From Clostridia bacterium (lineage in GTDB: Bacteria > Bacillota > Peptococcia > DRI-13 > UBA5745), in NCBI GenBank assembly GCA_018434325.1, contig JAHDPO010000013.1, positions 1-64,000 of the forward strand: a stretch of 64,000 nt of DNA. Reading direction: 5' to 3'. Below are positions 1-64,000 of the stretch, in pieces (the stretch's first letter is position 1; each line of letters opens with the position of its first letter). Position numbers and translations under genes: made by a program. Under the pieces are notes generated by a model. The model had not been told where the DNA came from. It ran no database searches and was given only the letters and a program-made list of their open reading frames with translations.

Positions 1-23
1 GATCAAGACAATTGAATCCTGAG

Positions 24-139
24 TCCTGGCGGCTATGGCGAAGGGGTCCCACCTGTTCCCATCTCGAACACAGCAGTTAAGCCCTTCAGCGCAGATAATA
101 CTTGGTCTTAAGATCCGGAAAGGTATGTCGCTGCCAGGA
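24..139 (+). rRNA. rrf: 5S ribosomal RNA
   Basis: The 116-nt sequence has complementary ends (TCCTGGC at the start, GCCAGGA at the end) and the usual 5S internal signature around CCCATCTCGAACACAG. It is followed at once by two tRNA genes, so the window begins in the spacer after the 23S gene of an rRNA operon. It is a structural RNA of the large ribosomal subunit. Ends were set by pairing of the terminal helix and may be off by one or two bases. Confidence 0.95.
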
Positions 140-144
140 AATGC

Positions 145-219
145 TCCTCGATAGCTCAACGGTAGAGCAACCGGCTGTTAACCGGTAGGTTGTAGGTTCG
201 AATCCTACTCGGGGAGCCA
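145..219 (+). tRNA. tRNA-Asn (anticodon GTT)
   Basis: Cloverleaf can be drawn in full: acceptor TCCTCGA pairs with TCGGGGA, the anticodon loop is CTGTTAA with GTT at 177-179, the T arm carries GGTTCGAATCC, and CCA is encoded (217-219). It lies 5 nt after 5S rRNA and belongs to the same operon. Confidence 0.96.
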
Positions 220-238
220 TTCTTATTTAAACAAGCTA

Positions 239-309
<71 letters not shown>

Positions 310-317
310 CTTTAGTG

Positions 318-352
318 AAAACCCAGCAAACGTTGATATTGCTGGGTTTTTT
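318..352 (+). terminator. Intrinsic terminator of the rRNA/tRNA operon
   Basis: A 12-bp perfect stem (AAAACCCAGCAA with TTGCTGGGTTTT) around a 9-nt loop, running into six Ts. It sits 8 nt after tRNA-Gly and closes the rRNA operon. Confidence 0.9.
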
Positions 353-425
353 CTTTGCGCTTATTGTTCCAACCCGTTCAGCTGTCAGTTGGTGCTTGGC
401 GCTGTCCGGTTTCTGGAAGAAAGAT

Positions 426-478
426 GTGCAAAATTTCAAGTTTTCCACCCGCTATTGTTGTAAAAACAACAATAGCGC
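426..478. repeat. Composite repeat, module 1 (conserved 26-mer plus hairpin)
   Basis: The block GCAAAATTTCAAGTTTTCC at about 429-447 recurs at 33878-33896 with one change (CGAG for CAAG). It is followed here by a perfect 11-bp inverted repeat, CGCTATTGTTG (451-461) and CAACAATAGCG (468-478). No coding capacity is convincing. It is the first part of a non-coding repeat region filling 353-1059. Confidence 0.75.
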
Positions 479-570
479 CCCGTTTTCAGGCCAAAACCCA
501 GTCCAAAGCAGATGTTTAAGCATACTAAACCTGCAAAACCCAAGTAGTTAGCTACCGCAGATAGGGGAAA

Positions 571-669
571 AGGCTGTAAATTTGAGCAGCCGGTCAACAT
601 GCGGGTGTAAAATCTGCAATTTTGAGCAGTTAGCCGGTATGCCGGTGTAATATCCGCAAAATTGAGCAG
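571..669. repeat. Composite repeat, module 2 (40-bp tandem units with TTGAGCAG core)
   Basis: The core TTGAGCAG occurs three times with an exact 40-bp period (GAGCAG at 584, 624 and 664). The intervening sequence is similar (ACATGCGGGTGTAAAATC versus GTATGCCGGTGTAATATC). The same unit with the same 40-bp spacing occurs near 34111 and 34151. It is too degenerate and too short to be a CRISPR. Confidence 0.8.
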
Positions 670-819
670 CAGTTACAGATCAAGCCGGCAGTTTCCCAAC
701 CGTATAAGCTAAACCTATAACATCGCCGGGAAAACTGTACAAGTCAAGTAAGCTCAGCCTAGGCTGTATGGTGTAATTTTGCGGGAAGTTAGGTTACATC
801 TGCAAGCCTTGGAAAATAA

Positions 820-952
820 GCAAAATTGCAAGTTTAAAGTGTGCTGTGCCTTCGGATAGCGGCCACCATCTGCACAAGACTCTAAATATGGATAAAAATA
901 GTCCCAGTTCAGCCAATAAGGGCTGTTGGGCACTTTAAACTTGCAATTTTGC
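820..952. repeat. Composite repeat, module 3: 133-bp element with perfect 22-bp terminal inverted repeats
   Basis: Left arm GCAAAATTGCAAGTTTAAAG (first 20 of 22 bases at 820-841) is the exact reverse complement of the arm at 931-952. The 89-bp interior resembles, in reverse orientation, the interior of the element at 33929-34062; shared stretches include ATAGCGGCC and CTAAATATGG. No transposase is encoded. It could be a MITE-like non-autonomous mobile element or a strongly structured RNA. The rest of 670-1059 shows only a weak inverted repeat (CAGTTTCCC near 690, GGGAAAACTG near 730). Confidence 0.85.
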
Positions 953-1059
953 GTAAAAATATTCGATTGCCGGATGGGGCTGTGTTTAAACAATTATTTG
1001 TTTTAGCATAGCCCCATCTTTTTGCTTTGAGTCATGGCCGCGTGACGAATTCTTGTGCA

Positions 1060-1086
1060 ACTTATTTGATAGCGTTTCATATTATG
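1060..1086 (+). promoter_or_regulatory. Possible sigma-K-type sporulation promoter
   Basis: AC (1060-1061), 16 bases, then CATATTATG (1078-1086) resembles the mother-cell sigma-K pattern AC-N16/17-CATANNNTA with one mismatch. It is about 58 nt upstream of the collagen-like gene, a spore-surface protein, which is why this reading is attractive. The motif is short, so the call is tentative. Confidence 0.35.
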
Positions 1087-1143
1087 CCATTGAATGTTAT
1101 GCCCTGGTTGCTTGCAGCTTCCGAGCAGATAGGAGAGTGTACA

Positions 1144-3177
1144 ATGGCATCAAACAGAAAATATCCACCCGGCTATGGTGATCAGGGATACGGCTCCAAC
1201 AAAAAATCTCATGGCGGCAAACCGGATAATTGCCCGCCGCCCGGCCCTCCACCTTGCCCGCCGCCTTGTCCCCCGCCCTGTCCGCCGCCTTGTCCACCCT
1301 GCCCTGATACCTGCCCTACGGGAGCAACAGGGCCCACCGGCCCGGCGGGCACGACGGGTCCCACGGGCGCTACTGGTCCCGCCGGATCTGCCGGAGGGCA
1401 AGGCCCAACGGGCCCAGCGGGCCCTCAAGGCCCCGTGGGTCCCCAGGGTCCTGTCGGTCCTCAAGGACCGGTAGGCAGACAAGGAGCGCCAGGAGCAACC
1501 GGAATGGCCGGCCCGCCAGGTCCTGCCGGATCAACGGGGGCTCAAGGCCCGATAGGGCCACAAGGATCTGCCGGTGCTACTGGCGCCATGGGCGGGATCG
1601 GCCCGGCTGGCCCGATGGGTCCTGTAGGCCCAATAGGTCCCGCAGGCCCCGTAGGGCCACAAGGACCTGCCGGCACAACCGGGGCAACGGGCGTCGCCGG
1701 TGCTATCGGCCCCGCCGGCCCTTTGGGACCCACGGGAGCCACCGGCGCACAAGGTCCCATGGGGCCTCAAGGCCCCGCCGGTATAACCGGCCCGACGGGC
1801 GGTACCGGCCCCATCGGGCCTACAGGATCGGTCGGCGCTCAGGGACCGGTAGGGCCCCAGGGCCCCGCCGGTGTAACCGGAGCAGCCGGCCCGACCGGTG
1901 CAACGGGTGTTGCCGGCCCCGCAGGACCTACTGGTCCCCAGGGCCCCGTTGGTCCTCAGGGATCAGCCGGTGTTACCGGAGCGACAGGCGGTACCGGCCC
2001 TATTGGCCCTTCAGGACCGGCCGGTGTAACCGGAGCAACAGGAGCCACAGGCCCGGCCGGCCCCATGGGTAGCAACGGGGCAACAGGCGCCCAGGGCCCG
2101 ATGGGTCCCCAAGGCCCGGCCGGTGCAACCGGAGCAGCAGGGCCGACGGGTGCAACGGGTGTTGCCGGGGCAACAGGGGCTACCGGCGCCCAGGGGCCGA
2201 TAGGACCTCAAGGTCCCGCAGGCGTCACCGGACCAGCCGGTTTTGCCGGTGCTATGGGCCTGATGGGGGTCACCGGCACTCAAGGGCCCGTCGGTCCGCA
2301 AGAGCCGGCCGGCGTTACCGGCACTACCGGCGGTACCGGTCCGATGGGCCCCACTGGCGCGACCGGCGAAGCAGGCGCCACCGGTCCCCAGGGAGCAACG
2401 GGTTCCACCGGCCTCCAAGGTCCCGTAGGACCTCAAGGCGTCACCGGTCCCGTGGGTCCCATCGGGCCCACCGGCATCGCGGGCTCAGCCGGGGCCGCCG
2501 GGGCGACAGGCGTTACCGGTGCTACTGGCGCGACAGGCGCTACTGGGGCGACGGGAGCCACCGGCTCCCAAGGTGCTACGGGTTCTCAAGGAGCAACCGG
2601 CCCAACCGGGGCAACCGGTTCCCAAGGTGTCACGGGACCTCAAGGCTCAACAGGCTCAACCGGCCCCACTGGCCCAACCGGGCCCACCGGGTCTCAGGGA
2701 GTGACCGGGCCAACGGGCCCAACGGGAGCAACTGGAGCAACCGGCGCTGCCGGCCCTGAAATCAGCACCACCTTTATCGATACTATTTGGGTTACCGGCG
2801 GCGGTTCCTCTCTGGCTAACGGCGCTGCCGTACCTTTTGACAATGTCCGGGCGAGCAGGGGCAATATTTCCTATAATCTCGGCACCAGACAATTCGTCAT
2901 CACTGAGCCCGGTTATTACCTGGTTAACTGGTGGGTAGCCACCGGCGGTCTGTCGGCTCCCACGACCATCAATTTTGTTCTGCGCCTGAACGGTATCACA
3001 TTGTCGCATGCGGACTCGCCTCTGGCTACGGGTCAGGTTTCCGGCACAGCCATAATCCAGGTTTCCACGGTTCCCGGTATAGTAACGCTGGTCAACGATT
3101 CGGGAGCCAGCATTACCATACCGGCCACGGCGGCCCAGGCGGATATTACCATTGTAAGAATTTCTTCCACTCCGTAA
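1144..3177 (+). CDS. Collagen-like spore-surface (exosporium) protein with BclA-type C-terminal domain
   Basis: Predicted 677-aa structural protein of the spore outer layer. A short basic, Tyr/Gly-rich N terminus ([13 protein letters not shown]) leads into a Pro/Cys run of repeated CPPP units (about residues 30-55). About 480 residues of nearly uninterrupted Gly-X-Y triplets follow, rich in [11 protein letters not shown]. The last 135 or so residues form a globular domain resembling the trimeric TNF-like head of BclA. One triplet is broken (GPQEPAG, near nt 2300), a Gly-to-Glu change that would kink the triple helix. ATG 1144 was chosen because AGGAGAG lies 6 nt upstream; an in-frame ATG at 1027 has no ribosome site. 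In Bacillus BclA the N terminus targets the exosporium and Thr residues in the triplets carry sugars. The cysteine-proline collar is unusual and may cross-link trimers. Monocistronic. Confidence 0.88.
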
Positions 3178-3212
3178 TCCGCGTATTAAACGATAGAAGC
3201 TGAAGGAAATCA

Positions 3213-3264
3213 GGGGGCGGGTCTAAACTAAAACAAGGTTTAGATACCAGCCCCCGGTTTTTTC
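3213..3264 (+). terminator. Terminator after the collagen-like gene
   Basis: GGGGGC and GCCCCC close a long imperfect stem that also pairs GTCTAAAC with GTTTAGAT, followed by a T-rich tract (GGTTTTTTC). It lies 35 nt after the stop codon. Confidence 0.8.
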
Positions 3265-3266
3265 TG

Positions 3267-3283
3267 CTGTAACTAAGTTACAG
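3267..3283. promoter_or_regulatory. 17-bp perfect palindrome, possible operator
   Basis: CTGTAACTAAGTTACAG is a perfect 7-3-7 inverted repeat. Its right half overlaps a TTACAG that could serve as a -35 box to TATATA at 3302-3307 (18-bp spacer). No transcription factor can be named. It is part of a 450-bp gene-free stretch (3178-3631). Confidence 0.4.
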
Positions 3284-3321
3284 AGTATATGGAAACTTAC
3301 TTATATAATAAATGCTAAGCT

Positions 3322-3346
3322 GAAGCCGCTCCGGCTTTGCTTTTTT
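3322..3346 (+). terminator. Short hairpin with T tract
   Basis: AAGCCG and CGGCTT form a 6-bp stem with a 3-nt loop, followed by TGCTTTTTT. It could terminate leftover transcription from the palindrome-associated promoter or be a minor second terminator of the collagen gene. Confidence 0.45.
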
Positions 3347-3393
3347 GCAGGAATTATTCAGTAACTATTCCTTCTTCTCCCAATTTTTTTTTG

Positions 3394-3422
3394 ATGACAA
3401 TACACCGGATTATTAGTACAAT
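3394..3422 (+). promoter_or_regulatory. Candidate sigma-A promoter of the type IV pilus cluster
   Basis: ATGACA (3394-3399), 17-bp spacer, TACAAT (3417-3422): one mismatch in each hexamer. It is the best promoter-like match upstream of the pilus genes and would give a leader of about 200 nt. No c-di-GMP riboswitch is recognisable in that leader. Confidence 0.5.
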
Positions 3423-3462
3423 AAAGAACACGGTAAACAATTGAACCTTCCCGGATCAATCA

Positions 3463-3496
3463 GACCGATGGGGCCAGTGAGGCCAATCGGGCAGGT
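3463..3496 (+). other. Short collagen-triplet-like relic
   Basis: Read in one frame, about 34 bases encode PMGPVRPIGQ, close to [12 protein letters not shown] found in the collagen-like gene upstream. No ORF, start or ribosome site surrounds it. It may be the remnant of a second collagen gene or a stray duplication; chance similarity is possible over this length. Confidence 0.3.
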
Positions 3497-3631
3497 TAAT
3501 ATTAGCTCAAATGGTGTTAATCGGATTCGTTCTGAATAAGTTTCCTTGCTATCCACTAGGGAATATGGTAGGATGAAAAAAAAGGAAAGCTGCAGGAATT
3601 TGCGGTTTTGTGCGGTATAAAGAGGATGCTG

Positions 3632-6600
3632 ATGTACAGAATGAGAGAGGAACAGGACAACCGCCGCCGTGGTTTTACTACGATAGAGCTGCTGGCTGTT
3701 CTGGCGATTTTGACCATTGCCCTGGCCCTGGCAATCCCCAACCTAACCTCAATGTGGCGCGGACTGCGCCTGATGGAGCTGGATGGCACTGCCCGGGAAA
3801 TTTTTCTCTCGTCCCAAAATGACCTGACGAGCCTCAAGGCCTCCCAGGGGCTGGCTGCCCTGGCTGCCGGCGGCGGTCTGCTGGAGGAAACGGGAGATCC
3901 GGCAGGCCAGACCTTTTACTATGTCACCTCAGCCGGCCTCGAAGCCGCGTTGGGTTCAGGCGCAGGCAGCAGCGGGCTGCTGGGTACTTTGCCCGGCCAG
4001 TCTGTGATTTACCTCAATCCCGCTACCGGTGATGTGACCGACGTCTATTACGCCACACCGGCTCTTACGTATGCCGATGTTAAAGCGCTGCGGGATGAGC
4101 TGGGGGGCCATGATGACCGCAACCGGCGGACAGAGCTGCGCATCGGCTATTACGGAGGGCTTGCCCAATCTTCGCCGGCGCCGGAGGAAGAAGTGCCGCC
4201 GACGGCCAATGATAGCCTGGCCTTGGTAAATAAAGAGGACCTTTATCTTACGCTGACTTATCCCGCTATCGGCAAGGAAGCCTTTGCCAATCCTCAGAAG
4301 GTGCTGGCAGAGATCAGGCTGCAAGACGAGCATGGCAATGCTTTCGTTATTCAGGCTGACGGCGGCGCGGCCAAGGAAGACCGTCTGAAGCCGGCGGTAT
4401 TTGCCGGCGTTGGCACCGACAACACCTATTCCCTGCAAATTGTACTGGACAGCATGGCGCCGGGGCTGTCCTTTGGCGAGCTGTTTCCTGATTTAACGGC
4501 CGGCGACGATATCACCATCACCGCTACGTTGTCTTATGACGGCAAGACCCGCTACCGCAATGCGCCCGCAGGCACCCAAAACAGCCTTTTTGCCGCAAAA
4601 TACCCGGCGGACGTCACTTTAGGCGGTCTGCTGCATAAGCAAGGTGTGGAATTCTCCTATGTGCGCCACCTCAGCAACCTGCGCCATTACCGGCAAAACA
4701 ACACCGCCGCTGTACAGACAGCCGATCTGGATTTTGGCCTGCTGACTCAGCTCCGCAACGGCACGGAAGAGGCGCAATACAGAAGCCTGATGCTGCCTGA
4801 AGCGGGGCATCGGGCCAAGCTGCCCCAGTATTTTACGCCCATCGATGTGACGGCTGTTTCCGGTTTGCTGGTGGACGGCAAGCTTGGCGCCAATCAAGCC
4901 TTCACCTTACAGAATTTTAAGATCAACGGCAGCGCTTCCGGTATTGCCGGAATTTTCGGTAGCATTACCGCCCCGATTACCCTGCAAAACCTGCGAGTGG
5001 CAGATTGCACCGTGACAGGTACGGCGGCTGCGGGTACCCTGGTGGGCAGCATCAATGTGACGCAGCCCTCCGCGATTGACAACTGCGGCGTTTATCAAAC
5101 CGTCCGGGGCAAGGGCGCCGTCACAGGGGCCAACCAGGCTGCCGGCGGCTTGATCGGCCAGGCTCAGGGTCCGGTTTCCATTACCCAATCCTTTGCGGCA
5201 GTGGACGTCACGGCAGGCAACACCTATGCCGGCGGTCTCGTCGGCCAGGCTGTCGGCGTCAGTCAAATCAGCAACTGCTATGCTTCCGGCGAGGTGAAAG
5301 CCCTTGGAGCAAGCGGCTATGCCGGCGGTCTGGTGGGGCGCAGCTTTAGTATCATCATTGAAACCAGCTTCTCCTCCTCCAAGGTGACGGGCAATACCGC
5401 CGGAGCCTTGGTGGGCGCCGACTTCAGCGTTTCGGGAGCCACCGCCATCAGAAATTCCTATGCCTGCGGCATCGTCCAGAAAGGCGGCCTCCAGACCTAT
5501 GGCCCTCTGGCCGGCAGCGGTGTCAGCGCTCCTGTCTATACCAACGTAAGCTACCTTTCCCAGTCGGGCAATACCACGGTCAATAATGCCTATGGCAGTT
5601 CGCCGGCCCTGCCCCTTCCCGGCGGCGTTACGGCCCACGAATATGACGAGCTGGCTCAGAGTGTGACCAATGACCGAAAAAAATGCCATCCCTATGATCC
5701 GGCTTTGCAGAATAAAGCTTATCCCTTCCGCATGGTAACGGAAGAATATTACGGCGACTGGCCTCAGCGGATAGAGCCTGATGAGCCCATCTTCATCAAC
5801 GGCAAGGCTTACGGCTTGTCTTATTATGAAAGGTATACCGACGGCTCCTGGGGTTTCTACAGTTATGACGAAGACGGCAGCCTGCTGGATAGTCTGGATT
5901 ATACCAACACGAAAACTATTGATCTCTACGGCTATGCGATAGCGGTGGCGGCGGGCAAGCCCGATGTCCAGGCTCCTTCCATTGAAGGATGGAGTCATAC
6001 GGCTCTTGGTTCCCCCATCCATCTTTCCGACCGGCAGCTTGACATTTATCCGATTACCAATGCGGGAAATCTTGCCACCCATATCAATCAAGCCAGCCGC
6101 AAGATTCAGGACAACGAAACGGGGCGGGAGTTCTATTTTAATCCCTTCTTTGGCGCTACCTTATCTCTTACCCAGATTTTAGCCAACGAAGATACACCCG
6201 TACATATCCGCACCGAAGAGCATCTGGCTGTGCGCACACGCATCGGCGACGCCTGGTATTTTAAGCAGACTCACGACATTACCCTAACCGGAGCCACCTT
6301 CACCATAGCCGGTCAGACCGTAACGGCGGCAGATATCAACAACAACACCAGCGGCACCGTCTATGACGGCGACGGCAATACGATTCATAATATCCAAAAG
6401 CCTCTCTTTATTACCAACAACGGTGGAGCTGTCATCAAAGACCTGACTATTGCTGGCATTAACATCGTCAACAGTGCCTCGAGCCCTGCCGGCGCTCTGG
6501 CTGCAACCAACAACGGCGGCCTCATTGAAAACTGCCATGTACTCTCCGGCAGTATTTCCAGCCAAAGCGGCAATGTGGCGGGGTTTGTAGGCTTAAACGG

Positions 6601-7306
6601 CGGCATCATCAAAAATTCCTCCGTTAAGGATATGACCATCTCTTCCGTAAACGGCTATGCGGCAGGCTTTGTTGGCATGATTCAGGGGGGAGCGGCAGCA
6701 ATTGAGGGCGCCACTGTTGAAAATACCGTCATAACCTCAGGAAACGGCAATGCAGCAGGTTTCGCCATCGAAACCCAGAGACCCCTTAAAGATGGCAAGG
6801 TGGTCAATACCACCGTCACTGCCTCAGGAAGCGGCTATGCCGCCGGCTTTATCGGCCAAACCTCGTCAACCATTGAGGATTCCCGTGTGGAAAACACCAC
6901 CGTCGCTGCCAATGGCGGTCATGCCGTGGGCTTTGTTTATACAAATGTCGGCAGCACCAAGGCTTGCAGCGCCCATGCCTATGTCACCTCGGAGTCAGGC
7001 AATGCCGCCGGCTTTGCCCACACACAGGAATGGAGCAACAACACCATCGAAAACTGTACGGCCTCCGGTACGGTTCTGGCCAAAGGGGCAAATAAGCTTG
7101 CCGCCGGTTTCATTCTTAACAATTTCTATTCTTCTAACAAGGTTACCGGTTGCCGTTCATCCTCTGTGGTCAGAGCGCCGAGGGGCGCTGCCTCCGGCTT
7201 TATTGACTACAACAGTGGGCAAGTCCTTTCCTGTACTGCCGCTGCGGATGTTCAGGGCGCCACACCTGCCGAAACCTACGGCTTCTCCCGCATCCCTGCT
7301 CTTTAA
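3632..7306 (+). CDS. Giant GLUG-repeat type IV prepilin-like protein (adhesin)
   Basis: Predicted 1224-aa surface protein exported through the type IV pilus machinery. The N terminus carries a class III prepilin signal: basic leader, cleavage site G-FTTIELLAVLAILTIALALAIPNL, so a hydrophobic pilin helix follows cleavage after Gly. Most of the rest is repeat-rich. From about residue 430 on there are GLUG-type units (GGLVGQ, GGLVGR, AGFVGL, AGFIGQ) interleaved with 'NCYASGEV'-like strands, typical of parallel beta-helix adhesins. Ordinary pilins are 120-200 aa, so this would be a tip adhesin or minor pilin with a huge head. Start: ATG 3632 has AAGAGG 6 nt upstream; ATGs at 3626 and 3641 are alternatives and do not alter the signal. 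It heads the cluster, 30 nt before the next minor pilin gene. Confidence 0.85.
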   Translation: MYRMREEQDNRRRGFTTIELLAVLAILTIALALAIPNLTSMWRGLRLMELDGTAREIFLSSQNDLTSLKASQGLAALAAGGGLLEETGDPAGQTFYYVTSAGLEAALGSGAGSSGLLGTLPGQSVIYLNPATGDVTDVYYATPALTYADVKALRDELGGHDDRNRRTELRIGYYGGLAQSSPAPEEEVPPTANDSLALVNKEDLYLTLTYPAIGKEAFANPQKVLAEIRLQDEHGNAFVIQADGGAAKEDRLKPAVFAGVGTDNTYSLQIVLDSMAPGLSFGELFPDLTAGDDITITATLSYDGKTRYRNAPAGTQNSLFAAKYPADVTLGGLLHKQGVEFSYVRHLSNLRHYRQNNTAAVQTADLDFGLLTQLRNGTEEAQYRSLMLPEAGHRAKLPQYFTPIDVTAVSGLLVDGKLGANQAFTLQNFKINGSASGIAGIFGSITAPITLQNLRVADCTVTGTAAAGTLVGSINVTQPSAIDNCGVYQTVRGKGAVTGANQAAGGLIGQAQGPVSITQSFAAVDVTAGNTYAGGLVGQAVGVSQISNCYASGEVKALGASGYAGGLVGRSFSIIIETSFSSSKVTGNTAGALVGADFSVSGATAIRNSYACGIVQKGGLQTYGPLAGSGVSAPVYTNVSYLSQSGNTTVNNAYGSSPALPLPGGVTAHEYDELAQSVTNDRKKCHPYDPALQNKAYPFRMVTEEYYGDWPQRIEPDEPIFINGKAYGLSYYERYTDGSWGFYSYDEDGSLLDSLDYTNTKTIDLYGYAIAVAAGKPDVQAPSIEGWSHTALGSPIHLSDRQLDIYPITNAGNLATHINQASRKIQDNETGREFYFNPFFGATLSLTQILANEDTPVHIRTEEHLAVRTRIGDAWYFKQTHDITLTGATFTIAGQTVTAADINNNTSGTVYDGDGNTIHNIQKPLFITNNGGAVIKDLTIAGINIVNSASSPAGALAATNNGGLIENCHVLSGSISSQSGNVAGFVGLNGGIIKNSSVKDMTISSVNGYAAGFVGMIQGGAAAIEGATVENTVITSGNGNAAGFAIETQRPLKDGKVVNTTVTASGSGYAAGFIGQTSSTIEDSRVENTTVAANGGHAVGFVYTNVGSTKACSAHAYVTSESGNAAGFAHTQEWSNNTIENCTASGTVLAKGANKLAAGFILNNFYSSNKVTGCRSSSVVRAPRGAASGFIDYNSGQVLSCTAAADVQGATPAETYGFSRIPAL

Positions 7307-7336
7307 ATCACCATCTCACCGCTGCGGAGGCTTCTG

Positions 7337-7942
7337 ATGCAACGCATACGTCAAAAACTGCATAGCTCTGCCGGCGTTTCCATGTTGATTGCCCTGCTGT
7401 TTTTTCTGGTTTGCCTGACGGTGGGTTCCCTGATTCTCACCGCAGCCACTACCAGCGCCTCCAAAACCAGGGGACGCTATGAGCGGCAGCAGGATTACCT
7501 GGCCGTGGCCTCGGCGGCCCGGCTTTTGCAGGATACTTTCGGCAGGCATACGTACACTACCGGCCGGGACCTGCTCACTGCGACTTCAACGGATCCGGTC
7601 ACGGGAGAAATCATCACCTCCTATTATTGGGAGGATATTGTACCGGAGGTCGCACCCGCCGGCCCGGATAACGGCGATATGCTTACCGACGCTTTCGCCC
7701 TGGCGCTGCCGCAGGTGAGCGGCACTTTCGAAATTGCGGCTGGCGAAGGTATGCCCAAGGTGGAAGCCGGCTTCCGCATGGAAGACGGCGGCGATGCGCT
7801 AATCACTTTGACCAGGGGCAGCCAGGCGCTGCAAGTGTCCTTTACCTGCCGCACTGCCCAGGTCAGCGGCCATGGCTATGAACGCAGCATTACCTCCTGG
7901 AGCGAGGGAGTTATCACCAAAGGCAAAGGAGGGCATCCATGA
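7337..7942 (+). CDS. PilX-like minor pilus protein
   Basis: 201-aa protein with an N-terminal hydrophobic helix (SAGVSMLIALLFFLVCLTVGSLIL) preceded by a short basic leader, then a polar globular part. It resembles the PilX/GspK class of minor pilins, which often lack a canonical GFTLIE site; here the cleavage region reads SAG-VSML. It probably sits at the tip or base of the pilus with the two following minor pilins. Start ATG has GGAGG 6 nt upstream. The stop overlaps the next start (ATGA), showing translational coupling. Confidence 0.7.
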   Translation: MQRIRQKLHSSAGVSMLIALLFFLVCLTVGSLILTAATTSASKTRGRYERQQDYLAVASAARLLQDTFGRHTYTTGRDLLTATSTDPVTGEIITSYYWEDIVPEVAPAGPDNGDMLTDAFALALPQVSGTFEIAAGEGMPKVEAGFRMEDGGDALITLTRGSQALQVSFTCRTAQVSGHGYERSITSWSEGVITKGKGGHP

Positions 7943-8241
7943 AGAAACTAAAGTCAGTCTCCGGAGAGACTCTAGTGGAAACCCTTTTTGCTTTGCTGCT
8001 CATTACAATGACCAGTATGGTATTTCTCACTCTGGTGCTTTCTTCAGGGCGGATTGCCGCTGCTGCCCGGGCCCATGACAAGGCTTATCAGCACAATTTA
8101 TCCATCGCTGAGGCCCAAAGCCAGGTTCTCTCCTCGGGAACCATTGCCATTGGGGGGCGCAGCTATCCGGTGATCTATTATGCTTCCGATGACCCAGACA
8201 ACCGGCTGATTTCTTATGGGCCGGCAGGCGGTGGGCCGTGA
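7939..8241 (+). CDS. Small minor prepilin
   Basis: 100-aa protein with a type IV prepilin N terminus: MKKLKSVSG-ETLVETLFALLLITMTSMVFL, where Glu at position +5 (LVE) matches the prepilin rule and cleavage would follow the Gly. The C-terminal 60 residues are small and polar. It overlaps both neighbours by 4 bp (ATGA upstream, GTGA downstream), so the three minor pilins are translated as a unit. Confidence 0.75.
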   Translation: MKKLKSVSGETLVETLFALLLITMTSMVFLTLVLSSGRIAAAARAHDKAYQHNLSIAEAQSQVLSSGTIAIGGRSYPVIYYASDDPDNRLISYGPAGGGP

Positions 8242-8807
8242 GGGGCCGAAGGGGCAGGAGGGGTCCGGCGGCGGTTCCGCTGTCGATGCCGGTTCCGTTG
8301 CGAGTGCTGAGCAAGGCTCGATCCAAAAGCGGCATGACTCTGGTGGAAACTCTGGCTGCTCTCTTGCTGACAGCCTTGGCCACTGCCGTCTTGCTGGCGG
8401 GAACCCAGACAGCTTTTCAGGTCTATGCCAAGAACACCTTTTTGGCTGACAGCCAGACGGTTTCCGATACCATTCTCACCGCTTTTTCCGACGTATTGCG
8501 CTATGCCGAAGCCGTGGACACCGATGCCGCCGGCCAGGTCACTGCTTACAGCTGTTCCTCTTACGGCCTTGCCGGTGAGAATATTACCGTCGGTGGTGGG
8601 GCGGCGGTGGGCGAGGGCAGGCTTTTTCTCGACCGGGCTCAGACCGTGCCGCTGCTCAGCGATCTCAGCTATTCCGGAATGGAGGTCAGCGATTTCCTTC
8701 TGCAATATGAAGACGGTGTTTTTACCTGCAGTTATCGCCTGCGGGATAAAACCCACAGCCTCACCTCAGATCTGTTTACCTTTTCCCTGCGCACCCTCAG
8801 CGTATAG
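8238..8807 (+). CDS. Minor prepilin, PilW/GspJ-like
   Basis: 189-aa protein whose pilin signal is G-MTLVETLAALLLTALATAVLLAG, with the +5 Glu. The start is taken as GTG 8238, which overlaps the previous stop (GTGA) and gives a leader of 32 residues, long and Arg-rich. Internal ATG 8286 would give a more usual leader of about 16 residues. The remaining 150 residues form a beta-rich pilin head. It probably completes the minor-pilin tip complex. Confidence 0.75.
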   Translation: MRGRRGRRGPAAVPLSMPVPLRVLSKARSKSGMTLVETLAALLLTALATAVLLAGTQTAFQVYAKNTFLADSQTVSDTILTAFSDVLRYAEAVDTDAAGQVTAYSCSSYGLAGENITVGGGAAVGEGRLFLDRAQTVPLLSDLSYSGMEVSDFLLQYEDGVFTCSYRLRDKTHSLTSDLFTFSLRTLSV

Positions 8808-8859
8808 GGGAAGCAGTTTCGATTATCTCGGTGCGCTGCGCACTCTCAGCGTATAGGGG
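8787..8859 (+). repeat. 24-bp direct repeat at the end of the minor pilin gene
   Basis: CTGCGCACCCTCAGCGTATA at 8787 recurs at 8836 with one mismatch, both ending TATAGGGG. The unit encodes the last residues LRTLSV and stop, so the 3' end of the gene appears to have been duplicated out of frame (49-bp offset) between the gene and pilB. Confidence 0.8.
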
Positions 8860-8882
8860 GCGGAAAGGAGCCATATACTCTT

Positions 8883-10580
8883 ATGAAATATAATCGCTTG
8901 GGCGATCTGCTGATTTCCGTCGGACTCATTACGCAGGAACAGTTGGATTACGCGCTGGAACAGCAGAAACAGACAAAAAACCGGCTGGGCCATGAGCTGA
9001 TTCTGGAAAATGTCATCACTGAGCAGCAGCTGATCGATGTTTTGCGGATGCAGTTGGGTGTGGAGTTCATCGATCTTGCCGATCATATCCCGGAAGCCCG
9101 GCTGGCGTCGCTGGTACCCAAGGCTACGGCAGAGAAATTCGGCATAGTGCCGGTGAAGGCCGAGCAGGATACCATTTTCCTGGCCATGAGTGATCCTCTC
9201 AATTTCATGGCCATCGAGGCCGTCAAGGCTACCACCCGCAAGCGGATTATCCCGATGATTTCCACAATACGGGGCATCGACCATGCTATGCTGGGCCTTT
9301 ACGGCAATGAGGACGCCACCCGAGCCATTGAAGAAATGCAGCGGGAGCGGTCCGCCGCTCCTCAGGTGCAGGCAGCCGACCCATCTCCGGCCGCTGCTGC
9401 TGCCGACAGCGCCGCCCCCACCGTGCGGCTGGTTAATTCCATCATTGAGCGGGGCGCTCTGGACGGGGCCAGCGATATCCACATCGAGCCCGGCGAAGGC
9501 GACCTGCACATCCGCATGCGGGTGGACGGCATGATGCGCACCATGATGTTTGTGCCCAGAAATTTGCAGGCCTCCGTGCTTTCCCGCCTGAAAATCATGG
9601 GCGGTATGGATGTTACCGAGCGCCGGGTGCCTCAGGACGGCCGGGCCGGCTTCACCGCCAAAGGCCGGGAGTTTGATATGCGTATGTCCACTCTGCCCAC
9701 GATCTACGGGGAAAAGCTGGTTATGCGCTTGCTGGAGAAAAACTCCGGACTGCTGCATAAGGAAAAAATCGGCCTGTCCGATGAGGATATGCGGAAATAT
9801 ATGAACTTGATTTCCCGTCCTTCCGGGGTGGTGCTGATTGTAGGCCCCACCGGCAGCGGCAAATCCTCCACCATGTACACCATGATCCATGAGCTGAATA
9901 CCCAGCAAATCAATCTGGTTACCTTGGAAGACCCCGTCGAGTACAACGTCAGCGGCATCAGCCAGGTGCAAATCAATGAGAAGACCGGTCTGACCTTTGC
10001 CGGCGGGCTGCGCTCGATTTTGCGCCAGGACCCTGATATCATCGCCGTCGGTGAGATCCGGGACAGCGAAACGGCCCAGATCGCCATGCGGGCCGCCATC
10101 ACCGGCCATCTGGTGCTTTCCACCGTTCACACCAACGATGCCTTTTCCACCCTGGACCGCCTGGTGGATATCGGCGTTGAGCCTTACATCATCGCCGGCG
10201 CCCTCAACGGCGTCATTTCCCAGCGGCTGGTGCGGCGCATCTGTCCCCATTGCCGCATTGCCTACAGCCCCAGCCCCGACGACTTGCTGAGCCTGGGCCT
10301 GGATCAGCAGATTGCTTCCCAAGTTTACCGCGGCGCCGGCTGCTCGGCCTGTGCCGGCACCGGCTATCTTGGCCGCACCGGCGTCTTTGAGATTCTGATC
10401 CTCAGCCATGCCCTGCGCCTGGCCATCAGCGGCGGCTATGACCGTGAAGAGATGGAAGCCGTCATCCGGCGGGAGGGCCGCTTCATCCCCATGGCCAACC
10501 GGGTCAGAGAGCTGGTGCTGGCCGGCGTTACTACGGTGGAGGAGGCCCGGCGCACCGTATTCGTTGCCGAGGAATTATAA
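8883..10580 (+). CDS. pilB: Type IV pilus assembly ATPase PilB
   Basis: 565-aa cytoplasmic hexameric motor that powers pilus extension. Residues 1-150 are the N-terminal MshE/GspE-N domain (tandem RLGDLLIS..G.IT and RLGHELIL repeats); this domain in some PilB/MshE proteins binds c-di-GMP, which would fit this window. The ATPase core follows: Walker A GPTGSGKSS at about 321-329, Asp box EDPVEYN, Walker B IIAVGEIRD at about 387, His box LSTVHTNDA. A four-Cys zinc site is formed by CPHC and CSAC near residues 453-482. Length matches the family. AAGGAG lies 12 nt upstream of the ATG, slightly far. Next gene pilC is 32 nt downstream. No PilT retraction ATPase is present in the window. Confidence 0.96.
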   Translation: MKYNRLGDLLISVGLITQEQLDYALEQQKQTKNRLGHELILENVITEQQLIDVLRMQLGVEFIDLADHIPEARLASLVPKATAEKFGIVPVKAEQDTIFLAMSDPLNFMAIEAVKATTRKRIIPMISTIRGIDHAMLGLYGNEDATRAIEEMQRERSAAPQVQAADPSPAAAAADSAAPTVRLVNSIIERGALDGASDIHIEPGEGDLHIRMRVDGMMRTMMFVPRNLQASVLSRLKIMGGMDVTERRVPQDGRAGFTAKGREFDMRMSTLPTIYGEKLVMRLLEKNSGLLHKEKIGLSDEDMRKYMNLISRPSGVVLIVGPTGSGKSSTMYTMIHELNTQQINLVTLEDPVEYNVSGISQVQINEKTGLTFAGGLRSILRQDPDIIAVGEIRDSETAQIAMRAAITGHLVLSTVHTNDAFSTLDRLVDIGVEPYIIAGALNGVISQRLVRRICPHCRIAYSPSPDDLLSLGLDQQIASQVYRGAGCSACAGTGYLGRTGVFEILILSHALRLAISGGYDREEMEAVIRREGRFIPMANRVRELVLAGVTTVEEARRTVFVAEEL

Positions 10581-10612
10581 GCAAGATTAAGAATGTTACG
10601 AGGTGATCTCCC

Positions 10613-11812
10613 CTGCCAACCTTCCGTTATAAAGCCTTGACCGAGGGCGGCGCCCAAGTCAGCGGCACTGTTCAAGCTGCGTCGGAGCAAGAGGCTATGG
10701 GCAATATCAAGGAAAACCATCCCGTGGTCGTCAAGCTTTCCCGGGTGCCGGAAGCCCTTGCATTTAAAGGCCCCGCCCCCAAAATTCCGGAAAAGGCCCT
10801 GGCCGTTCTTTGCTCCCAGTTTGCCATCATTCTCTCCTCCGGCCTGCCCATCGTCCGGACCGTTGAGCTGATTGCCAGCCAAACCGAAGACAAGGCTCTG
10901 CAAAAAATCCTGCGCCAGACGGCTGCCGATGTGGCCGGCGGTTTTACCCTGGCCCAGGCTCTGCGCAGCAGCGGCCCCGCCCTGCCGGCTACCTTTATCG
11001 AGACGGTGGCTTCGGGGGAAGCTTCGGCTACCCTGGATACCGCCTTTCGGCGGCTGGAGCGTCATTACGACAAGGCCTCCAAGACCAAGAGCAAGGTGCG
11101 GTCGGCCATGATCTACCCGGCCTTTACCTTGGCCGTGGCGGCAGTGGTCATCGTCATCATCATGGTGATGGCCGTGCCGGCCTTTACCGGCAACTTCGCC
11201 TCCATGGGGGTGGAGCTGCCCGGCATCACCCGGGCCCTCATCGCCATTAGCAGCTTTTTCGGCCGCTTTTGGCCGCTGCTGGCCATCGTTGGCCTGGGGG
11301 CCTTTCTGGGCTACCGGTATTTTAAGGGGACGCCCCGGGGCCGGCTGCTGCACAGCCGCCTGGGCTTAAGCCTACCGGTCCTGGGCAAAATCGCCTACAT
11401 GAATGGGGCGGCCCAGTTTGCCAACTCCCTGACCACTCTGCTGGCCTCCGGCCTGTCCATGATGCGCTCGGCCCAGGTAGCGGCCACAGTGCTGGACAAC
11501 GCCTGGCTTAGCGATACGGTGCAGCAGCAGCTGGCGGGATTATCCAGCGGCAGCACCCTCAGCCATTGCCTGAGCCTTTCCGAGGCCTTCCCGGAGCTGT
11601 TGCGGGAAATGATCCAGGTAGGCGAGGAGACAGGCACTTTGGAGGAGGTGCTGAACGTGGTGGGCGAGTACTACGAAAACGAAACCCAGGTGGTCACCCA
11701 GCGGGCCCTCACCCTGATGGAGCCGGTCATCACCCTATTTCTCGGCCTCATCGTCGGCTCTATTCTGCTGGCGGTCTATCTGCCCATTCTCACCATGTAC
11801 CAGGGGATGTAA
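10613..11812 (+). CDS. pilC: Type IV pilus inner-membrane platform protein PilC, CTG start
   Basis: 399-aa platform protein of the pilus machine that contacts PilB and moves pilins into the fibre. Two GspF domains of about 120 residues with characteristic FAIILSSGLPIVRTVELIA and TTLLASGLSMMRSAQV, and three membrane helices (about 178-198, 230-250, 370-390). Start choice: the family begins with a short F-x-Y-x-A strand, and here LPTFRYKALTEGG is encoded only if translation starts at CTG 10613. GAGGTGA lies 6 nt upstream, and TGA closes the frame at 10604-10606, so no ATG, GTG or TTG is available before a TTG at 10637 that would delete the conserved strand and has no ribosome site. Confidence 0.93.
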   Translation: MPTFRYKALTEGGAQVSGTVQAASEQEAMGNIKENHPVVVKLSRVPEALAFKGPAPKIPEKALAVLCSQFAIILSSGLPIVRTVELIASQTEDKALQKILRQTAADVAGGFTLAQALRSSGPALPATFIETVASGEASATLDTAFRRLERHYDKASKTKSKVRSAMIYPAFTLAVAAVVIVIIMVMAVPAFTGNFASMGVELPGITRALIAISSFFGRFWPLLAIVGLGAFLGYRYFKGTPRGRLLHSRLGLSLPVLGKIAYMNGAAQFANSLTTLLASGLSMMRSAQVAATVLDNAWLSDTVQQQLAGLSSGSTLSHCLSLSEAFPELLREMIQVGEETGTLEEVLNVVGEYYENETQVVTQRALTLMEPVITLFLGLIVGSILLAVYLPILTMYQGM

Positions 11813-11924
11813 AGAATAAGAATTCAACTTCCACGGTATCTCCTGCATCGCTTTAGTGCAGTTGATATAAATCCAAGCAGCCGTGTGCATACGCGGCACA
11901 ACACAGAGGAGGAGATAAGAAAGT

Positions 11925-12317
11925 ATGAACAACACGATTCAAAGAATGCGCCAAAAGGGAACCTCAAGAAAAGGCTTCACGCTGCCTGAAATGCTGATCG
12001 TCATTGCCATTATTGCCGTATTGATTGCGATAGCGATTCCGATTTTTACTGCACGAATGGAGGACGCACGGTTAGCTGTCGATAGAGCAAATCTACGGGC
12101 AGCAAGATCTCAAGCAGTAACCACCTATCTGCTGGATGCTACTGCAGATACTACAGAAACTTATGTCATTACGGTTGATGCCAACGGAAACATGAATATT
12201 GCAGAAGGTACCACTGGTGGCATGTTTGGTCAATCAGCGAATGTAGACGATGTAAATCTTAGAGTGACTGTGACAAGTGGGTCAGTTGCCAGTACAACAT
12301 GGGATACCCTCCTTTAA
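11925..12317 (+). CDS. pilA: Major type IV pilin (PilA-like)
   Basis: 130-aa prepilin and the likely main fibre subunit. Leader MNNTIQRMRQKGTSRKG is cleaved before FTLPEMLIVIAIIAVLIAIAIPIF; the +5 Glu is present and Pro at +4 is a known variant. The head is short, about 80 residues with few cysteines, typical of monoderm pilins. AGGAGG is about 10 nt upstream. A 112-nt leader separates it from pilC, and a strong hairpin follows, so it may be transcribed or processed separately to high level. Its codons are more AT-rich than those of pilB and pilC, as often seen for a highly expressed pilin or one under diversifying exchange. Confidence 0.9.
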   Translation: MNNTIQRMRQKGTSRKGFTLPEMLIVIAIIAVLIAIAIPIFTARMEDARLAVDRANLRAARSQAVTTYLLDATADTTETYVITVDANGNMNIAEGTTGGMFGQSANVDDVNLRVTVTSGSVASTTWDTLL

Positions 12318-12354
12318 GTTTTCCTAATCATTTTTTTCCTAACCCCAACAATCC

Positions 12355-12397
12355 CTGCGCCCTGCCCGTATCCCAGCGGATGCGGGCAGCCGCGCAG
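12355..12397 (+). promoter_or_regulatory. Strong intercistronic hairpin between pilA and pilD
   Basis: CTGCCCGTATCC pairs with GGATGCGGGCAG, extended by CTGCGC/GCGCAG, giving about 18 pairs. No T run follows. It probably shields the pilA message from 3' decay or weakly attenuates pilD, giving more pilin than peptidase. Confidence 0.65.
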
Positions 12398-12422
12398 ATT
12401 CCTTTCATCAAGGAGGAGCCCC

Positions 12423-13235
12423 TTGCTTTCCCTCTATCTAAGCCCCTTTCTCACCGTCTATACCCTGGCCCTGACTCTGCTGCTGGGCGCTTCCGTCGGC
12501 AGCTTTGCTGTTTGCCTGGCCCAGCGCCTGGCTGCCGGCCTGCCCTTTCTCAACAGCCGCAGCCGTTGCGATGCCTGCGGTGAGACCCTGAGCGCCCTTG
12601 AGCTGATCCCCATTTTCTCCTGGCTTTGGCAGCGAGGCCGCTGCCGCCGCTGCGGCGCCGCTATCCCGCTGCGCTGTCTTGTGATCGAGTTGCTCTGCGC
12701 CGGGCTTTTTGCGGCTCTGGTGCTTTATTTTGATTTGACCCTTCAAACGCTGCAATACCTGATTTTGACTACTGTATTGCTGGTGCTGGCCCTGGTGGAT
12801 TTCGACACCGGAATCATTCCCAACGGCCTGAACCTGGCAATTTTCATCATATGGCTGATCTTTCTGCCCTTTACTCCCGGCGGCAATCCGGCCGCCGCCG
12901 CTCTCACCGGCCTCACGGGAGCCTTGACTGCCTCAGTGCCGCTACTGGCCTTGTCCCTGATCATGGATCGCCTGTTGGGGCGGGACAGCCTGGGAGGCGG
13001 CGACATCAAGCTGTTTTTTGCTGCCGGCTGGTTTTTTTCTGCAGCAGAAAGCTTGTTTCTGCTGATTTTATCCTGTATCCTGGGGATTATATTTGCCCTT
13101 CTCAGCGGCAAAACCACCAGGGACCCCGCCAATCCCGCCGCCTTTCCTTTTGGGCCGGCCATTGCGGCGGCGGTGTATCTGGCGCTGTTTGCCGCCGCTC
13201 CGGCAGTGGGGGCCTGGCTCAGCCTATTTTCGTAA
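12423..13235 (+). CDS. pilD: Prepilin peptidase / N-methyltransferase PilD
   Basis: 270-aa integral membrane aspartyl protease that cleaves and N-methylates the prepilins encoded beside it. The N-terminal cytoplasmic loop has two CxxC pairs (CDAC, CRRC) of the methyltransferase zinc site. The catalytic aspartates lie in DFDTGIIPN and GGGDIKLFFAAG. About eight membrane helices. Start TTG 12423 is preceded by AAGGAGGAG 5 nt upstream. Length is usual for the family. Confidence 0.95.
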   Translation: MLSLYLSPFLTVYTLALTLLLGASVGSFAVCLAQRLAAGLPFLNSRSRCDACGETLSALELIPIFSWLWQRGRCRRCGAAIPLRCLVIELLCAGLFAALVLYFDLTLQTLQYLILTTVLLVLALVDFDTGIIPNGLNLAIFIIWLIFLPFTPGGNPAAAALTGLTGALTASVPLLALSLIMDRLLGRDSLGGGDIKLFFAAGWFFSAAESLFLLILSCILGIIFALLSGKTTRDPANPAAFPFGPAIAAAVYLALFAAAPAVGAWLSLFS

Positions 13236-13268
13236 TAGTCCGTAATCATTCATAAAGGTGGAGAATAT

Positions 13269-14219
13269 ATGGTGCAAACTTATCTCGGCATAGATATCGG
13301 TTCTGCTGCGATTCACCTGGCCCTGGTGAAGGATGGGGTGGTGGAGCGGCTGGCTTTCCTGGATATTCCTGACGCCCAACGGCAGACAAAAGAAATCCTG
13401 CCCGATGGCCTGGCTAAAGACCTGCGGGCGTTGCTCAGGCAGGAGCGGATTTCCCAGCGCCACTGCGCCCTGGTGCTGCCCCTGCAGACTGCCTTCGTGC
13501 GGGCCGTTACCTTGCCCTGGATGACGGAAAAGCAGCTGCAGCTGAACCTGCCTTATGAATTCCAGGACTATATCAACGGCAGCCAGGACAACTATTTCTT
13601 CGATTATGCTTTTGTGGGACAGGTCAGTGACAAAGACGGCAAGCCGTTGCAGATGAGGCTTTTGGCTGCCGTTACCGCCAGGGAGACTATCAGCCAATAT
13701 CGTGCCGCCCTGGCTAAGGCGGGGCTGAAGCTTGCTGTGGCAGTACCGGAATACCTGACCTACCGCAATTTGATCCGTTTTTATAAAAAGGATAGTCCCC
13801 AGGACCATCCGGCGGAATACTGCATCATTGACGTGGGAGACAGCGCCACCCGGGTGCATATGTATCGCGGCGACGTGTACGAGACCACCCAGGTTATTGA
13901 GCTGGGAGGGCGGCAGCTGGCGGAAGCATCCCGAAAAGCCGCCGGCCGTTCCGAAGAGGAGCCATTGCGGGAGCTCTGCAGCACCATTGCCATCGAAAGT
14001 TTGCGCTCCATCAACTTCTATGGCTTCAATACGCCGGACTCCGACCTGCGGGACGTCTACCTGACGGCGGGCGTCACGGCCCAGCCGCTGCTGGCGGAAA
14101 CCATCCGGGACAGTATTCCGCTGCACATCCATACGCTGGACGCTCTGATGCCGGCTATCGGCAAGGAGCGGCGCTATGGTGCGGCTGTGGGCGCGGCCCT
14201 GGAATTAATGGGGAGGTAG
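13269..14219 (+). CDS. pilM: Type IV pilus assembly protein PilM
   Basis: 316-aa actin-like cytoplasmic protein that links the PilNO membrane dimer to the motor. Begins TYLGIDIGSAAIHLALV (phosphate-1 loop of the actin/FtsA fold), then AEYCIIDVGDSATRVHMY (phosphate-2) and an adenosine-type GAAVGAALELM near the end. AAAGGTGGAG precedes the ATG. The order pilM-pilN-pilO is the conserved alignment subcomplex. Confidence 0.9.
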   Translation: MVQTYLGIDIGSAAIHLALVKDGVVERLAFLDIPDAQRQTKEILPDGLAKDLRALLRQERISQRHCALVLPLQTAFVRAVTLPWMTEKQLQLNLPYEFQDYINGSQDNYFFDYAFVGQVSDKDGKPLQMRLLAAVTARETISQYRAALAKAGLKLAVAVPEYLTYRNLIRFYKKDSPQDHPAEYCIIDVGDSATRVHMYRGDVYETTQVIELGGRQLAEASRKAAGRSEEEPLRELCSTIAIESLRSINFYGFNTPDSDLRDVYLTAGVTAQPLLAETIRDSIPLHIHTLDALMPAIGKERRYGAAVGAALELMGR

Positions 14220-14227
14220 GACGAAAA

Positions 14228-14839
14228 ATGGCGACACCAAAAGATATTACCGCTAAAACCGCCATCAATTTGGCTCAGCGGGCAAAAAAGTCCTACAAGC
14301 TCAGCCGCCGGACGCTGGCTGTGCTGGCATTCGTAACGCTGCTGCTGCTCCTGGTGCAGGTGGCTATCGTCAATCCCTGGCAGCTGGCGAAATATACGGA
14401 GATGCAGGCTGAGCAGCAGGAAGCCTTGCTGCAGCAAACCCGGCAGGCTCTGGTGAATTTTGACTCTGTCCGGGATACCTACGAAATCGAAAGGCAAACT
14501 CAGCCCGGTTTATTCGGCGGCGCCGATGTGATGGGCTGCCTCACGCTCATCGAGGATGAGCTTTTGCTCCGCTCCCGGGTTCATTCCTTTACGATTGGCG
14601 CCGATCAGATCACGGTGCGCCTGTCCGGCGTTACTTTAAATGAAATGTCCGCCATTTACCAGCGGCTGATGGCCAGCCCGCTGGTCAGCGGCGTCCAGGT
14701 CTACACCGCCGCTGCCGGCAAAGACGGCGATAAACGAGCTACCGCCTCAATGACCATCACCCTGGCTGCCCTTGACGCCGCCGAAGACCTTACGGCAGAA
14801 ATCCCTGGGGAGGAAGCTGAGGAGGGTGGAATATCATGA
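14228..14839 (+). CDS. pilN: Type IV pilus assembly protein PilN
   Basis: 203-aa bitopic protein: a 35-residue cytoplasmic segment that docks to PilM, one membrane helix (about 36-55, TLAVLAFVTLLLLLVQVAIV), a coiled-coil (EMQAEQQEALLQQTRQAL) and a ferredoxin-like C-terminal domain. Sequence is divergent; the call rests on topology and its place between pilM and pilO. Its stop overlaps the pilO start (ATGA). Confidence 0.82.
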   Translation: MATPKDITAKTAINLAQRAKKSYKLSRRTLAVLAFVTLLLLLVQVAIVNPWQLAKYTEMQAEQQEALLQQTRQALVNFDSVRDTYEIERQTQPGLFGGADVMGCLTLIEDELLLRSRVHSFTIGADQITVRLSGVTLNEMSAIYQRLMASPLVSGVQVYTAAAGKDGDKRATASMTITLAALDAAEDLTAEIPGEEAEEGGIS

Positions 14840-15387
14840 GAAAGCTGGTAAAACGTGAAAAAATGCTGCTGGGAATATTGTTGCTGCTGCTGGCTGTCGT
14901 AGCCTATGGCTGGTTTTTTTATCAGCCGGTAATGCAGCGGCTCTCCGACGCCCGCCAGCGGCTGGCCGCCGCCGAGGATGGCTTGGCCGTCGATCAGGCC
15001 CGTTTGGCCCAACTGCGGCAAATGGACCAAGCCCTTTATGAAATGAGGCTGTCGCCGGATTTCCGCTCTTCCCTTATGCCGAAATATGACAACATTAAGC
15101 TGGTGATGGTGGAACTGGACGGTATCTTATTTGCGGCCCGGGACTATGGGCTGACCTTTGGGCAGCCCCGCTTTGACAAACGAATGGCTCAGCGGGCCGT
15201 CGAGCTGAATTTTAATGCCGACAGCTATACTGCCGCCAAGGATATCCTCAGCGCTCTTTATGTCTTCCCTTATCGCTGCAATCTGCAGGATATCACCATC
15301 CAGCCTCTTGAAAACACGCCTCAGGCGGATATTGCGGCGCAGCCCGTTTCCGTGCGGCTGACCATGACGCTTTACGAGAAGCTTTAA
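14836..15387 (+). CDS. pilO: Type IV pilus assembly protein PilO
   Basis: 183-aa bitopic partner of PilN: short cytoplasmic tail, membrane helix (about 10-28, MLLGILLLLLAVVAYGWFFY), heptad-rich coiled-coil (residues 33-60) and a C-terminal beta-alpha domain. Four-base overlap with pilN. No PilP or PilQ secretin gene follows; the pilus operon ends here at a terminator, which fits a monoderm-type machine or a secretin encoded elsewhere. Confidence 0.82.
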   Translation: MRKLVKREKMLLGILLLLLAVVAYGWFFYQPVMQRLSDARQRLAAAEDGLAVDQARLAQLRQMDQALYEMRLSPDFRSSLMPKYDNIKLVMVELDGILFAARDYGLTFGQPRFDKRMAQRAVELNFNADSYTAAKDILSALYVFPYRCNLQDITIQPLENTPQADIAAQPVSVRLTMTLYEKL

Positions 15388-15404
15388 AATAAAAAGGGAC
15401 ATTT

Positions 15405-15448
15405 AAAAAGGACGTCGGCTGGCAAGAAAGCGGCTGATGTCCTTTTTT
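15405..15448 (+). terminator. Terminator of the pilus cluster
   Basis: AAAAAGGACGTCGGC pairs with GGCTGATGTCCTTTTT (some G-U pairs), then T run. Located 18 nt after the pilO stop. Confidence 0.85.
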
Positions 15449-15567
15449 ATTTCTGGAAGGACTTTTCCAGCGGTATTCGTACTTACTTAAGCAAGCCTGG
15501 ATTGGAAATTATTAATAATTAATTTAATTAACAGAAGAAAATTTATAAAAATTAAAAGAACATAAAT

Positions 15568-15607
15568 AAATACCATAAAGCCTGCCAGGTGCAGCTTTAT
15601 GGTATTT
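15568..15607. terminator. Perfect 14-bp hairpin ahead of the polysaccharide operon
   Basis: AAATACCATAAAGC (15568-15581) is exactly complementary to GCTTTATGGTATTT (15594-15607), followed by GTTTACCCTTTTT. It may be a second terminator for the pilus cluster or a bidirectional insulator. The surrounding 15388-15706 interval is AT-rich and has no ORF. Confidence 0.6.
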
Positions 15608-15618
15608 GTTTACCCTTT

Positions 15619-15648
15619 TTGCCATAATTTTTGCAGTGACACTATAGG
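15619..15648 (+). promoter_or_regulatory. Possible promoter of the exopolysaccharide operon
   Basis: TTGCCA (15619-15624) and CTATAG (15642-15647) or TATAGG (15643-15648) at 17-18 bp spacing. It lies about 60 nt upstream of the dehydrogenase gene and just after the hairpin, a sensible place, but the -10 is weak. Confidence 0.35.
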
Positions 15649-15706
15649 ATTCTATGAGTAAAATAAAAAATAGTCGAACAATTAATTCTTCATAAGGAGA
15701 ACATGA

Positions 15707-17023
15707 ATGCCGATAGCCGAAAAGCTGCTGAGCGGAAAAGAAAAGCTTGCTGTTTTAGGATTAGGGTATGTAGGCTTGCCTCTGGCTGTTGCCTTTGCTA
15801 AAAAGGTTCCTGTCATCGGATTTGATCTGGATGCTGCAAAAATTCAACGTTATCGGGAAGGGAATGATCCCACAAACGAGGTGGGAGATGAGGCGCTGCG
15901 CAACACTGCCATGAGGTTTACAGCGGAAGAAGAGGTGTTGCAGGAGGCCCTCTTTTTTATTGTGGCTGTGCCTACTCCGGTAGATAAAAATGATCTTCCC
16001 GATTTGTCCGCCATTGAAGGGGCCTGTGGCAGCATTGGCAGGAATCTGCGTAAGGGCGCAATTGTAATGTTTGAGTCTACAGTGTATCCGGGCGCCACGG
16101 AAGATATTTGTATACCTATTCTTGAGAAAGCTTCCGGCTTCACCTGCGGAGTTGATTTTTTTGTGGGCTATTCGCCGGAGCGAGTTAATCCCGGTGATAA
16201 AATTCACCGATTGGAGAACATCATCAAGCTGGTCTCCGGTATGGACCGGGCAACGGCTTTGGAAGCTGCGGCCGTCTATGAGATCATTATGACAGCTGTA
16301 AAGGTAGTCGGCAGCATTAAGGTGGCGGAGGCCGCTAAACTGGCTGAAAATACCCAGCGGGACGTGAATATTGCCTTTATGAATGAGCTGTCCATGACTC
16401 TTTCCCGGATGGATATTTCCACGAAGGATGTCATCGACGCCATGAATACCAAGTGGAATGCCCTGGGCTTTCATCCCGGTTTGGTGGGAGGTCATTGCAT
16501 CAGTGTGGATCCCTATTATTTGATCTACAAAGCCGAACAAGTAAAGGGCGCCTCCCAGTTAGTGCAAAGCAGCAGGAAAATCAATAATGGTATGAGCCAT
16601 TATGCAGCCGACATGATAATCCGGCAGTTGATCAAGGGGGGCAAGCTGGTCAAGGGCGCTAAGGTCTATATTATGGGAATAACGTATAAAGCTAATTGTC
16701 CCGACACCCGCAATACCATGGTTCCCGGTATTGCGGACAGGCTGCGGGAATACGGCGTTGAAGTGAGGCTGTCAGATCCGGTTGCCGATAAAGAAGGCGT
16801 GGCAGGAGACTTAGGCATTGACCTCGTTGAAAGTGAAGATATAGATAATGCCGATTGTCTGGTATTTGCCGTAGCTCATCGGGGATTTTACAACCTTTCG
16901 GCCGCAGCTCTCCGTGCGATGTACCGCAGCCAGAACCAGGAGCCCTATATACTCATTGATCTTCCCGGTATGTTTGGCAAAGAAGAGATGGAGGAAAGAG
17001 GTTTCCTTTATTGGAGCATGTAG
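15707..17023 (+). CDS. UDP-sugar 6-dehydrogenase (TviB/WbpA-type nucleotide-sugar dehydrogenase)
   Basis: 438-aa cytosolic NAD-dependent enzyme oxidising C6 of a UDP-hexose or UDP-HexNAc to a uronic acid, giving the precursor for an acidic polysaccharide. N-terminal Rossmann motif VLGLGYVGLPLAVAFAKK, then the middle domain with AKLAENTQRDVNIAFMNEL, and the catalytic Cys in GLVGGHCISVDPYYL (Cys about 264). C-terminal UDP-binding domain has GITYKANCPDTRNT. Similarity pattern favours the Vi antigen/WbpA branch (UDP-GlcNAc 6-dehydrogenase) over UDP-glucose dehydrogenase, but the substrate cannot be fixed by eye. It starts a five-gene operon with a PilZ-linked synthase, suggesting the product is fed to that synthase. 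Confidence 0.9.
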   Translation: MPIAEKLLSGKEKLAVLGLGYVGLPLAVAFAKKVPVIGFDLDAAKIQRYREGNDPTNEVGDEALRNTAMRFTAEEEVLQEALFFIVAVPTPVDKNDLPDLSAIEGACGSIGRNLRKGAIVMFESTVYPGATEDICIPILEKASGFTCGVDFFVGYSPERVNPGDKIHRLENIIKLVSGMDRATALEAAAVYEIIMTAVKVVGSIKVAEAAKLAENTQRDVNIAFMNELSMTLSRMDISTKDVIDAMNTKWNALGFHPGLVGGHCISVDPYYLIYKAEQVKGASQLVQSSRKINNGMSHYAADMIIRQLIKGGKLVKGAKVYIMGITYKANCPDTRNTMVPGIADRLREYGVEVRLSDPVADKEGVAGDLGIDLVESEDIDNADCLVFAVAHRGFYNLSAAALRAMYRSQNQEPYILIDLPGMFGKEEMEERGFLYWSM

Positions 17024-17055
17024 AAAAGGTGAAGGCAGAGGCGAAAGGGTACGGG

Positions 17056-19569
17056 ATGAAGAGAGAGAAGCTTTTGCACAAGAGCATTGGTTTGCTTCTT
17101 TGTCTGGCGGTGATAACGTCAGGCTTATCCGGCTGCGGCCAAAAGGCCTCAGAGGAGGTTGACGCTTCTAGCGGCATAAGCTATGGCCGTGATGCGGCTA
17201 TGGCCCAAGCTGCGGCAATGCTGGCGGCAGAGCCTTTAGCCAAGGCCTCCTTATTGTCCGGCATAGCGGCTAAAGAAAAGGTCTTTGCTTTGGCCTTTGA
17301 CGGCCTGGCAGATCACAGGACAATGGAGCGGGTTTTTAGCCTTTTAGAAAAATATCAGGTAAGCTCCACTTTTTTCGTTACGGGCGTCGAGGCTGCCGAG
17401 GATGCTGCGGCAGTCAAAAGTATCATCGAAGCAAAGCAAACCCTGGGCAGTAATTCCTTGAAAGGCCAGACTCATATGGAGGAGCTGGCTTTTGAAGAAA
17501 TGGTCGGGGATTTTGCCTATGCCGCCGCAATTCTTGAGGCAATAACCGGTCAAGCCCCGGAGCTGGTCAAATGCCGCGGCACCCTATATACGGATGATCT
17601 GCTGGCAGCGGCGGCAGCTTCCGGTTTTCGGTATGGGGTGAAGAGCGGCGTCTTTGTCAACTATCAAAGCTTCAATAATTACGACGGAGCTTTGGGGTTC
17701 ATTTCCCGGCTGGAAAAGGGCAGCATTTTATCGGTAAAGATGAAAGGCGTTTTGGACGGTCAGGAATATGCGGGATCCTTAGATAGCAAAGATAATTATA
17801 TGCCCGGCCGCCGCCCGGCGGGGATCAAAGGCGGGACAGAAGCAAAAGAAGGGGAGGGGGCAAAGCTTTCAGAGGAAGAACGGTTATTGCGGGGCATAGA
17901 ATGGCTGCTGCAAGCGGCAAAGGAATCCGGCTGGCGAATCGTTGCCCTTGATGCTTTGGCTGCCCAGGAGACCTTTGAGCTGGATAAAGAGGCCAGGCAG
18001 GAGATCTATCTGCAAAGGCGGGAAGCAAACAAGCAGCGGCTTGCCAAAGAGATAAACCTGATTCACACCACTGAACGGGCGGCGGCTCTGTCCTTTTATG
18101 GTATCGGTAACGGGCCTTTGCTGCAATCTGTTTTAGACCGGCTGGCGGCCTTAAACATGCAGGCAACTTTTTTTGTGTCCGAAAACGATATCATCGACTA
18201 TCCGGAGAGGGTAAAACAAATTGTAGATGGGGGCCATGAGATAGGTGCGGTGCTGCTGCCTAAAGGCAGTTTGGATTACCTGTCGGTTTGCGAGCAAATT
18301 TATCAGGTTCAAAGCCTGATGAGCTCTAATTATCATGTAAAAGTTCAAGTGGTCAGTCAAATATTCAACTCCATACCGGATGAGGTAAAAGAGGCAGTCT
18401 CCGCCATGGATATGGCTCTGATCGGCCATTCCCGTATTTTCAATACCAGCGTCGAAAGCGGTGCAGCCGGCGCCGGCCCACTAGTGGACACCATGTTCCA
18501 CAGCTCCGATTATACCGTCAAGCGGGGTGAAATCCTCCACTTCCGGCTGGATTACCGGCAGCAAAAGGATGAGCTTGTGCCGGAACTGCTGCAGGCTATT
18601 TCCCAGCGGCTCTTGAGCAATACCGGCAGCGCCTATGGACCCCGTTATACCCTCCAGGCTGTAGGGCAGCTGCTGAATGGCAAAGGAATTTACCAATATC
18701 CCGTGCCTATGGACAGAGGGTTGATCTATAGGGGGCATTTGCAAGGCATGACTGAGGAGGAAAGGTTTTCTCTCGTCAATTCCCGGTATATTGGCACTCC
18801 CAGTAAATCCTCTGTGGATGAATTGCCCGGTTTCACCGAAGAAGAAGTAAGCCGGCTGGACAAAACAGGTAAGCTGGCGGTGGATGGCAGCAACACGGTT
18901 TTTCTTACCTTTGACGACTGGGGTACCGACCGGGTGCTCAACAGAATCCTGGAGGTTCTGGATAAGCATAAGGTCAAAGCCAGCTTTTTTATTTATACCG
19001 AGCATGTGCCGGCAAACCCTAATTTGTTGCGGGCTATCGGTCTTGCGGGCCATGACATCGGCGGCCATACGGACCGCCATTTGCCGATGACGGAGTATAG
19101 TGCGGAAGAGAAAAAGTATTATTCGCTGACTTCCCGGCATACAGAGGAGCTGGGCGAGGATGTAGTCCGCTCTTATAAAACGCTGGAAAGGGTAGTAGGC
19201 GACTTATACAATGAGCAGGGCCGGCCTGTGCTGACCCGGTTTTTCCGGCCGCCTACGCTGGCGGTGAGCCGGGAGGGCATGGAGGCCGTATTGGATGCCG
19301 GATATCAATATATTGTCAACGGCGATTTCAGCACCGGCGATTACCAAAGCGGCAGCGCTGAGGAATTATTCGATTTACTGGTGCATGGTATAACGGTTTC
19401 CGGTCAATCGGAACCCAGAACTATTGCTCCGGGAAGCATCATTGTTATGCATATGACGGACAGCGCTCAGTTTACGCCGGAGGCCCTGGATCAATTTCTA
19501 TCCTGGAATGCCGCCCGGCCTGAAGACGAAAGGTTCCAATTTGCCAGGATCAGCGACTATCTTCAATAA
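17056..19569 (+). CDS. Lipoprotein with three tandem NodB-like polysaccharide deacetylase domains, two degenerate
   Basis: 837-aa surface lipoprotein: lipobox LSGC with Cys27. Three NodB-fold segments can be seen. Domain 1 (about 70-270) starts FALAFDGLADHRTMERVFSLLEKYQVSSTFFVTG, with DG in place of the metal-binding DD. Domain 2 (about 335-480) starts AALSFYGIGNGPLLQSVLDRLAALNMQATFFVS and has lost the acid. Domain 3 (about 615-835) keeps a full set: TFDDWGTD, HTDRH and RPPTLA, plus a late GSIIVMHM. So only domain 3 should deacetylate; the other two may bind glycan. Start ATG 17056 was preferred to 17011 because it gives a proper lipoprotein signal and has AAAGGG upstream; the longer form would overlap the previous gene. 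Likely N-deacetylates the polymer made by the next gene. Confidence 0.85.
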   Translation: MKREKLLHKSIGLLLCLAVITSGLSGCGQKASEEVDASSGISYGRDAAMAQAAAMLAAEPLAKASLLSGIAAKEKVFALAFDGLADHRTMERVFSLLEKYQVSSTFFVTGVEAAEDAAAVKSIIEAKQTLGSNSLKGQTHMEELAFEEMVGDFAYAAAILEAITGQAPELVKCRGTLYTDDLLAAAAASGFRYGVKSGVFVNYQSFNNYDGALGFISRLEKGSILSVKMKGVLDGQEYAGSLDSKDNYMPGRRPAGIKGGTEAKEGEGAKLSEEERLLRGIEWLLQAAKESGWRIVALDALAAQETFELDKEARQEIYLQRREANKQRLAKEINLIHTTERAAALSFYGIGNGPLLQSVLDRLAALNMQATFFVSENDIIDYPERVKQIVDGGHEIGAVLLPKGSLDYLSVCEQIYQVQSLMSSNYHVKVQVVSQIFNSIPDEVKEAVSAMDMALIGHSRIFNTSVESGAAGAGPLVDTMFHSSDYTVKRGEILHFRLDYRQQKDELVPELLQAISQRLLSNTGSAYGPRYTLQAVGQLLNGKGIYQYPVPMDRGLIYRGHLQGMTEEERFSLVNSRYIGTPSKSSVDELPGFTEEEVSRLDKTGKLAVDGSNTVFLTFDDWGTDRVLNRILEVLDKHKVKASFFIYTEHVPANPNLLRAIGLAGHDIGGHTDRHLPMTEYSAEEKKYYSLTSRHTEELGEDVVRSYKTLERVVGDLYNEQGRPVLTRFFRPPTLAVSREGMEAVLDAGYQYIVNGDFSTGDYQSGSAEELFDLLVHGITVSGQSEPRTIAPGSIIVMHMTDSAQFTPEALDQFLSWNAARPEDERFQFARISDYLQ

Positions 19570-19601
19570 CTCCATAGGTCTGGAATTAAGAGGGAGCTTG
19601 C

Positions 19602-21521
19602 ATGAGCAGCTTATATAGAATCTTCAAAAGAAAAAAGTATATTGACAATGTTTGGCCGGCTGCTAAGAAGGATCGGCGGCTCTTGGCCAATGTGCCCGAC
19701 GGGCAAGGCCAGCGAAGCAATGTTGACCGCCGGGGCCAGGAACCTCGAGACCTGTCAGACAGCAATTTTGCTGAACGGATCTTGAAAAACAGGGCCGGCA
19801 ACCGCTACCGGGCCGGCAGCCAGGTGCGGATTTTTTGCCGGCTGGCCGAAGGCGGGAAAAAAGAGATCCAAGCAGAAAGCGTGGATATTTCTGCCACCGG
19901 CCTGCTGCTGCGTTTACCTGACCAGGCCACAGGAGAGCTGCTGCAAAAAGCTGGCGAGCTATTGCTGAAATTCCGTATTGCCGCCGGCAGCATGCCTGAA
20001 GGTTATGAAATGCGGGTTAAGCTGGCGGCTAGGGTTGTGCGGCTTTTTCAGGATGGTGAGGACGGCTTTTTCTGCGGCCTGGCTTTTGCCCAGGATTTGA
20101 ACAAATACGCCGCCGAGCATAAAAACCGCAATGTCCTAGCTGTTGCCAGCCTGCTGCTGTTCTTTATTGCAGGTTTCATCCTTTTGATGCGGGCGGAAAG
20201 CGTGATCTATTTTAAATTTAATAAGGTACTCTATCTATATAGCATTATCACTGCCCTGTTTTTGCTGAGCCGCTATTTTTTCGGAGCCTTTTACCGGCCT
20301 GCGCCCATTGATCACGGCTTTACACCCGGCGTAAGCATTATCATTCCCTGCTTCAATGAAGAGGACTGGATTCAGCGCACCGTTGTCAGCTGCGTCAACC
20401 AGGATTATCCTACGGATAAGCTGGAGGTTATTGTGGTGGATGATTGCTCCAATGACCGGTCGGCGGCCAAGATCAAGGATATCATTGAGCAGCTCCACCG
20501 GGAAGGTGCCTACTGCAATACCGGTCAAAGAGTGAAATATTTTGTACAGCCCCAAAATTTAGGCAAACGCCATGCTTTGGCCCGGGGAACCAGGGCAGCT
20601 AAGCATGAACTGGTGGTTTTTGTGGATTCCGACAGCTTTTTGGATCCCTATGCCGTCCGCAACTTAGTTATGCCCTTCCAGGACCCGAAAATAGGCGGCG
20701 TATCAGGACGTACGGATGTGGCTAATACTTATACTAATGTGCTGACGAAGATGCAGGCGGTCCGGTATTATATTGCTTTTCGGATGATGAAAGCTGCAGA
20801 GTCGGTATTTGATGCGGTAACTTGCCTTTCCGGGCCTTTAGCCTGCTACCGCAAGAAAATTGTTATTGAGAATATGGATCAATGGCTTAACCAGAAATTT
20901 CTTGGCAGAAGGGCTACCTTCGGTGATGATCGGAGCATGACCAACTTTGTGTTAAATAAACACCGGACAGGCTATCAGGATACGGCTGTCTGCTCCACCG
21001 TCGTACCTAATCGATATAAGGTTTTTTTGCGGCAGCAGATGCGCTGGAAGCGGTCTTGGCTGCGGGAATCAATTGTGGCGGGCCGCTTTATGTGGCGAAA
21101 GGAACCTTTTGCGGCTTTGCTGTTTTACATTGGCCTGCTGGTGCCTGTGGCAGCGCCGGCGGTGGTGTTCTACAATATGCTGTATGTACCCCTTGTTCAT
21201 CGGGTTTTTCCTACTACCTTTTTGGTGGGGATGCTGATGATGGCATTGCTGATGAGCGTTGTCCAGTTGTTTTTGAAAAAAAGCTCCATTTGGCTTTTTG
21301 GCATGGTCTTTTGTATTTTCTATGAAGCGGTGCTGTTGTGGCAGATGCCGGTGGCCTGGTTTACCTTCTGGAAATCCACTTGGGGCACCCGCATGACGCC
21401 GGAGGATATTGCTTACCAACAGCAAAAGGAGCGGCGGTCAGGCAGAGGTAAAAAAGCGGCGGTACCAAAACAAGGAAAAGGGGGCGGAGAGGATAGAGAA
21501 GAGCAAGCAATGTCTGCCTGA
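19602..21521 (+). CDS. PilZ domain-fused processive glycosyltransferase family 2 (c-di-GMP-regulated polysaccharide synthase)
   Basis: 639-aa membrane synthase. N-terminal PilZ domain (about 60-170) has both c-di-GMP motifs: R64-AGN-R68 (RxxxR) and D95-IS-ATG100 (DxSxxG). Two membrane helices follow (about 178-195, 208-226). The GT-A catalytic domain (240-490) has VVDDCS (D280, D281), the DxD VDSDS (342-344), the base GDD (about 442) and the processive-synthase signature QQMRW (478-482). Three or four C-terminal helices form the translocation channel. Architecture resembles hyaluronan/NodC/PgaC synthases; polymer identity is unknown, perhaps containing HexNAc given the deacetylase partners. 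In cellulose synthase the PilZ domain is C-terminal, so the N-terminal position is notable. The gene overlaps the next ORF by 113 bp if the latter starts at TTG 21409. Confidence 0.92.
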   Translation: MSSLYRIFKRKKYIDNVWPAAKKDRRLLANVPDGQGQRSNVDRRGQEPRDLSDSNFAERILKNRAGNRYRAGSQVRIFCRLAEGGKKEIQAESVDISATGLLLRLPDQATGELLQKAGELLLKFRIAAGSMPEGYEMRVKLAARVVRLFQDGEDGFFCGLAFAQDLNKYAAEHKNRNVLAVASLLLFFIAGFILLMRAESVIYFKFNKVLYLYSIITALFLLSRYFFGAFYRPAPIDHGFTPGVSIIIPCFNEEDWIQRTVVSCVNQDYPTDKLEVIVVDDCSNDRSAAKIKDIIEQLHREGAYCNTGQRVKYFVQPQNLGKRHALARGTRAAKHELVVFVDSDSFLDPYAVRNLVMPFQDPKIGGVSGRTDVANTYTNVLTKMQAVRYYIAFRMMKAAESVFDAVTCLSGPLACYRKKIVIENMDQWLNQKFLGRRATFGDDRSMTNFVLNKHRTGYQDTAVCSTVVPNRYKVFLRQQMRWKRSWLRESIVAGRFMWRKEPFAALLFYIGLLVPVAAPAVVFYNMLYVPLVHRVFPTTFLVGMLMMALLMSVVQLFLKKSSIWLFGMVFCIFYEAVLLWQMPVAWFTFWKSTWGTRMTPEDIAYQQQKERRSGRGKKAAVPKQGKGGGEDREEQAMSA

Positions 21522-23343
21522 AAAAGAGGGCAGGAAGCGGCGGCGCAGTATTTTGCAAGCTATAGTGCTGCTGGGCTTGGCCTTGTTGTTGTTGAAAACG
21601 CTATTTTCTACAGCCCATTATCAGCCTTACACTTCGCTGCCGCCGGATGCGCCGGACCATGGCTTTCTGGCCATCTCCTATTTTGGGGTGGACAGAAAGG
21701 GTACGGCAACCCTCATCGGCGTCAAAGAATTGGAGCGGCATATCAAGGCTTTACGGGATTCCGGTTATGTAACCGTAAGTCAACAGGAAGTTTTGTCTTA
21801 TTACCGGGATGGCAAGCCCCTGCCTGAAAAGGCCTTGCTGCTGCTCTTTGAAGACGGCCGGCGGGATACCGCAATTTTTTCGCAAAAAATCATGGAAAAG
21901 CATAATGTTATTGCTACCATGTTTTCCTATGGGGATAAGTTTAAAAAGGAGGACACTAAATTTCTTACCTCCGAAGATATAAAGAGCATGGTGGATAGCA
22001 CCTTCTGGGAAACGGGGACCAATGGTTACCGCTTGGCCTTTATTAATGTATTTGATCGTTACGGTTACTATTTAGGGGAGCTTAACTCTCTGGAGTTTTC
22101 GATGATGGCTCCTTATCTTAACCGGAAGTATGACCACTATCTGATGGATTACCTGCGGGATGAACAGGGGGTGCCCAAAGAAAGCCATGAGGAAATGAAG
22201 GCGCGCATTGATAGAGATTATAGGTTAATGGAAAGCATATATCGGGAGGAGCTGGGAAAATTACCGGCCTTCTACGCCTTAATGCATTCCAATACGGGAC
22301 AGTTTGGCACAAACGAAAAAGCCAGTCAGGTAAACGCTGAACATATTTATCGCTTGTTTGCTATGAACCTCAACCGGGAGGGCAGTTCCCATAATGACAG
22401 GAGCAACTCCCTTTATGACCTTACCCGTATGCAGCCCCAGGCCCATTGGTCTGTCAACCATTTGTTGATGCGGATTTGGGAGGATACCGGCCAGGACATG
22501 GCTTTTGTACAGGGGGATAAGGGGCAGGCGGCGCTATGGAGCAATTTGGCGGGGGTGGCAGAATTCGGCCGGGATTCGATTATTTTGACCTCGCTGCCGG
22601 CCGGGACCGGTATCTTGCGGCTAAAGGACAGTGAAGAATTTGGCGACATCTCCCTGTCTCTTCAGCTGGAGGGCAATGCCTTGGGTTCTCAGGCAGTTTT
22701 GCTGCGCTCCGATAAGGGTCTGCGCAATTACCTCCGGATTGCTCTGGAAGATAAGCGTCTGGTCGTTACCCAGGTGGAGGAGGGAAAGCAGCAAGAATTA
22801 TTCTCTCAGTCCTTGGACCGTATTGCCGGTGTTCCCCCGGTGTCGGTGCCTGAGGATAAAAAGCAGGCCGAGATCGGCAGGCTGAGGATGGCTCTAAAAT
22901 ATGCGAAGGGCATAAGCGATGCCGCAGATACAGCCCGGCAATTGGCTGAGGCCGGGCAAAGGCAGGCTGCATCTGTGGCCGAGGGTGCTGAGGAATATAG
23001 CCCTAACCTTGATTTAAATGAAGGCCAAAAAAAGGAACTGGCCATAACGCTGCAAGGTGAGCGGCTTTCTGTAGCGGTAGACGGTATTGCGGCAGTGGCG
23101 GATTTACCCGTCCGATGTGCTGCTTCAGGCGCACTGGTACTGGAGTCCCGTTCCAGCTTTCAGAAATACAGCCAGAGAAATCTAACGGATGACGTTTATG
23201 ATGGTGTGTTTCGTAATATCATGATTACAGGCCAGGAAGGCGGGGTGGTCTTTGACGGGCGTCCGGAAAGAGCTGAGCGTATCTTGGCTGCCCTTGCCGG
23301 CGGCTGGCATGGCTTAATCGATTGGTTCGTTAAGGTCCTATGA
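21409..23343 (+). CDS. Membrane-anchored NodB-like protein with C-terminal lectin-like domain
   Basis: 644-aa type II membrane protein. A very basic cytoplasmic tail of about 47 residues (KEGRKRRR) precedes one helix (LQAIVLLGLALLLLKTLF), so the bulk is outside. Residues 80-330 show a polysaccharide-deacetylase-like fold of the PgaB/IcaB kind (HGFLAISYFG, a ruler-like VSQQEVLSYYRDGKPLPEKALLLLFEDGRRD), but the usual DDG is EDG and the His motif is not evident, so activity is doubtful. Residues 395-620 look like a concanavalin-type jelly roll (GDISLSLQLEGNALGSQAVLLRS, RNIMITG). Start uncertain: TTG 21409 has GGAGG only 3 nt upstream and overlaps the synthase; no ATG exists before residue 150. 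Likely modifies or binds the exported polymer. Confidence 0.75.
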   Translation: MLTNSKRSGGQAEVKKRRYQNKEKGAERIEKSKQCLPEKEGRKRRRSILQAIVLLGLALLLLKTLFSTAHYQPYTSLPPDAPDHGFLAISYFGVDRKGTATLIGVKELERHIKALRDSGYVTVSQQEVLSYYRDGKPLPEKALLLLFEDGRRDTAIFSQKIMEKHNVIATMFSYGDKFKKEDTKFLTSEDIKSMVDSTFWETGTNGYRLAFINVFDRYGYYLGELNSLEFSMMAPYLNRKYDHYLMDYLRDEQGVPKESHEEMKARIDRDYRLMESIYREELGKLPAFYALMHSNTGQFGTNEKASQVNAEHIYRLFAMNLNREGSSHNDRSNSLYDLTRMQPQAHWSVNHLLMRIWEDTGQDMAFVQGDKGQAALWSNLAGVAEFGRDSIILTSLPAGTGILRLKDSEEFGDISLSLQLEGNALGSQAVLLRSDKGLRNYLRIALEDKRLVVTQVEEGKQQELFSQSLDRIAGVPPVSVPEDKKQAEIGRLRMALKYAKGISDAADTARQLAEAGQRQAASVAEGAEEYSPNLDLNEGQKKELAITLQGERLSVAVDGIAAVADLPVRCAASGALVLESRSSFQKYSQRNLTDDVYDGVFRNIMITGQEGGVVFDGRPERAERILAALAGGWHGLIDWFVKVL

Positions 23344-23370
23344 TAAAGATCCTATGACACAGGAGTAATT

Positions 23371-24417
23371 ATGGCAAAGAAGCTGTCCGCAATCTTAATC
23401 CTGTTTTTTGTCTGCCTCATCGGCGGCTGTCAAGTGCAAAAAAATACCCAGCCTCCTCAGCTATCCCAGCCCCGGCAGCTCCCAGAGTTATCGGCTTGGG
23501 CGGTTTACTGGGACATGGAGGGAGCCCTGCGAGGTATCGAGAAGCTGGGAGAGCAGCTGGTGAGCCTGCAGTACTTTGCCGCTTATTTTGACGCCGAAAA
23601 TCAATTATTTATCCCCCAGCCGATCCAATTGCAGAGGGGGATGGCGGCAGGCACAGGCGCGGGCGCAGGCACAGGCGCAGCAGCCCCGGCAGCCGAGACA
23701 AGGGCCCCGGACTTGATCACCTATCTTACGGTGGTAAACGACAGGCTTCTTGCAGGGGGCGGCTCAGTCCTCAAAGATAAGCAATTGCTGTATGAGCTGC
23801 TGGCGGAAGAGGCAGATCAAAAAGCTCATATTGCTCAGATTCTGACTCTAGCTGCGGCAGAGGGCTACGACGGTGTTGAGATCGATTATGAAGCCATCCG
23901 TAAGGATATGGTTTTGTGGCAATATTTCTTGGATTTCATCCGCCGGCTGGCCTTGGCGGCAACGGAGGAAGGCCTTTTGCTCCGGGTTGTGCTGGAGCCG
24001 GGAGCTCCCTTTGAAGCCTTAGACTTTCCCCAAGGGCCGGAGTATGTAATCATGTGTTATAACCTGCACGGGCCCGGCAGCCTGCCGGGCCCTAAGGCCA
24101 ATGATGAATTTTTACTGGAGCTGGTGCAAAAGACATCGGTCATACCGGGCAGAAGGATTTTTGCTCTTGCTGCCGGCGGCTTTGATTGGTCCGGTGATCA
24201 AGTCACTTCTTTGACGGAGCAGGAGGCCCTGGCTTTGAGATCCCGGCAAAAGGCTGAATTTAGCCGGGACTCGGCCAGCCAGGCCCTCAGCTTCTCTTAT
24301 CAACAGGAAAATACTGTCCATCAGGTATGGTATGCCGATAGCGCCACTCTGGATCACTGGATCAGCTTATTAAAAGACCAGGTTGATTGCGGCATTGCCC
24401 TTTGGCGTCTGGAGTAA
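23371..24417 (+). CDS. GH18-like lipoprotein (putative polysaccharide hydrolase)
   Basis: 348-aa lipoprotein; signal peptide with lipobox IGGC (Cys20). The mature part is a TIM-barrel-like domain with the family 18 signature GYDGVEIDYEAI (DGxxxDxE, Glu acid about 176), preceded by LITYLTVVNDR and followed by YVIMCYNLHGPG, as in chitinase/SleL-type enzymes. It contains a low-complexity insert GTGAGAGTGAAAPAA (about 92-108). Probably trims the operon's polymer during export or dispersal; such hydrolases accompany synthase operons (as PgaB and PelA do). AGGAG precedes the ATG; last gene of the operon. Confidence 0.8.
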   Translation: MAKKLSAILILFFVCLIGGCQVQKNTQPPQLSQPRQLPELSAWAVYWDMEGALRGIEKLGEQLVSLQYFAAYFDAENQLFIPQPIQLQRGMAAGTGAGAGTGAAAPAAETRAPDLITYLTVVNDRLLAGGGSVLKDKQLLYELLAEEADQKAHIAQILTLAAAEGYDGVEIDYEAIRKDMVLWQYFLDFIRRLALAATEEGLLLRVVLEPGAPFEALDFPQGPEYVIMCYNLHGPGSLPGPKANDEFLLELVQKTSVIPGRRIFALAAGGFDWSGDQVTSLTEQEALALRSRQKAEFSRDSASQALSFSYQQENTVHQVWYADSATLDHWISLLKDQVDCGIALWRLE

Positions 24418-24438
24418 AAAGAAGTCTTTACGCAAAAC

Positions 24439-24480
24439 ATTGAAAAAGCAGGGATGCATAAAAATCCCTGCTTTTTCAAT
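24439..24480. terminator. Terminator of the exopolysaccharide operon
   Basis: A 17-bp perfect stem, ATTGAAAAAGCAGGGAT with ATCCCTGCTTTTTCAAT, loop of 8 nt. The A/T-rich arm gives U-rich tails in both directions. It lies 21 nt after the GH18-like gene and ahead of the germination operon. Confidence 0.85.
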
Positions 24481-24525
24481 ACTAAAAGGAAGAGTGCTTG
24501 CCAAAAGAAGAAGCAAGGAGAAGTT

Positions 24526-26079
24526 ATGCTGCGGTTTTTGAAAAAGTTGTGCGCCGGAAAAACTACGGATATTGATAAAAAGATTGCCGGGTTGAACTAT
24601 CCTCTTGAGGAGCGTAAATTCAGCCGGTCATTAGACGAGAATGTTGCAGTCATCAAAAAGCTGCTTACCGATGTGGATATTGCCCAATATAAGCTGATCC
24701 AAAGCGCCGGCAAAAATCCCGCCCGCTATTTTCTGATCTTTTTTGACGGTATAGTGCATTCCGAAATTGTCAACAGCAATATTATCAAGCCCCTGATGAA
24801 CAGCAAAACGGAAGAAGGAAGCCCGAAGCTGGAAAAGCTGCTGGCCACCGTAGTACAGGCAGGGGAATCAAAAATCATCGATACATTCAAAGCGGTGATC
24901 GAGAGCGTAACCCATGGCGACACCGTGCTTTTCATAGAGAGCTGCGATCAGGCCGCCGTTTTCAATACCAGACAGTTTTCCACCCGCGCCATAACGGAGC
25001 CGGATAATGAGAAAGTCCTCAGTGGCCCCCGGGAGGGCTTTACGGAGCTGCTGGTTCAAAACCTTTCCCAAATCCTGCGGCGGGCCCGCACCAACGAATT
25101 GAAAACGAAAATGATGACCTTAGGCAAGCGCACCCAAACCAAAATCTGCGTATGCTATCTGGACAGCCTGGTCAATAGGGAAGTACTGGAGGAGCTTTAC
25201 CGGCGGCTGGATAAAATCGATATCGACGGAGTTTTGGATTCCAACTATATCACCGAAGAGATCCACGATTATCCCCTTTCGCCTTTTCGCACCGTCGGCA
25301 GTACGGAACGGCCGGATGTGGTCGTTGGCAGGCTTTTGGAAGGGCGCATCGCCATTTTGGTGGACAACTCCCCTGTAGCCCTAACTGTGCCTTACCTTTT
25401 TATCGAAAACTTTCAAAGCAATGAGGACTATTATTTTAACTTCTATTATTCCTCTTTTTCCAGGCTGCTGCGTATTTTAGGCTTCTTTCTGACCCTGTCG
25501 GTACCGGGGCTGTACATCGCCGTAGTAGCCTTTCATCAGGAGATTTTGCCTTTGCAGCTGTTGATGAGAATTGCTATGGAGCGTCAGAGCGTACCGCTGC
25601 CCGCCGCTTTGGAGGCGGTAATCATGCTGATCGTCTTCGATATTTTGCGGGAAACAGGTGTTCGTATGCCCTCCAATATCGGCCAGGCCCTGAGCATTGT
25701 AGGGGCGCTGGTCATTGGTCAGGCTGCCGTTGAAGCCAGCCTGGTGGCGGCGCCGATGATCATTGTGGTGGCGGCCACAGGCATCACCAGCCTTTTGGTG
25801 CCGAAGCTGAATGCACCGATGATTTTTTGGCGTCTGTTCTTTCTGATCATGGCTTCAACTTTCGGTTTCTTCGGCCTGACCATAGGTCTTTCTCTGCTGT
25901 TCATTCATTTGAATAACCTGACCTCCTTCGGCGTGGAGCATCTGTCGCTGAAAGGAAGTTTCCGCTTACAGGAAAATAAGGATATCTTCATCCGTTTCCC
26001 CTGGCCCTATATGATTGACCGCCCCAAAGGGCTGAGCCGCAACAAAGTAAGACAGACAGGAGACGGAATCGATGATTAA
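24526..26079 (+). CDS. GerA-family germinant receptor A subunit
   Basis: 517-aa subunit of a spore inner-membrane germinant receptor. A soluble N-terminal half (about 1-240) is followed by at least four to five hydrophobic helices between about 300 and 465 (ILGFFLTLSVPGLYIAVVAFH, AALEAVIMLIVFDILRETGVRMP, AASLVAAPMIIVVAATGI, IFWRLFFLIMASTFGFFGL); PDVVVGRLLEGRIAILVDNSPVALTVP is a family hallmark. In Bacillus the A subunits assemble into a ligand-gated oligomeric channel. ATG 24526 with AAGGAG 5 nt upstream was used; the in-frame ATG at 24454 lies inside the preceding terminator. Its last 8 bp overlap the C-subunit gene. Expression is expected late in the forespore (sigma-G), though I see no clear sigma-G box. 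Confidence 0.95.
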   Translation: MLRFLKKLCAGKTTDIDKKIAGLNYPLEERKFSRSLDENVAVIKKLLTDVDIAQYKLIQSAGKNPARYFLIFFDGIVHSEIVNSNIIKPLMNSKTEEGSPKLEKLLATVVQAGESKIIDTFKAVIESVTHGDTVLFIESCDQAAVFNTRQFSTRAITEPDNEKVLSGPREGFTELLVQNLSQILRRARTNELKTKMMTLGKRTQTKICVCYLDSLVNREVLEELYRRLDKIDIDGVLDSNYITEEIHDYPLSPFRTVGSTERPDVVVGRLLEGRIAILVDNSPVALTVPYLFIENFQSNEDYYFNFYYSSFSRLLRILGFFLTLSVPGLYIAVVAFHQEILPLQLLMRIAMERQSVPLPAALEAVIMLIVFDILRETGVRMPSNIGQALSIVGALVIGQAAVEASLVAAPMIIVVAATGITSLLVPKLNAPMIFWRLFFLIMASTFGFFGLTIGLSLLFIHLNNLTSFGVEHLSLKGSFRLQENKDIFIRFPWPYMIDRPKGLSRNKVRQTGDGIDD

Positions 26080-27208
26080 ACGCTTGCTGATTTGTCTGCT
26101 GCAGGTATTGCTGGTTTTGAGCCTCTGCGGCTGCTGGAATTACCGGGGCCTTGATCAGGTGAATATCGTAGTAGGCATCGCCGTGGATTTTGATAAGGAA
26201 AAAAAAGAATATAAGATGAGCTACGAAGTTGCCGACCTGGGTACGGTGAAAAAAGATCAAAGCATCAAAGGCAGGATCATCACCGCCGAAGGCAAAACCT
26301 TATTTGATGCTGCCAGAAATGCCAAGCGCAAAGAGAAAAACCGATTATTCTTCGGAAGCAGCTATGTTTTGGTGATCAGTCAGGAAATGGCGAGGGAAGA
26401 GGGAATATTTAATTCCATAGAATGGTTTTTGCGAGATGGCGAATGTCGGGAAACCATGTTCGTAGCTATATCTCAGGAGGAAACGGCCGCTAAGGTTTTG
26501 GAAAAAGAAGAAAACATCAACGGCATCGTGTCTGCCGACATCCACGATATTATTATGGAAGACAAAAGCGTTTCCGCCAGCACCGTACATATGCCGGTAT
26601 ACGAGGTATACAGCCTGCTTAAATCAAAGGCGAATTCCTTAGCTTTACCGGTGTTGCGTAAAACAAAAAACGGCGACCGGGAGGTTACCGCGGCCAACGG
26701 CAGCGCTGTTTTTAAAGGCGATAAGCTGGTTGGCTTTCTGACGCCGGCGGAGTCGAAATACGCATTATTTGCCTGGAATAAAATAAAAAGCGGTATCCTT
26801 ACCATAAATATGGCCGATCAGAAAATCGATGATATTTCCTTGGAAATTTTTCAAAGCAGTACAAAGAAAAATTTTCGTTACGATCAAGGAAAGATCAAAG
26901 TCATCATTGAGAGCAGTACCGACGTAGCCATTGCGGAAAACCACAGCGAGCTCAACGTGATGGATGAGCAGATCGTTGAAAATATCCAGAAGGAAGCGGG
27001 CAAGATGATTGAGGAGAATATCAAAGCTGTGATAGAAAAAGTGCAGCAGGAATACCAGGCCGACATCTTCGGCTTCAGCGATATGATCTTCAAACGGGAT
27101 TTAAAGCTTTGGAAGCAATTAGAGCTGGAGTGGGAAGAGATATTCCCCGATATTGAGGTAGAGGTAACCTCGAAGGTGCATGTGGTCAATTCCGGCTTCA
27201 CTAAGTAA
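26072..27208 (+). CDS. Ger(x)C-family germinant receptor lipoprotein
   Basis: 378-aa lipoprotein C subunit. Signal peptide with lipobox SLCGC (Cys21), then the family hallmark WNYRGLDQVNIVVGIAVDFD and NRLFFGSSYVLVISQEMA. It is anchored on the outer face of the spore inner membrane and is needed with the A and B subunits for germinant response. Overlaps gene A by 8 bp, AGGAGA upstream of the ATG. Confidence 0.95.
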   Translation: MIKRLLICLLQVLLVLSLCGCWNYRGLDQVNIVVGIAVDFDKEKKEYKMSYEVADLGTVKKDQSIKGRIITAEGKTLFDAARNAKRKEKNRLFFGSSYVLVISQEMAREEGIFNSIEWFLRDGECRETMFVAISQEETAAKVLEKEENINGIVSADIHDIIMEDKSVSASTVHMPVYEVYSLLKSKANSLALPVLRKTKNGDREVTAANGSAVFKGDKLVGFLTPAESKYALFAWNKIKSGILTINMADQKIDDISLEIFQSSTKKNFRYDQGKIKVIIESSTDVAIAENHSELNVMDEQIVENIQKEAGKMIEENIKAVIEKVQQEYQADIFGFSDMIFKRDLKLWKQLELEWEEIFPDIEVEVTSKVHVVNSGFTK

Positions 27209-27235
27209 TTTTATGAAAACAATCAGGAGGACAGC

Positions 27236-27454
27236 ATGCTGACGGTAATAGTCATATCCTTGTTTTTACCGGAGATAATCTATGATTACAATACCGCTTT
27301 AAAACAAGCCGGAAAACGTGAGAGAAGGATTTACGCCGTTATCATGCTGATCAGCTTCGTCATTTTGATCCTGTACAGCTTTAAAATCACTATTCCCTCA
27401 CCCCACGGCATAATCACAAAGGTAATTGGCAGCCTTTTCAGGATCGAGACATAG
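27236..27454 (+). CDS. Small two-helix membrane protein within the ger operon (possible D subunit)
   Basis: 72-aa protein with two hydrophobic stretches (1-15 and about 33-50) joined by a charged loop (ALKQAGKRERRIY). Start ATG has AGGAGG 7 nt upstream, and the gene lies 27 nt after the C-subunit gene and 35 nt before the B-subunit gene, so it is a bona fide member of the operon. Some Bacillus ger operons contain small two-helix 'D' proteins that modulate receptor function; this could be a counterpart, but I see no sequence signature to prove it. Confidence 0.7.
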   Translation: MLTVIVISLFLPEIIYDYNTALKQAGKRERRIYAVIMLISFVILILYSFKITIPSPHGIITKVIGSLFRIET

Positions 27455-27489
27455 AGGGAGTTTTAAGCGCAATAGGGAAAGGATATGCG

Positions 27490-28587
27490 ATGAAAAGAGA
27501 GAGAGTTACTTTTAATCAAGCGATGTTCAGCATAGTGCTGTTCAATTTTGGCAGCAGCGTAGTAATGGGGGTCAGCACCGGCGTGGGCCAAGAGGCCTGG
27601 ATACCCATATTGGCGGCGACCGTAGCTGCCATACCCTTGTTTTTGATCTTCGGAAGGATCATGCAGCTGTTTCCGGAAGAAGACATATTCGGTATCATGA
27701 ATAGCCTCTTCGGAAAAACCTTCGGCAAGATAGGCATTGCCTTACTCACCTGGTATGCCGTCCATCTCTGCGCCCTGGTGCTGCGAGATTTTTCGGAATT
27801 TACCCAGATCTCCTCCATGCCGGAAACGCCCCAGCTGCCTATTATGATATTGATGATCCTTACTACTATTTATCTGGCCAGAAGCGGTATGCGCAATATG
27901 GGCAAATGGTCGCTGGTTATGTTTTTCTTTGTATCGCTTGTGGTAATATTTACGTTTCTGACGGCTATACCCCAAGCGCAGGTCGACGATTTGCTGCCCA
28001 TTGGTTCCCATACCAGGGCCGAGTATTTTGAAAGCTCTTTCCAGATATTTTCCTTCCCCTATGCGGAAACCGTAATTTTCTTATGCCTGGCCGGTTCTTA
28101 TGAAAAAAAAGATAGTCCTTATAAGATGCTTTTTTATGCTCTTTTTATCACCTTAATTGTTTTCGTTTTGGTCTTTTTGCGAAATCTGACTTTACTGGGG
28201 CCTGCCATGATGCAGACCAGCTACTTCCCTTCTTATGTAACGGCTAGAATCATCGGTGTCGGTGATTTTTTGGCCAGAATCGAGAGCCTGATCTCTTCGA
28301 ATTTCTTATTTGCCGGCATCGTTAAAATTACCGCCTGTTTATTGGCCGCCAGTAAAGGCCTGGCCAGGCTTTTTGAGCTGGAGGATTACCGGATTCTCGT
28401 TTTGCCCATGGGGATGTTGGCCATGGCCCTTAGCGCTTTCCTCTACGAAAATACCATGGAGATGTTCGCTTTTTTGAAATACTATCCCTATTACGCCTTC
28501 CCTTTTCAAGTGATTCTGCCGCTGATAACCTGGATTGGCTGCGAATTCTATGTGAGAAAGCGTAGAAAAGAGAGTAAGCTTGGCTGA
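27490..28587 (+). CDS. GerAB/GerKB-family germinant receptor B subunit
   Basis: 365-aa integral membrane protein of the APC-superfamily fold (about 10 helices), the likely germinant-binding subunit. Opens with ERVTFNQAMFSIVLFNFGSSVVMGVS, matching the unwound TM1 region of B subunits, and ends with a basic tail (RKRRKESK). The order A-C-small-B differs from the common A-B-C order of Bacillus. Confidence 0.94.
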   Translation: MKRERVTFNQAMFSIVLFNFGSSVVMGVSTGVGQEAWIPILAATVAAIPLFLIFGRIMQLFPEEDIFGIMNSLFGKTFGKIGIALLTWYAVHLCALVLRDFSEFTQISSMPETPQLPIMILMILTTIYLARSGMRNMGKWSLVMFFFVSLVVIFTFLTAIPQAQVDDLLPIGSHTRAEYFESSFQIFSFPYAETVIFLCLAGSYEKKDSPYKMLFYALFITLIVFVLVFLRNLTLLGPAMMQTSYFPSYVTARIIGVGDFLARIESLISSNFLFAGIVKITACLLAASKGLARLFELEDYRILVLPMGMLAMALSAFLYENTMEMFAFLKYYPYYAFPFQVILPLITWIGCEFYVRKRRKESKLG

Positions 28588-28638
28588 TTTGGCCTTGGAT
28601 TGTCTGTACTAAAAAACGCTCTCTGCTAAAAAATCTGC

Positions 28639-28667
28639 TTTCCTTGCTTAGCGTTGTACTGTATAAT
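28639..28667 (+). promoter_or_regulatory. Promoter of the MFS carrier gene
   Basis: A perfect TATAAT (28662-28667) with a poor -35 TTTCCT at 17-bp spacing. It implies a transcript start near 28674, which rules out the upstream ATGs at 28654-28669 as translation starts. Confidence 0.45.
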
Positions 28668-28701
28668 GATGGACAAGTATCGACAGGAAGCGAGGAAATT
28701 T

Positions 28702-29889
28702 ATGGATAACAATGTGCAAAACCGCTACGGTCTATTGATTGCCGGTATGCTGATCCAGCTATGCGCCGGCATTATTTATATGTGGAGCGTATTCAAAGGC
28801 CCGGTGGCTCAGCATTTGGAATGGGAGCCCTCTAAGGCTGCTTTCACTTCATCGATCATGCTGGCCGTATTCGTTTTAGGTATCATCCTGGGGGGCAGGG
28901 TTCAGGACAAAATCGGGCCAAAGCCGGTAACGGTTTTTGGCAGCATTCTGATCAGCCTGGGCATGATTCTGACGGCTTTCGTCACCAAGGCGGCCCCTTG
29001 GCTTGTTTATATCACTTACGGCATTATCGGCGGCCTGGGCACCGGAATCGTTTATACGGCCACGGTTTCCGTGGTCCAAAAATGGTTCCCCGATAAGCGG
29101 GGCTTTGCCACAGGTTTTATGGTGGCGGCTTTCGGCTTTTCGCTGGTGATTTTTGCGCCCCTTACCAACACTCTTTTGACCGGCGTCGGCGTTCCCAAGA
29201 CCTTGCTGATCTTCGGCGGCGTTTTCCTGGTGCTTTGCGTCGCCTGCTCCTTGCGCATCGATAATCCGCCGGCGGGTTATGCGCCTCCCGGCTTTGTGGC
29301 GGCCAAGATGAATGTGACAAAGAAGCAGTACAGCACCGGCGAGATGCTAAAAACCCGCCAGTTTTACCTGATCTGCCTGTCGCTGCTCTGTGTTTTGCCG
29401 GCCTATTTCATTCTCAATCCCTTGTTTATGACTTTGGGTGCGGAAAGAGGCTTGTCGAAAGAATTGGCGGTTTTGGGCGTAATGATCACAGGGGCGGCCA
29501 GCGCCGCCGGCAGATTGCTGACTTCCTGGGTATCAGACTTGATCGGCCGCAAGCAGGCGGTATATGCGATTATTTTGATCACCATGCTGGCGATTCTGAC
29601 GATGATCGTAGCTCAGGGCGTCTTATTCCTTGTCTGCATTGCGGTCATTGCCTTTGGCTTTGGCGGCGCCGCCGGCGTCTATCCGGCGATTACGGCGGAC
29701 AACTTCGGCACAAAGCATATGGGGCTTAATTACGGCTGCGTTATGGTAGGCTTCGGCGTTTCCGCCCTGGTGTTTCCGATTATTTCAAATCATCTCGTCA
29801 AAAGCGGCTCTTATACCACATCCTTTATTCTGGCTGCGGTGACTTGCGCCATCGCCTTTGTTTTGGTGCTGCTGCAGAAAAGACCGTAA
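28702..29889 (+). CDS. MFS transporter, oxalate/formate antiporter (OFA) family
   Basis: 395-aa, 12-helix carrier for a small mono- or dicarboxylate. Family features: YGLLIAGMLIQLCAGIIYMWSVFKGPV in helix 1, GGRVQDKIGPKP loop 2-3, GTGIVYTATVSVVQKWFPDKRGFATG in helix 4-5. True oxalate exchange needs a specific Arg/Lys; substrate cannot be assigned. Start ATG 28702 has GAGGAAA upstream. Single gene with its own promoter and terminator. Confidence 0.85.
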   Translation: MDNNVQNRYGLLIAGMLIQLCAGIIYMWSVFKGPVAQHLEWEPSKAAFTSSIMLAVFVLGIILGGRVQDKIGPKPVTVFGSILISLGMILTAFVTKAAPWLVYITYGIIGGLGTGIVYTATVSVVQKWFPDKRGFATGFMVAAFGFSLVIFAPLTNTLLTGVGVPKTLLIFGGVFLVLCVACSLRIDNPPAGYAPPGFVAAKMNVTKKQYSTGEMLKTRQFYLICLSLLCVLPAYFILNPLFMTLGAERGLSKELAVLGVMITGAASAAGRLLTSWVSDLIGRKQAVYAIILITMLAILTMIVAQGVLFLVCIAVIAFGFGGAAGVYPAITADNFGTKHMGLNYGCVMVGFGVSALVFPIISNHLVKSGSYTTSFILAAVTCAIAFVLVLLQKRP

Positions 29890-29935
29890 AGCAGTCGGCG
29901 AAAGGAAGCAAGAGATAAGATCCAATATACAAGAT

Positions 29936-29978
29936 ACAGGAGGCATTCCCGGCGGGTTTGCCGCCTGTTATTTTTTTT
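29936..29978 (+). terminator. Terminator of the OFA carrier gene
   Basis: ACAGGAGGCA pairs with TGCCGCCTGT (one mismatch), then TATTTTTTTT. Confidence 0.85.
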
Positions 29979-29999
29979 ACTAAAATTTCAAATTTTCCT

Positions 30000-30028
30000 T
30001 TGCATATTAATAAGTTTGGATGTATAAT
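30000..30028 (+). promoter_or_regulatory. Sigma-A promoter of the M14 peptidase gene
   Basis: TTGCAT (30000-30005), 17 bp, TATAAT (30023-30028), 29 bp before the start codon; the leader is short and includes GAGAGGAGG. Confidence 0.65.
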
Positions 30029-30057
30029 TAGTTAACTTTGAGAGGAGGAATATCATT

Positions 30058-33000
30058 ATGGTATACAAAAAAACCGGTGGATTTGGCCGTGTGCTTCTTG
30101 CATTCTTTCTTTGCTTGGCCTTAATTCTGCCGACAATGACTGCCGCCGGGCCGGCTTTGGCTGCCGCCGTAGTTCAGCAGGCAGTGATTGAAAATGCAGG
30201 CCAAGGCGATGAAGCTATAGCGCTGATGGAAGCCCGTTCATTCCAGGTACAGGTAAAAATCAGCGATATGGAAAAATCGGCTCTTGAGGCCGCCGTCAGC
30301 GGCAATCAGGTTTCCTGGAGCTTAAGCCGGGAAAAAGGCTTGCAGGATGAGCAAATGTTCCCCCACCAGTTCCTGGGCGGCCCCCTGGAAGCCTGGCAGA
30401 CGGTGGCAACGGCAGCTCAGCCCCAGCAGCCGCTGTTTACGAACATTAAGAATAGCGTTATCCAAAAGGATGGTCTTTATTTGCAGCTGACCTTTGACGC
30501 TGCCGCCATGTTTGGCTATAACGGCGTTGATAACCGGGACCGCCGGCTGGTCAGAAACACGATTCTCGATTATACCGGCGAATACGTTTTAAGCTGCGCC
30601 GTCAACGGTGAAGTCAAAGGTGAGACCGCCTTGCAGGTGCGCCCTTACGACTCATTTAAAACCCAGAGCCAGATCGATGCCGAGCTAGATGATTTGGCAG
30701 CCCGGGCCAATCAGGCCGGTCTTTATGCCAAGGTAGAGGTTATCGGCCAAACTGCCGAAGGCCAGTCCATCAAGGCGATTTTCCTGGCCGCCGCTCAAAA
30801 AGATTTGACCGATTATCTGGCTTTGACGGAGCAGGCGGAAACCCAGCCGGCAGCTTTGCAGGCTGAGATTGCTAAAAAGACTCTGTCTTATAAAGTGCCT
30901 ATTATGTACAGCAACATTCATGCCGATGAGATCCCCGGTTCCGATTCCTGCATTGATTTCCTGGAGACGATCATCGCGGCTGCCGAGGCCAAGGAAAAGA
31001 TTGATTATAAGATGATCACCGGTCTGACGGCCGCGGGCCAGGCCCAGCTGCAAAAAGAAATGGCGGCGGACGGCAAGGTCTGGTCGGAATTGATCAAGGA
31101 TAAGGTTACCGGCGTAGGTTATATTCAGGGCAACGGCGCCTTTGAGCCCACTGATCTGAAGCCCGCCGCCGATGCTGCGGTGACTTTGACCGCCGCAGAG
31201 ATGAATGAGTATTATAATATTGAAACGAAAGAGTTGGATGTAGACAAAGTACTGGAGGATGTTTTCTTCATCCTGGTGCCTTCCGAGAATGCCGACGGCA
31301 AAAGGGCTCTCACCCGCACCAACGGCAATTACTTTGACTTAAACCGGGACAATACCTTCCAGACTCAGCCGGAGACTCAGGCGATGACCCGGTTGATCGC
31401 CAAGTGGAATCCCGTCGCTTTCTACGAAATTCATGGTTTCTATACGCAATTCCAGGTTGAGCCTTGTTCTCCCACCCATGAGCCCAATGCGGAGTACGAC
31501 CTGTTTATGGACACGGCTTTAGCCCAGGGTGAGTATTTTGGAGCGGCGGCCATTGCCAACAACAGCAAAATAAACAGCTTCCAAATGCCCATGCGGGATT
31601 ATTTAGCCGTTGATCAGGACGGCCAAAAAAGCTGGGTGCCTTTCGACGATATGTCCACCAGCTATACGCCCCAATACTCTTTCCTCCACGGCACCAGCGC
31701 CTACACCGTAGAGGTGCCTTATGGCAGCCAGGAGGCGGTGGACGCCGTTAAATACGGCTTTATCGGCAATGCGGCTTTTGTGTCTGCCAATAAAGACAGA
31801 ATCTACACCAATCAGTTAGAGTTTTACCGCCGGGGCCTCAATAATATTGACGCCGACACCATTCGCCCCTATTACGTCAGCCAAAGTGACGAAATCGGCG
31901 CCGAAGCCGGTGTTTTCCGTCAAAAATATGGAGAAAACAAAAACTTTTTCCCTGAATATTATGCCATTCCCATCGACTCCGGCAGCCAGCGCAACCGCCA
32001 GGCCGCCAAGGAAATGATCGAATATCTGCTGCGCAATGATGTGCGCCTGCAACAGCTGAATAAAGACGTTACGCTAAACGGCGTGGCGTATAAAGAAGGC
32101 ACGGTCATTGTGGATATGCGCCAGGCCAAAAGAAACATGGCCAATGCCGCTCTTTATTCCAATGTGGTTATTACGGACTGGACGGACCTCTATTCCGAGC
32201 CGCTGACGGCTTTCCCCCAGCTGCGGGGCTTTGACGCCGCGGTGGTAACGAAAGCCGGCGCTTTCAAGTCAGCCGACATGGCGGCAATGAGCAAGGTACC
32301 GGCCATCAAGACCAGTATCAGCGGCCAGGGCTCTGCCGTAATCATGGCCAACAACAGCCTGGATGCAATAAAAGCCGTTAATCAATTGCTGCAAGCCGGC
32401 AAGGCCGTAGGCTACATTACGGCAGGCGAGCATAAGGGAGACTTTGTGACCGCCGCCTCCGATTTCGCTTTCGTCAAGGATCAGTACATTCTGGAAGCCA
32501 CAGCTACCGGTGCGTTGCCGACGGCCCAGAAAATCCTCAAGGCTCCGAAGCTGTACGTGCCCGGCAAAACAGCCAATGCTTTTGAGCTGCTGGAAGGCAA
32601 AGCTTACGGCGTAGCCAATTACAGCGACCGGCTGAATACCAACTTGGGCTGGGATCTCTTTGCTTACAGCCAGCAGATGGGCTTTGAACTGACCGGCAGC
32701 CTGGAAGCCGCTGACGTCATCGTGGGCAGCAGAGCCCTGAATGACGCCGAAAAGGCTTACGTGGAGATTGGCAAGCCCTATATCGGCTACACTGCCACAG
32801 CTTTAGAACTGGTGAAGGGCCTGGGTATCGGCCTGGATTACCAAAAAGGCGGCAACTTTGACGCCCTGACCACGGTTTCTTATGTGGACGACAGCCTGAT
32901 TACCGCCGTCTATGCGGCGGCAGGGGACGATATCATGTACGGCTACGGCGGCAACTTCATCACCCAGGTGCCGGAAGGAGCCAAAGTCCTGATTAAGACC

Positions 33001-33390
33001 GGCGGCGATTACCCCATCGAGGGCTTCATGGCTGCCGACTACATTCCCCAGTACCAGAATCAGATTACGGCCATCGACTACCAGCAGGACGACTACAACA
33101 TCACCTTGTTTGCCAATACCATGACCAACAAGGCCCACCAGCAAGATGACTACCGTTATGTCACCAATGCCATCTACTCCAAGCTTTTGGGCGAGGCCTT
33201 TACGGTGGATCCTTCTGCCGGCGAAGGTCTGGGCCGGCTGACGCTGATGGTCAACGGCCAGCTGCTGGAAGCGCCCATGTATAATGTGGAGGGCAGCAAT
33301 TATGTCAAGCTGCGGTTCTTAGGCGAGCAGCTGGGGTTCAAGGTGGATTATGACGAGAAGGCGAATATGCCTGTAGTCGTCAGCCACTGA
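30058..33390 (+). CDS. Secreted M14-family zinc carboxypeptidase-like protein with C-terminal stalk domain
   Basis: 1110-aa exported protein. Signal peptide (residues 1-36, ending ALAAA). Peptidase domain about 210-600: zinc ligands HADE (His288, Glu291) and His459 in FYEIHGFY; substrate-binding NADGKRALTRTNGNYFDLNRD is the M14 Asn-Arg segment; YTVEVPYGS may contain the general-base Glu. Residues 600-1050 form an unassigned region. The last 50 residues (LTLMVNGQLLEAPMYNVEGSNYVKLRFLGEQLGFKVDYD) match half of a copper-amine-oxidase-N-like 'stalk' domain common on Firmicute surface proteins. Probably degrades peptides outside the cell. Alone between its promoter and the riboswitch region. Confidence 0.88.
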   Translation: MVYKKTGGFGRVLLAFFLCLALILPTMTAAGPALAAAVVQQAVIENAGQGDEAIALMEARSFQVQVKISDMEKSALEAAVSGNQVSWSLSREKGLQDEQMFPHQFLGGPLEAWQTVATAAQPQQPLFTNIKNSVIQKDGLYLQLTFDAAAMFGYNGVDNRDRRLVRNTILDYTGEYVLSCAVNGEVKGETALQVRPYDSFKTQSQIDAELDDLAARANQAGLYAKVEVIGQTAEGQSIKAIFLAAAQKDLTDYLALTEQAETQPAALQAEIAKKTLSYKVPIMYSNIHADEIPGSDSCIDFLETIIAAAEAKEKIDYKMITGLTAAGQAQLQKEMAADGKVWSELIKDKVTGVGYIQGNGAFEPTDLKPAADAAVTLTAAEMNEYYNIETKELDVDKVLEDVFFILVPSENADGKRALTRTNGNYFDLNRDNTFQTQPETQAMTRLIAKWNPVAFYEIHGFYTQFQVEPCSPTHEPNAEYDLFMDTALAQGEYFGAAAIANNSKINSFQMPMRDYLAVDQDGQKSWVPFDDMSTSYTPQYSFLHGTSAYTVEVPYGSQEAVDAVKYGFIGNAAFVSANKDRIYTNQLEFYRRGLNNIDADTIRPYYVSQSDEIGAEAGVFRQKYGENKNFFPEYYAIPIDSGSQRNRQAAKEMIEYLLRNDVRLQQLNKDVTLNGVAYKEGTVIVDMRQAKRNMANAALYSNVVITDWTDLYSEPLTAFPQLRGFDAAVVTKAGAFKSADMAAMSKVPAIKTSISGQGSAVIMANNSLDAIKAVNQLLQAGKAVGYITAGEHKGDFVTAASDFAFVKDQYILEATATGALPTAQKILKAPKLYVPGKTANAFELLEGKAYGVANYSDRLNTNLGWDLFAYSQQMGFELTGSLEAADVIVGSRALNDAEKAYVEIGKPYIGYTATALELVKGLGIGLDYQKGGNFDALTTVSYVDDSLITAVYAAAGDDIMYGYGGNFITQVPEGAKVLIKTGGDYPIEGFMAADYIPQYQNQITAIDYQQDDYNITLFANTMTNKAHQQDDYRYVTNAIYSKLLGEAFTVDPSAGEGLGRLTLMVNGQLLEAPMYNVEGSNYVKLRFLGEQLGFKVDYDEKANMPVVVSH

Positions 33391-33521
33391 CCGGGCGACC
33401 ATTGACTGCCCAGCCCTCCAGCCATTGACAAGGCGCAGGAAGCTGCAGTATAATGACGGAGCGTCGAAACATCGAAGCGTCATAGTCGGAAACGACGGCG
33501 TGCAGAGGCGCAGACAAATGA

Positions 33522-33606
33522 ATCAGGGGAGCTCGTAAGACGGGCTGAGAGGAAGTGAAAAACTTCGACCCTTAAACCTGATGTGGGTAATGCCAACGTA
33601 GGGAGC
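33522..33606 (+). ncRNA. TPP riboswitch (thi-box)
   Basis: Canonical aptamer parts are present: GGGGAGC, CGGGCTGAGAGG, CGACCCTTAAACCTGAT and GGGTAATGCCAACGTAGGGA. Thiamine pyrophosphate binding should switch the downstream terminator. The genes it should control (cytX-thiM-thiE-thiD) begin 600 nt later, beyond a repeat-filled gap. Confidence 0.95.
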
Positions 33607-33626
33607 AGATATAGCCTTGCTTTATG

Positions 33627-33658
33627 CGGAGAACACCCATTGGTGTTCTCCGTTTTTT
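33627..33658 (+). terminator. Riboswitch expression platform terminator
   Basis: CGGAGAACACC pairs perfectly with GGTGTTCTCCG across a CATT loop, followed by TTTTTT. It lies 20 nt after the TPP aptamer, as expected for premature termination when TPP is bound. Confidence 0.9.
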
Positions 33659-33700
33659 GCGTTACGGGGGTAGCGGCGGCTTGAGCGTTCCGCGGGTTTG

Positions 33701-33858
33701 GCGGCTCGGGTGCTGTGAGGCTGAGTTCTGCGGCTCGGGTGCTGCGGTACGGGGCCTGCGGTCCGGGTTCCCGGGGACTGGGGCCTGCCGGGGCCTTGTG
33801 GCCGGCGCCTTGCACCCGCGCGCTCTGCCGCCGAGGCTTTGCAGCTCGGGCTCTGTGG
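33701..33858. repeat. GC-rich spacer with GCGGCTCGGGTGCTG repeats
   Basis: GCGGCTCGGGTGCTG occurs at 33701 and 33730 (29-bp offset), and a degenerate copy GCAGCTCGGGCTCTG at 33841. The 33660-33870 stretch is far more GC-rich than its surroundings and has overlapping ORFs on both strands, none with a ribosome site or recognisable product. It appears to be inserted between the riboswitch and its operon. Confidence 0.6.
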
Positions 33859-33873
33859 TCGGCAAATCGGAGA

Positions 33874-34156
33874 GTGTGCAAAATTTCGAGTTTTCCACCC
33901 CATACTGGGGTACACATCATTGCGTGCTCAAAATTGCAGGTTTAAAGTGTCCGAAACATCACATCGATGGATTATTGACTGCATTTGGCCATATTTAGTG
34001 TCGCGGTTAGGAGATGGCCGCTATTTCGAAGGTGCAAAACACTTTAAACTTGCAATTTTGCGTAAGACTGAGCAGCCCGGCCGCAGCAAAGGGGGAAAAG
34101 CTGCAAAATTGAGCAGTTCGCCAACATGCTGGTGTAGTATCTGTAAAATTGAGCAG
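33874..34156. repeat. Second copy of the composite repeat (palindromic element inverted)
   Basis: Contains the three modules seen at 426-952. Module 1: GCAAAATTTCGAGTTTTCC (33878-33896). Module 3: arms at 33929-33950 and 34041-34062 (one mismatch) around an interior that matches the 842-930 interior in reverse complement. Module 2: GAGCAG units at 34070, 34111 and 34151, 40-41 bp apart. Module order differs from the first copy. No ORF is convincing. Confidence 0.85.
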
Positions 34157-34205
34157 CCGGCCGTCACATCAACGAAGGGATACCCTGGAGAAAAAGGAGA
34201 TAATT

Positions 34206-35432
34206 ATGATTGAAAAGAAAACCACCACTTTTGCCAACGGCCTGATCTGGTTTGGCGCCGCCGTATCCATCGCCGAAATCCTGACGGGTACCTTGCTGGC
34301 CCCACTGGGGTTTGCCAGAGGTTTGGCCGCTATTCTTCTGGGCCATCTGATCGGCGGCCTGCTCTTTTTCCTGGCGGGGCTGATTGGCGGCCAAACAGGG
34401 CGCAGCGCCATGGAAACGGTGAAGCTATCTTTCGGCGAAAAAGGCTCCCGCCTTTTCTCATCCTTGAACGTATTGCAGCTGGTGGGCTGGACGGCAGTGA
34501 TGATCGTTAGCGGGGCAGCGGCAGCCGGAGCCATAATCGATACGGGCGGCAACTGGATTTGGAGCCTGGTTATTGGCGGGCTGATCATTGTCTGGCTGCT
34601 CATTGGTATTAAGGAGCTTACGGCAGTTAATATTATTACGATGAGCGGTTTGTTTATATTAACCCTGGTCTTGAGCGGGGTGATCTTCAAAAGCGGCGGT
34701 CAGGCCCTGGCAGATCAGGCCCAGGCCCAGATCCAGGCCCAGGCGGCGGGGCCGATCCTCAGCTTTGGCGGCGCTGTTGAGCTGGCGGTGGCTATGCCCC
34801 TTTCCTGGCTGCCCTTGATTGCCGATTATACCAGCCAGGCCCGGAGGCCCTTTGCCGCTACTTTGACCAGCACCCTGATCTATGGCTTTGGCAGCTGCTG
34901 GATGTATGTTATTGGCTTGGGAGCGGCTCTTTTTACCGGCGAGAGCGATGTGGCCGCCATTATGGTTAAGGCCGGCCTGGGTATAATAGGTTTGATTATT
35001 ATCCTGTTTTCTACCGTTACTACCACTTATCTTGACGCCTATTCTGCCGGCGTCAGCTCAAAAGCCATATCCGCTAAAATCAAGGAGAAGCCGTCGGCTA
35101 TTGCCGTCTGTATTTTAGGGACAGCCCTGGCCATATTGACGCCGATTGCCGGGATGACGGACTTCCTCTATTTGATCGGCTCCGTATTTGCTCCGATGGC
35201 CGCTATTTTAATTACCGATTATTTTATTCTGAAAAATGATAAATCCGCCAAAGGGGTGGATTGGCTGAATATCCTGCTGTGGCTGACAGGCTTTATCATT
35301 TACAGGTGGTTCATGGGCATTGATACGCCGGTGGGCAACACCCTGCCGGTAATGGTTATTACGGGTTTGCTCTGTATCCTGAGCAACCTGCTGGCCAACT
35401 ATAGGACAAGGGGAGTGGAGAAGAATGTTTAA
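34206..35432 (+). CDS. cytX: Hydroxymethylpyrimidine transporter CytX
   Basis: 408-aa, 12-helix permease of the NCS1 (cytosine/purine) family. Begins FANGLIWFGAAVSIAEILTGTLLAPLGFARG, the CytX variant of the NCS1 opening; AMPLSWLPLIADYTSQARRP is the TM6 region. CytX in thiamine operons imports the HMP moiety. ATG 34206 has AAGGAGA 5 nt upstream. First gene of the thi salvage operon, overlapping thiM by 8 bp; regulated by the TPP riboswitch if the transcript crosses the repeat region. Confidence 0.9.
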   Translation: MIEKKTTTFANGLIWFGAAVSIAEILTGTLLAPLGFARGLAAILLGHLIGGLLFFLAGLIGGQTGRSAMETVKLSFGEKGSRLFSSLNVLQLVGWTAVMIVSGAAAAGAIIDTGGNWIWSLVIGGLIIVWLLIGIKELTAVNIITMSGLFILTLVLSGVIFKSGGQALADQAQAQIQAQAAGPILSFGGAVELAVAMPLSWLPLIADYTSQARRPFAATLTSTLIYGFGSCWMYVIGLGAALFTGESDVAAIMVKAGLGIIGLIIILFSTVTTTYLDAYSAGVSSKAISAKIKEKPSAIAVCILGTALAILTPIAGMTDFLYLIGSVFAPMAAILITDYFILKNDKSAKGVDWLNILLWLTGFIIYRWFMGIDTPVGNTLPVMVITGLLCILSNLLANYRTRGVEKNV

Positions 35433-36291
35433 GCAACTGCTGGCAAACGTAAGACAAAAGGGGCCGCTGGTCCATAACATCACCAATTACGTTACCGTCA
35501 ATGATTGCGCCAATGTCTTGCTGGCCTGCGGCGCTTCGCCGATTATGGCCGAGGATATAGGCGAGGTGGAGGAGATCACCGCTATTTGCAATGGCCTCAA
35601 CATTAATATCGGCACCTTGACTGCCGCTACGATACCGGCGATGCTGGCTGCCGGCAAAAAAGCCAATCAGTTGCAGCATCCCCTTGTACTGGATCCTGTG
35701 GGGGCCGGGGCCTCAAAGCTGCGCACGGAGACAGCTCTCAAACTGCTGGCGGAACTGCGCTTCACCGTTATCCGCGGCAATGCTTCCGAGGTCAAGACCC
35801 TGGCAACCGGCTTTTTGGCGGGAAGTCCCGCGGAGAGCAATTCCATCGCCGACAGTGCAGGAGGCACCAAGGGGGTGGATGTCAATGTTGCCGACAGCAT
35901 AACGGAAGAGAACCTGGATGAAGCCGTTACTTTTGCTAAAAGGTTTGCGGCGGCCAGCGGCGCCGTTATCGTCATCACCGGCGCCATCGATATCGTAGCC
36001 GACAGCGCCAAGGCTTTTTGCATTCGCAACGGCCATCCGATGCTGAGCAAAATCACTGGCGCCGGCTGCATGCTGTCGGCCATGACGGCGGCTTATCTGG
36101 CCGCTAATCCTCATAAGCCTTTGGAGGCTGGCGCGGCTGCCGTCTGCGCCATGGGCCTTTGCGGTGAGCGGGTCTTTGCCAGGCTAGCTGCCAGGGAGGG
36201 CAATGCAGCCTACCGCAACTATCTCATTGACGAAATCTATCACCTGAGCGGTGAAGAATTGGAGGAGGGAGCCAGATATGAAGTGCGATAG
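35425..36291 (+). CDS. thiM: Hydroxyethylthiazole kinase ThiM
   Basis: 288-aa salvage enzyme phosphorylating 4-methyl-5-(2-hydroxyethyl)thiazole. PLVHNITNYVTVNDCANVLLACGASPIMA at the N terminus, LVLDPVGAGAS in the middle and the ribokinase-fold catalytic loop ITGAGCMLSAMTAAYLA (Cys as in ThiM). Slightly longer than the usual 265-275 aa owing to an insert around residues 130-155 (GSPAESNSIADSAGGTKG). Overlaps neighbours on both sides. Confidence 0.96.
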   Translation: MFKQLLANVRQKGPLVHNITNYVTVNDCANVLLACGASPIMAEDIGEVEEITAICNGLNINIGTLTAATIPAMLAAGKKANQLQHPLVLDPVGAGASKLRTETALKLLAELRFTVIRGNASEVKTLATGFLAGSPAESNSIADSAGGTKGVDVNVADSITEENLDEAVTFAKRFAAASGAVIVITGAIDIVADSAKAFCIRNGHPMLSKITGAGCMLSAMTAAYLAANPHKPLEAGAAAVCAMGLCGERVFARLAAREGNAAYRNYLIDEIYHLSGEELEEGARYEVR

Positions 36292-36967
36292 ATCGAATTG
36301 GAATAATGGCAGAGCGAATTGGAATAAAGATTGCCTGCTGCTTTATGGCGTCACCGACAGGGCCTGGACGGGGCAGCAAAGCCTCTTAGAGCAGGTGGAG
36401 TCCGCCTTGCAAGGCGGTGCAACCTGTATCCAGCTGCGGGAAAAGGATCTGGAGGAAGAAGCTTTTTTGGCAGAGGCTGTGGCGTTAAAGGCTCTATGTC
36501 AACGCTACAGCGTTCCCTTTATCGTCAACGATAATGTGGAGGTGGCCATCAAGTCCGGCGCCAACGGCATTCACGTGGGTCAGGAGGATCTGGAGGCTGC
36601 CCGGGTACGGCAGATAATGGGCGAAGAGGTGATTCTGGGGGTTTCGGTTAAGACAGTAGAGCAGGCGCTGTTGGCCCAGTCCATGGGCGCCGATTACCTG
36701 GGCGTAGGCGCGGTTTTCCCCACAGCCACCAAGGCCGACGCCGAGGGCATAAGCAGAGAAACGCTGAAAGCCATCTGCCAAGCCGTTTCCATACCAGTGG
36801 TGGCCATCGGCGGTATAGACAGCGAGAACATGGGAACGCTGGCCAGCACCGGTATCGCTGGCGTAGCCTTAGTTTCGGCGATTTTTAAAGGCGAGGATAT
36901 TGAAGGGCGCTGCCGCAGCTTGAGGCTGTTGGCAGAAAAAACAGTAGGGGAGGGCATGGCGCTGTGA
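36278..36967 (+). CDS. thiE: Thiamine-phosphate synthase ThiE
   Basis: 229-aa enzyme joining HMP-PP and thiazole-P to thiamine phosphate. TIM-barrel with QLREKDLEEEAFL, VNDNVEVAIKSGANGIHVGQED, GADYLGVGAVFPTATKADA and VVAIGGIDSENM. ATG 36278, with GGAGGAGGGA 8 nt upstream, lies inside the end of thiM (14-bp overlap). The first 25 residues are an extra tail containing an 'NWN' duplication (GAATTGGAATAA twice in the DNA). Confidence 0.95.
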   Translation: MKCDRSNWNNGRANWNKDCLLLYGVTDRAWTGQQSLLEQVESALQGGATCIQLREKDLEEEAFLAEAVALKALCQRYSVPFIVNDNVEVAIKSGANGIHVGQEDLEAARVRQIMGEEVILGVSVKTVEQALLAQSMGADYLGVGAVFPTATKADAEGISRETLKAICQAVSIPVVAIGGIDSENMGTLASTGIAGVALVSAIFKGEDIEGRCRSLRLLAEKTVGEGMAL

Positions 36968-37809
36968 AAAATAATTCGATGCAGACTGGTTCGTTTCAGT
37001 CTGGTTCAATGAAGAAGGTGCTCACCATCGCCGGCTCCGATTGCAGCGGCGGCGCGGGGATACAGGCCGATATCAAGACCATTGCCATGCATAAGATGTA
37101 TGCCATGAGCGTGATCACTGCTCTGACAGCTCAAAATACCACCGGCGTTTACGGCATTATGGAGGCAACCCCGGAATTTGTAGGCCAGCAGCTGGATTGC
37201 ATTTTTACCGATATCTACCCCGATGCCGTCAAGATCGGCATGGTGTCAAACAGCAAGATCATTGAGGTGATTGTGGCAAAGCTGCGGCAATACGAGGCCA
37301 AAAATATAGTGGTGGATCCGGTTATGGTATCCACCAGCGGCGGCAAACTCCTCAATGATGAGGCGGCCGAAGCCTTGCTGACACAGCTCTTGCCTTTGGG
37401 AACTGTCATCACCCCCAATATTCCCGAAGCCCAGGTTTTATGCGGCTTTGCAATTAAAGATGAAGCCGGTATGATCAAGGCTGCCGAAAAAATCGCCCGG
37501 GGCTATGAGGGCGGTATTCTGATCAAGGGCGGTCATTTAAGCGGCGGCGGTGGCAATCTGGGCAATGGCGCAACAGACCTGCTTTATGAGAAGGGCAATA
37601 TCCATTGGTATAAAGGGGAGCCTGTGGACAATCCCAATACCCATGGCACTGGCTGCACCCTTTCTTCGGCCATCGCCTGCGGTTTAGCGGAAGGCAAAGG
37701 CTTGCAGGAGAGTATCGGCCAGGCTAAAGCCTACCTCACCGGGGCTTTATGGGCCATGCTTGACCTGGGCCAGGGAGCCGGTCCTTTGGATCATACCTAT
37801 CGTCTTTAA
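36964..37809 (+). CDS. thiD: Bifunctional hydroxymethylpyrimidine kinase / HMP-P kinase ThiD
   Basis: 281-aa ribokinase-fold enzyme, two successive phosphorylations of HMP. Hallmarks: VLTIAGSDCSGGAGIQADIKT, MVSNSKII, VVDPVMVSTSGGKLL, ITPNIPEAQVL, GTGCTLSSAIACGLAEG. Start GTG 36964 overlaps the thiE stop (GTGA); about 15 extra N-terminal residues (MQTGSFQSGSM) come before the core, so ATG 37009 is an alternative without a ribosome site. Last gene of the operon. Confidence 0.95.
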   Translation: MKNNSMQTGSFQSGSMKKVLTIAGSDCSGGAGIQADIKTIAMHKMYAMSVITALTAQNTTGVYGIMEATPEFVGQQLDCIFTDIYPDAVKIGMVSNSKIIEVIVAKLRQYEAKNIVVDPVMVSTSGGKLLNDEAAEALLTQLLPLGTVITPNIPEAQVLCGFAIKDEAGMIKAAEKIARGYEGGILIKGGHLSGGGGNLGNGATDLLYEKGNIHWYKGEPVDNPNTHGTGCTLSSAIACGLAEGKGLQESIGQAKAYLTGALWAMLDLGQGAGPLDHTYRL

Positions 37810-37844
37810 ATAGCCGTAATGATTGCGATTTAAGCGTTTTGCGC

Positions 37845-37898
37845 AAAAAAAAGAGCTGCCATCCGGTGATTTGTGCAAATCAATGGATGACAGCTCTT
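37845..37898 (-). terminator. Terminator of the katA-perR operon
   Basis: On the minus strand AAGAGCTGTCATCC pairs with GGATGGCAGCTCTT, followed by a run of Ts (the As at 37845-37852). It sits just past the perR stop; thiD converges on it. Confidence 0.8.
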
Positions 37899-37903
37899 GA
37901 ACA

Positions 37904-38377
37904 TTAAGGCTTGATTTCAGACAGATCAGCTTTGGGTAGCTCAGCTTTAGACTGTTCGCCCTGAGGCTGTTCGCCCTGAGGCTGCCCGCCTTGGGATTGC
38001 TTGCTTTGGCAGGCCGGACAACGCCCTTCGAAGAAGGTGTGGTGGCCGGTGATTTCGTAACCAGTCTGCTCCGCCAGCACCTGGTCCAGCCGGTCCTCAT
38101 AGGGAAGCAGCACGTCGGACAAAGCGCCGCATTCGGTGCAAACCAGGTGGCTGTGGGCTGCCAGCCGCCAATCGAAATGTTCGATACCCGCTACATTGAG
38201 GTGATGGATCTCGCCGGAGTCCGCCAGGATCTTCAAATTGCGGTAAACGGTGCCGCGGCTGATTCGGGGATTAAAGGCCCGTATATCTTGATAAAGCTGA
38301 TTGGCGGTAGGATGATCCCGGCGAGCCAGCACGGCATTCAGCACCATTTGCCGCTGTCTGGTATTTCGCTTTTGCAT
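37904..38377 (-). CDS. perR: Fur-family peroxide regulator (PerR-like)
   Basis: 157-aa repressor. Winged helix (1-80) with TRQRQMVLNAVLARRDHPTANQLYQDIR and ISRGTVYRNLKIL. Metal site residues of PerR type: HFDWR (Asp), AHSH. Structural zinc from CTEC and CPAC. A C-terminal tail of about 30 residues with QGEQPQGEQ repeats is extra to the family. The gene starts 3 nt after the katA stop, so the sensor and the enzyme are co-transcribed, typical of PerR autoregulation. The PerR versus Fur distinction rests on this context and the Asp. Confidence 0.85.
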   Translation of the reverse strand: MQKRNTRQRQMVLNAVLARRDHPTANQLYQDIRAFNPRISRGTVYRNLKILADSGEIHHLNVAGIEHFDWRLAAHSHLVCTECGALSDVLLPYEDRLDQVLAEQTGYEITGHHTFFEGRCPACQSKQSQGGQPQGEQPQGEQSKAELPKADLSEIKP

Positions 38378-38380
38378 AGC

Positions 38381-39895
38381 CTACATGTCGTGAGAGAGAG
38401 TAGCGGCAATTAAACCGTTATTGTCCAGCTTGGCCAGTTCCTTGACCTTATCCAGGCAAAGACCCATGGCCTCGGTGATCCGGCGGCCGTATTCCTCATC
38501 GGCCAGATAGCAATGGACGGCATGGCGGTACTTGATGTTGGCGGTGGTGGAAGCAATATCGCCAGCGGTGTTTTCGATGAGCAGCTGCTTTTTATCCTCG
38601 GTCAAAATCCGCCAGAGGTCGCCGCCGGCCCGGAAATTATCATCGGAGGGATCGTCCTTGGGATCGTAGCGCCACATGGCTCCTTCTATATCCATAGGAG
38701 GCTCCGCTACTTCCGGCTGGGCAGTCCAATAGCCGTAGCTGTTGGGGGTATAAGCCGGCGCCGCACCGTAGTTGCCGTCGGTGCGCATGAAGCCGTCACG
38801 ATGGTATTCGTTGACTTCCACCTTGGCCCGGTTGACGGGGATATGGTTGTGGTTGACGCCTAAACGGTAGCGCTGGGCGTCGCCGTAGGCAAAGAGCCGG
38901 CCCTGGAGGAAACGGTCGGGCGAAAAGCCGATGCCGGGCACCACATGAGCGGGAGTGAAGGCGGCCTGTTCCACTTCCGCGAAATAGTTTTCCGGATTGC
39001 GGTTCAGCTCCAGTACGCCTACTTCGATCAAGGGGAATTCTTTATGGCGCCAAATCTTCGTGATATCAAAGGGGTTTTCGTAATGATTCTTCGCCTGCTC
39101 CTCAGTCATGATCTGCACGGACATTGTCCAGCGAGGATAATCCTTGCGCTCAATGGCCTCGAAGAGATCCTTGCCGTGGTATTCCCGATCCATGCCGTTA
39201 ATTTTGGCAGCCTCTTCGTTAGTCAGGTTTTTGATGCCCTGCTGGGTGTGAAGATGGAATTTGCACCATACCCGCTCATTCTTTTCGTTATAAAAGCTGA
39301 AGGTATGCTCGCCAAAGACATGCATATGACGGAAGGAGGCAGGAATTCCCCGGTCGGACATGACGATGGTGCGCTGATGGAAGGTTTCCGGCAAAAGCGT
39401 CCAGAAATCCCAGTTATTTTGGGCGGAGCGGCGTCCGGTACGGGGATCCCGCTTGACAGCCCTGTTTAAATCGGAGAAATTATGGACGTCGCGAATGAAG
39501 AAAGTGGGGGTGTTGTTGCCAACCAGGTCCCAGTTGCCTTCTTCGGTGTAGAATTTGCAGGCAAAACCGCGAATATCCCGTTCACAGTCGGCGGCGCCGC
39601 GCTCGCCGGCCACGGTGGAAAAGCGAACAAAAACGTCGGTCTTGGCGCCGGGTTGAAGTACTTTAGCCTTGGTAAACTGGGAGATATCGCCGGTGACGGT
39701 GAAATTACCGTAGGCGCCCCAGCCTTTGGCATGCATACGACGCTCGGGAATAACCTCCCGGTTAAAATGAGCCATTTTTTCTAAAAGCCAGACATCCTGC
39801 ATCACCACAGGACCACGGGGACCGGCAGTGATAGCGTTTTCATTATCGGGAACCGGTGCGCCTACTTCGTTTGTTAACTTTTTGTAATTTTCCAT
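38381..39895 (-). CDS. katA: Monofunctional haem catalase KatA
   Basis: 504-aa clade-3-sized catalase converting H2O2 to water and oxygen. Distal His in [13 protein letters not shown], Asn in FIRDVHNF, proximal haem ligand Tyr in [18 protein letters not shown] site upstream of the ATG. In an anaerobe-leaning spore former this serves oxygen tolerance, consistent with linked perR. Confidence 0.97.
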
Positions 39896-39931
39896 AATTT
39901 CGCTCCTTTCTAATTTTTATGTATATCAATT

Positions 39932-39946
39932 GCGTAACGTATACGC
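39932..39946. promoter_or_regulatory. Palindrome upstream of katA, possible operator
   Basis: GCGTAACGTATACGC has 5-bp inverted arms (GCGTA/TACGC) around 5 bases, 37 bp before the katA start. It does not fit the Bacillus Per box (TTATAATnATTATAA), so if PerR acts here the recognition sequence differs. Confidence 0.35.
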
Positions 39947-39973
39947 CTTTGATTGAAAAGGATTGGCAAGGCA

Positions 39974-40672
39974 TTAAAGAGCCAGAAACATAGCCAGCAT
40001 CCAAAGGTAAGCGCAAGTTTTAGGCAGCATCAGCATGCCCAGCATTGGCTTGCGGTCGGCCCAGAGCACTACGGGAAGATAGAAGCCGAAGCTCAGGATA
40101 ATAGCCGGCGCCATGCCGTTTACCGCAGGTATTGAGCCTCTGTGGACAGCAAAGAGAGCTGCTGCTGCTAAGCCCAGAAGCAAAAAGGGGATATTGCGGT
40201 AAATGCCCCAGCGCAAGGGGGGATGGCGGTCCAGCCAGCGATTCTGGGGAAAAAGGCAAAGCAGGATACGCAAGGCGCCCAGAGCATAAACCAAGACCGT
40301 CCAGGCAGGCGGCAAGCTTGGGGAAAATAAGCCAAGGCCCAGCTGCCACAGCAGCAGATAGAAAAGGGTCATGGTAATGGAGGTAATCAGCTTGCCAAAG
40401 CCCATGGCCTTAGCGAAGTCTTGCTCCCGGCCGCTGAGGATGGCGGCGATCCGGGGCAGCAGGTGGAAGGCATCGCCAATGGCCAATACTAAGGCTGCGC
40501 TGCCGGCCAGTGTGCGTACTGTCTGTGCCGCTTGCATCATCTGGGTAGTGTGGGCCGCCGCGCCGGCCCGGGGCTCAAAGAGCAGCCAAAGGCCGACCAG
40601 TGTGGCTGTCAGGAGATAAAGGATGTCGAAAACCGCCTCAATCCAGCCGAAGACGCGTTTTTGTGCTTTCAT
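39974..40672 (-). CDS. Uncharacterised seven-helix membrane protein
   Basis: 232-aa polytopic protein, about seven hydrophobic segments, no recognised family. Start ATG 40672 overlaps the previous stop (ATGA); the longer frame to 40816 lacks a ribosome site and lies within the neighbour. HLLPRIAAILSG and LPKTCAYLWMLAMFLAL are the most distinctive parts. Co-transcribed with the DUF454 and DUF4491 genes, so perhaps an envelope protein. Confidence 0.75.
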   Translation of the reverse strand: MKAQKRVFGWIEAVFDILYLLTATLVGLWLLFEPRAGAAAHTTQMMQAAQTVRTLAGSAALVLAIGDAFHLLPRIAAILSGREQDFAKAMGFGKLITSITMTLFYLLLWQLGLGLFSPSLPPAWTVLVYALGALRILLCLFPQNRWLDRHPPLRWGIYRNIPFLLLGLAAAALFAVHRGSIPAVNGMAPAIILSFGFYLPVVLWADRKPMLGMLMLPKTCAYLWMLAMFLAL

Positions 40673-41076
40673 TTTGCAGGGTCTCCTTCTGCGGGTTGGC
40701 CTTTTGCTTTGGCGATCCACAGTATATGCAAGGTAACGCCAAGGCCGACCAGCATCAGGAGAAAAGTCAGGGGCAGGCGGCTGATCTTGAACATGGATAA
40801 AATCAACATACCCCAAAGGAAGATCAGGCTTTTGGCCACGGTTTTACGAGAGAGACCCCGGCGGCTTTGGTAGTTTTCGATATACTCGCGAAAAAAGGAA
40901 ATACGCAAAACCTTTTCCCGCAGCTTTGGCGTGCCGGTCAGGCAAGCGGCGCCCGCCAGCACGAAGGGGGTAGTAGGCCATACCGGCAGAAATATGCCGA
41001 TAAAACCTAAAGCTAAAAGGAAGAGGCCTGCCGCCGTCAGAAGAATCACGCGAATAGGCATAAAATGCTGTTTCAC
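40669..41076 (-). CDS. DUF454 (YbaN-like) inner-membrane protein
   Basis: 135-aa protein with helices near 9-30, 33-50, 84-98 and 103-122, and the DUF454 hallmark GFIGIFLPVWPTTPFVLAGAACLTGTPKLREKVL. Function unknown; often near haem or iron genes in other bacteria. GTG start preceded by GAGG. Middle gene of the 39974-41401 set. Confidence 0.88.
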   Translation of the reverse strand: MKQHFMPIRVILLTAAGLFLLALGFIGIFLPVWPTTPFVLAGAACLTGTPKLREKVLRISFFREYIENYQSRRGLSRKTVAKSLIFLWGMLILSMFKISRLPLTFLLMLVGLGVTLHILWIAKAKGQPAEGDPAK

Positions 41077-41110
41077 CTCATGGTTTTGTTTTTATTAACG
41101 AAAAATAGTT

Positions 41111-41401
41111 CTAACGCTTAGTGCGGTTGGGATTGGCGGGAAACCAGCCTTTTTGCACCCGCTGATCCTGCTCTTTCAGCTCATGGATAGACCAGAGCAT
41201 GGAAAAGCCTAATACGCCAAGGGCGCCGGACAAAAGAGGGTGAGCAAAAAATAAGGAGGCAATACAACAGGCCAGACCGCCAATCAGAAAAACAGGCCAG
41301 ATGCGCCAGGTGAAATAATACTCGCATTTAATAACGATAGGATGGAACAGTCCGATAATGAGAAAGGAGAGCAACCCGATGAGCAAACCGAACCAGTGCA
41401 T
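41111..41401 (-). CDS. DUF4491-like small membrane protein
   Basis: 96-aa protein, three hydrophobic helices; GLLIGLLSFLIIGLFHPIVIKCEYYF and W-P-x-F are what I recall of the DUF4491 family. Function unknown. First gene after a strong promoter; AGAGG upstream of the ATG. Confidence 0.75.
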   Translation of the reverse strand: MHWFGLLIGLLSFLIIGLFHPIVIKCEYYFTWRIWPVFLIGGLACCIASLFFAHPLLSGALGVLGFSMLWSIHELKEQDQRVQKGWFPANPNRTKR

Positions 41402-41442
41402 AAGCTTACCTCTTATTATTGATAATGAGTACTGATAAATAA

Positions 41443-41471
41443 ACTATAACGTACCCTTGGCGATTTGTCAA
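41443..41471 (-). promoter_or_regulatory. Sigma-A promoter for the DUF4491-DUF454 operon
   Basis: Minus-strand TTGACA (41471-41466), 17 bp, TATAGT (41448-41443). The first transcribed bases contain ATTATTGATAATGAG, vaguely Fur-box-like. Leader about 35 nt. Confidence 0.75.
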
Positions 41472-41532
41472 CCGCTTTTCTTAGTGAAAACCAGTGAAAA
41501 CGAAATACTGAAAGCCAAATCAGCCTTGGGAA

Positions 41533-42558
41533 CTATTCGGCTTTGGCCATGCCGATTACACTGCATATGGGGGCGGCCAAAATGATGCCTCTGCCTGCGC
41601 CGCCTGGCCCCAGGCCTAAATCCCCGCTGATCTGCCGGCAAATCCCTTCGGTTTTTTCGTCTTCTGCAATAATAAAGATAATTTCCCGCTCCTCCTCGAT
41701 ACCATGAGAGAGAAAGATTTTGCCGTAATAAGGGCACATTCCCCGGGCGTGAATAATGGTGCCGCCGGTGGAGCCGGCCAGCTCGGCGCTTTGAATGACG
41801 GCTTCGTCCTTATCGTTTTCGACAATGACGAAAATTGCCGAATAGCCGCCGCAGCCTTTAATGATCCCGCCGGCAGCCGTGTTCGCCGACGGGGGCGGCG
41901 TAATGCCGGCCGTCTCTTTTAAATTAAACAAAGCCAAAATACCGCTGTTAGGCTGGTTTAAATCGAGATGATCGGTGAGCAGATCGGCCAGAGGCGAGGC
42001 CTGTTCCCGGCCGGTGATCATCAGCAAGAGGTCTTTTTCCGTTTCAAACATCAAATGGAAAAACTTCTTGGATTTATCTGCGGAACCATGGGCATCGATA
42101 ACGGTACCCCGGGGATAGCCGTGGTCGTCAACGTAATCCAGGACTTTGTCGGTTTTACCTTTATCCACAATGGTCACTACCGCCTGCCAGGGAGTACCCT
42201 CAACAGGGCAAAAAGCCGGGCCTTGGTAGGCGTAATTGCGGCTGTAGACGGCAGAAAGAGGAAAGGTGAATACAATGCCTTTGTTGGGGCGGTTCAGAGA
42301 GAACTTAGAAATCAGGGCGTCCAGGATTTTTTGCTCATCGGCAGCAGGCATGGCCGCCATGACGATCTCCTTGCGGACGTCGGCCAGCTCAAAAAGCTTT
42401 AGAATGTGGTTGGGTACCGTTCCCCGCCCATAAAAAGCCGTGCCGCCGCAAATGCCCATTTCGGCAATCGTATGAAGAATTTTGCTGCCTTTACCTTGAT
42501 TAACAATGGCAAACATTAAACTATAGCCTTGCACGGTATGATCGTTATTTATCATCAT
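41533..42558 (-). CDS. Protein of three tandem PII-like domains
   Basis: 341-aa cytosolic protein. Three consecutive ferredoxin-like repeats of about 100 residues: 1 (about 13-105, SLMFAIVNQGKGSKILHTIAEMGICGGTAFYGRGT), 2 (about 122-215, QAVVTIVDKGKTDKVLDYVDDHGYPRGTVIDAHGS), 3 (about 238-338, SAIFVIVENDKDEAVIQSAELAGSTGGTIIHARG). Each has the PII-like pattern of strand, helix, GxxGGTxxxARG loop and a late 'E-I-V/LLMI' strand. PII proteins are trimers of single domains, so three domains in one chain could form a covalent pseudo-trimer with three different binding sites. Its ATG overlaps the stop of the DUF1538 gene (ATGA), implying it regulates that membrane protein. Confidence 0.85.
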   Translation of the reverse strand: MMINNDHTVQGYSLMFAIVNQGKGSKILHTIAEMGICGGTAFYGRGTVPNHILKLFELADVRKEIVMAAMPAADEQKILDALISKFSLNRPNKGIVFTFPLSAVYSRNYAYQGPAFCPVEGTPWQAVVTIVDKGKTDKVLDYVDDHGYPRGTVIDAHGSADKSKKFFHLMFETEKDLLLMITGREQASPLADLLTDHLDLNQPNSGILALFNLKETAGITPPPSANTAAGGIIKGCGGYSAIFVIVENDKDEAVIQSAELAGSTGGTIIHARGMCPYYGKIFLSHGIEEEREIIFIIAEDEKTEGICRQISGDLGLGPGGAGRGIILAAPICSVIGMAKAE

Positions 42559-44069
42559 GCCTTGTCTCCTTTGGTTTTTGGCAGATTCGCCAGGCGGTCT
42601 GCTCTTTTGATCTTCAACTTATAAATGAGGCCCAGAATCTGTAAAGCGATCAAAGGCGTTACGGCTACCAGGGAAATTACGCCGAAGCCGTCGGTAACCA
42701 CGTTGGCAAAGGGGATGTATTCGGCGGCGCCCTGGGCAAAGGGCAAAATGAAGGTGGCCGTCATCGTGCCGGAAGCAACACCGCCGGAGTCAAAGGCGAT
42801 GCCTACGAATATGGAGGGAATAAAGAAGGACAAGATCAGGGCCAGAGCCATTGCCGGCAGCAAAATATGCCAAAGCTGCAACCCCGGTATAATAATGCGG
42901 AGTATGGACAGTCCCACGGCCACGCCTACGCCGATGGCCAGCGTCAACATAACCGTGCTGCCTTTGATGGAGCCGGCCGTTTCCTCTTTGATCTGCTGAG
43001 TCAGTACGTGAACGGAGGGTTCCGCCGGAATGGTGACAATACCAAATACCGCTCCCACCAAAATCAGCAGCCAGTATTTATCGAGACCGGCGATCTGATA
43101 ACCCAGCAGCCTGGCGGTATCCATAAAGCCGGCGTTGACTCCGGCCAGAAAAAGAGTGAGGCCGAACCAGGTATAGAAAAGGCCCACTGCCAGTTTTTTG
43201 ATTTGTCTGCCCTTCAGCTTAATGGAGACGGCATTCATGATGATAAATAGAACGACGACAGGCATGATCACAATGATGGATTCCCAAGCGGTTGATGCTA
43301 TCTCCGAAAGGAAGCTGCCTAAGACGCCGCCGGCGGCCACATCGTTCAGCGGCAGACTGCCTTCCAGACGGGGATTGCCGGAAAGGATGCCTAAAAGCAA
43401 CACGGCAACGACGGCTCCGGCAGAGGCAATGCCCAATAAGCCGAAGCTATCGATATCTTCGCTGCTGTCTGTGCGGGTGATCACCGCAATACCGCTTGAT
43501 AATGCCAGCAAAAAGGGCACCGTAATGGAACCGGTGGTGGAGCCGCTGGCGTCAAAGGCCAAGGCCAGATAGTCGCCGTTAACGAAGAAGGCCATGCCGC
43601 CGATGACCAGATAAATGAGGGCGAAGGCCCAAGGCAAGGACATGGTTTTCAGCATGCGGAAAATGCCGAAGGAGACCATCAGGCCCACGCCGCCGGAAAC
43701 GACGATGAGAAGCAGGGTTTTGCTGGCCTGGCCCATAGTTACCGCATTAATCTGCCCCGCTAAAATATGCATATCAGGCTCGGCTACGGTGACAATAAAT
43801 CCGAAAATATAGCTGCCGATCAACAGCAGCTTAAGGCTGCCTTTTTTGATCAGGGCCTGGCTCATCATCTCGCCCATGGGGCTGATGCTCAAATCGATGC
43901 CTTGCAGGAATATGGGCATGCCGATGGTAATCAATAAGGAGCCCATCAGGAATTTGGAGAGTGTAGGCCCGCCAAGGGGCGTTACGAACAAGCTTAGCAG
44001 AACGACGATGACGACGAAGGGTAAAACTGCAGCGATAATTTCTTTAAACTTTTCTGTGATTGAATTCAT
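42555..44069 (-). CDS. DUF1538 membrane protein (putative transporter, internally duplicated)
   Basis: 504-aa polytopic protein of two homologous halves. Half 1 has ITIGMPIFLQGIDLSISPMGE, AEPDMHILAGQI and ALAFDASGSTTGSITVPFLLALSSG. Half 2 has GLTLFLAGVNAGFMDTARLLG, AEPSVHVLTQQI and GIAFDSGGVASGTMTATFILPFAQG. The duplicated FD-S/G-G-TTG loops suggest a substrate or ion site at the pseudo-twofold axis. Start ATG 44069 was chosen with GGGGAGGT upstream; the frame extends to 44156, across the promoter. Function is undescribed to my knowledge; family members lie next to PII-like genes, pointing to regulated transport. Confidence 0.88.
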   Translation of the reverse strand: MNSITEKFKEIIAAVLPFVVIVVLLSLFVTPLGGPTLSKFLMGSLLITIGMPIFLQGIDLSISPMGEMMSQALIKKGSLKLLLIGSYIFGFIVTVAEPDMHILAGQINAVTMGQASKTLLLIVVSGGVGLMVSFGIFRMLKTMSLPWAFALIYLVIGGMAFFVNGDYLALAFDASGSTTGSITVPFLLALSSGIAVITRTDSSEDIDSFGLLGIASAGAVVAVLLLGILSGNPRLEGSLPLNDVAAGGVLGSFLSEIASTAWESIIVIMPVVVLFIIMNAVSIKLKGRQIKKLAVGLFYTWFGLTLFLAGVNAGFMDTARLLGYQIAGLDKYWLLILVGAVFGIVTIPAEPSVHVLTQQIKEETAGSIKGSTVMLTLAIGVGVAVGLSILRIIIPGLQLWHILLPAMALALILSFFIPSIFVGIAFDSGGVASGTMTATFILPFAQGAAEYIPFANVVTDGFGVISLVAVTPLIALQILGLIYKLKIKRADRLANLPKTKGDKA

Positions 44070-44127
44070 GAGACCTCCCCGAGGTTTTGTACTTTGCTTT
44101 ATAGTATCCGCAATAGGATATACTACT

Positions 44128-44156
44128 ATTATAGATGAGGTTGCAGGCCCAGTCAA
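44128..44156 (-). promoter_or_regulatory. Strong sigma-A promoter of the DUF1538-PII operon
   Basis: Minus-strand TTGACT (44156-44151), exactly 17 bp, TATAAT (44133-44128). Downstream, TAGTATCC...GGATATACTA forms an imperfect inverted repeat near the transcript start (44102-44126), a possible operator. Confidence 0.8.
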
Positions 44157-44186
44157 TTTTAGGGGAAGATGGGGTTATGAAATAAG

Positions 44187-44229
44187 AAGAGAGGCGCCGT
44201 CCTTTGTGGGGAAACGCCTCTCTTTGTTT
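44187..44229. terminator. Terminator downstream of the CZB-like chemoreceptor gene
   Basis: AAGAGAGGCG pairs with CGCCTCTCTT. Plus-strand tail is TGTTTTTCC, minus-strand tail CTTATTTC. It separates the chemoreceptor from the DUF1538 operon promoter. Confidence 0.7.
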
Positions 44230-44291
44230 TTCCTATTAGGCCAAGGAACCGACGGCCCAGCCTAGACCAAGCCCAGGCAATCCTGCGAATC

Positions 44292-46097
44292 TTAGTACTT
44301 CAGCGGCGGCAGATCAAGGCCGGTGGTCGGGGAATCAGTGGCCGTAAAATCCGCAGCCGCAAAGTCTGTCTCTACCCCGGCCGGCAAATCGAGATTGGTC
44401 CCATAGCTGCTATCCGGATTGGCCTGGTATTCGGTACTAAGCTGGAACTTGGCCACCTCTCCCCGCAGCGTAGCCGCCTGGCCGGACATTTCTTCGCTGA
44501 TGGCGGAATTTTCTTCGGCGGTAGCGGCGTTCTTCTGCACCACGGCGGAGACCTGCGTAAGCCCGTCTTTGATCTGCTCAATGGCGTCGGCTTGCAGGCT
44601 GGAGGATTGATTGATTTTTATGATGCTTTCATTGACCATTTTTGCTTTCTTGCCCACATCCTCCAGGATATGGGCCGTTTCTGCCGTAGTCTGGGTGCCT
44701 TTGCCGACGGTGGAGACGGAGGCCTGAATCAACTCAGCCGTCTGCTTGGCCGCCTCTCCGGATTTTGCCGCCAAATTCCGCACCTCATCGGCCACTACGG
44801 CAAAGCCTTTGCCGGCATTGCCGGCCCGGGCCGCCTCAATAGCGGCATTTAAGGCCAGGATATTCGTCTGGAAGGCAATGTCTTCAATAACCTTCGTAAT
44901 ATTGCTGATCTGGCTGGAAGCGGCATTGATATCCTGCATTGCCGCCGTCAGCTGAGCCATATGCTCGTTGCCGGTGTTGACGCCGGTTACGGCCTCCTCC
45001 ACATAGCGGGCTGCCGTTTTGACGATGGCGGAGTTTTCTTCGGCTTGTCCCGCGATCATGGTGATGGAGGCGCTAAGCTCTTCGACGGAGGAGGCCTGCT
45101 CACTGGAACCGGAGGCCAGGGCCTGGGCGCCGCCGGAGACTTGGTCGGCTCCAAGGCTGACCTGCTGGGCGGCGGAATTGATGGTCAGCAGAGTATGGTT
45201 GAGGGCGGTGGTGGTATTGATCATTGCCTCCTTAATGGCGGCAAAATCACCGATATAATCAATATCCACATTGACCCGCATATCGCCTTGAGACATCTGT
45301 CCCAGCTTGTGGGAGATATCCTGAATATAGCTGCCGATCAAGCGGATAGCGTCATTGAGGGAGGTGGCCATTCTGGCCATTTCATTGTGGCCTTTAATAT
45401 GTATCTGAGCATCCAGATCACCCTTGGCCAGCTTCTCTGCTGCGCCGGTGATCATGATGGCCGGCTTGACGGTTATGCTGATAATAAAGAAGGCGATGAT
45501 CACGGATATCAGCAAAACGAGAACGATGATGACCAGTTGGATAATAGAATTGAATTGGAGGGTTGCGGCGGAAACCGTCATGCTGGCGACAGCCAAATCA
45601 TTGCACCTGTTGGCAATATTGTTGAGGCCCTGGATGATGGCCAGGACGTCGGGCAGGATTGAGCCCTGAAAAACATCCGTTGCCGCTTTGAGGCTGGTTT
45701 TCTTAAGCTCCATGACCTCTTGAGCCCGGGAATGGATCGAGCGATGGGGTTCTATTATGCTTGATATGGCTTCGGCGATAACGGGATCCTGGGCGAGATC
45801 TTCATCCAGGGTGCTGACCCATTGGCCAAAAGAGCAGGTGTCGGCATTAAGGCTGCCGGTAAAATCCTGATTTTTCTGCAGGTGGAGCCTTAAATTATTT
45901 ACCCAGTCGATATGGGCTGCTGTTATTTCGGATATCTGCTGGCTTTGGCCGAGCTTATGCTCCAGATCGGCGGCGCATTCCCTGTTGTGGGCCCAGCCGC
46001 TAAGTAAAACTGCTACAGCTATAATGTTAAAGATAAAAATAATGGCGAAAAGCAGGATAACCTGAGTTTTGATGGATTTTCTGATAAGCTGCAGCAT
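44292..46097 (-). CDS. Methyl-accepting chemotaxis protein with extracytoplasmic CZB-like sensor
   Basis: 601-aa chemoreceptor. TM1 about 12-33, sensor 34-186, TM2 about 187-210, HAMP about 211-265, then signalling coiled-coil with the hairpin tip [39 protein letters not shown]. The sensor matches the chemoreceptor zinc-binding pattern: His62-x2-Trp65, Cys88-SFGQW, His118 and His122 (3 His + 1 Cys). CZB domains are usually cytoplasmic, so an outside location would be uncommon. Zn2+ (or hypochlorite, through the Cys) is the inferred signal. C-terminal 40 residues are Asp/Thr-rich and lack the NWETF-type tether. Confidence 0.88.
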
Positions 46098-46297
46098 GCG
46101 GATCCCTCCGTTTTCTATTCTTTTATGGCGTATTCTTAACCCAAGTTATGATTTTTTCTAGACAATCATAGGTAAACACCCCATTTTATTCCTTTTTATT
46201 TATAATATAATAAATCATTCAATTAGTAAAGCAATAGTATCAATTTGCGACAATTATCTTTAACATTTAAACAGTCGAATTCTGGACAATTTGACAA

Positions 46298-46327
46298 TAG
46301 AAAAGCCGCAGAGTGAACATCTGCGGC
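46298..46327 (-). terminator. Terminator of the MerR-family gene
   Basis: GCCGCAGA/TCTGCGGC 8-bp stem with 7-nt loop; minus-strand tail TTTTCTATT. Interval 46098-46297 otherwise holds only AT-rich sequence upstream of the chemoreceptor, including a weak TTGCTT-16-TATTAT on the minus strand. Confidence 0.75.
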
Positions 46328-46351
46328 GCTGTTGATAAAGTGCTTTTGCCT

Positions 46352-47152
46352 CTACAGCAAAATCGTGATCTCATAAGGCGACTGCTGGGGATCGTGGAGC
46401 TTTGTCAAATATTCAAAAGCCACGGCGTAGGGCTTATGAATGGCGTTCTGCCGGCAGTAGCGGGCCAAGGGTGCAACGTCCCAATCGTCGGCCAAAATAT
46501 TGGCTTTATAGCAAAGATAAGTGCCGGCGGGAATGGTGAGGGCGTAAGAGGTTTTTGTTGCCGGCAGCTCCCGGATGCTGACCGTCGAATAATGAGCCAG
46601 CATCTTATTTTCCATGAGTTTATCGAAATCCAAAATATAGCCGTAGGGATTCAAGATCTGCGCGTTTTTAAACACAGGCGACGAGACGATTTTGCGGAGG
46701 GACAGATCCATATCGTAAATAGAGTCGCCCTCTTTGCAGGGGGCGCTGATGACGTAACGCTCCGGCAGCTCTTTGATCGTAATGGAGTTTTCCACCTGTA
46801 GGCTTTTGGAATATTCAAAGAAATCCATTAGCCAATGCACGTTTTCTTTCATGTCCTCCAGCAACCGGGTCTGTTCGTCGATTGCTTGCCGCCGCTCCTT
46901 TAATAAAAGCTCAATACTCTCCAAGTTCTGGGACTCGAAAATTTCTTTCAAATCCTTCAATTGCATACCGACATTTTTGTAGCGCTTGATCTTGTCGATA
47001 AAGGCAAACTGGCTATAGGTATAATAGCGATAGCCGGATTGATCATCGATATAAAAGGGCTTCAGCAAGCCGATCTCGTCATAATGACGCAAGCTTTTAA
47101 TCGAGATATCGTTTAATTTGGCTGTCTCACCAATAGTATAAAGCTTATCCAT
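46352..47152 (-). CDS. MerR-family regulator with GyrI-like effector domain (BmrR type)
   Basis: 266 aa. N-terminal MerR winged helix (YTIGETAKLNDISIKSLRHYDEIGLLKPFYIDDQSGYRYYTYSQF), a dimerising coiled-coil (75-118) and a C-terminal GyrI/AraC-E-like domain (about 120-266) that binds small, often aromatic or cationic ligands. No metal-binding cysteines at the coiled-coil end, so not a metal sensor. It lies divergent to a 19-bp-spaced MerR-type promoter in front of the PLP lyase gene, its evident target. Confidence 0.9.
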   Translation of the reverse strand: MDKLYTIGETAKLNDISIKSLRHYDEIGLLKPFYIDDQSGYRYYTYSQFAFIDKIKRYKNVGMQLKDLKEIFESQNLESIELLLKERRQAIDEQTRLLEDMKENVHWLMDFFEYSKSLQVENSITIKELPERYVISAPCKEGDSIYDMDLSLRKIVSSPVFKNAQILNPYGYILDFDKLMENKMLAHYSTVSIRELPATKTSYALTIPAGTYLCYKANILADDWDVAPLARYCRQNAIHKPYAVAFEYLTKLHDPQQSPYEITILL

Positions 47153-47193
47153 CTTTCATCGCCTCTATCGCCAATATATTTCTGTAATTTTAG

Positions 47194-47224
47194 GCCTTGC
47201 CGGTACTGTCGGCAAGGCTTTTTT
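47194..47224 (+). terminator. Intrinsic terminator in the divergent intergenic region
   Basis: GCCTTGCCG pairs perfectly with CGGCAAGGC (7-nt loop), then TTTTTT. On the plus strand there is no gene before it, so it would stop antisense transcription through merR before the lyase promoter. On the minus strand it forms a hairpin in the merR leader. Confidence 0.7.
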
Positions 47225-47265
47225 GACCAGTGCTGAAATATTTTTTCCAATCCCATTTTTCTTGC

Positions 47266-47296
47266 TTGACTGTCCCCTAGGGGCAGGGTTTAGACT
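47266..47296 (+). promoter_or_regulatory. MerR-type promoter/operator of the PLP lyase gene
   Basis: TTGACT (47266-47271), an overlong 19-bp spacer, TAGACT (47291-47296). The spacer holds the dyad CTGTCCCCTAGGGGCAG centred on CCCCTAGGGG. A 19-bp spacer with a central dyad is diagnostic of promoters twisted open by MerR-family activators. The divergent MerR gene is the likely activator. Confidence 0.85.
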
Positions 47297-47345
47297 CAGG
47301 GTCATCAGAGGGTCTAATTCAGATTATATAAGGAGAGAGCTTACT

Positions 47346-48518
47346 ATGTCAAAGAAGGATTTGGCCGGTCTGGGGCTGGATACCCAGCTGATTCATGCAG
47401 GCCATCATTTTGACCCCACTACTCATGCGCTGGCTGCCCCGATTTTCCAAACGGCTACCTATGGTTTCAATACTGTTGAGGAAATGGACGCTGCCTGGGG
47501 CAAGCTGGGCTACCTCTACACCAGGGAAGGCAATCCGACAGTTCTGGCTTTGGAAGAGAAGCTGGCAATTTTAGATGGCGGAGAAGCTGCTTTGGCGGCA
47601 GGCTCGGGCATGGGGGCGGTATGCTCCGCTTTGCTTACCTTGCTGTCCCAGGGCGATCATCTTTTGTGTTCGGAAGGCCTGTTCTTCCACAGTGATATTT
47701 TTATGCGGGATTTGCTGCAAAAGATGAATGTGGAAGTCAGCTTTGCCAACTTTAAGGATTTGGAAAACGTTGCTCAAAGTATTCGTCAGAATACCCGCAT
47801 TATTTTTATTGAGACGCCGGCCAATCCTACCCTGGGCGTGGTGGATATTGAGGCCGTCGCCAAAATCGCCAAATCCAACGACTGCCTGTTTATTGTGGAC
47901 AGTACTTTTGCGCCGCCACCGGTTCAGCTGCCTTTGCAGTGGGGCGCCGATCTGGTGGTGCACAGCCTTACCAAATACATTAACGGCCATGGCGATACTC
48001 TGGGCGGCGCCGTTATCGGCAAAAAAGAACTCATCGACAAAATTCGATATCCCGGCATGCCCTGCTTTACGGGAGCGGCTCTTTCCCCCTTCAATGCCTG
48101 GCTGATTATGCGGGGGATGATGACTCTGGAAATGCGCATAGAAAAGCATTGCCAAAATGCCCTGGCCATCGCCCGGTTTTTGGAAAGCTGCCCCTATGTG
48201 GACAGAGTGATCTATCCGGCCCTGGAATCCCACCCTCAGCACGAGCTCTGCCAAAAGCAGATGAATGGCAAGGGCGGCGGCATTATTTCCTTCTGGCTTA
48301 AAAACAACATCAACGGCCTGACGGTCAGAGAAGCAGACTACAAGCTGCTTAATGCCACCAAGCTTTTGACCATAGCCACCAGCCTGGGCGAAGGACTGAC
48401 CCTGATCCAGGTGGAAAACAGCAGCATGATCAGAATCGCCGTAGGCCTTGAAAAGGCGGAGGATCTCATCGCCGACCTCAAGCAGGCTTTTGATCAGCTG
48501 GGAGGAGGGGACAAGTAA
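47346..48518 (+). CDS. Cys/Met-metabolism PLP enzyme, methionine gamma-lyase-like
   Basis: 390-aa fold-type I PLP enzyme of the trans-sulfuration family. TATYGFNTVEEMDAAW, YTREGNPTVLALEEKLAILDGGEAALAAGSGMGAV, FIETPANPTLGVVDIEAVA and the Schiff-base lysine in VVHSLTKYINGHGD. The pattern 'YINGHGD' favours methionine gamma-lyase (methanethiol, ammonia, 2-oxobutyrate) over cystathionine enzymes, but not decisively. ATG 47346 with AAGGAGAGAG upstream; the frame opening at 47223 crosses the promoter and is not real. Co-directional with an MFS gene 80 bp downstream, perhaps import or export of the substrate. Confidence 0.85.
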   Translation: MSKKDLAGLGLDTQLIHAGHHFDPTTHALAAPIFQTATYGFNTVEEMDAAWGKLGYLYTREGNPTVLALEEKLAILDGGEAALAAGSGMGAVCSALLTLLSQGDHLLCSEGLFFHSDIFMRDLLQKMNVEVSFANFKDLENVAQSIRQNTRIIFIETPANPTLGVVDIEAVAKIAKSNDCLFIVDSTFAPPPVQLPLQWGADLVVHSLTKYINGHGDTLGGAVIGKKELIDKIRYPGMPCFTGAALSPFNAWLIMRGMMTLEMRIEKHCQNALAIARFLESCPYVDRVIYPALESHPQHELCQKQMNGKGGGIISFWLKNNINGLTVREADYKLLNATKLLTIATSLGEGLTLIQVENSSMIRIAVGLEKAEDLIADLKQAFDQLGGGDK

Positions 48519-48598
48519 AAAGGGAAAGGGGATCATTTGCGGATTTATATTAAAATTCCACTTATATTTCAAAATTCACAAGATTGCGAGGTAATCAG

Positions 48599-49834
48599 AT
48601 GAAGAATTCCTTTGACTTTAAGAAATATCTTATCATTTTCATCATTGCCAGCGGCACTACGGTAATGTACAGTCTGCCCTATCTGAAATCCACCTTCTAT
48701 GATCCTATGCGGGCGGCTTTAGGCCTGGACCATCAGCAGTTGGGCAATCTGATCAGCATGTATGGTATTCTTGCCACCATCTTATATTTTCCCGGCGGCT
48801 TTTTGGCGGATAAAGTCTCGGCCAAAAAATTGCTCTCTTTTTCGCTGATTTCTTCCGGCTTACTGGGCTTTTATTTTGCCAGCTTTCCTTCCTATACGGA
48901 GCTGCTGATCATTTTTGCCGTTTGGGGCGTCACCACTATTCTTACCTTCTGGGCCGCCTCCATTAAAGTCATCCGGATGCTGGGCGATGAGGATGAGCAG
49001 GGCAAAATGTTCGGCTTCAATGAGGGCCTTTCCGGCATCGCCGGCGTGGTGGTTTCTTTTATCGGCTTATATCTGTTTGAGGTTTTTGCCGACGTCACCA
49101 TCGGTTTCCGCTATGTAGTCTGGCTGTACTCCGGCCTTTCCATCCTCTGCGGTATCGTGCTGTTTTTCCTGGTCAAAGAAAAGGTTGTGGCCGGCGTTGA
49201 CAAGATCTCCTTCCGGCAAATTGCCGGCGCTGTTAAAATGCCTAAAGCCTGGCTGATCGGCGGTATTATTTTCTCCACTTATATGACCTTTTCCTCACTG
49301 ACCTACCTGAACCCTTATTTGAAGGACGTCTTCAAAATCTCCATGGCCATCATCTCCAGCCTGGCTATTATCAGGACTTATGCCATCAAAATGGGCGCTT
49401 CTCCTTTAGCGGGAATCCTCGTGGATAAAATCGGTTCCTCCCTTAAAGTGCTTTCCATGGGCTTTATCGTCATTGCCGCCTGCGAGATTTTTTACCTGCT
49501 GCTGCCCAGATCCTCTAATTTGGTGATTCTGGCCGTGATCAATATGGTTCTTCTCAGCACCGTATTGTTTGGTTTCCGGGGTATTTATTTTGCAACGGTG
49601 GCCGAATCCAATATTCCTCTGGAAAAAACCGGCGCCGTCATCGGCTTGGCCTCTTTTATCGGCTTTTCTCCCGACGCTTTCTTCTATACTATGGTCGGCG
49701 GCTGGCTTGATAAAGGCGAATCAGGCTACACTTATCTGTTTGCGCTCTGCCTGGCTTGTTCCGTTCTGGGCTTCGTTTGCTCCAAGGTTCTTCATCGCAT
49801 GAACGAAAAAGAAAAGGCTCTGGCCAACAACTAA
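48599..49834 (+). CDS. MFS transporter
   Basis: 411-aa, 12-helix major facilitator. ADKVSAKKLLSFS in loop 2-3 fits the family signature; helix 1 (YLIIFIIASGTTVMYSLPYLKSTFY) and GKMFGFNEGLSGIAGVVVSF resemble the UhpC/nitrate-nitrite-like branches. ATG 48599 has GAGGT 6 nt upstream. No terminator separates it from the lyase gene, so both probably answer to the MerR regulator; an amino-acid or organic-acid substrate is inference. Confidence 0.82.
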   Translation: MKNSFDFKKYLIIFIIASGTTVMYSLPYLKSTFYDPMRAALGLDHQQLGNLISMYGILATILYFPGGFLADKVSAKKLLSFSLISSGLLGFYFASFPSYTELLIIFAVWGVTTILTFWAASIKVIRMLGDEDEQGKMFGFNEGLSGIAGVVVSFIGLYLFEVFADVTIGFRYVVWLYSGLSILCGIVLFFLVKEKVVAGVDKISFRQIAGAVKMPKAWLIGGIIFSTYMTFSSLTYLNPYLKDVFKISMAIISSLAIIRTYAIKMGASPLAGILVDKIGSSLKVLSMGFIVIAACEIFYLLLPRSSNLVILAVINMVLLSTVLFGFRGIYFATVAESNIPLEKTGAVIGLASFIGFSPDAFFYTMVGGWLDKGESGYTYLFALCLACSVLGFVCSKVLHRMNEKEKALANN

Positions 49835-49861
49835 TAAACGAATAATCATAGCCGGTAAGCT

Positions 49862-49903
49862 ATGCAGATGATCTTGCTTTTTAAGGGATCATCTGCATTT
49901 TCT
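49862..49903 (+). terminator. Terminator of the lyase-MFS operon
   Basis: ATGCAGATGATC pairs perfectly with GATCATCTGCAT (13-nt loop), then TTTCTC. Confidence 0.85.
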
Positions 49904-49914
49904 CATCTTAATTT

Positions 49915-49924
49915 ATGCTATAAT
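49915..49924 (+). promoter_or_regulatory. Extended -10 promoter of the sodium/solute symporter gene
   Basis: ATGCTATAAT contains TGnTATAAT, a full extended -10. No good -35 at 17 bp (the terminator arm lies there). Gene start is 37 bp downstream. Confidence 0.55.
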
Positions 49925-49961
49925 TAGCATTGCTTGCTGATGTTCAGGAGGAGCATATAAC

Positions 49962-51386
49962 ATGATGGTCTTAAATATCTTGGGCGTTGCCGTTATCTTT
50001 ATCGTCACCGCCTATGTGGGGTATTTCTCCACAAAAAAGGTGAAAAGCTTTAATGATTTTACCTTGGCCGGCAACAGATTAAGCAAGCTGGAAGTCGGCT
50101 TGAGCATGGCCGCCACGGAGTTTGGCGGCAGCAGCTTGATCGGCGCTATGGCTTTTTGCTATACGGTAGGCATTGCCGGCGCCTGGTGGGACTGGTCGGC
50201 AGTACCGGCCTTCATTCTTCTGGGTATTTTCTTTGCCGGCAAAATAAAGCTGCCCGGCATGGTCACCGTCACCGATTTTCTGGAAAAAAGATATAACAGG
50301 CAAACGAAAGTGATCGCCTCTGTTATGCATCTATTGGCGATCATCACGCAGCTGTCTACTCAGTTTTTGGTGGGCGCCGTGGCCCTTCACGGCGTTTTGG
50401 GCGTGCCGCAGCACATCGGTTTGATTGCTACGGTGCTCTTTGTTTTGCTTTATACCATGGGCGGCGGCATGATTGCGGTGGTCAATACGGATATCGTCCA
50501 GTTTGTGATGATTATGGCTACTCTGGCCATTGCCCTGCCGATTTCTCTATCGAAGGCCGGCGGTTTCAGCGGCTTGGCTGCCAGCTTGCCTGCCGAGTTT
50601 TTGAGCTTTGGCAATATCGAGTTAAAGACTGTTCTTTCCTGGGGCCTGTTTTGTATTTTTACCTATGCCACCAGCCAGCATTATATCCAGAGGATCTTCG
50701 CTGCCAAGGACAAGGCCACGGCCCGTTTCGCCTTTGTCTTTACCGGCGCCGCTTATTTCGTCTATGGTCTGGCCATCGCGATTATCGGTGTTTGCATCGT
50801 GGTGCTGCTGCCCGGTCTGGAGGACCCCAATATGGGCTATGCTTTATTCATCAGAAATTACATACCGGCAGGCATTGCCGGCTTGGTATTAGGCGGTATA
50901 TTTGCGGCTTCGATGTCGACGGCTTCTTCCATGCTGCTGGCTGCCTCGGTCTTATTCATTAATGATATCTATGAGCCGGTGATGCACAAGCATAAGGGGG
51001 CCAGCGACAGGCAATCCCTCAGGGCTATACGGATCATCACCGTTGCCGTTTGCGTATCTTCCATCACTATTTCTTTCTTTCTCGACAACATTATCCGGAT
51101 CATGTATTTGGGCGGACTTTTCTATTCAACGGCTGTTTTCTTCCCGCTAGCGGCAGGTCTGGTTTGGAAGCGGGCGACGGCTCCGGCGGCTTTCTGCTCT
51201 ATTCTGGCTTCAGTGGCTGTGGGACTGGTGGCCGAATTCTTTTTAGCGGGCAAGCCCGGTATTTTGGGGCTGCCTTCCAATATATTGGCGGCTCTTGTCA
51301 GCATAATCGTCCTGATTGCTGTTTCCTTGTCCACACCAAAGCCCTCTGCTCAGCAAATCGACTTCCTGTCAGAAACTGGTTCTTGA
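49962..51386 (+). CDS. Sodium:solute symporter (SSS family)
   Basis: 474-aa, about 13-helix Na+-coupled importer of the PutP/PanF/SglT fold. DFTLAGNRLSKLEVGLSMAATEFGGSSLIGAMAFCYTVGIAGAWW covers helices 1-2; GGIFAASMSTASSMLLAASVLFINDIY is the family's TM8 Na+-site signature. Substrate unknown (monocarboxylate or amino acid most likely). AGGAGG precedes the ATG. Single gene with own promoter and terminator. Confidence 0.88.
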   Translation: MMVLNILGVAVIFIVTAYVGYFSTKKVKSFNDFTLAGNRLSKLEVGLSMAATEFGGSSLIGAMAFCYTVGIAGAWWDWSAVPAFILLGIFFAGKIKLPGMVTVTDFLEKRYNRQTKVIASVMHLLAIITQLSTQFLVGAVALHGVLGVPQHIGLIATVLFVLLYTMGGGMIAVVNTDIVQFVMIMATLAIALPISLSKAGGFSGLAASLPAEFLSFGNIELKTVLSWGLFCIFTYATSQHYIQRIFAAKDKATARFAFVFTGAAYFVYGLAIAIIGVCIVVLLPGLEDPNMGYALFIRNYIPAGIAGLVLGGIFAASMSTASSMLLAASVLFINDIYEPVMHKHKGASDRQSLRAIRIITVAVCVSSITISFFLDNIIRIMYLGGLFYSTAVFFPLAAGLVWKRATAPAAFCSILASVAVGLVAEFFLAGKPGILGLPSNILAALVSIIVLIAVSLSTPKPSAQQIDFLSETGS

Positions 51387-51416
51387 AAAAAACAGCAAAA
51401 CATGCAAAAATAAGCC

Positions 51417-51465
51417 AAAACAGCGCATTGTAGGCTGAAAAATATCAGTCTGGGCGCTGTTTTCC
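51417..51465 (+). terminator. Terminator of the symporter gene
   Basis: AAAACAGCGC pairs with GCGCTGTTTT; an inner CTGA/TCAG stem further stabilises it. The T run is short (CCTTATT follows). Confidence 0.75.
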
Positions 51466-51493
51466 TTATTATTCCGACAGGGAGGAATTTGCT

Positions 51494-52348
51494 GTGGCAT
51501 ATCAAAAAAGGCGGAACCTTGCTCCCAAGCTGATCGAGAGCTTTGCGGTCTACTTGCGGGAACAGGAAAGAAGCGGCTCGACCATCAAAAAATATAAGCG
51601 GGATCTCACTGCCCTCTGCGGTTTCCTCCAGGGCCAGCCCATTACCAAAAACGCCTTAATCGAATGGAAAGAGTCTTTGATCAAACAGTATGCCGCTGTC
51701 AGCGTCAACAGCATATTGGCGGCCGTTAATACCTTCCTGAACTTTGCCGGCTGGGGGGACTGCAAGGTTAAACCGTTAAAAATACAGAGAAACTTGTTTT
51801 GCCGGGAGGAAAAAGAGCTGAGCCGGGAGGAATACCTGCGCCTGGTTCAGGCCGCCGGCAGTATGGGCAACCAGCGCCTCAGCCTGGTGCTTCAGACAAT
51901 CTGCGCCACCGGCATACGGGTTTCGGAGTTGCAGTTCGTGACGGTGGAAGCGGTGCAAAAGGGCCGGGCCATAGTAAACTGCAAGGGTAAGACCCGCACC
52001 ATATTTCTGCCGGCAAAGCTCCGTAAAAGCCTTAGCCAATATATCCGCAAACAAAAAAGGCCCTCAGGGCCCGTATTCGTTACGAAAAGCGGTCAAGCTA
52101 TCGATCGCTCAAATATTTGGAGGGATATGAAAGCCTTGTGCGAAAAGGCGGCGGTGGAGCCGGGAAAAGTATTCCCTCATAACCTGCGTCACCTGTTTGC
52201 CCGGACTTATTATACGTTGGAAAAGGATTTGTTTCGGCTGGCCGATCTGCTGGGCCACTCCAGCGTCAATACCACCCGGATTTACACCATGGAAAGCGGT
52301 GTTGTCCACGCCAGGCAGATCGAGCATATGAGACTGGTGATCACATAA
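51494..52348 (+). CDS. Tyrosine recombinase (XerD/RecV-like), probable DNA invertase
   Basis: 284-aa site-specific recombinase. N-terminal SAM-like core-binding domain (1-95), catalytic domain with the complete set: Arg142 (TGIRVSEL), Lys166 (GKTR), His229-x-x-Arg232 (HNLR), His255 (LLGHSS) and nucleophile Tyr264 (TRIYT). It starts at GTG with GGAGG 8 nt upstream. No phage or plasmid genes lie nearby, so it is not an evident prophage integrase. Its stop codon is inside the left arm of a 23-bp inverted repeat bounding a promoter-bearing segment, so local DNA inversion is its likely job. Such recombinases (for example RecV of Clostridioides difficile) invert promoters controlling motility and c-di-GMP genes. 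Confidence 0.9.
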   Translation: MAYQKRRNLAPKLIESFAVYLREQERSGSTIKKYKRDLTALCGFLQGQPITKNALIEWKESLIKQYAAVSVNSILAAVNTFLNFAGWGDCKVKPLKIQRNLFCREEKELSREEYLRLVQAAGSMGNQRLSLVLQTICATGIRVSELQFVTVEAVQKGRAIVNCKGKTRTIFLPAKLRKSLSQYIRKQKRPSGPVFVTKSGQAIDRSNIWRDMKALCEKAAVEPGKVFPHNLRHLFARTYYTLEKDLFRLADLLGHSSVNTTRIYTMESGVVHARQIEHMRLVIT

Positions 52349-52503
52349 TTTTGATTTTGTTGTAATTACGCTTTTTTATGACAAGTCTCCAGGAAATTAT
52401 ATATCACACTGTATAAAAGGGCAAGCATTTATCTAGGTATTGCTTTTTTTATCTTGTAAAAACACCCCTTTCCGACGGAATACAACAAAATCAAAATTAT
52501 GTG
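52342..52503. other. Putative invertible DNA element (phase-variation switch)
   Basis: A perfect 23-bp inverted repeat, left 52342-52364 and right 52481-52503 (core TTTTGATTTTGTTG on the left), encloses 116 bp. The flanking bases on each side (52341/52504 and 52365/52480) do not match, so the repeat is exactly bounded. It lies between a tyrosine recombinase and an EAL gene and contains a promoter. The left arm overlaps the recombinase stop (TAA 52346-52348); because the arms are identical, inversion leaves the recombinase C terminus intact. Confidence 0.82.
52396..52424 (-). promoter_or_regulatory. Promoter inside the invertible segment (currently pointing away from the EAL gene)
   Basis: Minus-strand TTGCCC (52424-52419), 17-bp spacer, perfect TATAAT (52401-52396). 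As sequenced it would fire toward the recombinase 3' end, giving antisense RNA. After inversion it would point at the EAL-chemoreceptor operon. A weaker plus-strand candidate (ATGACA at 52378, 16 bp, TATATC) exists, so the present state may be low rather than zero. Confidence 0.65.
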
Positions 52504-52574
52504 GTAAATATCTTTCTTCTGAGGCGTTATTATGCGAAGGGCTAATTCTCCAGCTCTGTAAAAGGGGGCTTTTC

Positions 52575-53873
52575 TTGAAAGGAATAGAGGTGCTGACCGA
52601 TTATTTGACGGGTCTCCCCAATAGGTATGCTTTTGAAAAAGCCATAAGCCGGCTGCTGCAAAGAAGGTTTATGGCAGGCTATGCACTTTTAATTGATATC
52701 GATGATTTTAAGACAATTAATCAAGGCTTCGGCTATACTGCGGGAGATATCCTGATTATTAACTTTGCCCTCTTTTTGCAGTCGGCCTTGCCGCCGGCCT
52801 ATCGGATATTTCGCATGAACGGCGATGTCTTTGCCCTGATCAGCAACGAAACATCGCCCGACAAAATAATTGAAGATATGGAGGCGGTATTAAGCCGCTG
52901 TCAGTCTGCCTGGCCAATCGGCGGCAGGATGACTTTTTGCAGCGTAAGCATAGCGGCGGTTGCTTTTCCGGCCAACGGCAAGTCCCTTGACGAAATCGTC
53001 CGCAATCTGAACGATGCTTTATACCAGGCCCGCAAAAGCGGCAAGAATCAGCTGGCTATTTACAGCAAAGATGTGGAGAGCGTAGCGGATATTGTCATGA
53101 AACGCCGGGAAATGGAGGATATGCTTTTAGAAGCGGTGAAGGGGGGCTTTGAGGGCTTCCAATGCCATTACCAGCCCATTGTCTGCGCCGAAAGCGGCAG
53201 GATTCTAGGGGCGGAAGCGTTGCTGCGCTTTACCAGCAAATCCGGACGGATAATTGCCCCTATGTCCTTTATTCCTTTAGCGGAGCAAACAGGCTTAATT
53301 CTGCCCATCGGTCATTATGTATTAAGCAAGGCCTTTCACTTCTGCAAATCGGTAATCGAAGCCGGTCATCAAGACTTTCATATCAATATTAATCTTTCCG
53401 TCTGCCAGCTGGAAAACCCTTGTTTTGCCCAAATGGTTCTTAAAATGCTGCAGGAGCTGGCTATTCCCTATGCCAATATTGTCCTGGAAATAACCGAAAC
53501 CATGGCCGCTTCCAACATCGAGGGTATTCGCAATACCTGCAAACAACTGTTGGAGGCGGGGCTTCATATTGCTTTGGATGATTTCGGAACGGGCTACTCG
53601 TCTTTAAACATGATCCGCACCATGCCCGTTGACGGAATTAAAATTGACCGTACTTTCATCAAGGATCTGCTTTTCGACGAATACACCCTGTCGGTTATCC
53701 GGCTGATCACCGAGTTGAAGAGCAGACTGGGCATCACGGTTTATGCGGAGGGCGTCGAACAAAAGGAACAATTATCAAAATGCAGAGAGTTGGGGGTGAA
53801 TCTCATACAGGGGCACGTCTTTTATAAGGCCATGCCGGAACAAGAATTGCTTAGAATAATTCAGGACAGCTGA
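52575..53873 (+). CDS. GGDEF-EAL protein, probable c-di-GMP phosphodiesterase
   Basis: 432-aa cytosolic protein with no sensor or membrane part. GGDEF domain (1-170) begins LTDYLTGLPNRYAFEKA but its signature is NGDVF (82-86), so cyclase activity is unlikely; it may bind GTP as an activator. EAL domain (185-425) is complete: EALLRF (214), NINLS, LEITET (Glu305), LDDFGTGYSSL (Asp335-336), IKIDRTF (Lys356), YAEGVE, QGHVF. It should degrade c-di-GMP to pGpG. Start: TTG 52575 with AAAGGGGG 7 nt before; GTG 52590 is possible. The open frame back to 52440 runs into the right inverted-repeat arm and is not translated by any good site. Likely transcribed only when the switch is inverted; chemoreceptor gene 33 bp downstream. 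Confidence 0.9.
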   Translation: MKGIEVLTDYLTGLPNRYAFEKAISRLLQRRFMAGYALLIDIDDFKTINQGFGYTAGDILIINFALFLQSALPPAYRIFRMNGDVFALISNETSPDKIIEDMEAVLSRCQSAWPIGGRMTFCSVSIAAVAFPANGKSLDEIVRNLNDALYQARKSGKNQLAIYSKDVESVADIVMKRREMEDMLLEAVKGGFEGFQCHYQPIVCAESGRILGAEALLRFTSKSGRIIAPMSFIPLAEQTGLILPIGHYVLSKAFHFCKSVIEAGHQDFHININLSVCQLENPCFAQMVLKMLQELAIPYANIVLEITETMAASNIEGIRNTCKQLLEAGLHIALDDFGTGYSSLNMIRTMPVDGIKIDRTFIKDLLFDEYTLSVIRLITELKSRLGITVYAEGVEQKEQLSKCRELGVNLIQGHVFYKAMPEQELLRIIQDS

Positions 53874-53906
53874 ATCAGAGGAATTTAGATAGGAGAGAAT
53901 ATAGTC

Positions 53907-55610
53907 ATGTCAAGAATAAAACATTGGTTCCTAAACGCCAGGATCGGCGTTAAAATTACCTGGGGCTTTTTGTTGGTGGCTATAATTGCAGCGATAATTG
54001 GAGCGGTGGGGATCATCAGCTTGATGACTGTCGGCAACTCCTATCATATTGCTTATGCAGATTCTGTTGCGGCTTTGAGAAGTATGGAAAGAATTAGCTC
54101 TTCTTTTCAGGAAATCAGAGCCAATATGAATGAAATGATCCTGGCTGACGATAAGAAAGGCAAGGATGCCTGCGCCGCCAGTATAGCTGAACATCAAAAG
54201 ACCATTGCCGATAATTTGGCAGGGTATTATGGGATAATGGAAAAATATACGGCAGAAGAGGCGGCGGCGGAACTCCAGCTGCTTGCCGGGCTTGAAGCCT
54301 CCTTAAATGCCTTCAATGAGGAAACGATAAAATACGTCAACGGCATTGGCCAGACACAGCGCCGGGCGGAGGCCTTCCGCATGATCAGTGACGGCGGCGA
54401 ACTGCATAATCTGACCCAGGTAACCGAGGGCAATATTGTTGAACTGATTGATTACAATAATGATTATGCGGCGGCTCAGATTGACAGCAACGCTAAGCTG
54501 TCTTTGCAGGCCGAGCTTATTATGGCAGCCTGTCTGCTGATTGGCATCATTATGGCGGTGCTGATCGGCCTCTATATTTCTCGAAGCATATCCAGGCCTA
54601 TTCACGGGATCGTGAAGGTGACCGACAAGCTGGCCCTTGGCGATATCAATGTTAATGTGGACATAGACACGGCGGATGAAATCGGCATGCTGGCCAGATC
54701 CTTCCGCAATATGATCGAAAACATTCGCAGCCAGGCATTGGCCGCCGAAAAAATTGCCGATGGCGATCTGACTGTGGATGTAGCCGTCCGGTCGGCCGAC
54801 GATCTGCTTGGCCAAAAGCTTACGGAGCTGGTGCAAAAGAATAATCGGGCGATGATGAATATTGTTACTGCTGCCCAGCAGGTCAGCACTGGCTCCGAGC
54901 AGGTTTCCAGCGGCGCTCAAGCTCTGGCGGCCGGTTCCACAGAGCAGGCTGCTTCTGTGGAGGAGCTGAACGCCTCCATTGAAAGAATTGCCGAGCAGGC
55001 GGCGGAAAACCTGACCATTGTAAATACCTCCGCCGAATATTTAGCCCAGGCTGATGCGGGAATCAGCACGGGCAATCAATACATGGAACAACTATCCCAG
55101 GCCATGGCCGAAATCGGCGCCTCTTCCGGTCAAATTGCCAATATTACGAAGGTGATTGAGGATATTGCTTTCCAGACCAATATTCTTGCCTTGAATGCGG
55201 CTATTGAAGCAGCCCGGGCCGGTAATGCCGGCAAAGGCTTTGCCGTGGTGGCCGACGAGGTGCGCAACCTGGCCGCCAAATCGGCGGAAGCAGCCAAGCA
55301 GACGGGCCAGCTGATCCAGGCTTCCGTTACCACTGTGGCCAGGGGCACGGAAATGACGGCTCAGACAGCCCGGATTTTGCAGGATGTAGGGGTGAAAGCC
55401 GGCCAAGTCACCGAAAGCTTTGGCAAAATTGAAGCGTCCTCCAAGGAGCAGGCCGGGGCCATCAAGCAGATCAGGGACGGTTTGGGACAGGTGTCTGACG
55501 TTGTGCAGACCAACGCCGCCACCGCCGAGGAAAACTCCGCCACTGCCGAGGAAATGTCGGCCCAGGCCTTGACCCTGCGTCAAGAGGTCGGCAAATTTAA
55601 GCTGAGATAA
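53907..55610 (+). CDS. Methyl-accepting chemotaxis protein with four-helix-bundle sensor
   Basis: 567-aa chemoreceptor. TM1 about 14-40, all-helical ligand domain of the 4HB_MCP type (41-205), TM2 about 206-230, HAMP ([29 protein letters not shown]), signalling tip [44 protein letters not shown] upstream of the ATG. It is close behind the EAL gene with no terminator between, so it should be co-expressed from the invertible promoter, linking chemosensing to c-di-GMP turnover. Confidence 0.93.
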
Positions 55611-55683
55611 TGGGGCAATTATCATAAATCGGAATATTGCAGGATAAATTATAAATTAAATCGGAATAGATCGGAATAACAAT

Positions 55684-55727
55684 GTACCCAATATAGCTTA
55701 AAATGCGCTGTATTGGGTACTTTTTTT
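55684..55727 (+). terminator. Terminator of the EAL-chemoreceptor operon
   Basis: GTACCCAATA pairs with TATTGGGTAC, then seven Ts. Confidence 0.9.
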
Positions 55728-55738
55728 ACTTTTTTAAC

Positions 55739-55767
55739 TTGTCTGCTGTCGAAATATTAGATACAAT
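55739..55767 (+). promoter_or_regulatory. Promoter of the second chemoreceptor gene
   Basis: TTGTCT (55739-55744), 17 bp, TACAAT (55762-55767), about 80 bp before the start. It follows the previous terminator directly, so this chemoreceptor is independent of the switch. Confidence 0.6.
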
Positions 55768-55848
55768 GAACAAGGAATATTCTAAGGCGGCAATACATTT
55801 CATGGATTCAAGAATTTTCATGATTTTCAGACAAGAGGTGTATGGGAA

Positions 55849-57543
55849 TTGATAAAGCAATATGGGTTTTTCAAAAGCATCACAGGTAAAATTTCCTGCA
55901 TGGCCATCGCTATCGCATTGTTTAGTACAATATTTATGGGGATATTCAGCTACGTCTTTTTTCGGGAGAATTCTGTTGAGGCCAGCGCCCGGCAAGCCAT
56001 GACTATTGCCGATACGGTAGCCGCCGCTATCGATAAGGAGCAGTTTGAGCTGATTCTGGAAGCCGGCCAGGGAAATGATTATTTACAAAAGGTGCAGCAT
56101 TTTATCAGTGAGACGGCCGCTGCTGCAGGAGCAACCTATCTCTATGTTTTGGATAGTCGTTACGATCAGAGCGTTTATTATTTTGCCGACGCCGATATTC
56201 CCGGCGAAGAAGCCTTGGGGCTATTGGCTGAAGAACCGGCCAGTGCTTTTGCCGATGAAATGTTTGCCACCATCAGCAGCGGCCTTCCTTCATTTACTTC
56301 TATTTATGATTCGGAAGGTTTTGGCTATATGGTCTCCGGCTTTTCACCGATCATCAATTCCGGCGGGCAAGTAATCGGCGTTGTGGGCGTGGACTTGGGT
56401 GTCGACGACGTGCTGAAAAACAGCAATAGCTTTGCCGCTATTTTGCTGGCCATCGGCCTTATTACCACGGTTATCTACTGTATGTTTTCCCTGTTCCTGA
56501 CCCGCCGCATCATCAGCCGGCCCATTGGCCGGCTGATCGAGGCTTCGGAGCAGATGGCCCGGGGCGACATGGATATTCAATTAACCAGCGCCTTCGAGGA
56601 CGAAATCGGTATGCTGACGAAGGCTCTCCAGCAAATGGCCGAAAGCACTCAAGGTCAGATTCTTACGCTAAAAGCTATTGCCGAAGGCGACCTTTCCGTC
56701 CAGGTGACGCCTCGCAGCGATAAGGATTCTCTGGGCATTGCCATGCAGAGCACCATTGAGACCCTTAGCAAGATGCTGGCGCAGATTCGCTGGAGTGCCG
56801 ATCAGGTATCTCTGGGAGCTGGGCAGATTGCCAAGGGCGCTCAGATATTGGCCGACAGCTCGATGGAGCAGTCTTCCGTAGTTGAGGAGCTTTCGGCTGA
56901 AATTTCCCAGGTGGCGGAGAAGACCAGGCAAAATAAAGATCTGGCGGAGCAGGCCGCCGCCGTGGCCAATGCCATCAGGGATAATGCGGAAACAGGCTCC
57001 CGGCAAATGACGCGGATGATCGAGGCTGTGCAGGATATTGAAGAGGCCGGCCATTCCATCTATAAAGTGATCAAGGTTACCCAGGATATTGCTTTCCAGA
57101 CCAACATTCTGGCTTTGAATGCTTCTATTGAAGCCGCCCGGGCCGGTCAGCACGGCAAAGGTTTTGCGGTGGTGGCCGACGAGGTGCGCAGTCTGGCTCT
57201 GCAAAGTGCGGAGGCTGCTGAAAGCATTCGGCAGCTGGTGGAAAATTCTCTGGATAAATCAAAACTGGGGGTTCAGATTGCCCGGGAGACAGGCTCTTCA
57301 TTCAGCGGCATTGTGGAGGGCATCAATGAAAGCAGCAAGCTGGTCGGTGAGATACCTGCCGCCTCTCAGGAGCAAAGTATGGTAATTGATCATATCTATT
57401 CAGGCATCAATCAGGTGGCGGGAATTGTACAGCAAAACTCGGCTACGGCCCAGGAAAGCGCCGCTTCCGGCGAGATTTTGAGCCGCCAGTCCGGCCAAAT
57501 GCAGGGCCTGGTTTCCCGCTTCCGTTTGGCAGACCAACAATAG
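55849..57543 (+). CDS. Methyl-accepting chemotaxis protein with single-Cache-like sensor
   Basis: 564-aa chemoreceptor. TM1 about 13-37, extracytoplasmic sensor 38-192 with Cache/PAS-like features ([53 protein letters not shown]), TM2 about 194-219, HAMP, signalling tip [42 protein letters not shown] 55849 is the start: AGAGGTG 8 nt upstream; the nearby ATG at 55842 is out of frame. Cache sensors usually bind amino or organic acids. Confidence 0.9.
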
Positions 57544-57693
57544 GCTTTGGCTTTATTGACAGGAATCTATTCCTTTACATCTGATCATAATATATAAAAG
57601 CGGAGTTTATTCCATTATGGTTTTACTTTTCCCTTCAATCCTACGGACTCAATCCTGCAGATGTTCCGCTATCCTGAGATATTAGGGTGCAGA

Positions 57694-57937
57694 TGTACAA
57701 TTTTTGCGGTTGTATACGTTTTCCGGATTCGGCCTGTACAATTTTTGCGTTTGTGGGTGAATTGCAGCAGCAACTGGCCCCTCTTTTAGCCAAATCGAGG
57801 CTTATTTTAGCCAAGCTCAGGCTATTTTGTGCAATTTCTTCGTTTGTGAGGGAATGCTTGCCCTGCATTTCACCTACAAACGCAATTTTTGTACACCCTG
57901 CCCCGGCCAATTGACCACAAACGCAATTTTTGTACAA
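57694..57937. repeat. Cluster of TGTACAATTTTTGCG-type repeats, two forward and two with inverted flanks
   Basis: Forward copies: TGTACAATTTTTGCG at 57694 and 57735, each followed by a GTTTGTGGG-like tail in the second. A degraded one, TGTGCAATTTCTTCGTTTGT, at 57829. Opposite copies: ACAAACGCAATTTTTGTACA at 57876 and 57918. The flanks are inverted, yet the CAATTTTTG core keeps the same strand in all copies. Between them AGCCAA units repeat with a 26-bp offset (CTTTTAGCCAA, ATTTTAGCCAA). ORFs here are chance products. The rest of 57544-58071 shows nothing further. Confidence 0.75.
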
Positions 57938-58071
57938 GCTACCGCCGCCAAGGGTTCACTAACAGCAGTACCGGGAGTCATCGTTGTATTGTTCTATTGA
58001 CGCGGCGGCGGCCAATGCTCCATGAATTCGCCAACTTTTTGCTTATCTAAATGACATTGGGCTGCCTGCCG

Positions 58072-59088
58072 TCAGCTCTTCTTTTTTTGGGCTGCCAGGG
58101 AATTGCGCTCCCAAAAGACATTATGGGCGTAGCCTTGAATGGAGCTGTCCTCCTCGGCCATTTCCAGCCGCTTGGCCGTTAAGGCGCAGTACTGGGCTTC
58201 TTTTTCAACACCGACATAATGGCGTCCCAGCTTTTTAGCCACGACGCAAGCCGTGCCGGCGCCGCAAAAAGGATCGAGAATGATCCCGTCCTCGTCTGAA
58301 CTGGCCAGGATCAGCTTAGCATAAAGCTTTTCCGGCTTTTGCGTGGGATGGTCGGTGTTTTCCGCCATGGACCAATAAGGAATAGAAATATCCTCCCAAA
58401 AATTCGAGGGATAGGTGTCCCGATAATTGCCTTCGGCCGTTTCCTGCCAATCCTTTGGCCGGCCGTCCACACGGTAAGGGGCGATGACCTTGCGGCGCTG
58501 TTTGACGGCTCCAACATTAAAGATGTAATCCTTGGATACTGTGGCAAACCAGATATCTTCCATGGCATTTTTCCAGTTGGACAAAGAGCCCCGGCCCTTT
58601 TCCCGCTGCCAGGTGATGCGGTTTTGCACAATGAAAAAGTCGCTGAGGATTGGGCCGATGAGCAGGCTGCTTTTCCAATCGCAGCATACGTAAATGGAGG
58701 CCGTCTCTTTAAGCGTATGGCGGAGGCTTTCCAGCCATTTGCGGGTGAAGGTCTCATAATCCGCCGCCGCCATTTTCCGAAATTTGCTGGTGCTGAAGGT
58801 TTTATCCAGATTGTAAGGTGGATCCACGATCAGCAGATCCACAAATCGGCTGGGCAACTGCGAGAATATATTGAAGCAATCGCCGCAAATGATTTGGTCA
58901 AGACTGCTCTGGTTTTCGGCAAGGCTGCTGCCTGAGAGGATTTCGTCTTCCCGCAGGCAGCGGCTCAAATACAGCTTTTCCTCATCGGGAGTCAACACTA
59001 TGGTTTTATTGCGCTTTGCTCGTTGTTTTTCCGTCACGTTGTCGGCCGCACCCCGCTTTCCTATTATCAATACCACCCTTTTACGCAT
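58072..59088 (-). CDS. Orphan beta-class DNA methyltransferase
   Basis: 338-aa S-adenosylmethionine-dependent N6-adenine or N4-cytosine methylase. The catalytic motif IV DPPYNLDK (about 89-96) comes before the SAM-binding motif I DPFCGAGTACVVA (about 270), the beta-class order. The target recognition region lies between (about 130-250). No restriction endonuclease is next to it, so it is a solitary methylase, possibly regulatory. N-terminal 45 residues are basic and may help DNA binding. Divergent from the yjfB-like gene. Confidence 0.88.
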   Translation of the reverse strand: MRKRVVLIIGKRGAADNVTEKQRAKRNKTIVLTPDEEKLYLSRCLREDEILSGSSLAENQSSLDQIICGDCFNIFSQLPSRFVDLLIVDPPYNLDKTFSTSKFRKMAAADYETFTRKWLESLRHTLKETASIYVCCDWKSSLLIGPILSDFFIVQNRITWQREKGRGSLSNWKNAMEDIWFATVSKDYIFNVGAVKQRRKVIAPYRVDGRPKDWQETAEGNYRDTYPSNFWEDISIPYWSMAENTDHPTQKPEKLYAKLILASSDEDGIILDPFCGAGTACVVAKKLGRHYVGVEKEAQYCALTAKRLEMAEEDSSIQGYAHNVFWERNSLAAQKKKS

Positions 59089-59115
59089 ATGTCAAGAATA
59101 GTTGCCCTCTTAAGC

Positions 59116-59145
59116 TTGCATTCTTGCTGCAAAGCATAGTATAAT
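59116..59145 (+). promoter_or_regulatory. Promoter of the yjfB-like gene
   Basis: TTGCAT (59116-59121), 18 bp, perfect TATAAT (59140-59145). It implies a transcript start near 59152 and so excludes the in-frame start at 59147. Confidence 0.6.
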
Positions 59146-59194
59146 TTTGGTAGGAATGATTTTAACAGAGATCAATAAAGAAAAAGGTGATTTT

Positions 59195-59389
59195 ATGGAG
59201 ATTGAAGCAATTGCTGCTGTCAGTATGGAGATGAGCATGGCCAAGACCGCCGCTGCCGTGGATATTGCGGTGACTAAGAAGGTCATGGATTTGCAGCAGA
59301 CCATGGCTGCCGGTCTGATCGAAAGCCTGGAATCGGCTATACCTGCACCGCCCTCTTCTTTTGGGCATAAGCTGGATGTATTGGCATAA
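59195..59389 (+). CDS. YjfB-like putative motility protein
   Basis: 64-aa soluble protein, Met- and Ala-rich amphipathic helices (IEAIAAVSMEMSMAKTAAAVDIAVTKKVMDLQQTMAAGLIESL), matching the small YjfB family of Firmicutes, often under flagellar sigma-D control, function unknown. ATG 59195 has AAAGGTGA upstream. Its stop lies within a 19-bp tandem repeat (59372-59428). Confidence 0.8.
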   Translation: MEIEAIAAVSMEMSMAKTAAAVDIAVTKKVMDLQQTMAAGLIESLESAIPAPPSSFGHKLDVLA

Positions 59390-59428
59390 CCCGGATGTAT
59401 TGAGATAACCCGGATGGCCGGCATAATG
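59372..59428 (+). repeat. 19-bp tandem repeat spanning the yjfB stop codon
   Basis: CTGGATGTATTGGCATAAC (59372-59390), CCGGATGTATTGAGATAAC (59391-59409) and a degenerate third unit CCGGATGGCCGGCATAATG (59410-59428). The first unit ends the gene; the later ones lie beyond the stop. Likely replication slippage at the gene end. Confidence 0.75.
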
Positions 59429-59476
59429 CACCGGCTATCTTGGCATAATAATATAGTAATGAAAGGAAGTGAGCCA

Positions 59477-59587
59477 ATGGACGGCAACCCTCAATGTATT
59501 TTTTATGATCCCAAACCCCAAAGCGAAACGAGCAACCAATTCGTCGGCGTTTATTGCGGGCTGTTTTCCATTGCGCTTTTAGGCTAA
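59477..59587 (+). CDS. Small ORF encoding a 36-aa Cys-containing peptide
   Basis: ATG with AAAGGAAGTGAG 5 nt upstream; product begins MDGNPQCIFYDPKPQSETSN and ends in the hydrophobic FVGVYCGLFSIALLG. It has two cysteines (7 and 27). It lies between yjfB and a terminator, so it could be co-transcribed with yjfB. No family recognised; too short to be sure it is real, but the ribosome site is good and no longer overlapping ORF competes. Confidence 0.5.
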   Translation: MDGNPQCIFYDPKPQSETSNQFVGVYCGLFSIALLG

Positions 59588-59609
59588 TGGTTTAATCTGC
59601 CTGTATTCC

Positions 59610-59636
59610 TGCCGTCTGTTGGGACGGCATTTTTTT
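59610..59636 (+). terminator. Terminator between the small ORF and the Mg2+ ATPase gene
   Basis: TGCCGTC/GACGGCA stem, 6-nt loop, seven Ts. It ends the yjfB transcript, or attenuates mgtA if that gene is read from the same promoter. Confidence 0.8.
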
Positions 59637-59687
59637 ATGCCCTTTTATCGTTTTGCTGGAGAATTCAAAAAGAAAGGAATGATTCCA

Positions 59688-62333
59688 GTGAACTTGATCA
59701 ACAAAAGAAATTCCGCCAGGCAGATACAAAAAAATAAGCATGACAGCGAAAGGAGAATTCGGCTCCTGGCTTTTTTGGCTGCCGAAGAGCTGTTTGCTCA
59801 GTTGTCAACGACAGAAAGCGGCTTAACCGGCCAAGAGGCGGTTGAGCGGCAGGATAAGCTCGGCAAAAACGTAATCAGCATAGGCAATAAAAATACGCTG
59901 CTGCACAGGCTAAGGGAAGCGGTGATCAACCCTTTTAATATTATCCTGCTTTTAATTGCCGCCATCACTTATTTTACGGACGTGGTTTTTTCCGCCAAAC
60001 CCGACTACTTTACCATCACTATTATTTTGTCTCTGGTGATTTTGTCCGGCCTGGTGGCCTTTGTGCAGAGCCAGCGCTCCAACGCCGCCGCCGAAAAACT
60101 GGCCAAAATGATTTCCAACAAGGCCGACGTCTGGCGGGATGGAACGCTGATGGAAATCGCCATGGATGAGGTCGTTCCCGGCGATATCGTGCGCCTTTCC
60201 GCCGGCGACATGCTGCCGGCCGATGTACGTTTTTTGACGACGAAGGATACCTTTGTGGCCCAGGCTGCCTTAACCGGCGAATCCAATCCCGTTGAGAAAT
60301 TCAGTGATGCCGGCAAGCCGCAGGAGGCCGGCCTGACCGATCTGCAAAATATCGGCTTCATGGGCTCCAATATTGTCAGCGGCAGTGCGGCGGCTGTGGT
60401 GCTGGCTACCGGCAACGACACTTATTTCGGCTCTATGGCCAAATCCCTGTCCGGCGACAGGGCTAAAACCAGCTTTGAACGAGGTGTGGATTCCGTCAGC
60501 CGGCTGCTGATCCGCATGATGCTTGTAATGGTTCCCGCCGTTTTTCTGATCAATGGCCTGGCAAAAGGAGACTGGGCCGGCGCCTTGCTGTTTGCCATCA
60601 GCATTGCAGTAGGGCTGACGCCGGAGATGCTGCCGGTAATCATGACCTCTACGCTGGCCAAGGGCGCCGTATCGATGGCTAAGCATCAGGTTATCGTCCG
60701 CACCCTGGGCGCCATCCAGACCTTCGGGGAAATGGATGTGCTTTGCACCGACAAAACCGGGACGCTGACCGAGGACAGAATTGTACTGGAAAAGTACATG
60801 AACCTTCACGGTGAAGACGACACCAGGATATTGCGCCATGCTTATTTGAACAGCTATTTTCAAACGGGCTTAAAAAACCTGATCGACCTTGCCGTCATCA
60901 ATAGGGCGGCGGACAACGGCCTTGAGGAGATTTTGGCCGGCTATACTCTCATTGATGAAATACCCTTTGATTTTTCCCGCCGCCGTATGAGCGTGGTTTT
61001 AAACGATAAAACCGGCAAAAGGCAGCTTATTACCAAAGGCGCCGTAGAGGAGATTCTGGCAATTTCCGCTTTCGTGGAAATAGACGGTCAAATTTTGCCG
61101 CTGGATAAAGAAACCCGGCAGATTGCTATGGCGACTTATGAGGCTCATAATAAGGAAGGTTTGCGGATGATTGCCGTGGCCCAAAAAAATCATGTGCCCG
61201 ATACAGGTGTTTTTAGCGTGGCCGACGAGAGAGATGTGGTTTTGATCGGTTTTATCGGCTTTCTTGACCCGCCCAAGGAAAGTGCCAAGGCAGCCATTGC
61301 CGCCCTCAAAGAGCATGGCGTGCGGACGGTGGTTTTGACCGGCGACAGTGAAGGGGTGGCCGTCAAGGTCTGCGGCAAGGTTGGCGTCAATACCGGCTAC
61401 TTGCTGACAGGCCGGGATGTGGAAGCTATGGATGATGTCGCCTTGCTGGCAGCCGTCAAGACTTGCGACCTGTTTGCTAAATTATCTCCTTCCCAGAAGG
61501 AGCGGGTGGTCAAGGCTTTTCAACAGGCCGGCCATACCGTAGGCTATATGGGTGACGGCATCAACGATGCGCCGCCTCTGCGCCAGGCGGACGTGGGCAT
61601 TTCCGTAGACAGCGCAGTGGATATTGCCAAAGAAACCGCCGATATTATTCTGCTGAAAAAAGATTTGATGGTCTTGGAGGAGGGCGTCATCGAAGGCCGC
61701 CGCACCTTCGGCAACATCATTAAGTACATCAAAATGGCGGCCAGCGGCAACTTCGGCAATATCATTTCGGTGATTGCCGCCAGTATTTTTCTGCCTTTTT
61801 TGCCGATGCTGCCGGTGCAGATATTGACGCAAAACCTGCTTTGCGATTTCTCCCAAATGGGCATACCTTTTGACCGTGTGGATAAGGAATACATCAAAAA
61901 ACCCCGCAAATGGGAAACGGGGTCGATCAAGTCTTTTATGGCTATTTTAGGGCCGCTGAGCTCTGTTTTTGACCTTTTGTGCTTTGCCGTTATGTGGTGG
62001 GTGCTGGGGGCTGACAAGCCGGAACTGGCGCCGCTGTTTCAATGCGGTTGGTTCGTCTTTGGCACGGTGTCTCAAGTCCTGGTTATTTATATGATCCGCA
62101 CGGCAAAAATCCCTTTTCTGCAAGGCCGGCCTTCGGCCCCTCTATTGGTATCCACCTTGATTGTGGCGGCGGTGGCTCTTGTAACGGGATTCAGCGATTT
62201 TGCCGTCGGCCTCGACATGATGCCCTTGCCTGCTTCCTTTGTGCCTTGGCTTCTGTTGATCTTGACCGGCTACTTTCTGTCAACTCAGCTGGTCAAAGCC
62301 TTCTACATCAAGCGGTATAAAGAATGGCTCTGA
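59688..62333 (+). CDS. mgtA: Magnesium-translocating P-type ATPase (MgtA type)
   Basis: 881-aa P3B-type ATPase importing Mg2+. N-terminal cytoplasmic region, TM pairs (about 75-120), actuator TGES (AALTGESNPVEK), GLTPEMLPVIMTSTLAKGA in TM4, phosphorylation site CTDKTGTLTED, GDGINDAPPLRQADVGISVDSAVDIAKETADIILL hinge, and C-terminal GTVSQVLVIYMIRT typical of MgtA/MgtB. GTG 59688 was chosen with AAAGGA 9 nt upstream; ATG 59679 abuts the ribosome site too closely. No Mg2+ riboswitch is recognisable in the short leader. Ends 1 bp from the convergent transporter gene. Confidence 0.92.
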   Translation: MNLINKRNSARQIQKNKHDSERRIRLLAFLAAEELFAQLSTTESGLTGQEAVERQDKLGKNVISIGNKNTLLHRLREAVINPFNIILLLIAAITYFTDVVFSAKPDYFTITIILSLVILSGLVAFVQSQRSNAAAEKLAKMISNKADVWRDGTLMEIAMDEVVPGDIVRLSAGDMLPADVRFLTTKDTFVAQAALTGESNPVEKFSDAGKPQEAGLTDLQNIGFMGSNIVSGSAAAVVLATGNDTYFGSMAKSLSGDRAKTSFERGVDSVSRLLIRMMLVMVPAVFLINGLAKGDWAGALLFAISIAVGLTPEMLPVIMTSTLAKGAVSMAKHQVIVRTLGAIQTFGEMDVLCTDKTGTLTEDRIVLEKYMNLHGEDDTRILRHAYLNSYFQTGLKNLIDLAVINRAADNGLEEILAGYTLIDEIPFDFSRRRMSVVLNDKTGKRQLITKGAVEEILAISAFVEIDGQILPLDKETRQIAMATYEAHNKEGLRMIAVAQKNHVPDTGVFSVADERDVVLIGFIGFLDPPKESAKAAIAALKEHGVRTVVLTGDSEGVAVKVCGKVGVNTGYLLTGRDVEAMDDVALLAAVKTCDLFAKLSPSQKERVVKAFQQAGHTVGYMGDGINDAPPLRQADVGISVDSAVDIAKETADIILLKKDLMVLEEGVIEGRRTFGNIIKYIKMAASGNFGNIISVIAASIFLPFLPMLPVQILTQNLLCDFSQMGIPFDRVDKEYIKKPRKWETGSIKSFMAILGPLSSVFDLLCFAVMWWVLGADKPELAPLFQCGWFVFGTVSQVLVIYMIRTAKIPFLQGRPSAPLLVSTLIVAAVALVTGFSDFAVGLDMMPLPASFVPWLLLILTGYFLSTQLVKAFYIKRYKEWL

Positions 62334-62334
62334 C

Positions 62335-63702
62335 TTAGCTGCCCAATAGCGGCCCGATGGTCAGGATCATCACGCTGTACAGGGCCAGGCAGACTAAGCC
62401 GTAGCGCCAGTTGAGCTTAAGGCCTGTATACCAGGAGTTTTTGCCGCAGAGACCGGCCATGGTCAGATTGAGGGCGGAAAAAGGCGAAAGCATGTTGGAT
62501 AAAAGCCAGGCGCAGATAATGGTCATCGCAAAGGTGGGGACGGTGAGACCGATGGTGGCCGGTACAATGGTGGCCACCAGAGTGGTGCCGGTGGCTACGG
62601 GATGAACGCCCAGCTGGCCCGGCAGAATCACCAGCAACATCAGGGACATCACTAAAAGAACGGGATAGTCGATCAGCGCGTGCGGGATCAGGCCGGGGAT
62701 CCTGGCCCCCACGCCTGAGATATCCAAGGCATAAGCCAAAAGGCCGGCGGCAGTAAATAAGAAAACCTCTGTCCTGGCTTTAAATAAGGATTTATCATAA
62801 TAAGTACGCAAGCCCTGCTTGAGCTGCGGTTTTTTGTTTTGAATCAGGGCGCAAACGAGAGGAAAGAGCATGCTGACCAAAGGGACGATGGCTAAGAGGT
62901 TCCAACCCAGGGATTGATTGGTCACTAAGGTCACCAAAACAATGGAGACGGCCAAGCCGAACATGATCCAAATCTTGCGCCACTCCACAACGGTGTCTTT
63001 GTCGGGGGCTAAGGTTGGATAGCGGCCGGGATGGCGCAGCATGGCTATTTTGATGCTGGTCAGATTGATGCCTACGGAAACGACGGCGAAGATCAGACCC
63101 ACCAGAATCACCCGGTACCAGGGGATATGGAGCTCGGAAACCACCAGCATCACGGAAACCCAGGAGGTGCCCCAAAAACCGGAGGTAGAATAGCTGCGGA
63201 TCAGCGTGGAGATAAAAATATCCTCAGCATCATACAGCTTGCTGGTTTCCAAAAAAAGATTGTACATGATGGAAAAGGCGGCAAAGCCGGTGAGGGCGGC
63301 GAAGATGTGAGTGGGTACCGCGATGAGAAGAGCAAAGGGGATCAGCGTATGCATATGGAGCTTGGCTATGTTTTTCAGCTCCGATTGATAATCCTCATAC
63401 GTAAAGGGCAAATTAAGCAGGGGTCCGCAGGTAAAAAGGGCAATCAGCAGGCCGTTTTTGCCCAGGCCGGTAAGCCATTGAAAAAAATTGGCTTTAGCGT
63501 AAATCATCAAAACCGCAGCGGCCAAAAAAAGACCGATGCAAACGAGAAGATTGACCTTCGGCATGTTGAATAACGAGACGGCCAGCGCATAAAACAAACA
63601 AATGATGGCTGCATAAAATATGGGCTTCCATGAGAAGAAATAATAGACTACATTTAACAGGGCATAAAGAAAAACAGAAACTCGCAGAAGCTTGTCCTTC
63701 AC
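62335..63702 (-). CDS. Putative 12-helix membrane transporter of unknown substrate
   Basis: 455-aa protein with about 11-12 helices. Segments such as YSTSGFWGTSWVSVMLVVSELHIPW, LPGQLGVHPVATGTTLVATIVPATIGLTVP and WLLSNMLSPFSALNLTMAGLCGK recall ion-transporter-superfamily carriers (re-entrant loops rich in P, G, T, S), but I cannot name a family. Start GTG 63702 with AAAGGAG 8 nt upstream; ATGs at 63729 and 63720 lie at or before that site. Convergent with mgtA. Confidence 0.75.
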   Translation of the reverse strand: MKDKLLRVSVFLYALLNVVYYFFSWKPIFYAAIICLFYALAVSLFNMPKVNLLVCIGLFLAAAVLMIYAKANFFQWLTGLGKNGLLIALFTCGPLLNLPFTYEDYQSELKNIAKLHMHTLIPFALLIAVPTHIFAALTGFAAFSIMYNLFLETSKLYDAEDIFISTLIRSYSTSGFWGTSWVSVMLVVSELHIPWYRVILVGLIFAVVSVGINLTSIKIAMLRHPGRYPTLAPDKDTVVEWRKIWIMFGLAVSIVLVTLVTNQSLGWNLLAIVPLVSMLFPLVCALIQNKKPQLKQGLRTYYDKSLFKARTEVFLFTAAGLLAYALDISGVGARIPGLIPHALIDYPVLLVMSLMLLVILPGQLGVHPVATGTTLVATIVPATIGLTVPTFAMTIICAWLLSNMLSPFSALNLTMAGLCGKNSWYTGLKLNWRYGLVCLALYSVMILTIGPLLGS

Positions 63703-63760
63703 GGGTCCGGCTCCTTTCATCTCTTTCAAATACTATCTTCTGAATCTTTATCTAAAGTAT

Positions 63761-63798
63761 TTGAAAATATCATCGGCTGCTGGTATGATTATATCATA
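63761..63798 (+). promoter_or_regulatory. Promoter with overlapping palindrome
   Basis: TTGAAA (63761-63766), 17 bp, TATGAT (63784-63789) ahead of the last gene. The -10 is the left arm of TATGATTATATCATA (63784-63798), a perfect 6-3-6 palindrome and thus a likely repressor site. Confidence 0.55.
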
Positions 63799-63907
63799 TT
63801 TTAAGCTGATTATAGCACAGAAAGGGCTTGATATTCTTAACCCAGGTCAACAAACACAAAGAAAACAAGGCTGAAGCAAAGCAAGAATAATGAGGAGGAT
63901 AAAAATA

Positions 63908-64000
63908 ATGGAATTGACAGTAGCGATAGTAGGCTCCGGCAGGATGGGAACTTTTGTAGGCCAGCAGCTGCCTCAGGACGTCAAAAAAATATGCATCGAC
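63908..64000 (+). CDS. NAD(P)-binding Rossmann-fold enzyme, 5' end only
   Basis: First 31 residues, MELTVAIVGSGRMGTFVGQQ onward, cut by the window end. IVGSGRMG is a dinucleotide-binding GxGxxG-type loop at the very N terminus, as in 3-hydroxyacyl-CoA, prephenate, aspartate or saccharopine-like dehydrogenases. GAGGAGGAT precedes the ATG by 7 nt. Specific function cannot be told from the fragment. Confidence 0.8.
   Translation, partial: MELTVAIVGSGRMGTFVGQQLPQDVKKICID

Follow-up and report, generated by a model that had tools for sequence, protein, structure and literature searches.

The locus described here raises the question of whether a tyrosine recombinase gene, together with the inverted repeat in which it ends, forms a switch for the two signalling genes that follow it. 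The window, which is the whole stretch of DNA analysed, comprised 64,000 nt of Clostridia bacterium GCA_018434325.1 (contig JAHDPO010000013.1, positions 1 to 64,000, forward strand; GTDB lineage Bacteria; Bacillota; Peptococcia; DRI-13; UBA5745). A preliminary description of this DNA had proposed a recombinase-linked invertible promoter, OFF as sequenced, with an EAL protein and a chemoreceptor as its target in one compact cassette. The recombinase, sites, promoter, phosphodiesterase and chemoreceptor were indeed contiguous on 4.1 kb, with the following features:

51494..52348, plus strand: tyrosine recombinase, 284 aa, proposed switch invertase; GTG start, RBS gggagga
52342..52364, minus strand: left arm of a perfect 23-bp inverted repeat; ACAACAAAA-TCAAAA-TTATGTGAT at 52363-52340, spacer 52354-52349
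52365..52480, no strand assigned: putative invertible segment, 116 bp, 34% GC (window 52%)
52396..52424, minus strand: putative promoter TTGCCC-17-TATAAT, pointing at the recombinase as sequenced
52481..52503, plus strand: right arm; ACAACAAAA-TCAAAA-TTATGTGGT at 52482-52505, spacer 52491-52496
52575..53873, plus strand: predicted c-di-GMP phosphodiesterase with degenerate GGDEF and intact EAL, 432 aa; TTG start, RBS at about 52561-52568
53907..55610, plus strand: methyl-accepting chemotaxis protein (MCP), 4HB sensor-HAMP-MCPsignal, 567 aa

The recombinase ORF was intact from GTG 51494 to TAA 52346-52348, and its stop codon lay inside the left arm, in agreement with the preliminary description. 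The family search assigned PF00589 and PF02899 domains to the protein, and the full catalytic R-K-H-R-H-Y set was present (R142, K164/K166, H229, R232, H255 and Y264). Computation also confirmed both arms and their spacing: the arms were perfect, 23 nt each (52342-52364 and 52481-52503), and separated by 116 nt. A scan of the 64-kb window for fully (100%) complementary stretches of 18 nt or more, no further than 600 bp apart, gave this pair alone, and no further copy of the arm sequence was found elsewhere in the 3.83-Mb genome with up to 3 mismatches allowed. Each site consisted of 9-bp half-sites around the 6-bp spacer TCAAAA, identical in both arms, and the half-site ACAACAAAA was one position off the family consensus ACAACATAA. 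The right arm ended 71 bp ahead of the EAL start, and the inverted repeats flanked a segment within the 100-500 bp class range.

The relatives of the recombinase, of which 77 were recovered (tree computed with FastTree), carried the same arrangement. Downstream of the recombinase, 62 loci, 55 of them non-redundant, had two dif-like sites of the form ACAACATAA-N6-TTATGTTGT in inverted order. The N6 spacers of the two sites were identical within the locus in 55/55 non-redundant loci; 36 different spacers occurred across loci, and just 2.6% of between-locus comparisons were identical. This identity within loci and variety between them matches the requirement of strand exchange. Opposite segment orientations between collinear flanks, which the preliminary description had suggested looking for in related genomes, were observed as well. 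Two strains of Anaerotruncus colihominis differed by exact inversion of the segment (L017/L091), and in the pair L058/L061 the segment was inverted with 98.9% identity over 280 bp on the minus strand; further such pairs were L027/L034, L054/L055, L072/L062 and L051/L055. In addition, contigs L036, L060, L063 and L089 stopped 0-1 bp away from the core end, an N-gap in L026 started equally close to it, and in L083 an N-gap directly abutted the arm on either side, although small k-mers may account in part for breaks at repeats of 20-29 bp. Finally, a MAG of Christensenella sp. UBA5394 contained an orthologous cassette that retained the whole order of recombinase, switch, GGDEF/EAL gene and MCP gene.

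Within the segment, the minus-strand TTGCCC-17-TATAAT (52424-52396) reported earlier was present and was the top promoter match of 51300-55900, with 10/12 positions. No plus-strand promoter-like site was found in 52340-52600, which is consistent with the earlier claim that the EAL gene has no other convincing promoter. A similar hexamer pair is expected 0.7 times by chance in 261 bp; the pair is thus unremarkable by itself, and its conserved position across the relatives is what gives it weight. Across the family the promoter lay about 62 bp from the arm, and the distance here was 61 bp. A promoter score of at least 10.5 at 51-74 bp from the arm was found toward the recombinase in 26/55 loci and toward the cargo in 2/55, with 1.4% in the shuffle control.

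The start of the EAL gene was placed at TTG 52575, preceded by the RBS aaaggggg; the program-made ORF had begun further upstream, at TTG 52440, and that start was rejected. The EAL domain was intact, as had been noted from the sequence (PF00563, 198 bits), and the alignment with MorA indicated that the motifs EAL...INLS...EITE...DDFGTGYSS...KIDR...AEGVE...QG were retained, whereas NGDVF replaced GGDEF. With its catalytic motifs retained and its GGDEF lost, the protein is predicted to be a c-di-GMP phosphodiesterase with an inactive cyclase half. The gap between the EAL stop codon and the MCP gene was 33 bp; the pair therefore resembles a single operon and is probably co-transcribed.

Taken together, the relatives provided strong evidence, at the level of genome sequence, for an invertible promoter. 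We assign a probability of about 0.88 to the reading that the locus is a self-contained phase-variation cassette, in which the recombinase inverts the 116-bp promoter segment controlling the EAL-MCP operon. The proposal of the preliminary description was thus supported by the spacers, orientations, assembly breaks, promoter place and Christensenella cassette. At the window's own locus, represented by one assembly, the recombinase would bind the two inverted dif-like sites, with their 9-bp half-sites and 6-bp crossover spacer TCAAAA, and strand exchange between them would invert the segment with its putative promoter. In the sequenced orientation, the promoter would fire toward the recombinase gene and antisense to it. 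Because it is aimed at the recombinase, the EAL-MCP operon would be left without a promoter of its own, which we infer to be the OFF state. After inversion, transcription would start at about 52456 and pass through the right arm, so that the phosphodiesterase and the chemoreceptor would be expressed together. The ON cells would be expected to have lowered c-di-GMP and changed tactic sensing, in a heritable subset.

The switch could also be real while inversion acts mainly on termination or through antisense to the recombinase, with read-through from the recombinase promoter driving the EAL-MCP operon and the segment blocking or allowing it. Hairpins with a T-tract occurred in the relatives' segments in 25/53 cases on the plus strand and 20/53 on the other strand, compared with 12% in shuffles; in C. 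difficile pdcB, the output of an upstream promoter depends on switch orientation (PMC9286219); and the promoter as sequenced would yield RNA antisense to the recombinase. However, two scans found no clear terminator in the 116-bp segment (fold z -0.56), and the conserved element of the family is the promoter, so we regard this explanation as unlikely. A shared terminator as part of the mechanism here was rejected, since it was enriched on both strands in relatives yet none was found in the window's segment. This segment was far shorter than those of relatives (mostly 190-320 bp). Being short and lacking a clear terminator that would stop transcripts arriving from the recombinase gene, it may make the OFF state leaky, and such read-through could give basal EAL expression in that orientation.

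The shortened segment would also fit a dead switch, descended from a working one but fixed in one orientation in the host species, as would the single orientation known and the result that no other member of the recombinase family was found in the host's genus. Against this, the recombinase ORF and its catalytic residues were intact and the arms were perfectly identical, where divergence would be expected without recombination; a dead switch therefore seems improbable. We consider it very improbable that the gene encodes an integrase or a Xer-type enzyme for dimer resolution, with the repeat serving as an attachment site, a dif site or a hairpin in RNA: the half-site stretch TTATGT resembles dif and the NCBIfam and PDB matches are Xer-like, but the XerC and XerD equivalog scores (111 and 113 bits) fell far below the NCBIfam cut-offs (335 and 330), the inverted two-site order adjoins the gene throughout the family with related segments seen inverted, 4 further Phage_integrase genes, some XerC/D-sized, are present in the genome, and no T-run follows the arms, so the Xer/dif and integrase identities were rejected.

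Regarding its origin, the EAL-chemoreceptor switch cassette was probably acquired horizontally. The GC content of the genes gave no foreign mark relative to the window (recombinase 52%, MCP 53%, EAL 48%, window 52%). In plasmid and phage collections, searched with the recombinase as the only query, the relatives were less than 60% identical. In a congener (G004), the flanks were collinear and the gap held a gene whose translation, judged by eye, looked AraC/GyrI-like. This genome was accordingly rejected as a clean empty site, and with that gene in the gap, insertion is not separable from replacement or loss.

Several known systems resemble the window cassette. RecV of C. difficile, which serves here as an analogy, is a tyrosine recombinase that inverts promoter segments ahead of motility and surface genes (flagellar genes and cwpV). 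RecV acts on several distant sites, whereas the window recombinase would, in comparison, serve one site pair beside its own gene. In the E. coli fim switch, as here, tyrosine recombinases lie beside an invertible promoter element (fimS, 314 bp); fim has two recombinases with biased activity, FimB and FimE, and a fimbrial target, whereas the window has one recombinase and a signalling target.

A likeness in target exists to C. difficile pdcB (Cdi2) and pdcC (Cdi3), inverted-repeat promoter switches ahead of phosphodiesterases (PMC9286219, PMC5903667). They share with the window a short promoter segment upstream of a degenerate-GGDEF/intact-EAL phosphodiesterase; the reference genome is OFF and the ON state lowers c-di-GMP, and the window cassette may by analogy behave likewise. 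In contrast, their recombinase is not beside the switch (for pdcB it had not been identified), their 19-bp arms are imperfect and lie 840 bp upstream, a PAS domain is present in PdcB, and the target is described without a chemoreceptor; the window has an adjoining recombinase, perfect arms contiguous with the genes, and an MCP in its target. Sekulovic et al. 2018 reported signs of inversion close to an MCP in Anaerotignum propionicum and close to chemotaxis genes in Clostridium thermocellum; the passages concerned assigned no recombinase or arms to these sites and described no phosphodiesterase-MCP operon (PMC5903667). Inverton group 139 / invertase group 35 of gut Clostridia has a tyrosine-type recombinase beside the inverton and about 206-228 bp between the arms, and was measured to flip in cultures of Clostridium sp. 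D5 and Intestinimonas butyriciproducens (PMC11892184). Its geometry and host class are compatible with the window's family, and the two are likely the same, compared by description only; the main text names neither a c-di-GMP nor a chemotaxis target for it (PMC11892184).

The switch type is therefore already known, and what is new here is a self-contained member predicted to co-switch a phosphodiesterase and a chemoreceptor. Judged by sequence, the comparison with relatives placed the window cassette in a large plug-in cassette family. The pdcB recombinase had not been identified in C. difficile, and the self-contained cassette of the window offers a ready test system. The search rule of ACAACATAA-N6-TTATGTTGT at the recombinase stop codon with private spacers would make switches and their targets findable from assembled genomes alone, and the private-spacer rule predicts which switches cannot cross-recombine. 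We give even odds to a broader reading, that of a widespread, horizontally moving module whose dedicated recombinase ends within its own recombination site, with a locus-private spacer and plug-in cargo in which c-di-GMP enzymes or chemoreceptors recur, the two being co-switched here. If that reading is true, the recurrence of such cargo would mean that bacteria take up behavioural switches that are ready-made and insulated from one another.

The preliminary description proposed a complete tyrosine recombinase whose stop codon lies in one arm of a perfect 23-bp inverted repeat, followed by an intact EAL protein. The domains, the catalytic residues and the stop codon position confirmed the former, and the EAL motif confirmed the latter.

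Features of the proposed switch locus in the window
51494-52348: tyrosine recombinase ORF, with PF02899 and PF00589 domains
52342-52364: left 23-nt arm
52346-52348: recombinase stop codon TAA, inside the left arm
52481-52503: right 23-nt arm, perfectly complementary to the left arm, 116 nt apart
52575: TTG start of the EAL gene, with a degenerate GGDEF (NGDVF) and an intact EAL

The catalytic set of the recombinase was complete (R142, K164/K166, H229, R232, H255 and Y264), and the nearest solved structures were XerA-like. Its score was far under the XerC/XerD equivalog cut-offs, and this identity was rejected. A more distant relative on a plasmid (NZ_CP044103.1:11442-12182, 34% identity) carries the annotation 'tyrosine-type DNA invertase PsrA', consistent with an invertase role. 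Elsewhere in the window, no perfect inverted pair of 18 nt or more was found at distances up to 600 bp, and a genome-wide search for the arms allowing up to three mismatches found no further copies. Two 25-nt imperfect inverted repeats were also observed: one (817-841/931-955, 96%, 89 nt apart) was unrelated to the recombinase site, and the other (57732-57756/57915-57939, 84%, 158 nt apart) lay between an MCP gene and a gene resembling DNA methyltransferases.

A genome contig scan yielded 77 loci with recombinase relatives (45-74% identity); judging from record titles, almost all were clostridial and most were gut-associated. Other genomes in the same class supplied additional places. A script searched for inverted pairs, requiring the left arm to lie no more than 60 bp upstream or 150 bp downstream of the recombinase 3' end. 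One site model fitted the pairs in 62 loci, including the window: half-sites ACAACATAA and TTATGTTGT, 9 bp each, flanking a 6-bp spacer, with the left site at the recombinase stop codon or shortly after. After removal of near-identical loci, 55 remained, and in 55/55 both spacers were identical within the locus; picking pairs by complementarity biases towards this result, but the arms reach well past the spacer, and imperfect arms were accepted, whose mismatches lay in the half-sites rather than the spacer. Between loci, only 2.6% of comparisons were identical, with 36 different spacers and a mean of 2.3/6 matches; the window carries TCAAAA. Conserved half-sites with a spacer varying between, but never within, loci match the requirement of tyrosine recombinase strand exchange, and this pattern is hard to explain otherwise.

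Both orientations, anticipated in related genomes, were found in six locus pairs whose segments aligned in opposite orientation with collinear recombinase and cargo (L017/L091, L058/L061, L027/L034, L054/L055, L072/L062 and L051/L055). L017 and L091 come from Anaerotruncus colihominis strains DSM 17241 and JM4-15, respectively, and the inverted segment of L058 and L061 was 98.9% identical over 280 bp. In JM4-15, the recombinase was followed by three arms and two copies of the switch segment (L091:271-827), one of them inverted relative to DSM 17241. A contig end or N-run occurred within 6 kb downstream, or in a few cases at the recombinase itself, in 28 loci; 5 of the 28 (L026, L036, L060, L063 and L089) broke 0-1 bp from the end of the site core, as expected if the assembler met reads of both orientations. 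These breaks are supporting evidence only, because an assembler using a very small k could also have difficulty with arms of 20-29 bp.

The region scan agreed with the minus-strand promoter described earlier: TTGCCC-17-TATAAT was the best match of the region, and the stretch from the recombinase to the EAL gene contained no plus-strand match. A sigma-70-like promoter (score at least 10.5) located 51-74 bp, mostly 61-65 bp, from the nearer arm faced the recombinase in 26/55 loci and the cargo in 2/55; 1.4% of shuffled segments reached this score. The promoter of the window lies 61 bp from the arm. By the promoter rule, 31 loci were OFF (promoter facing the recombinase), 8 were ON and 16 were unclear, indicating that deposited sequences are mostly OFF, as is pdcB of C. 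difficile R20291 (PMC9286219). In the proposed mechanism, the recombinase would invert the arm-flanked segment. In the sequenced orientation, the promoter faces away from the EAL-MCP genes and would give RNA antisense to the recombinase; once inverted, it would yield a transcript whose leader, about 120 nt long, includes the right arm. No clear terminator was found in the short segment of the window, unlike in several relatives, and the OFF state may therefore be leaky.

The MCP gene begins 33 bp past the EAL gene. In relatives, REC-GGDEF diguanylate cyclases lay behind the switch by Pfam (L038, L042 and L088) or by similarity (L039, L041, L043-L047 and L076), followed by a PilZ protein gene in at least one locus (L042) and, in L041 and L043, by a large protein weakly matching a collagen-binding domain. 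At L038, L041-L047, L076 and L088, the same recombinase family would control the opposite side of c-di-GMP signalling. Other signalling cargos were a GGDEF protein (L019), MCPs (L016 and L037), CheW with MCP (L020 and L033) and a hybrid kinase (L025), and many cargos were surface proteins (LRR_5, SpaA-like, camelysin-like and signal peptidase). The c-di-GMP and MCP loci did not form one group in the recombinase tree, in which some supports were low; therefore, the cargo probably changed repeatedly.

The closest cassette was found in Christensenella sp. UBA5394, where recombinase pieces (72-85% identical) were followed by CACATAATTTTGATTC, 377 N, GAATCAAAATTATGTGG and the 5' portion of a GGDEF-EAL gene (50%), with the same TCAAAA spacer. 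A second contig carried the remainder of an EAL gene (62%), then MCP (54%) and CheW. Assuming that both contigs adjoin, recombinase, switch, phosphodiesterase and MCP would be conserved together. This type of recombinase was absent from four other genomes of the genus of the window. In the most complete, G004, the flanking genes were collinear (81-84%), an AraC/GyrI-like gene occupied the gap, and the nearest EAL homologue was 53% identical, below the Christensenella EAL half. The cassette was likely acquired horizontally, because these congeners lack the recombinase and the G004 EAL is less similar; the GC content of the cassette gave no signal of foreign origin. G004 has a GGDEF-EAL (53% identical) and MCP pair of its own (L116:6943-9267), which lacks a tyrosine recombinase but is adjoined by a divergent serine resolvase-family gene (PF00239); a 28-nt imperfect inverted pair (8414-8441/8506-8533, 79%) lies in between. 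In G004, this pair of genes may be governed by another type of switch, unrelated to the present one.

PMC9286219 and PMC5903667 report invertible promoters ahead of degenerate-GGDEF/EAL phosphodiesterases (pdcB and pdcC) and inversion signatures close to MCPs. In PMC11892184, a clostridial recombinase-inverton pair (invertase group 35 and inverton group 139) flips in cultures, and its geometry fits the present family. The locus is of the same kind as these published switches and is itself new. The private-spacer rule, established by the present sequence comparison, was not found in the accessible sections of these three papers. The locus is distinguished by its self-contained layout and by the predicted co-switching of a phosphodiesterase and a chemoreceptor. 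The host genome contains nine EAL matches over the cut-off, flagellin genes and about 18 MCP matches; therefore, a motility or c-di-GMP phenotype of the switch is plausible.
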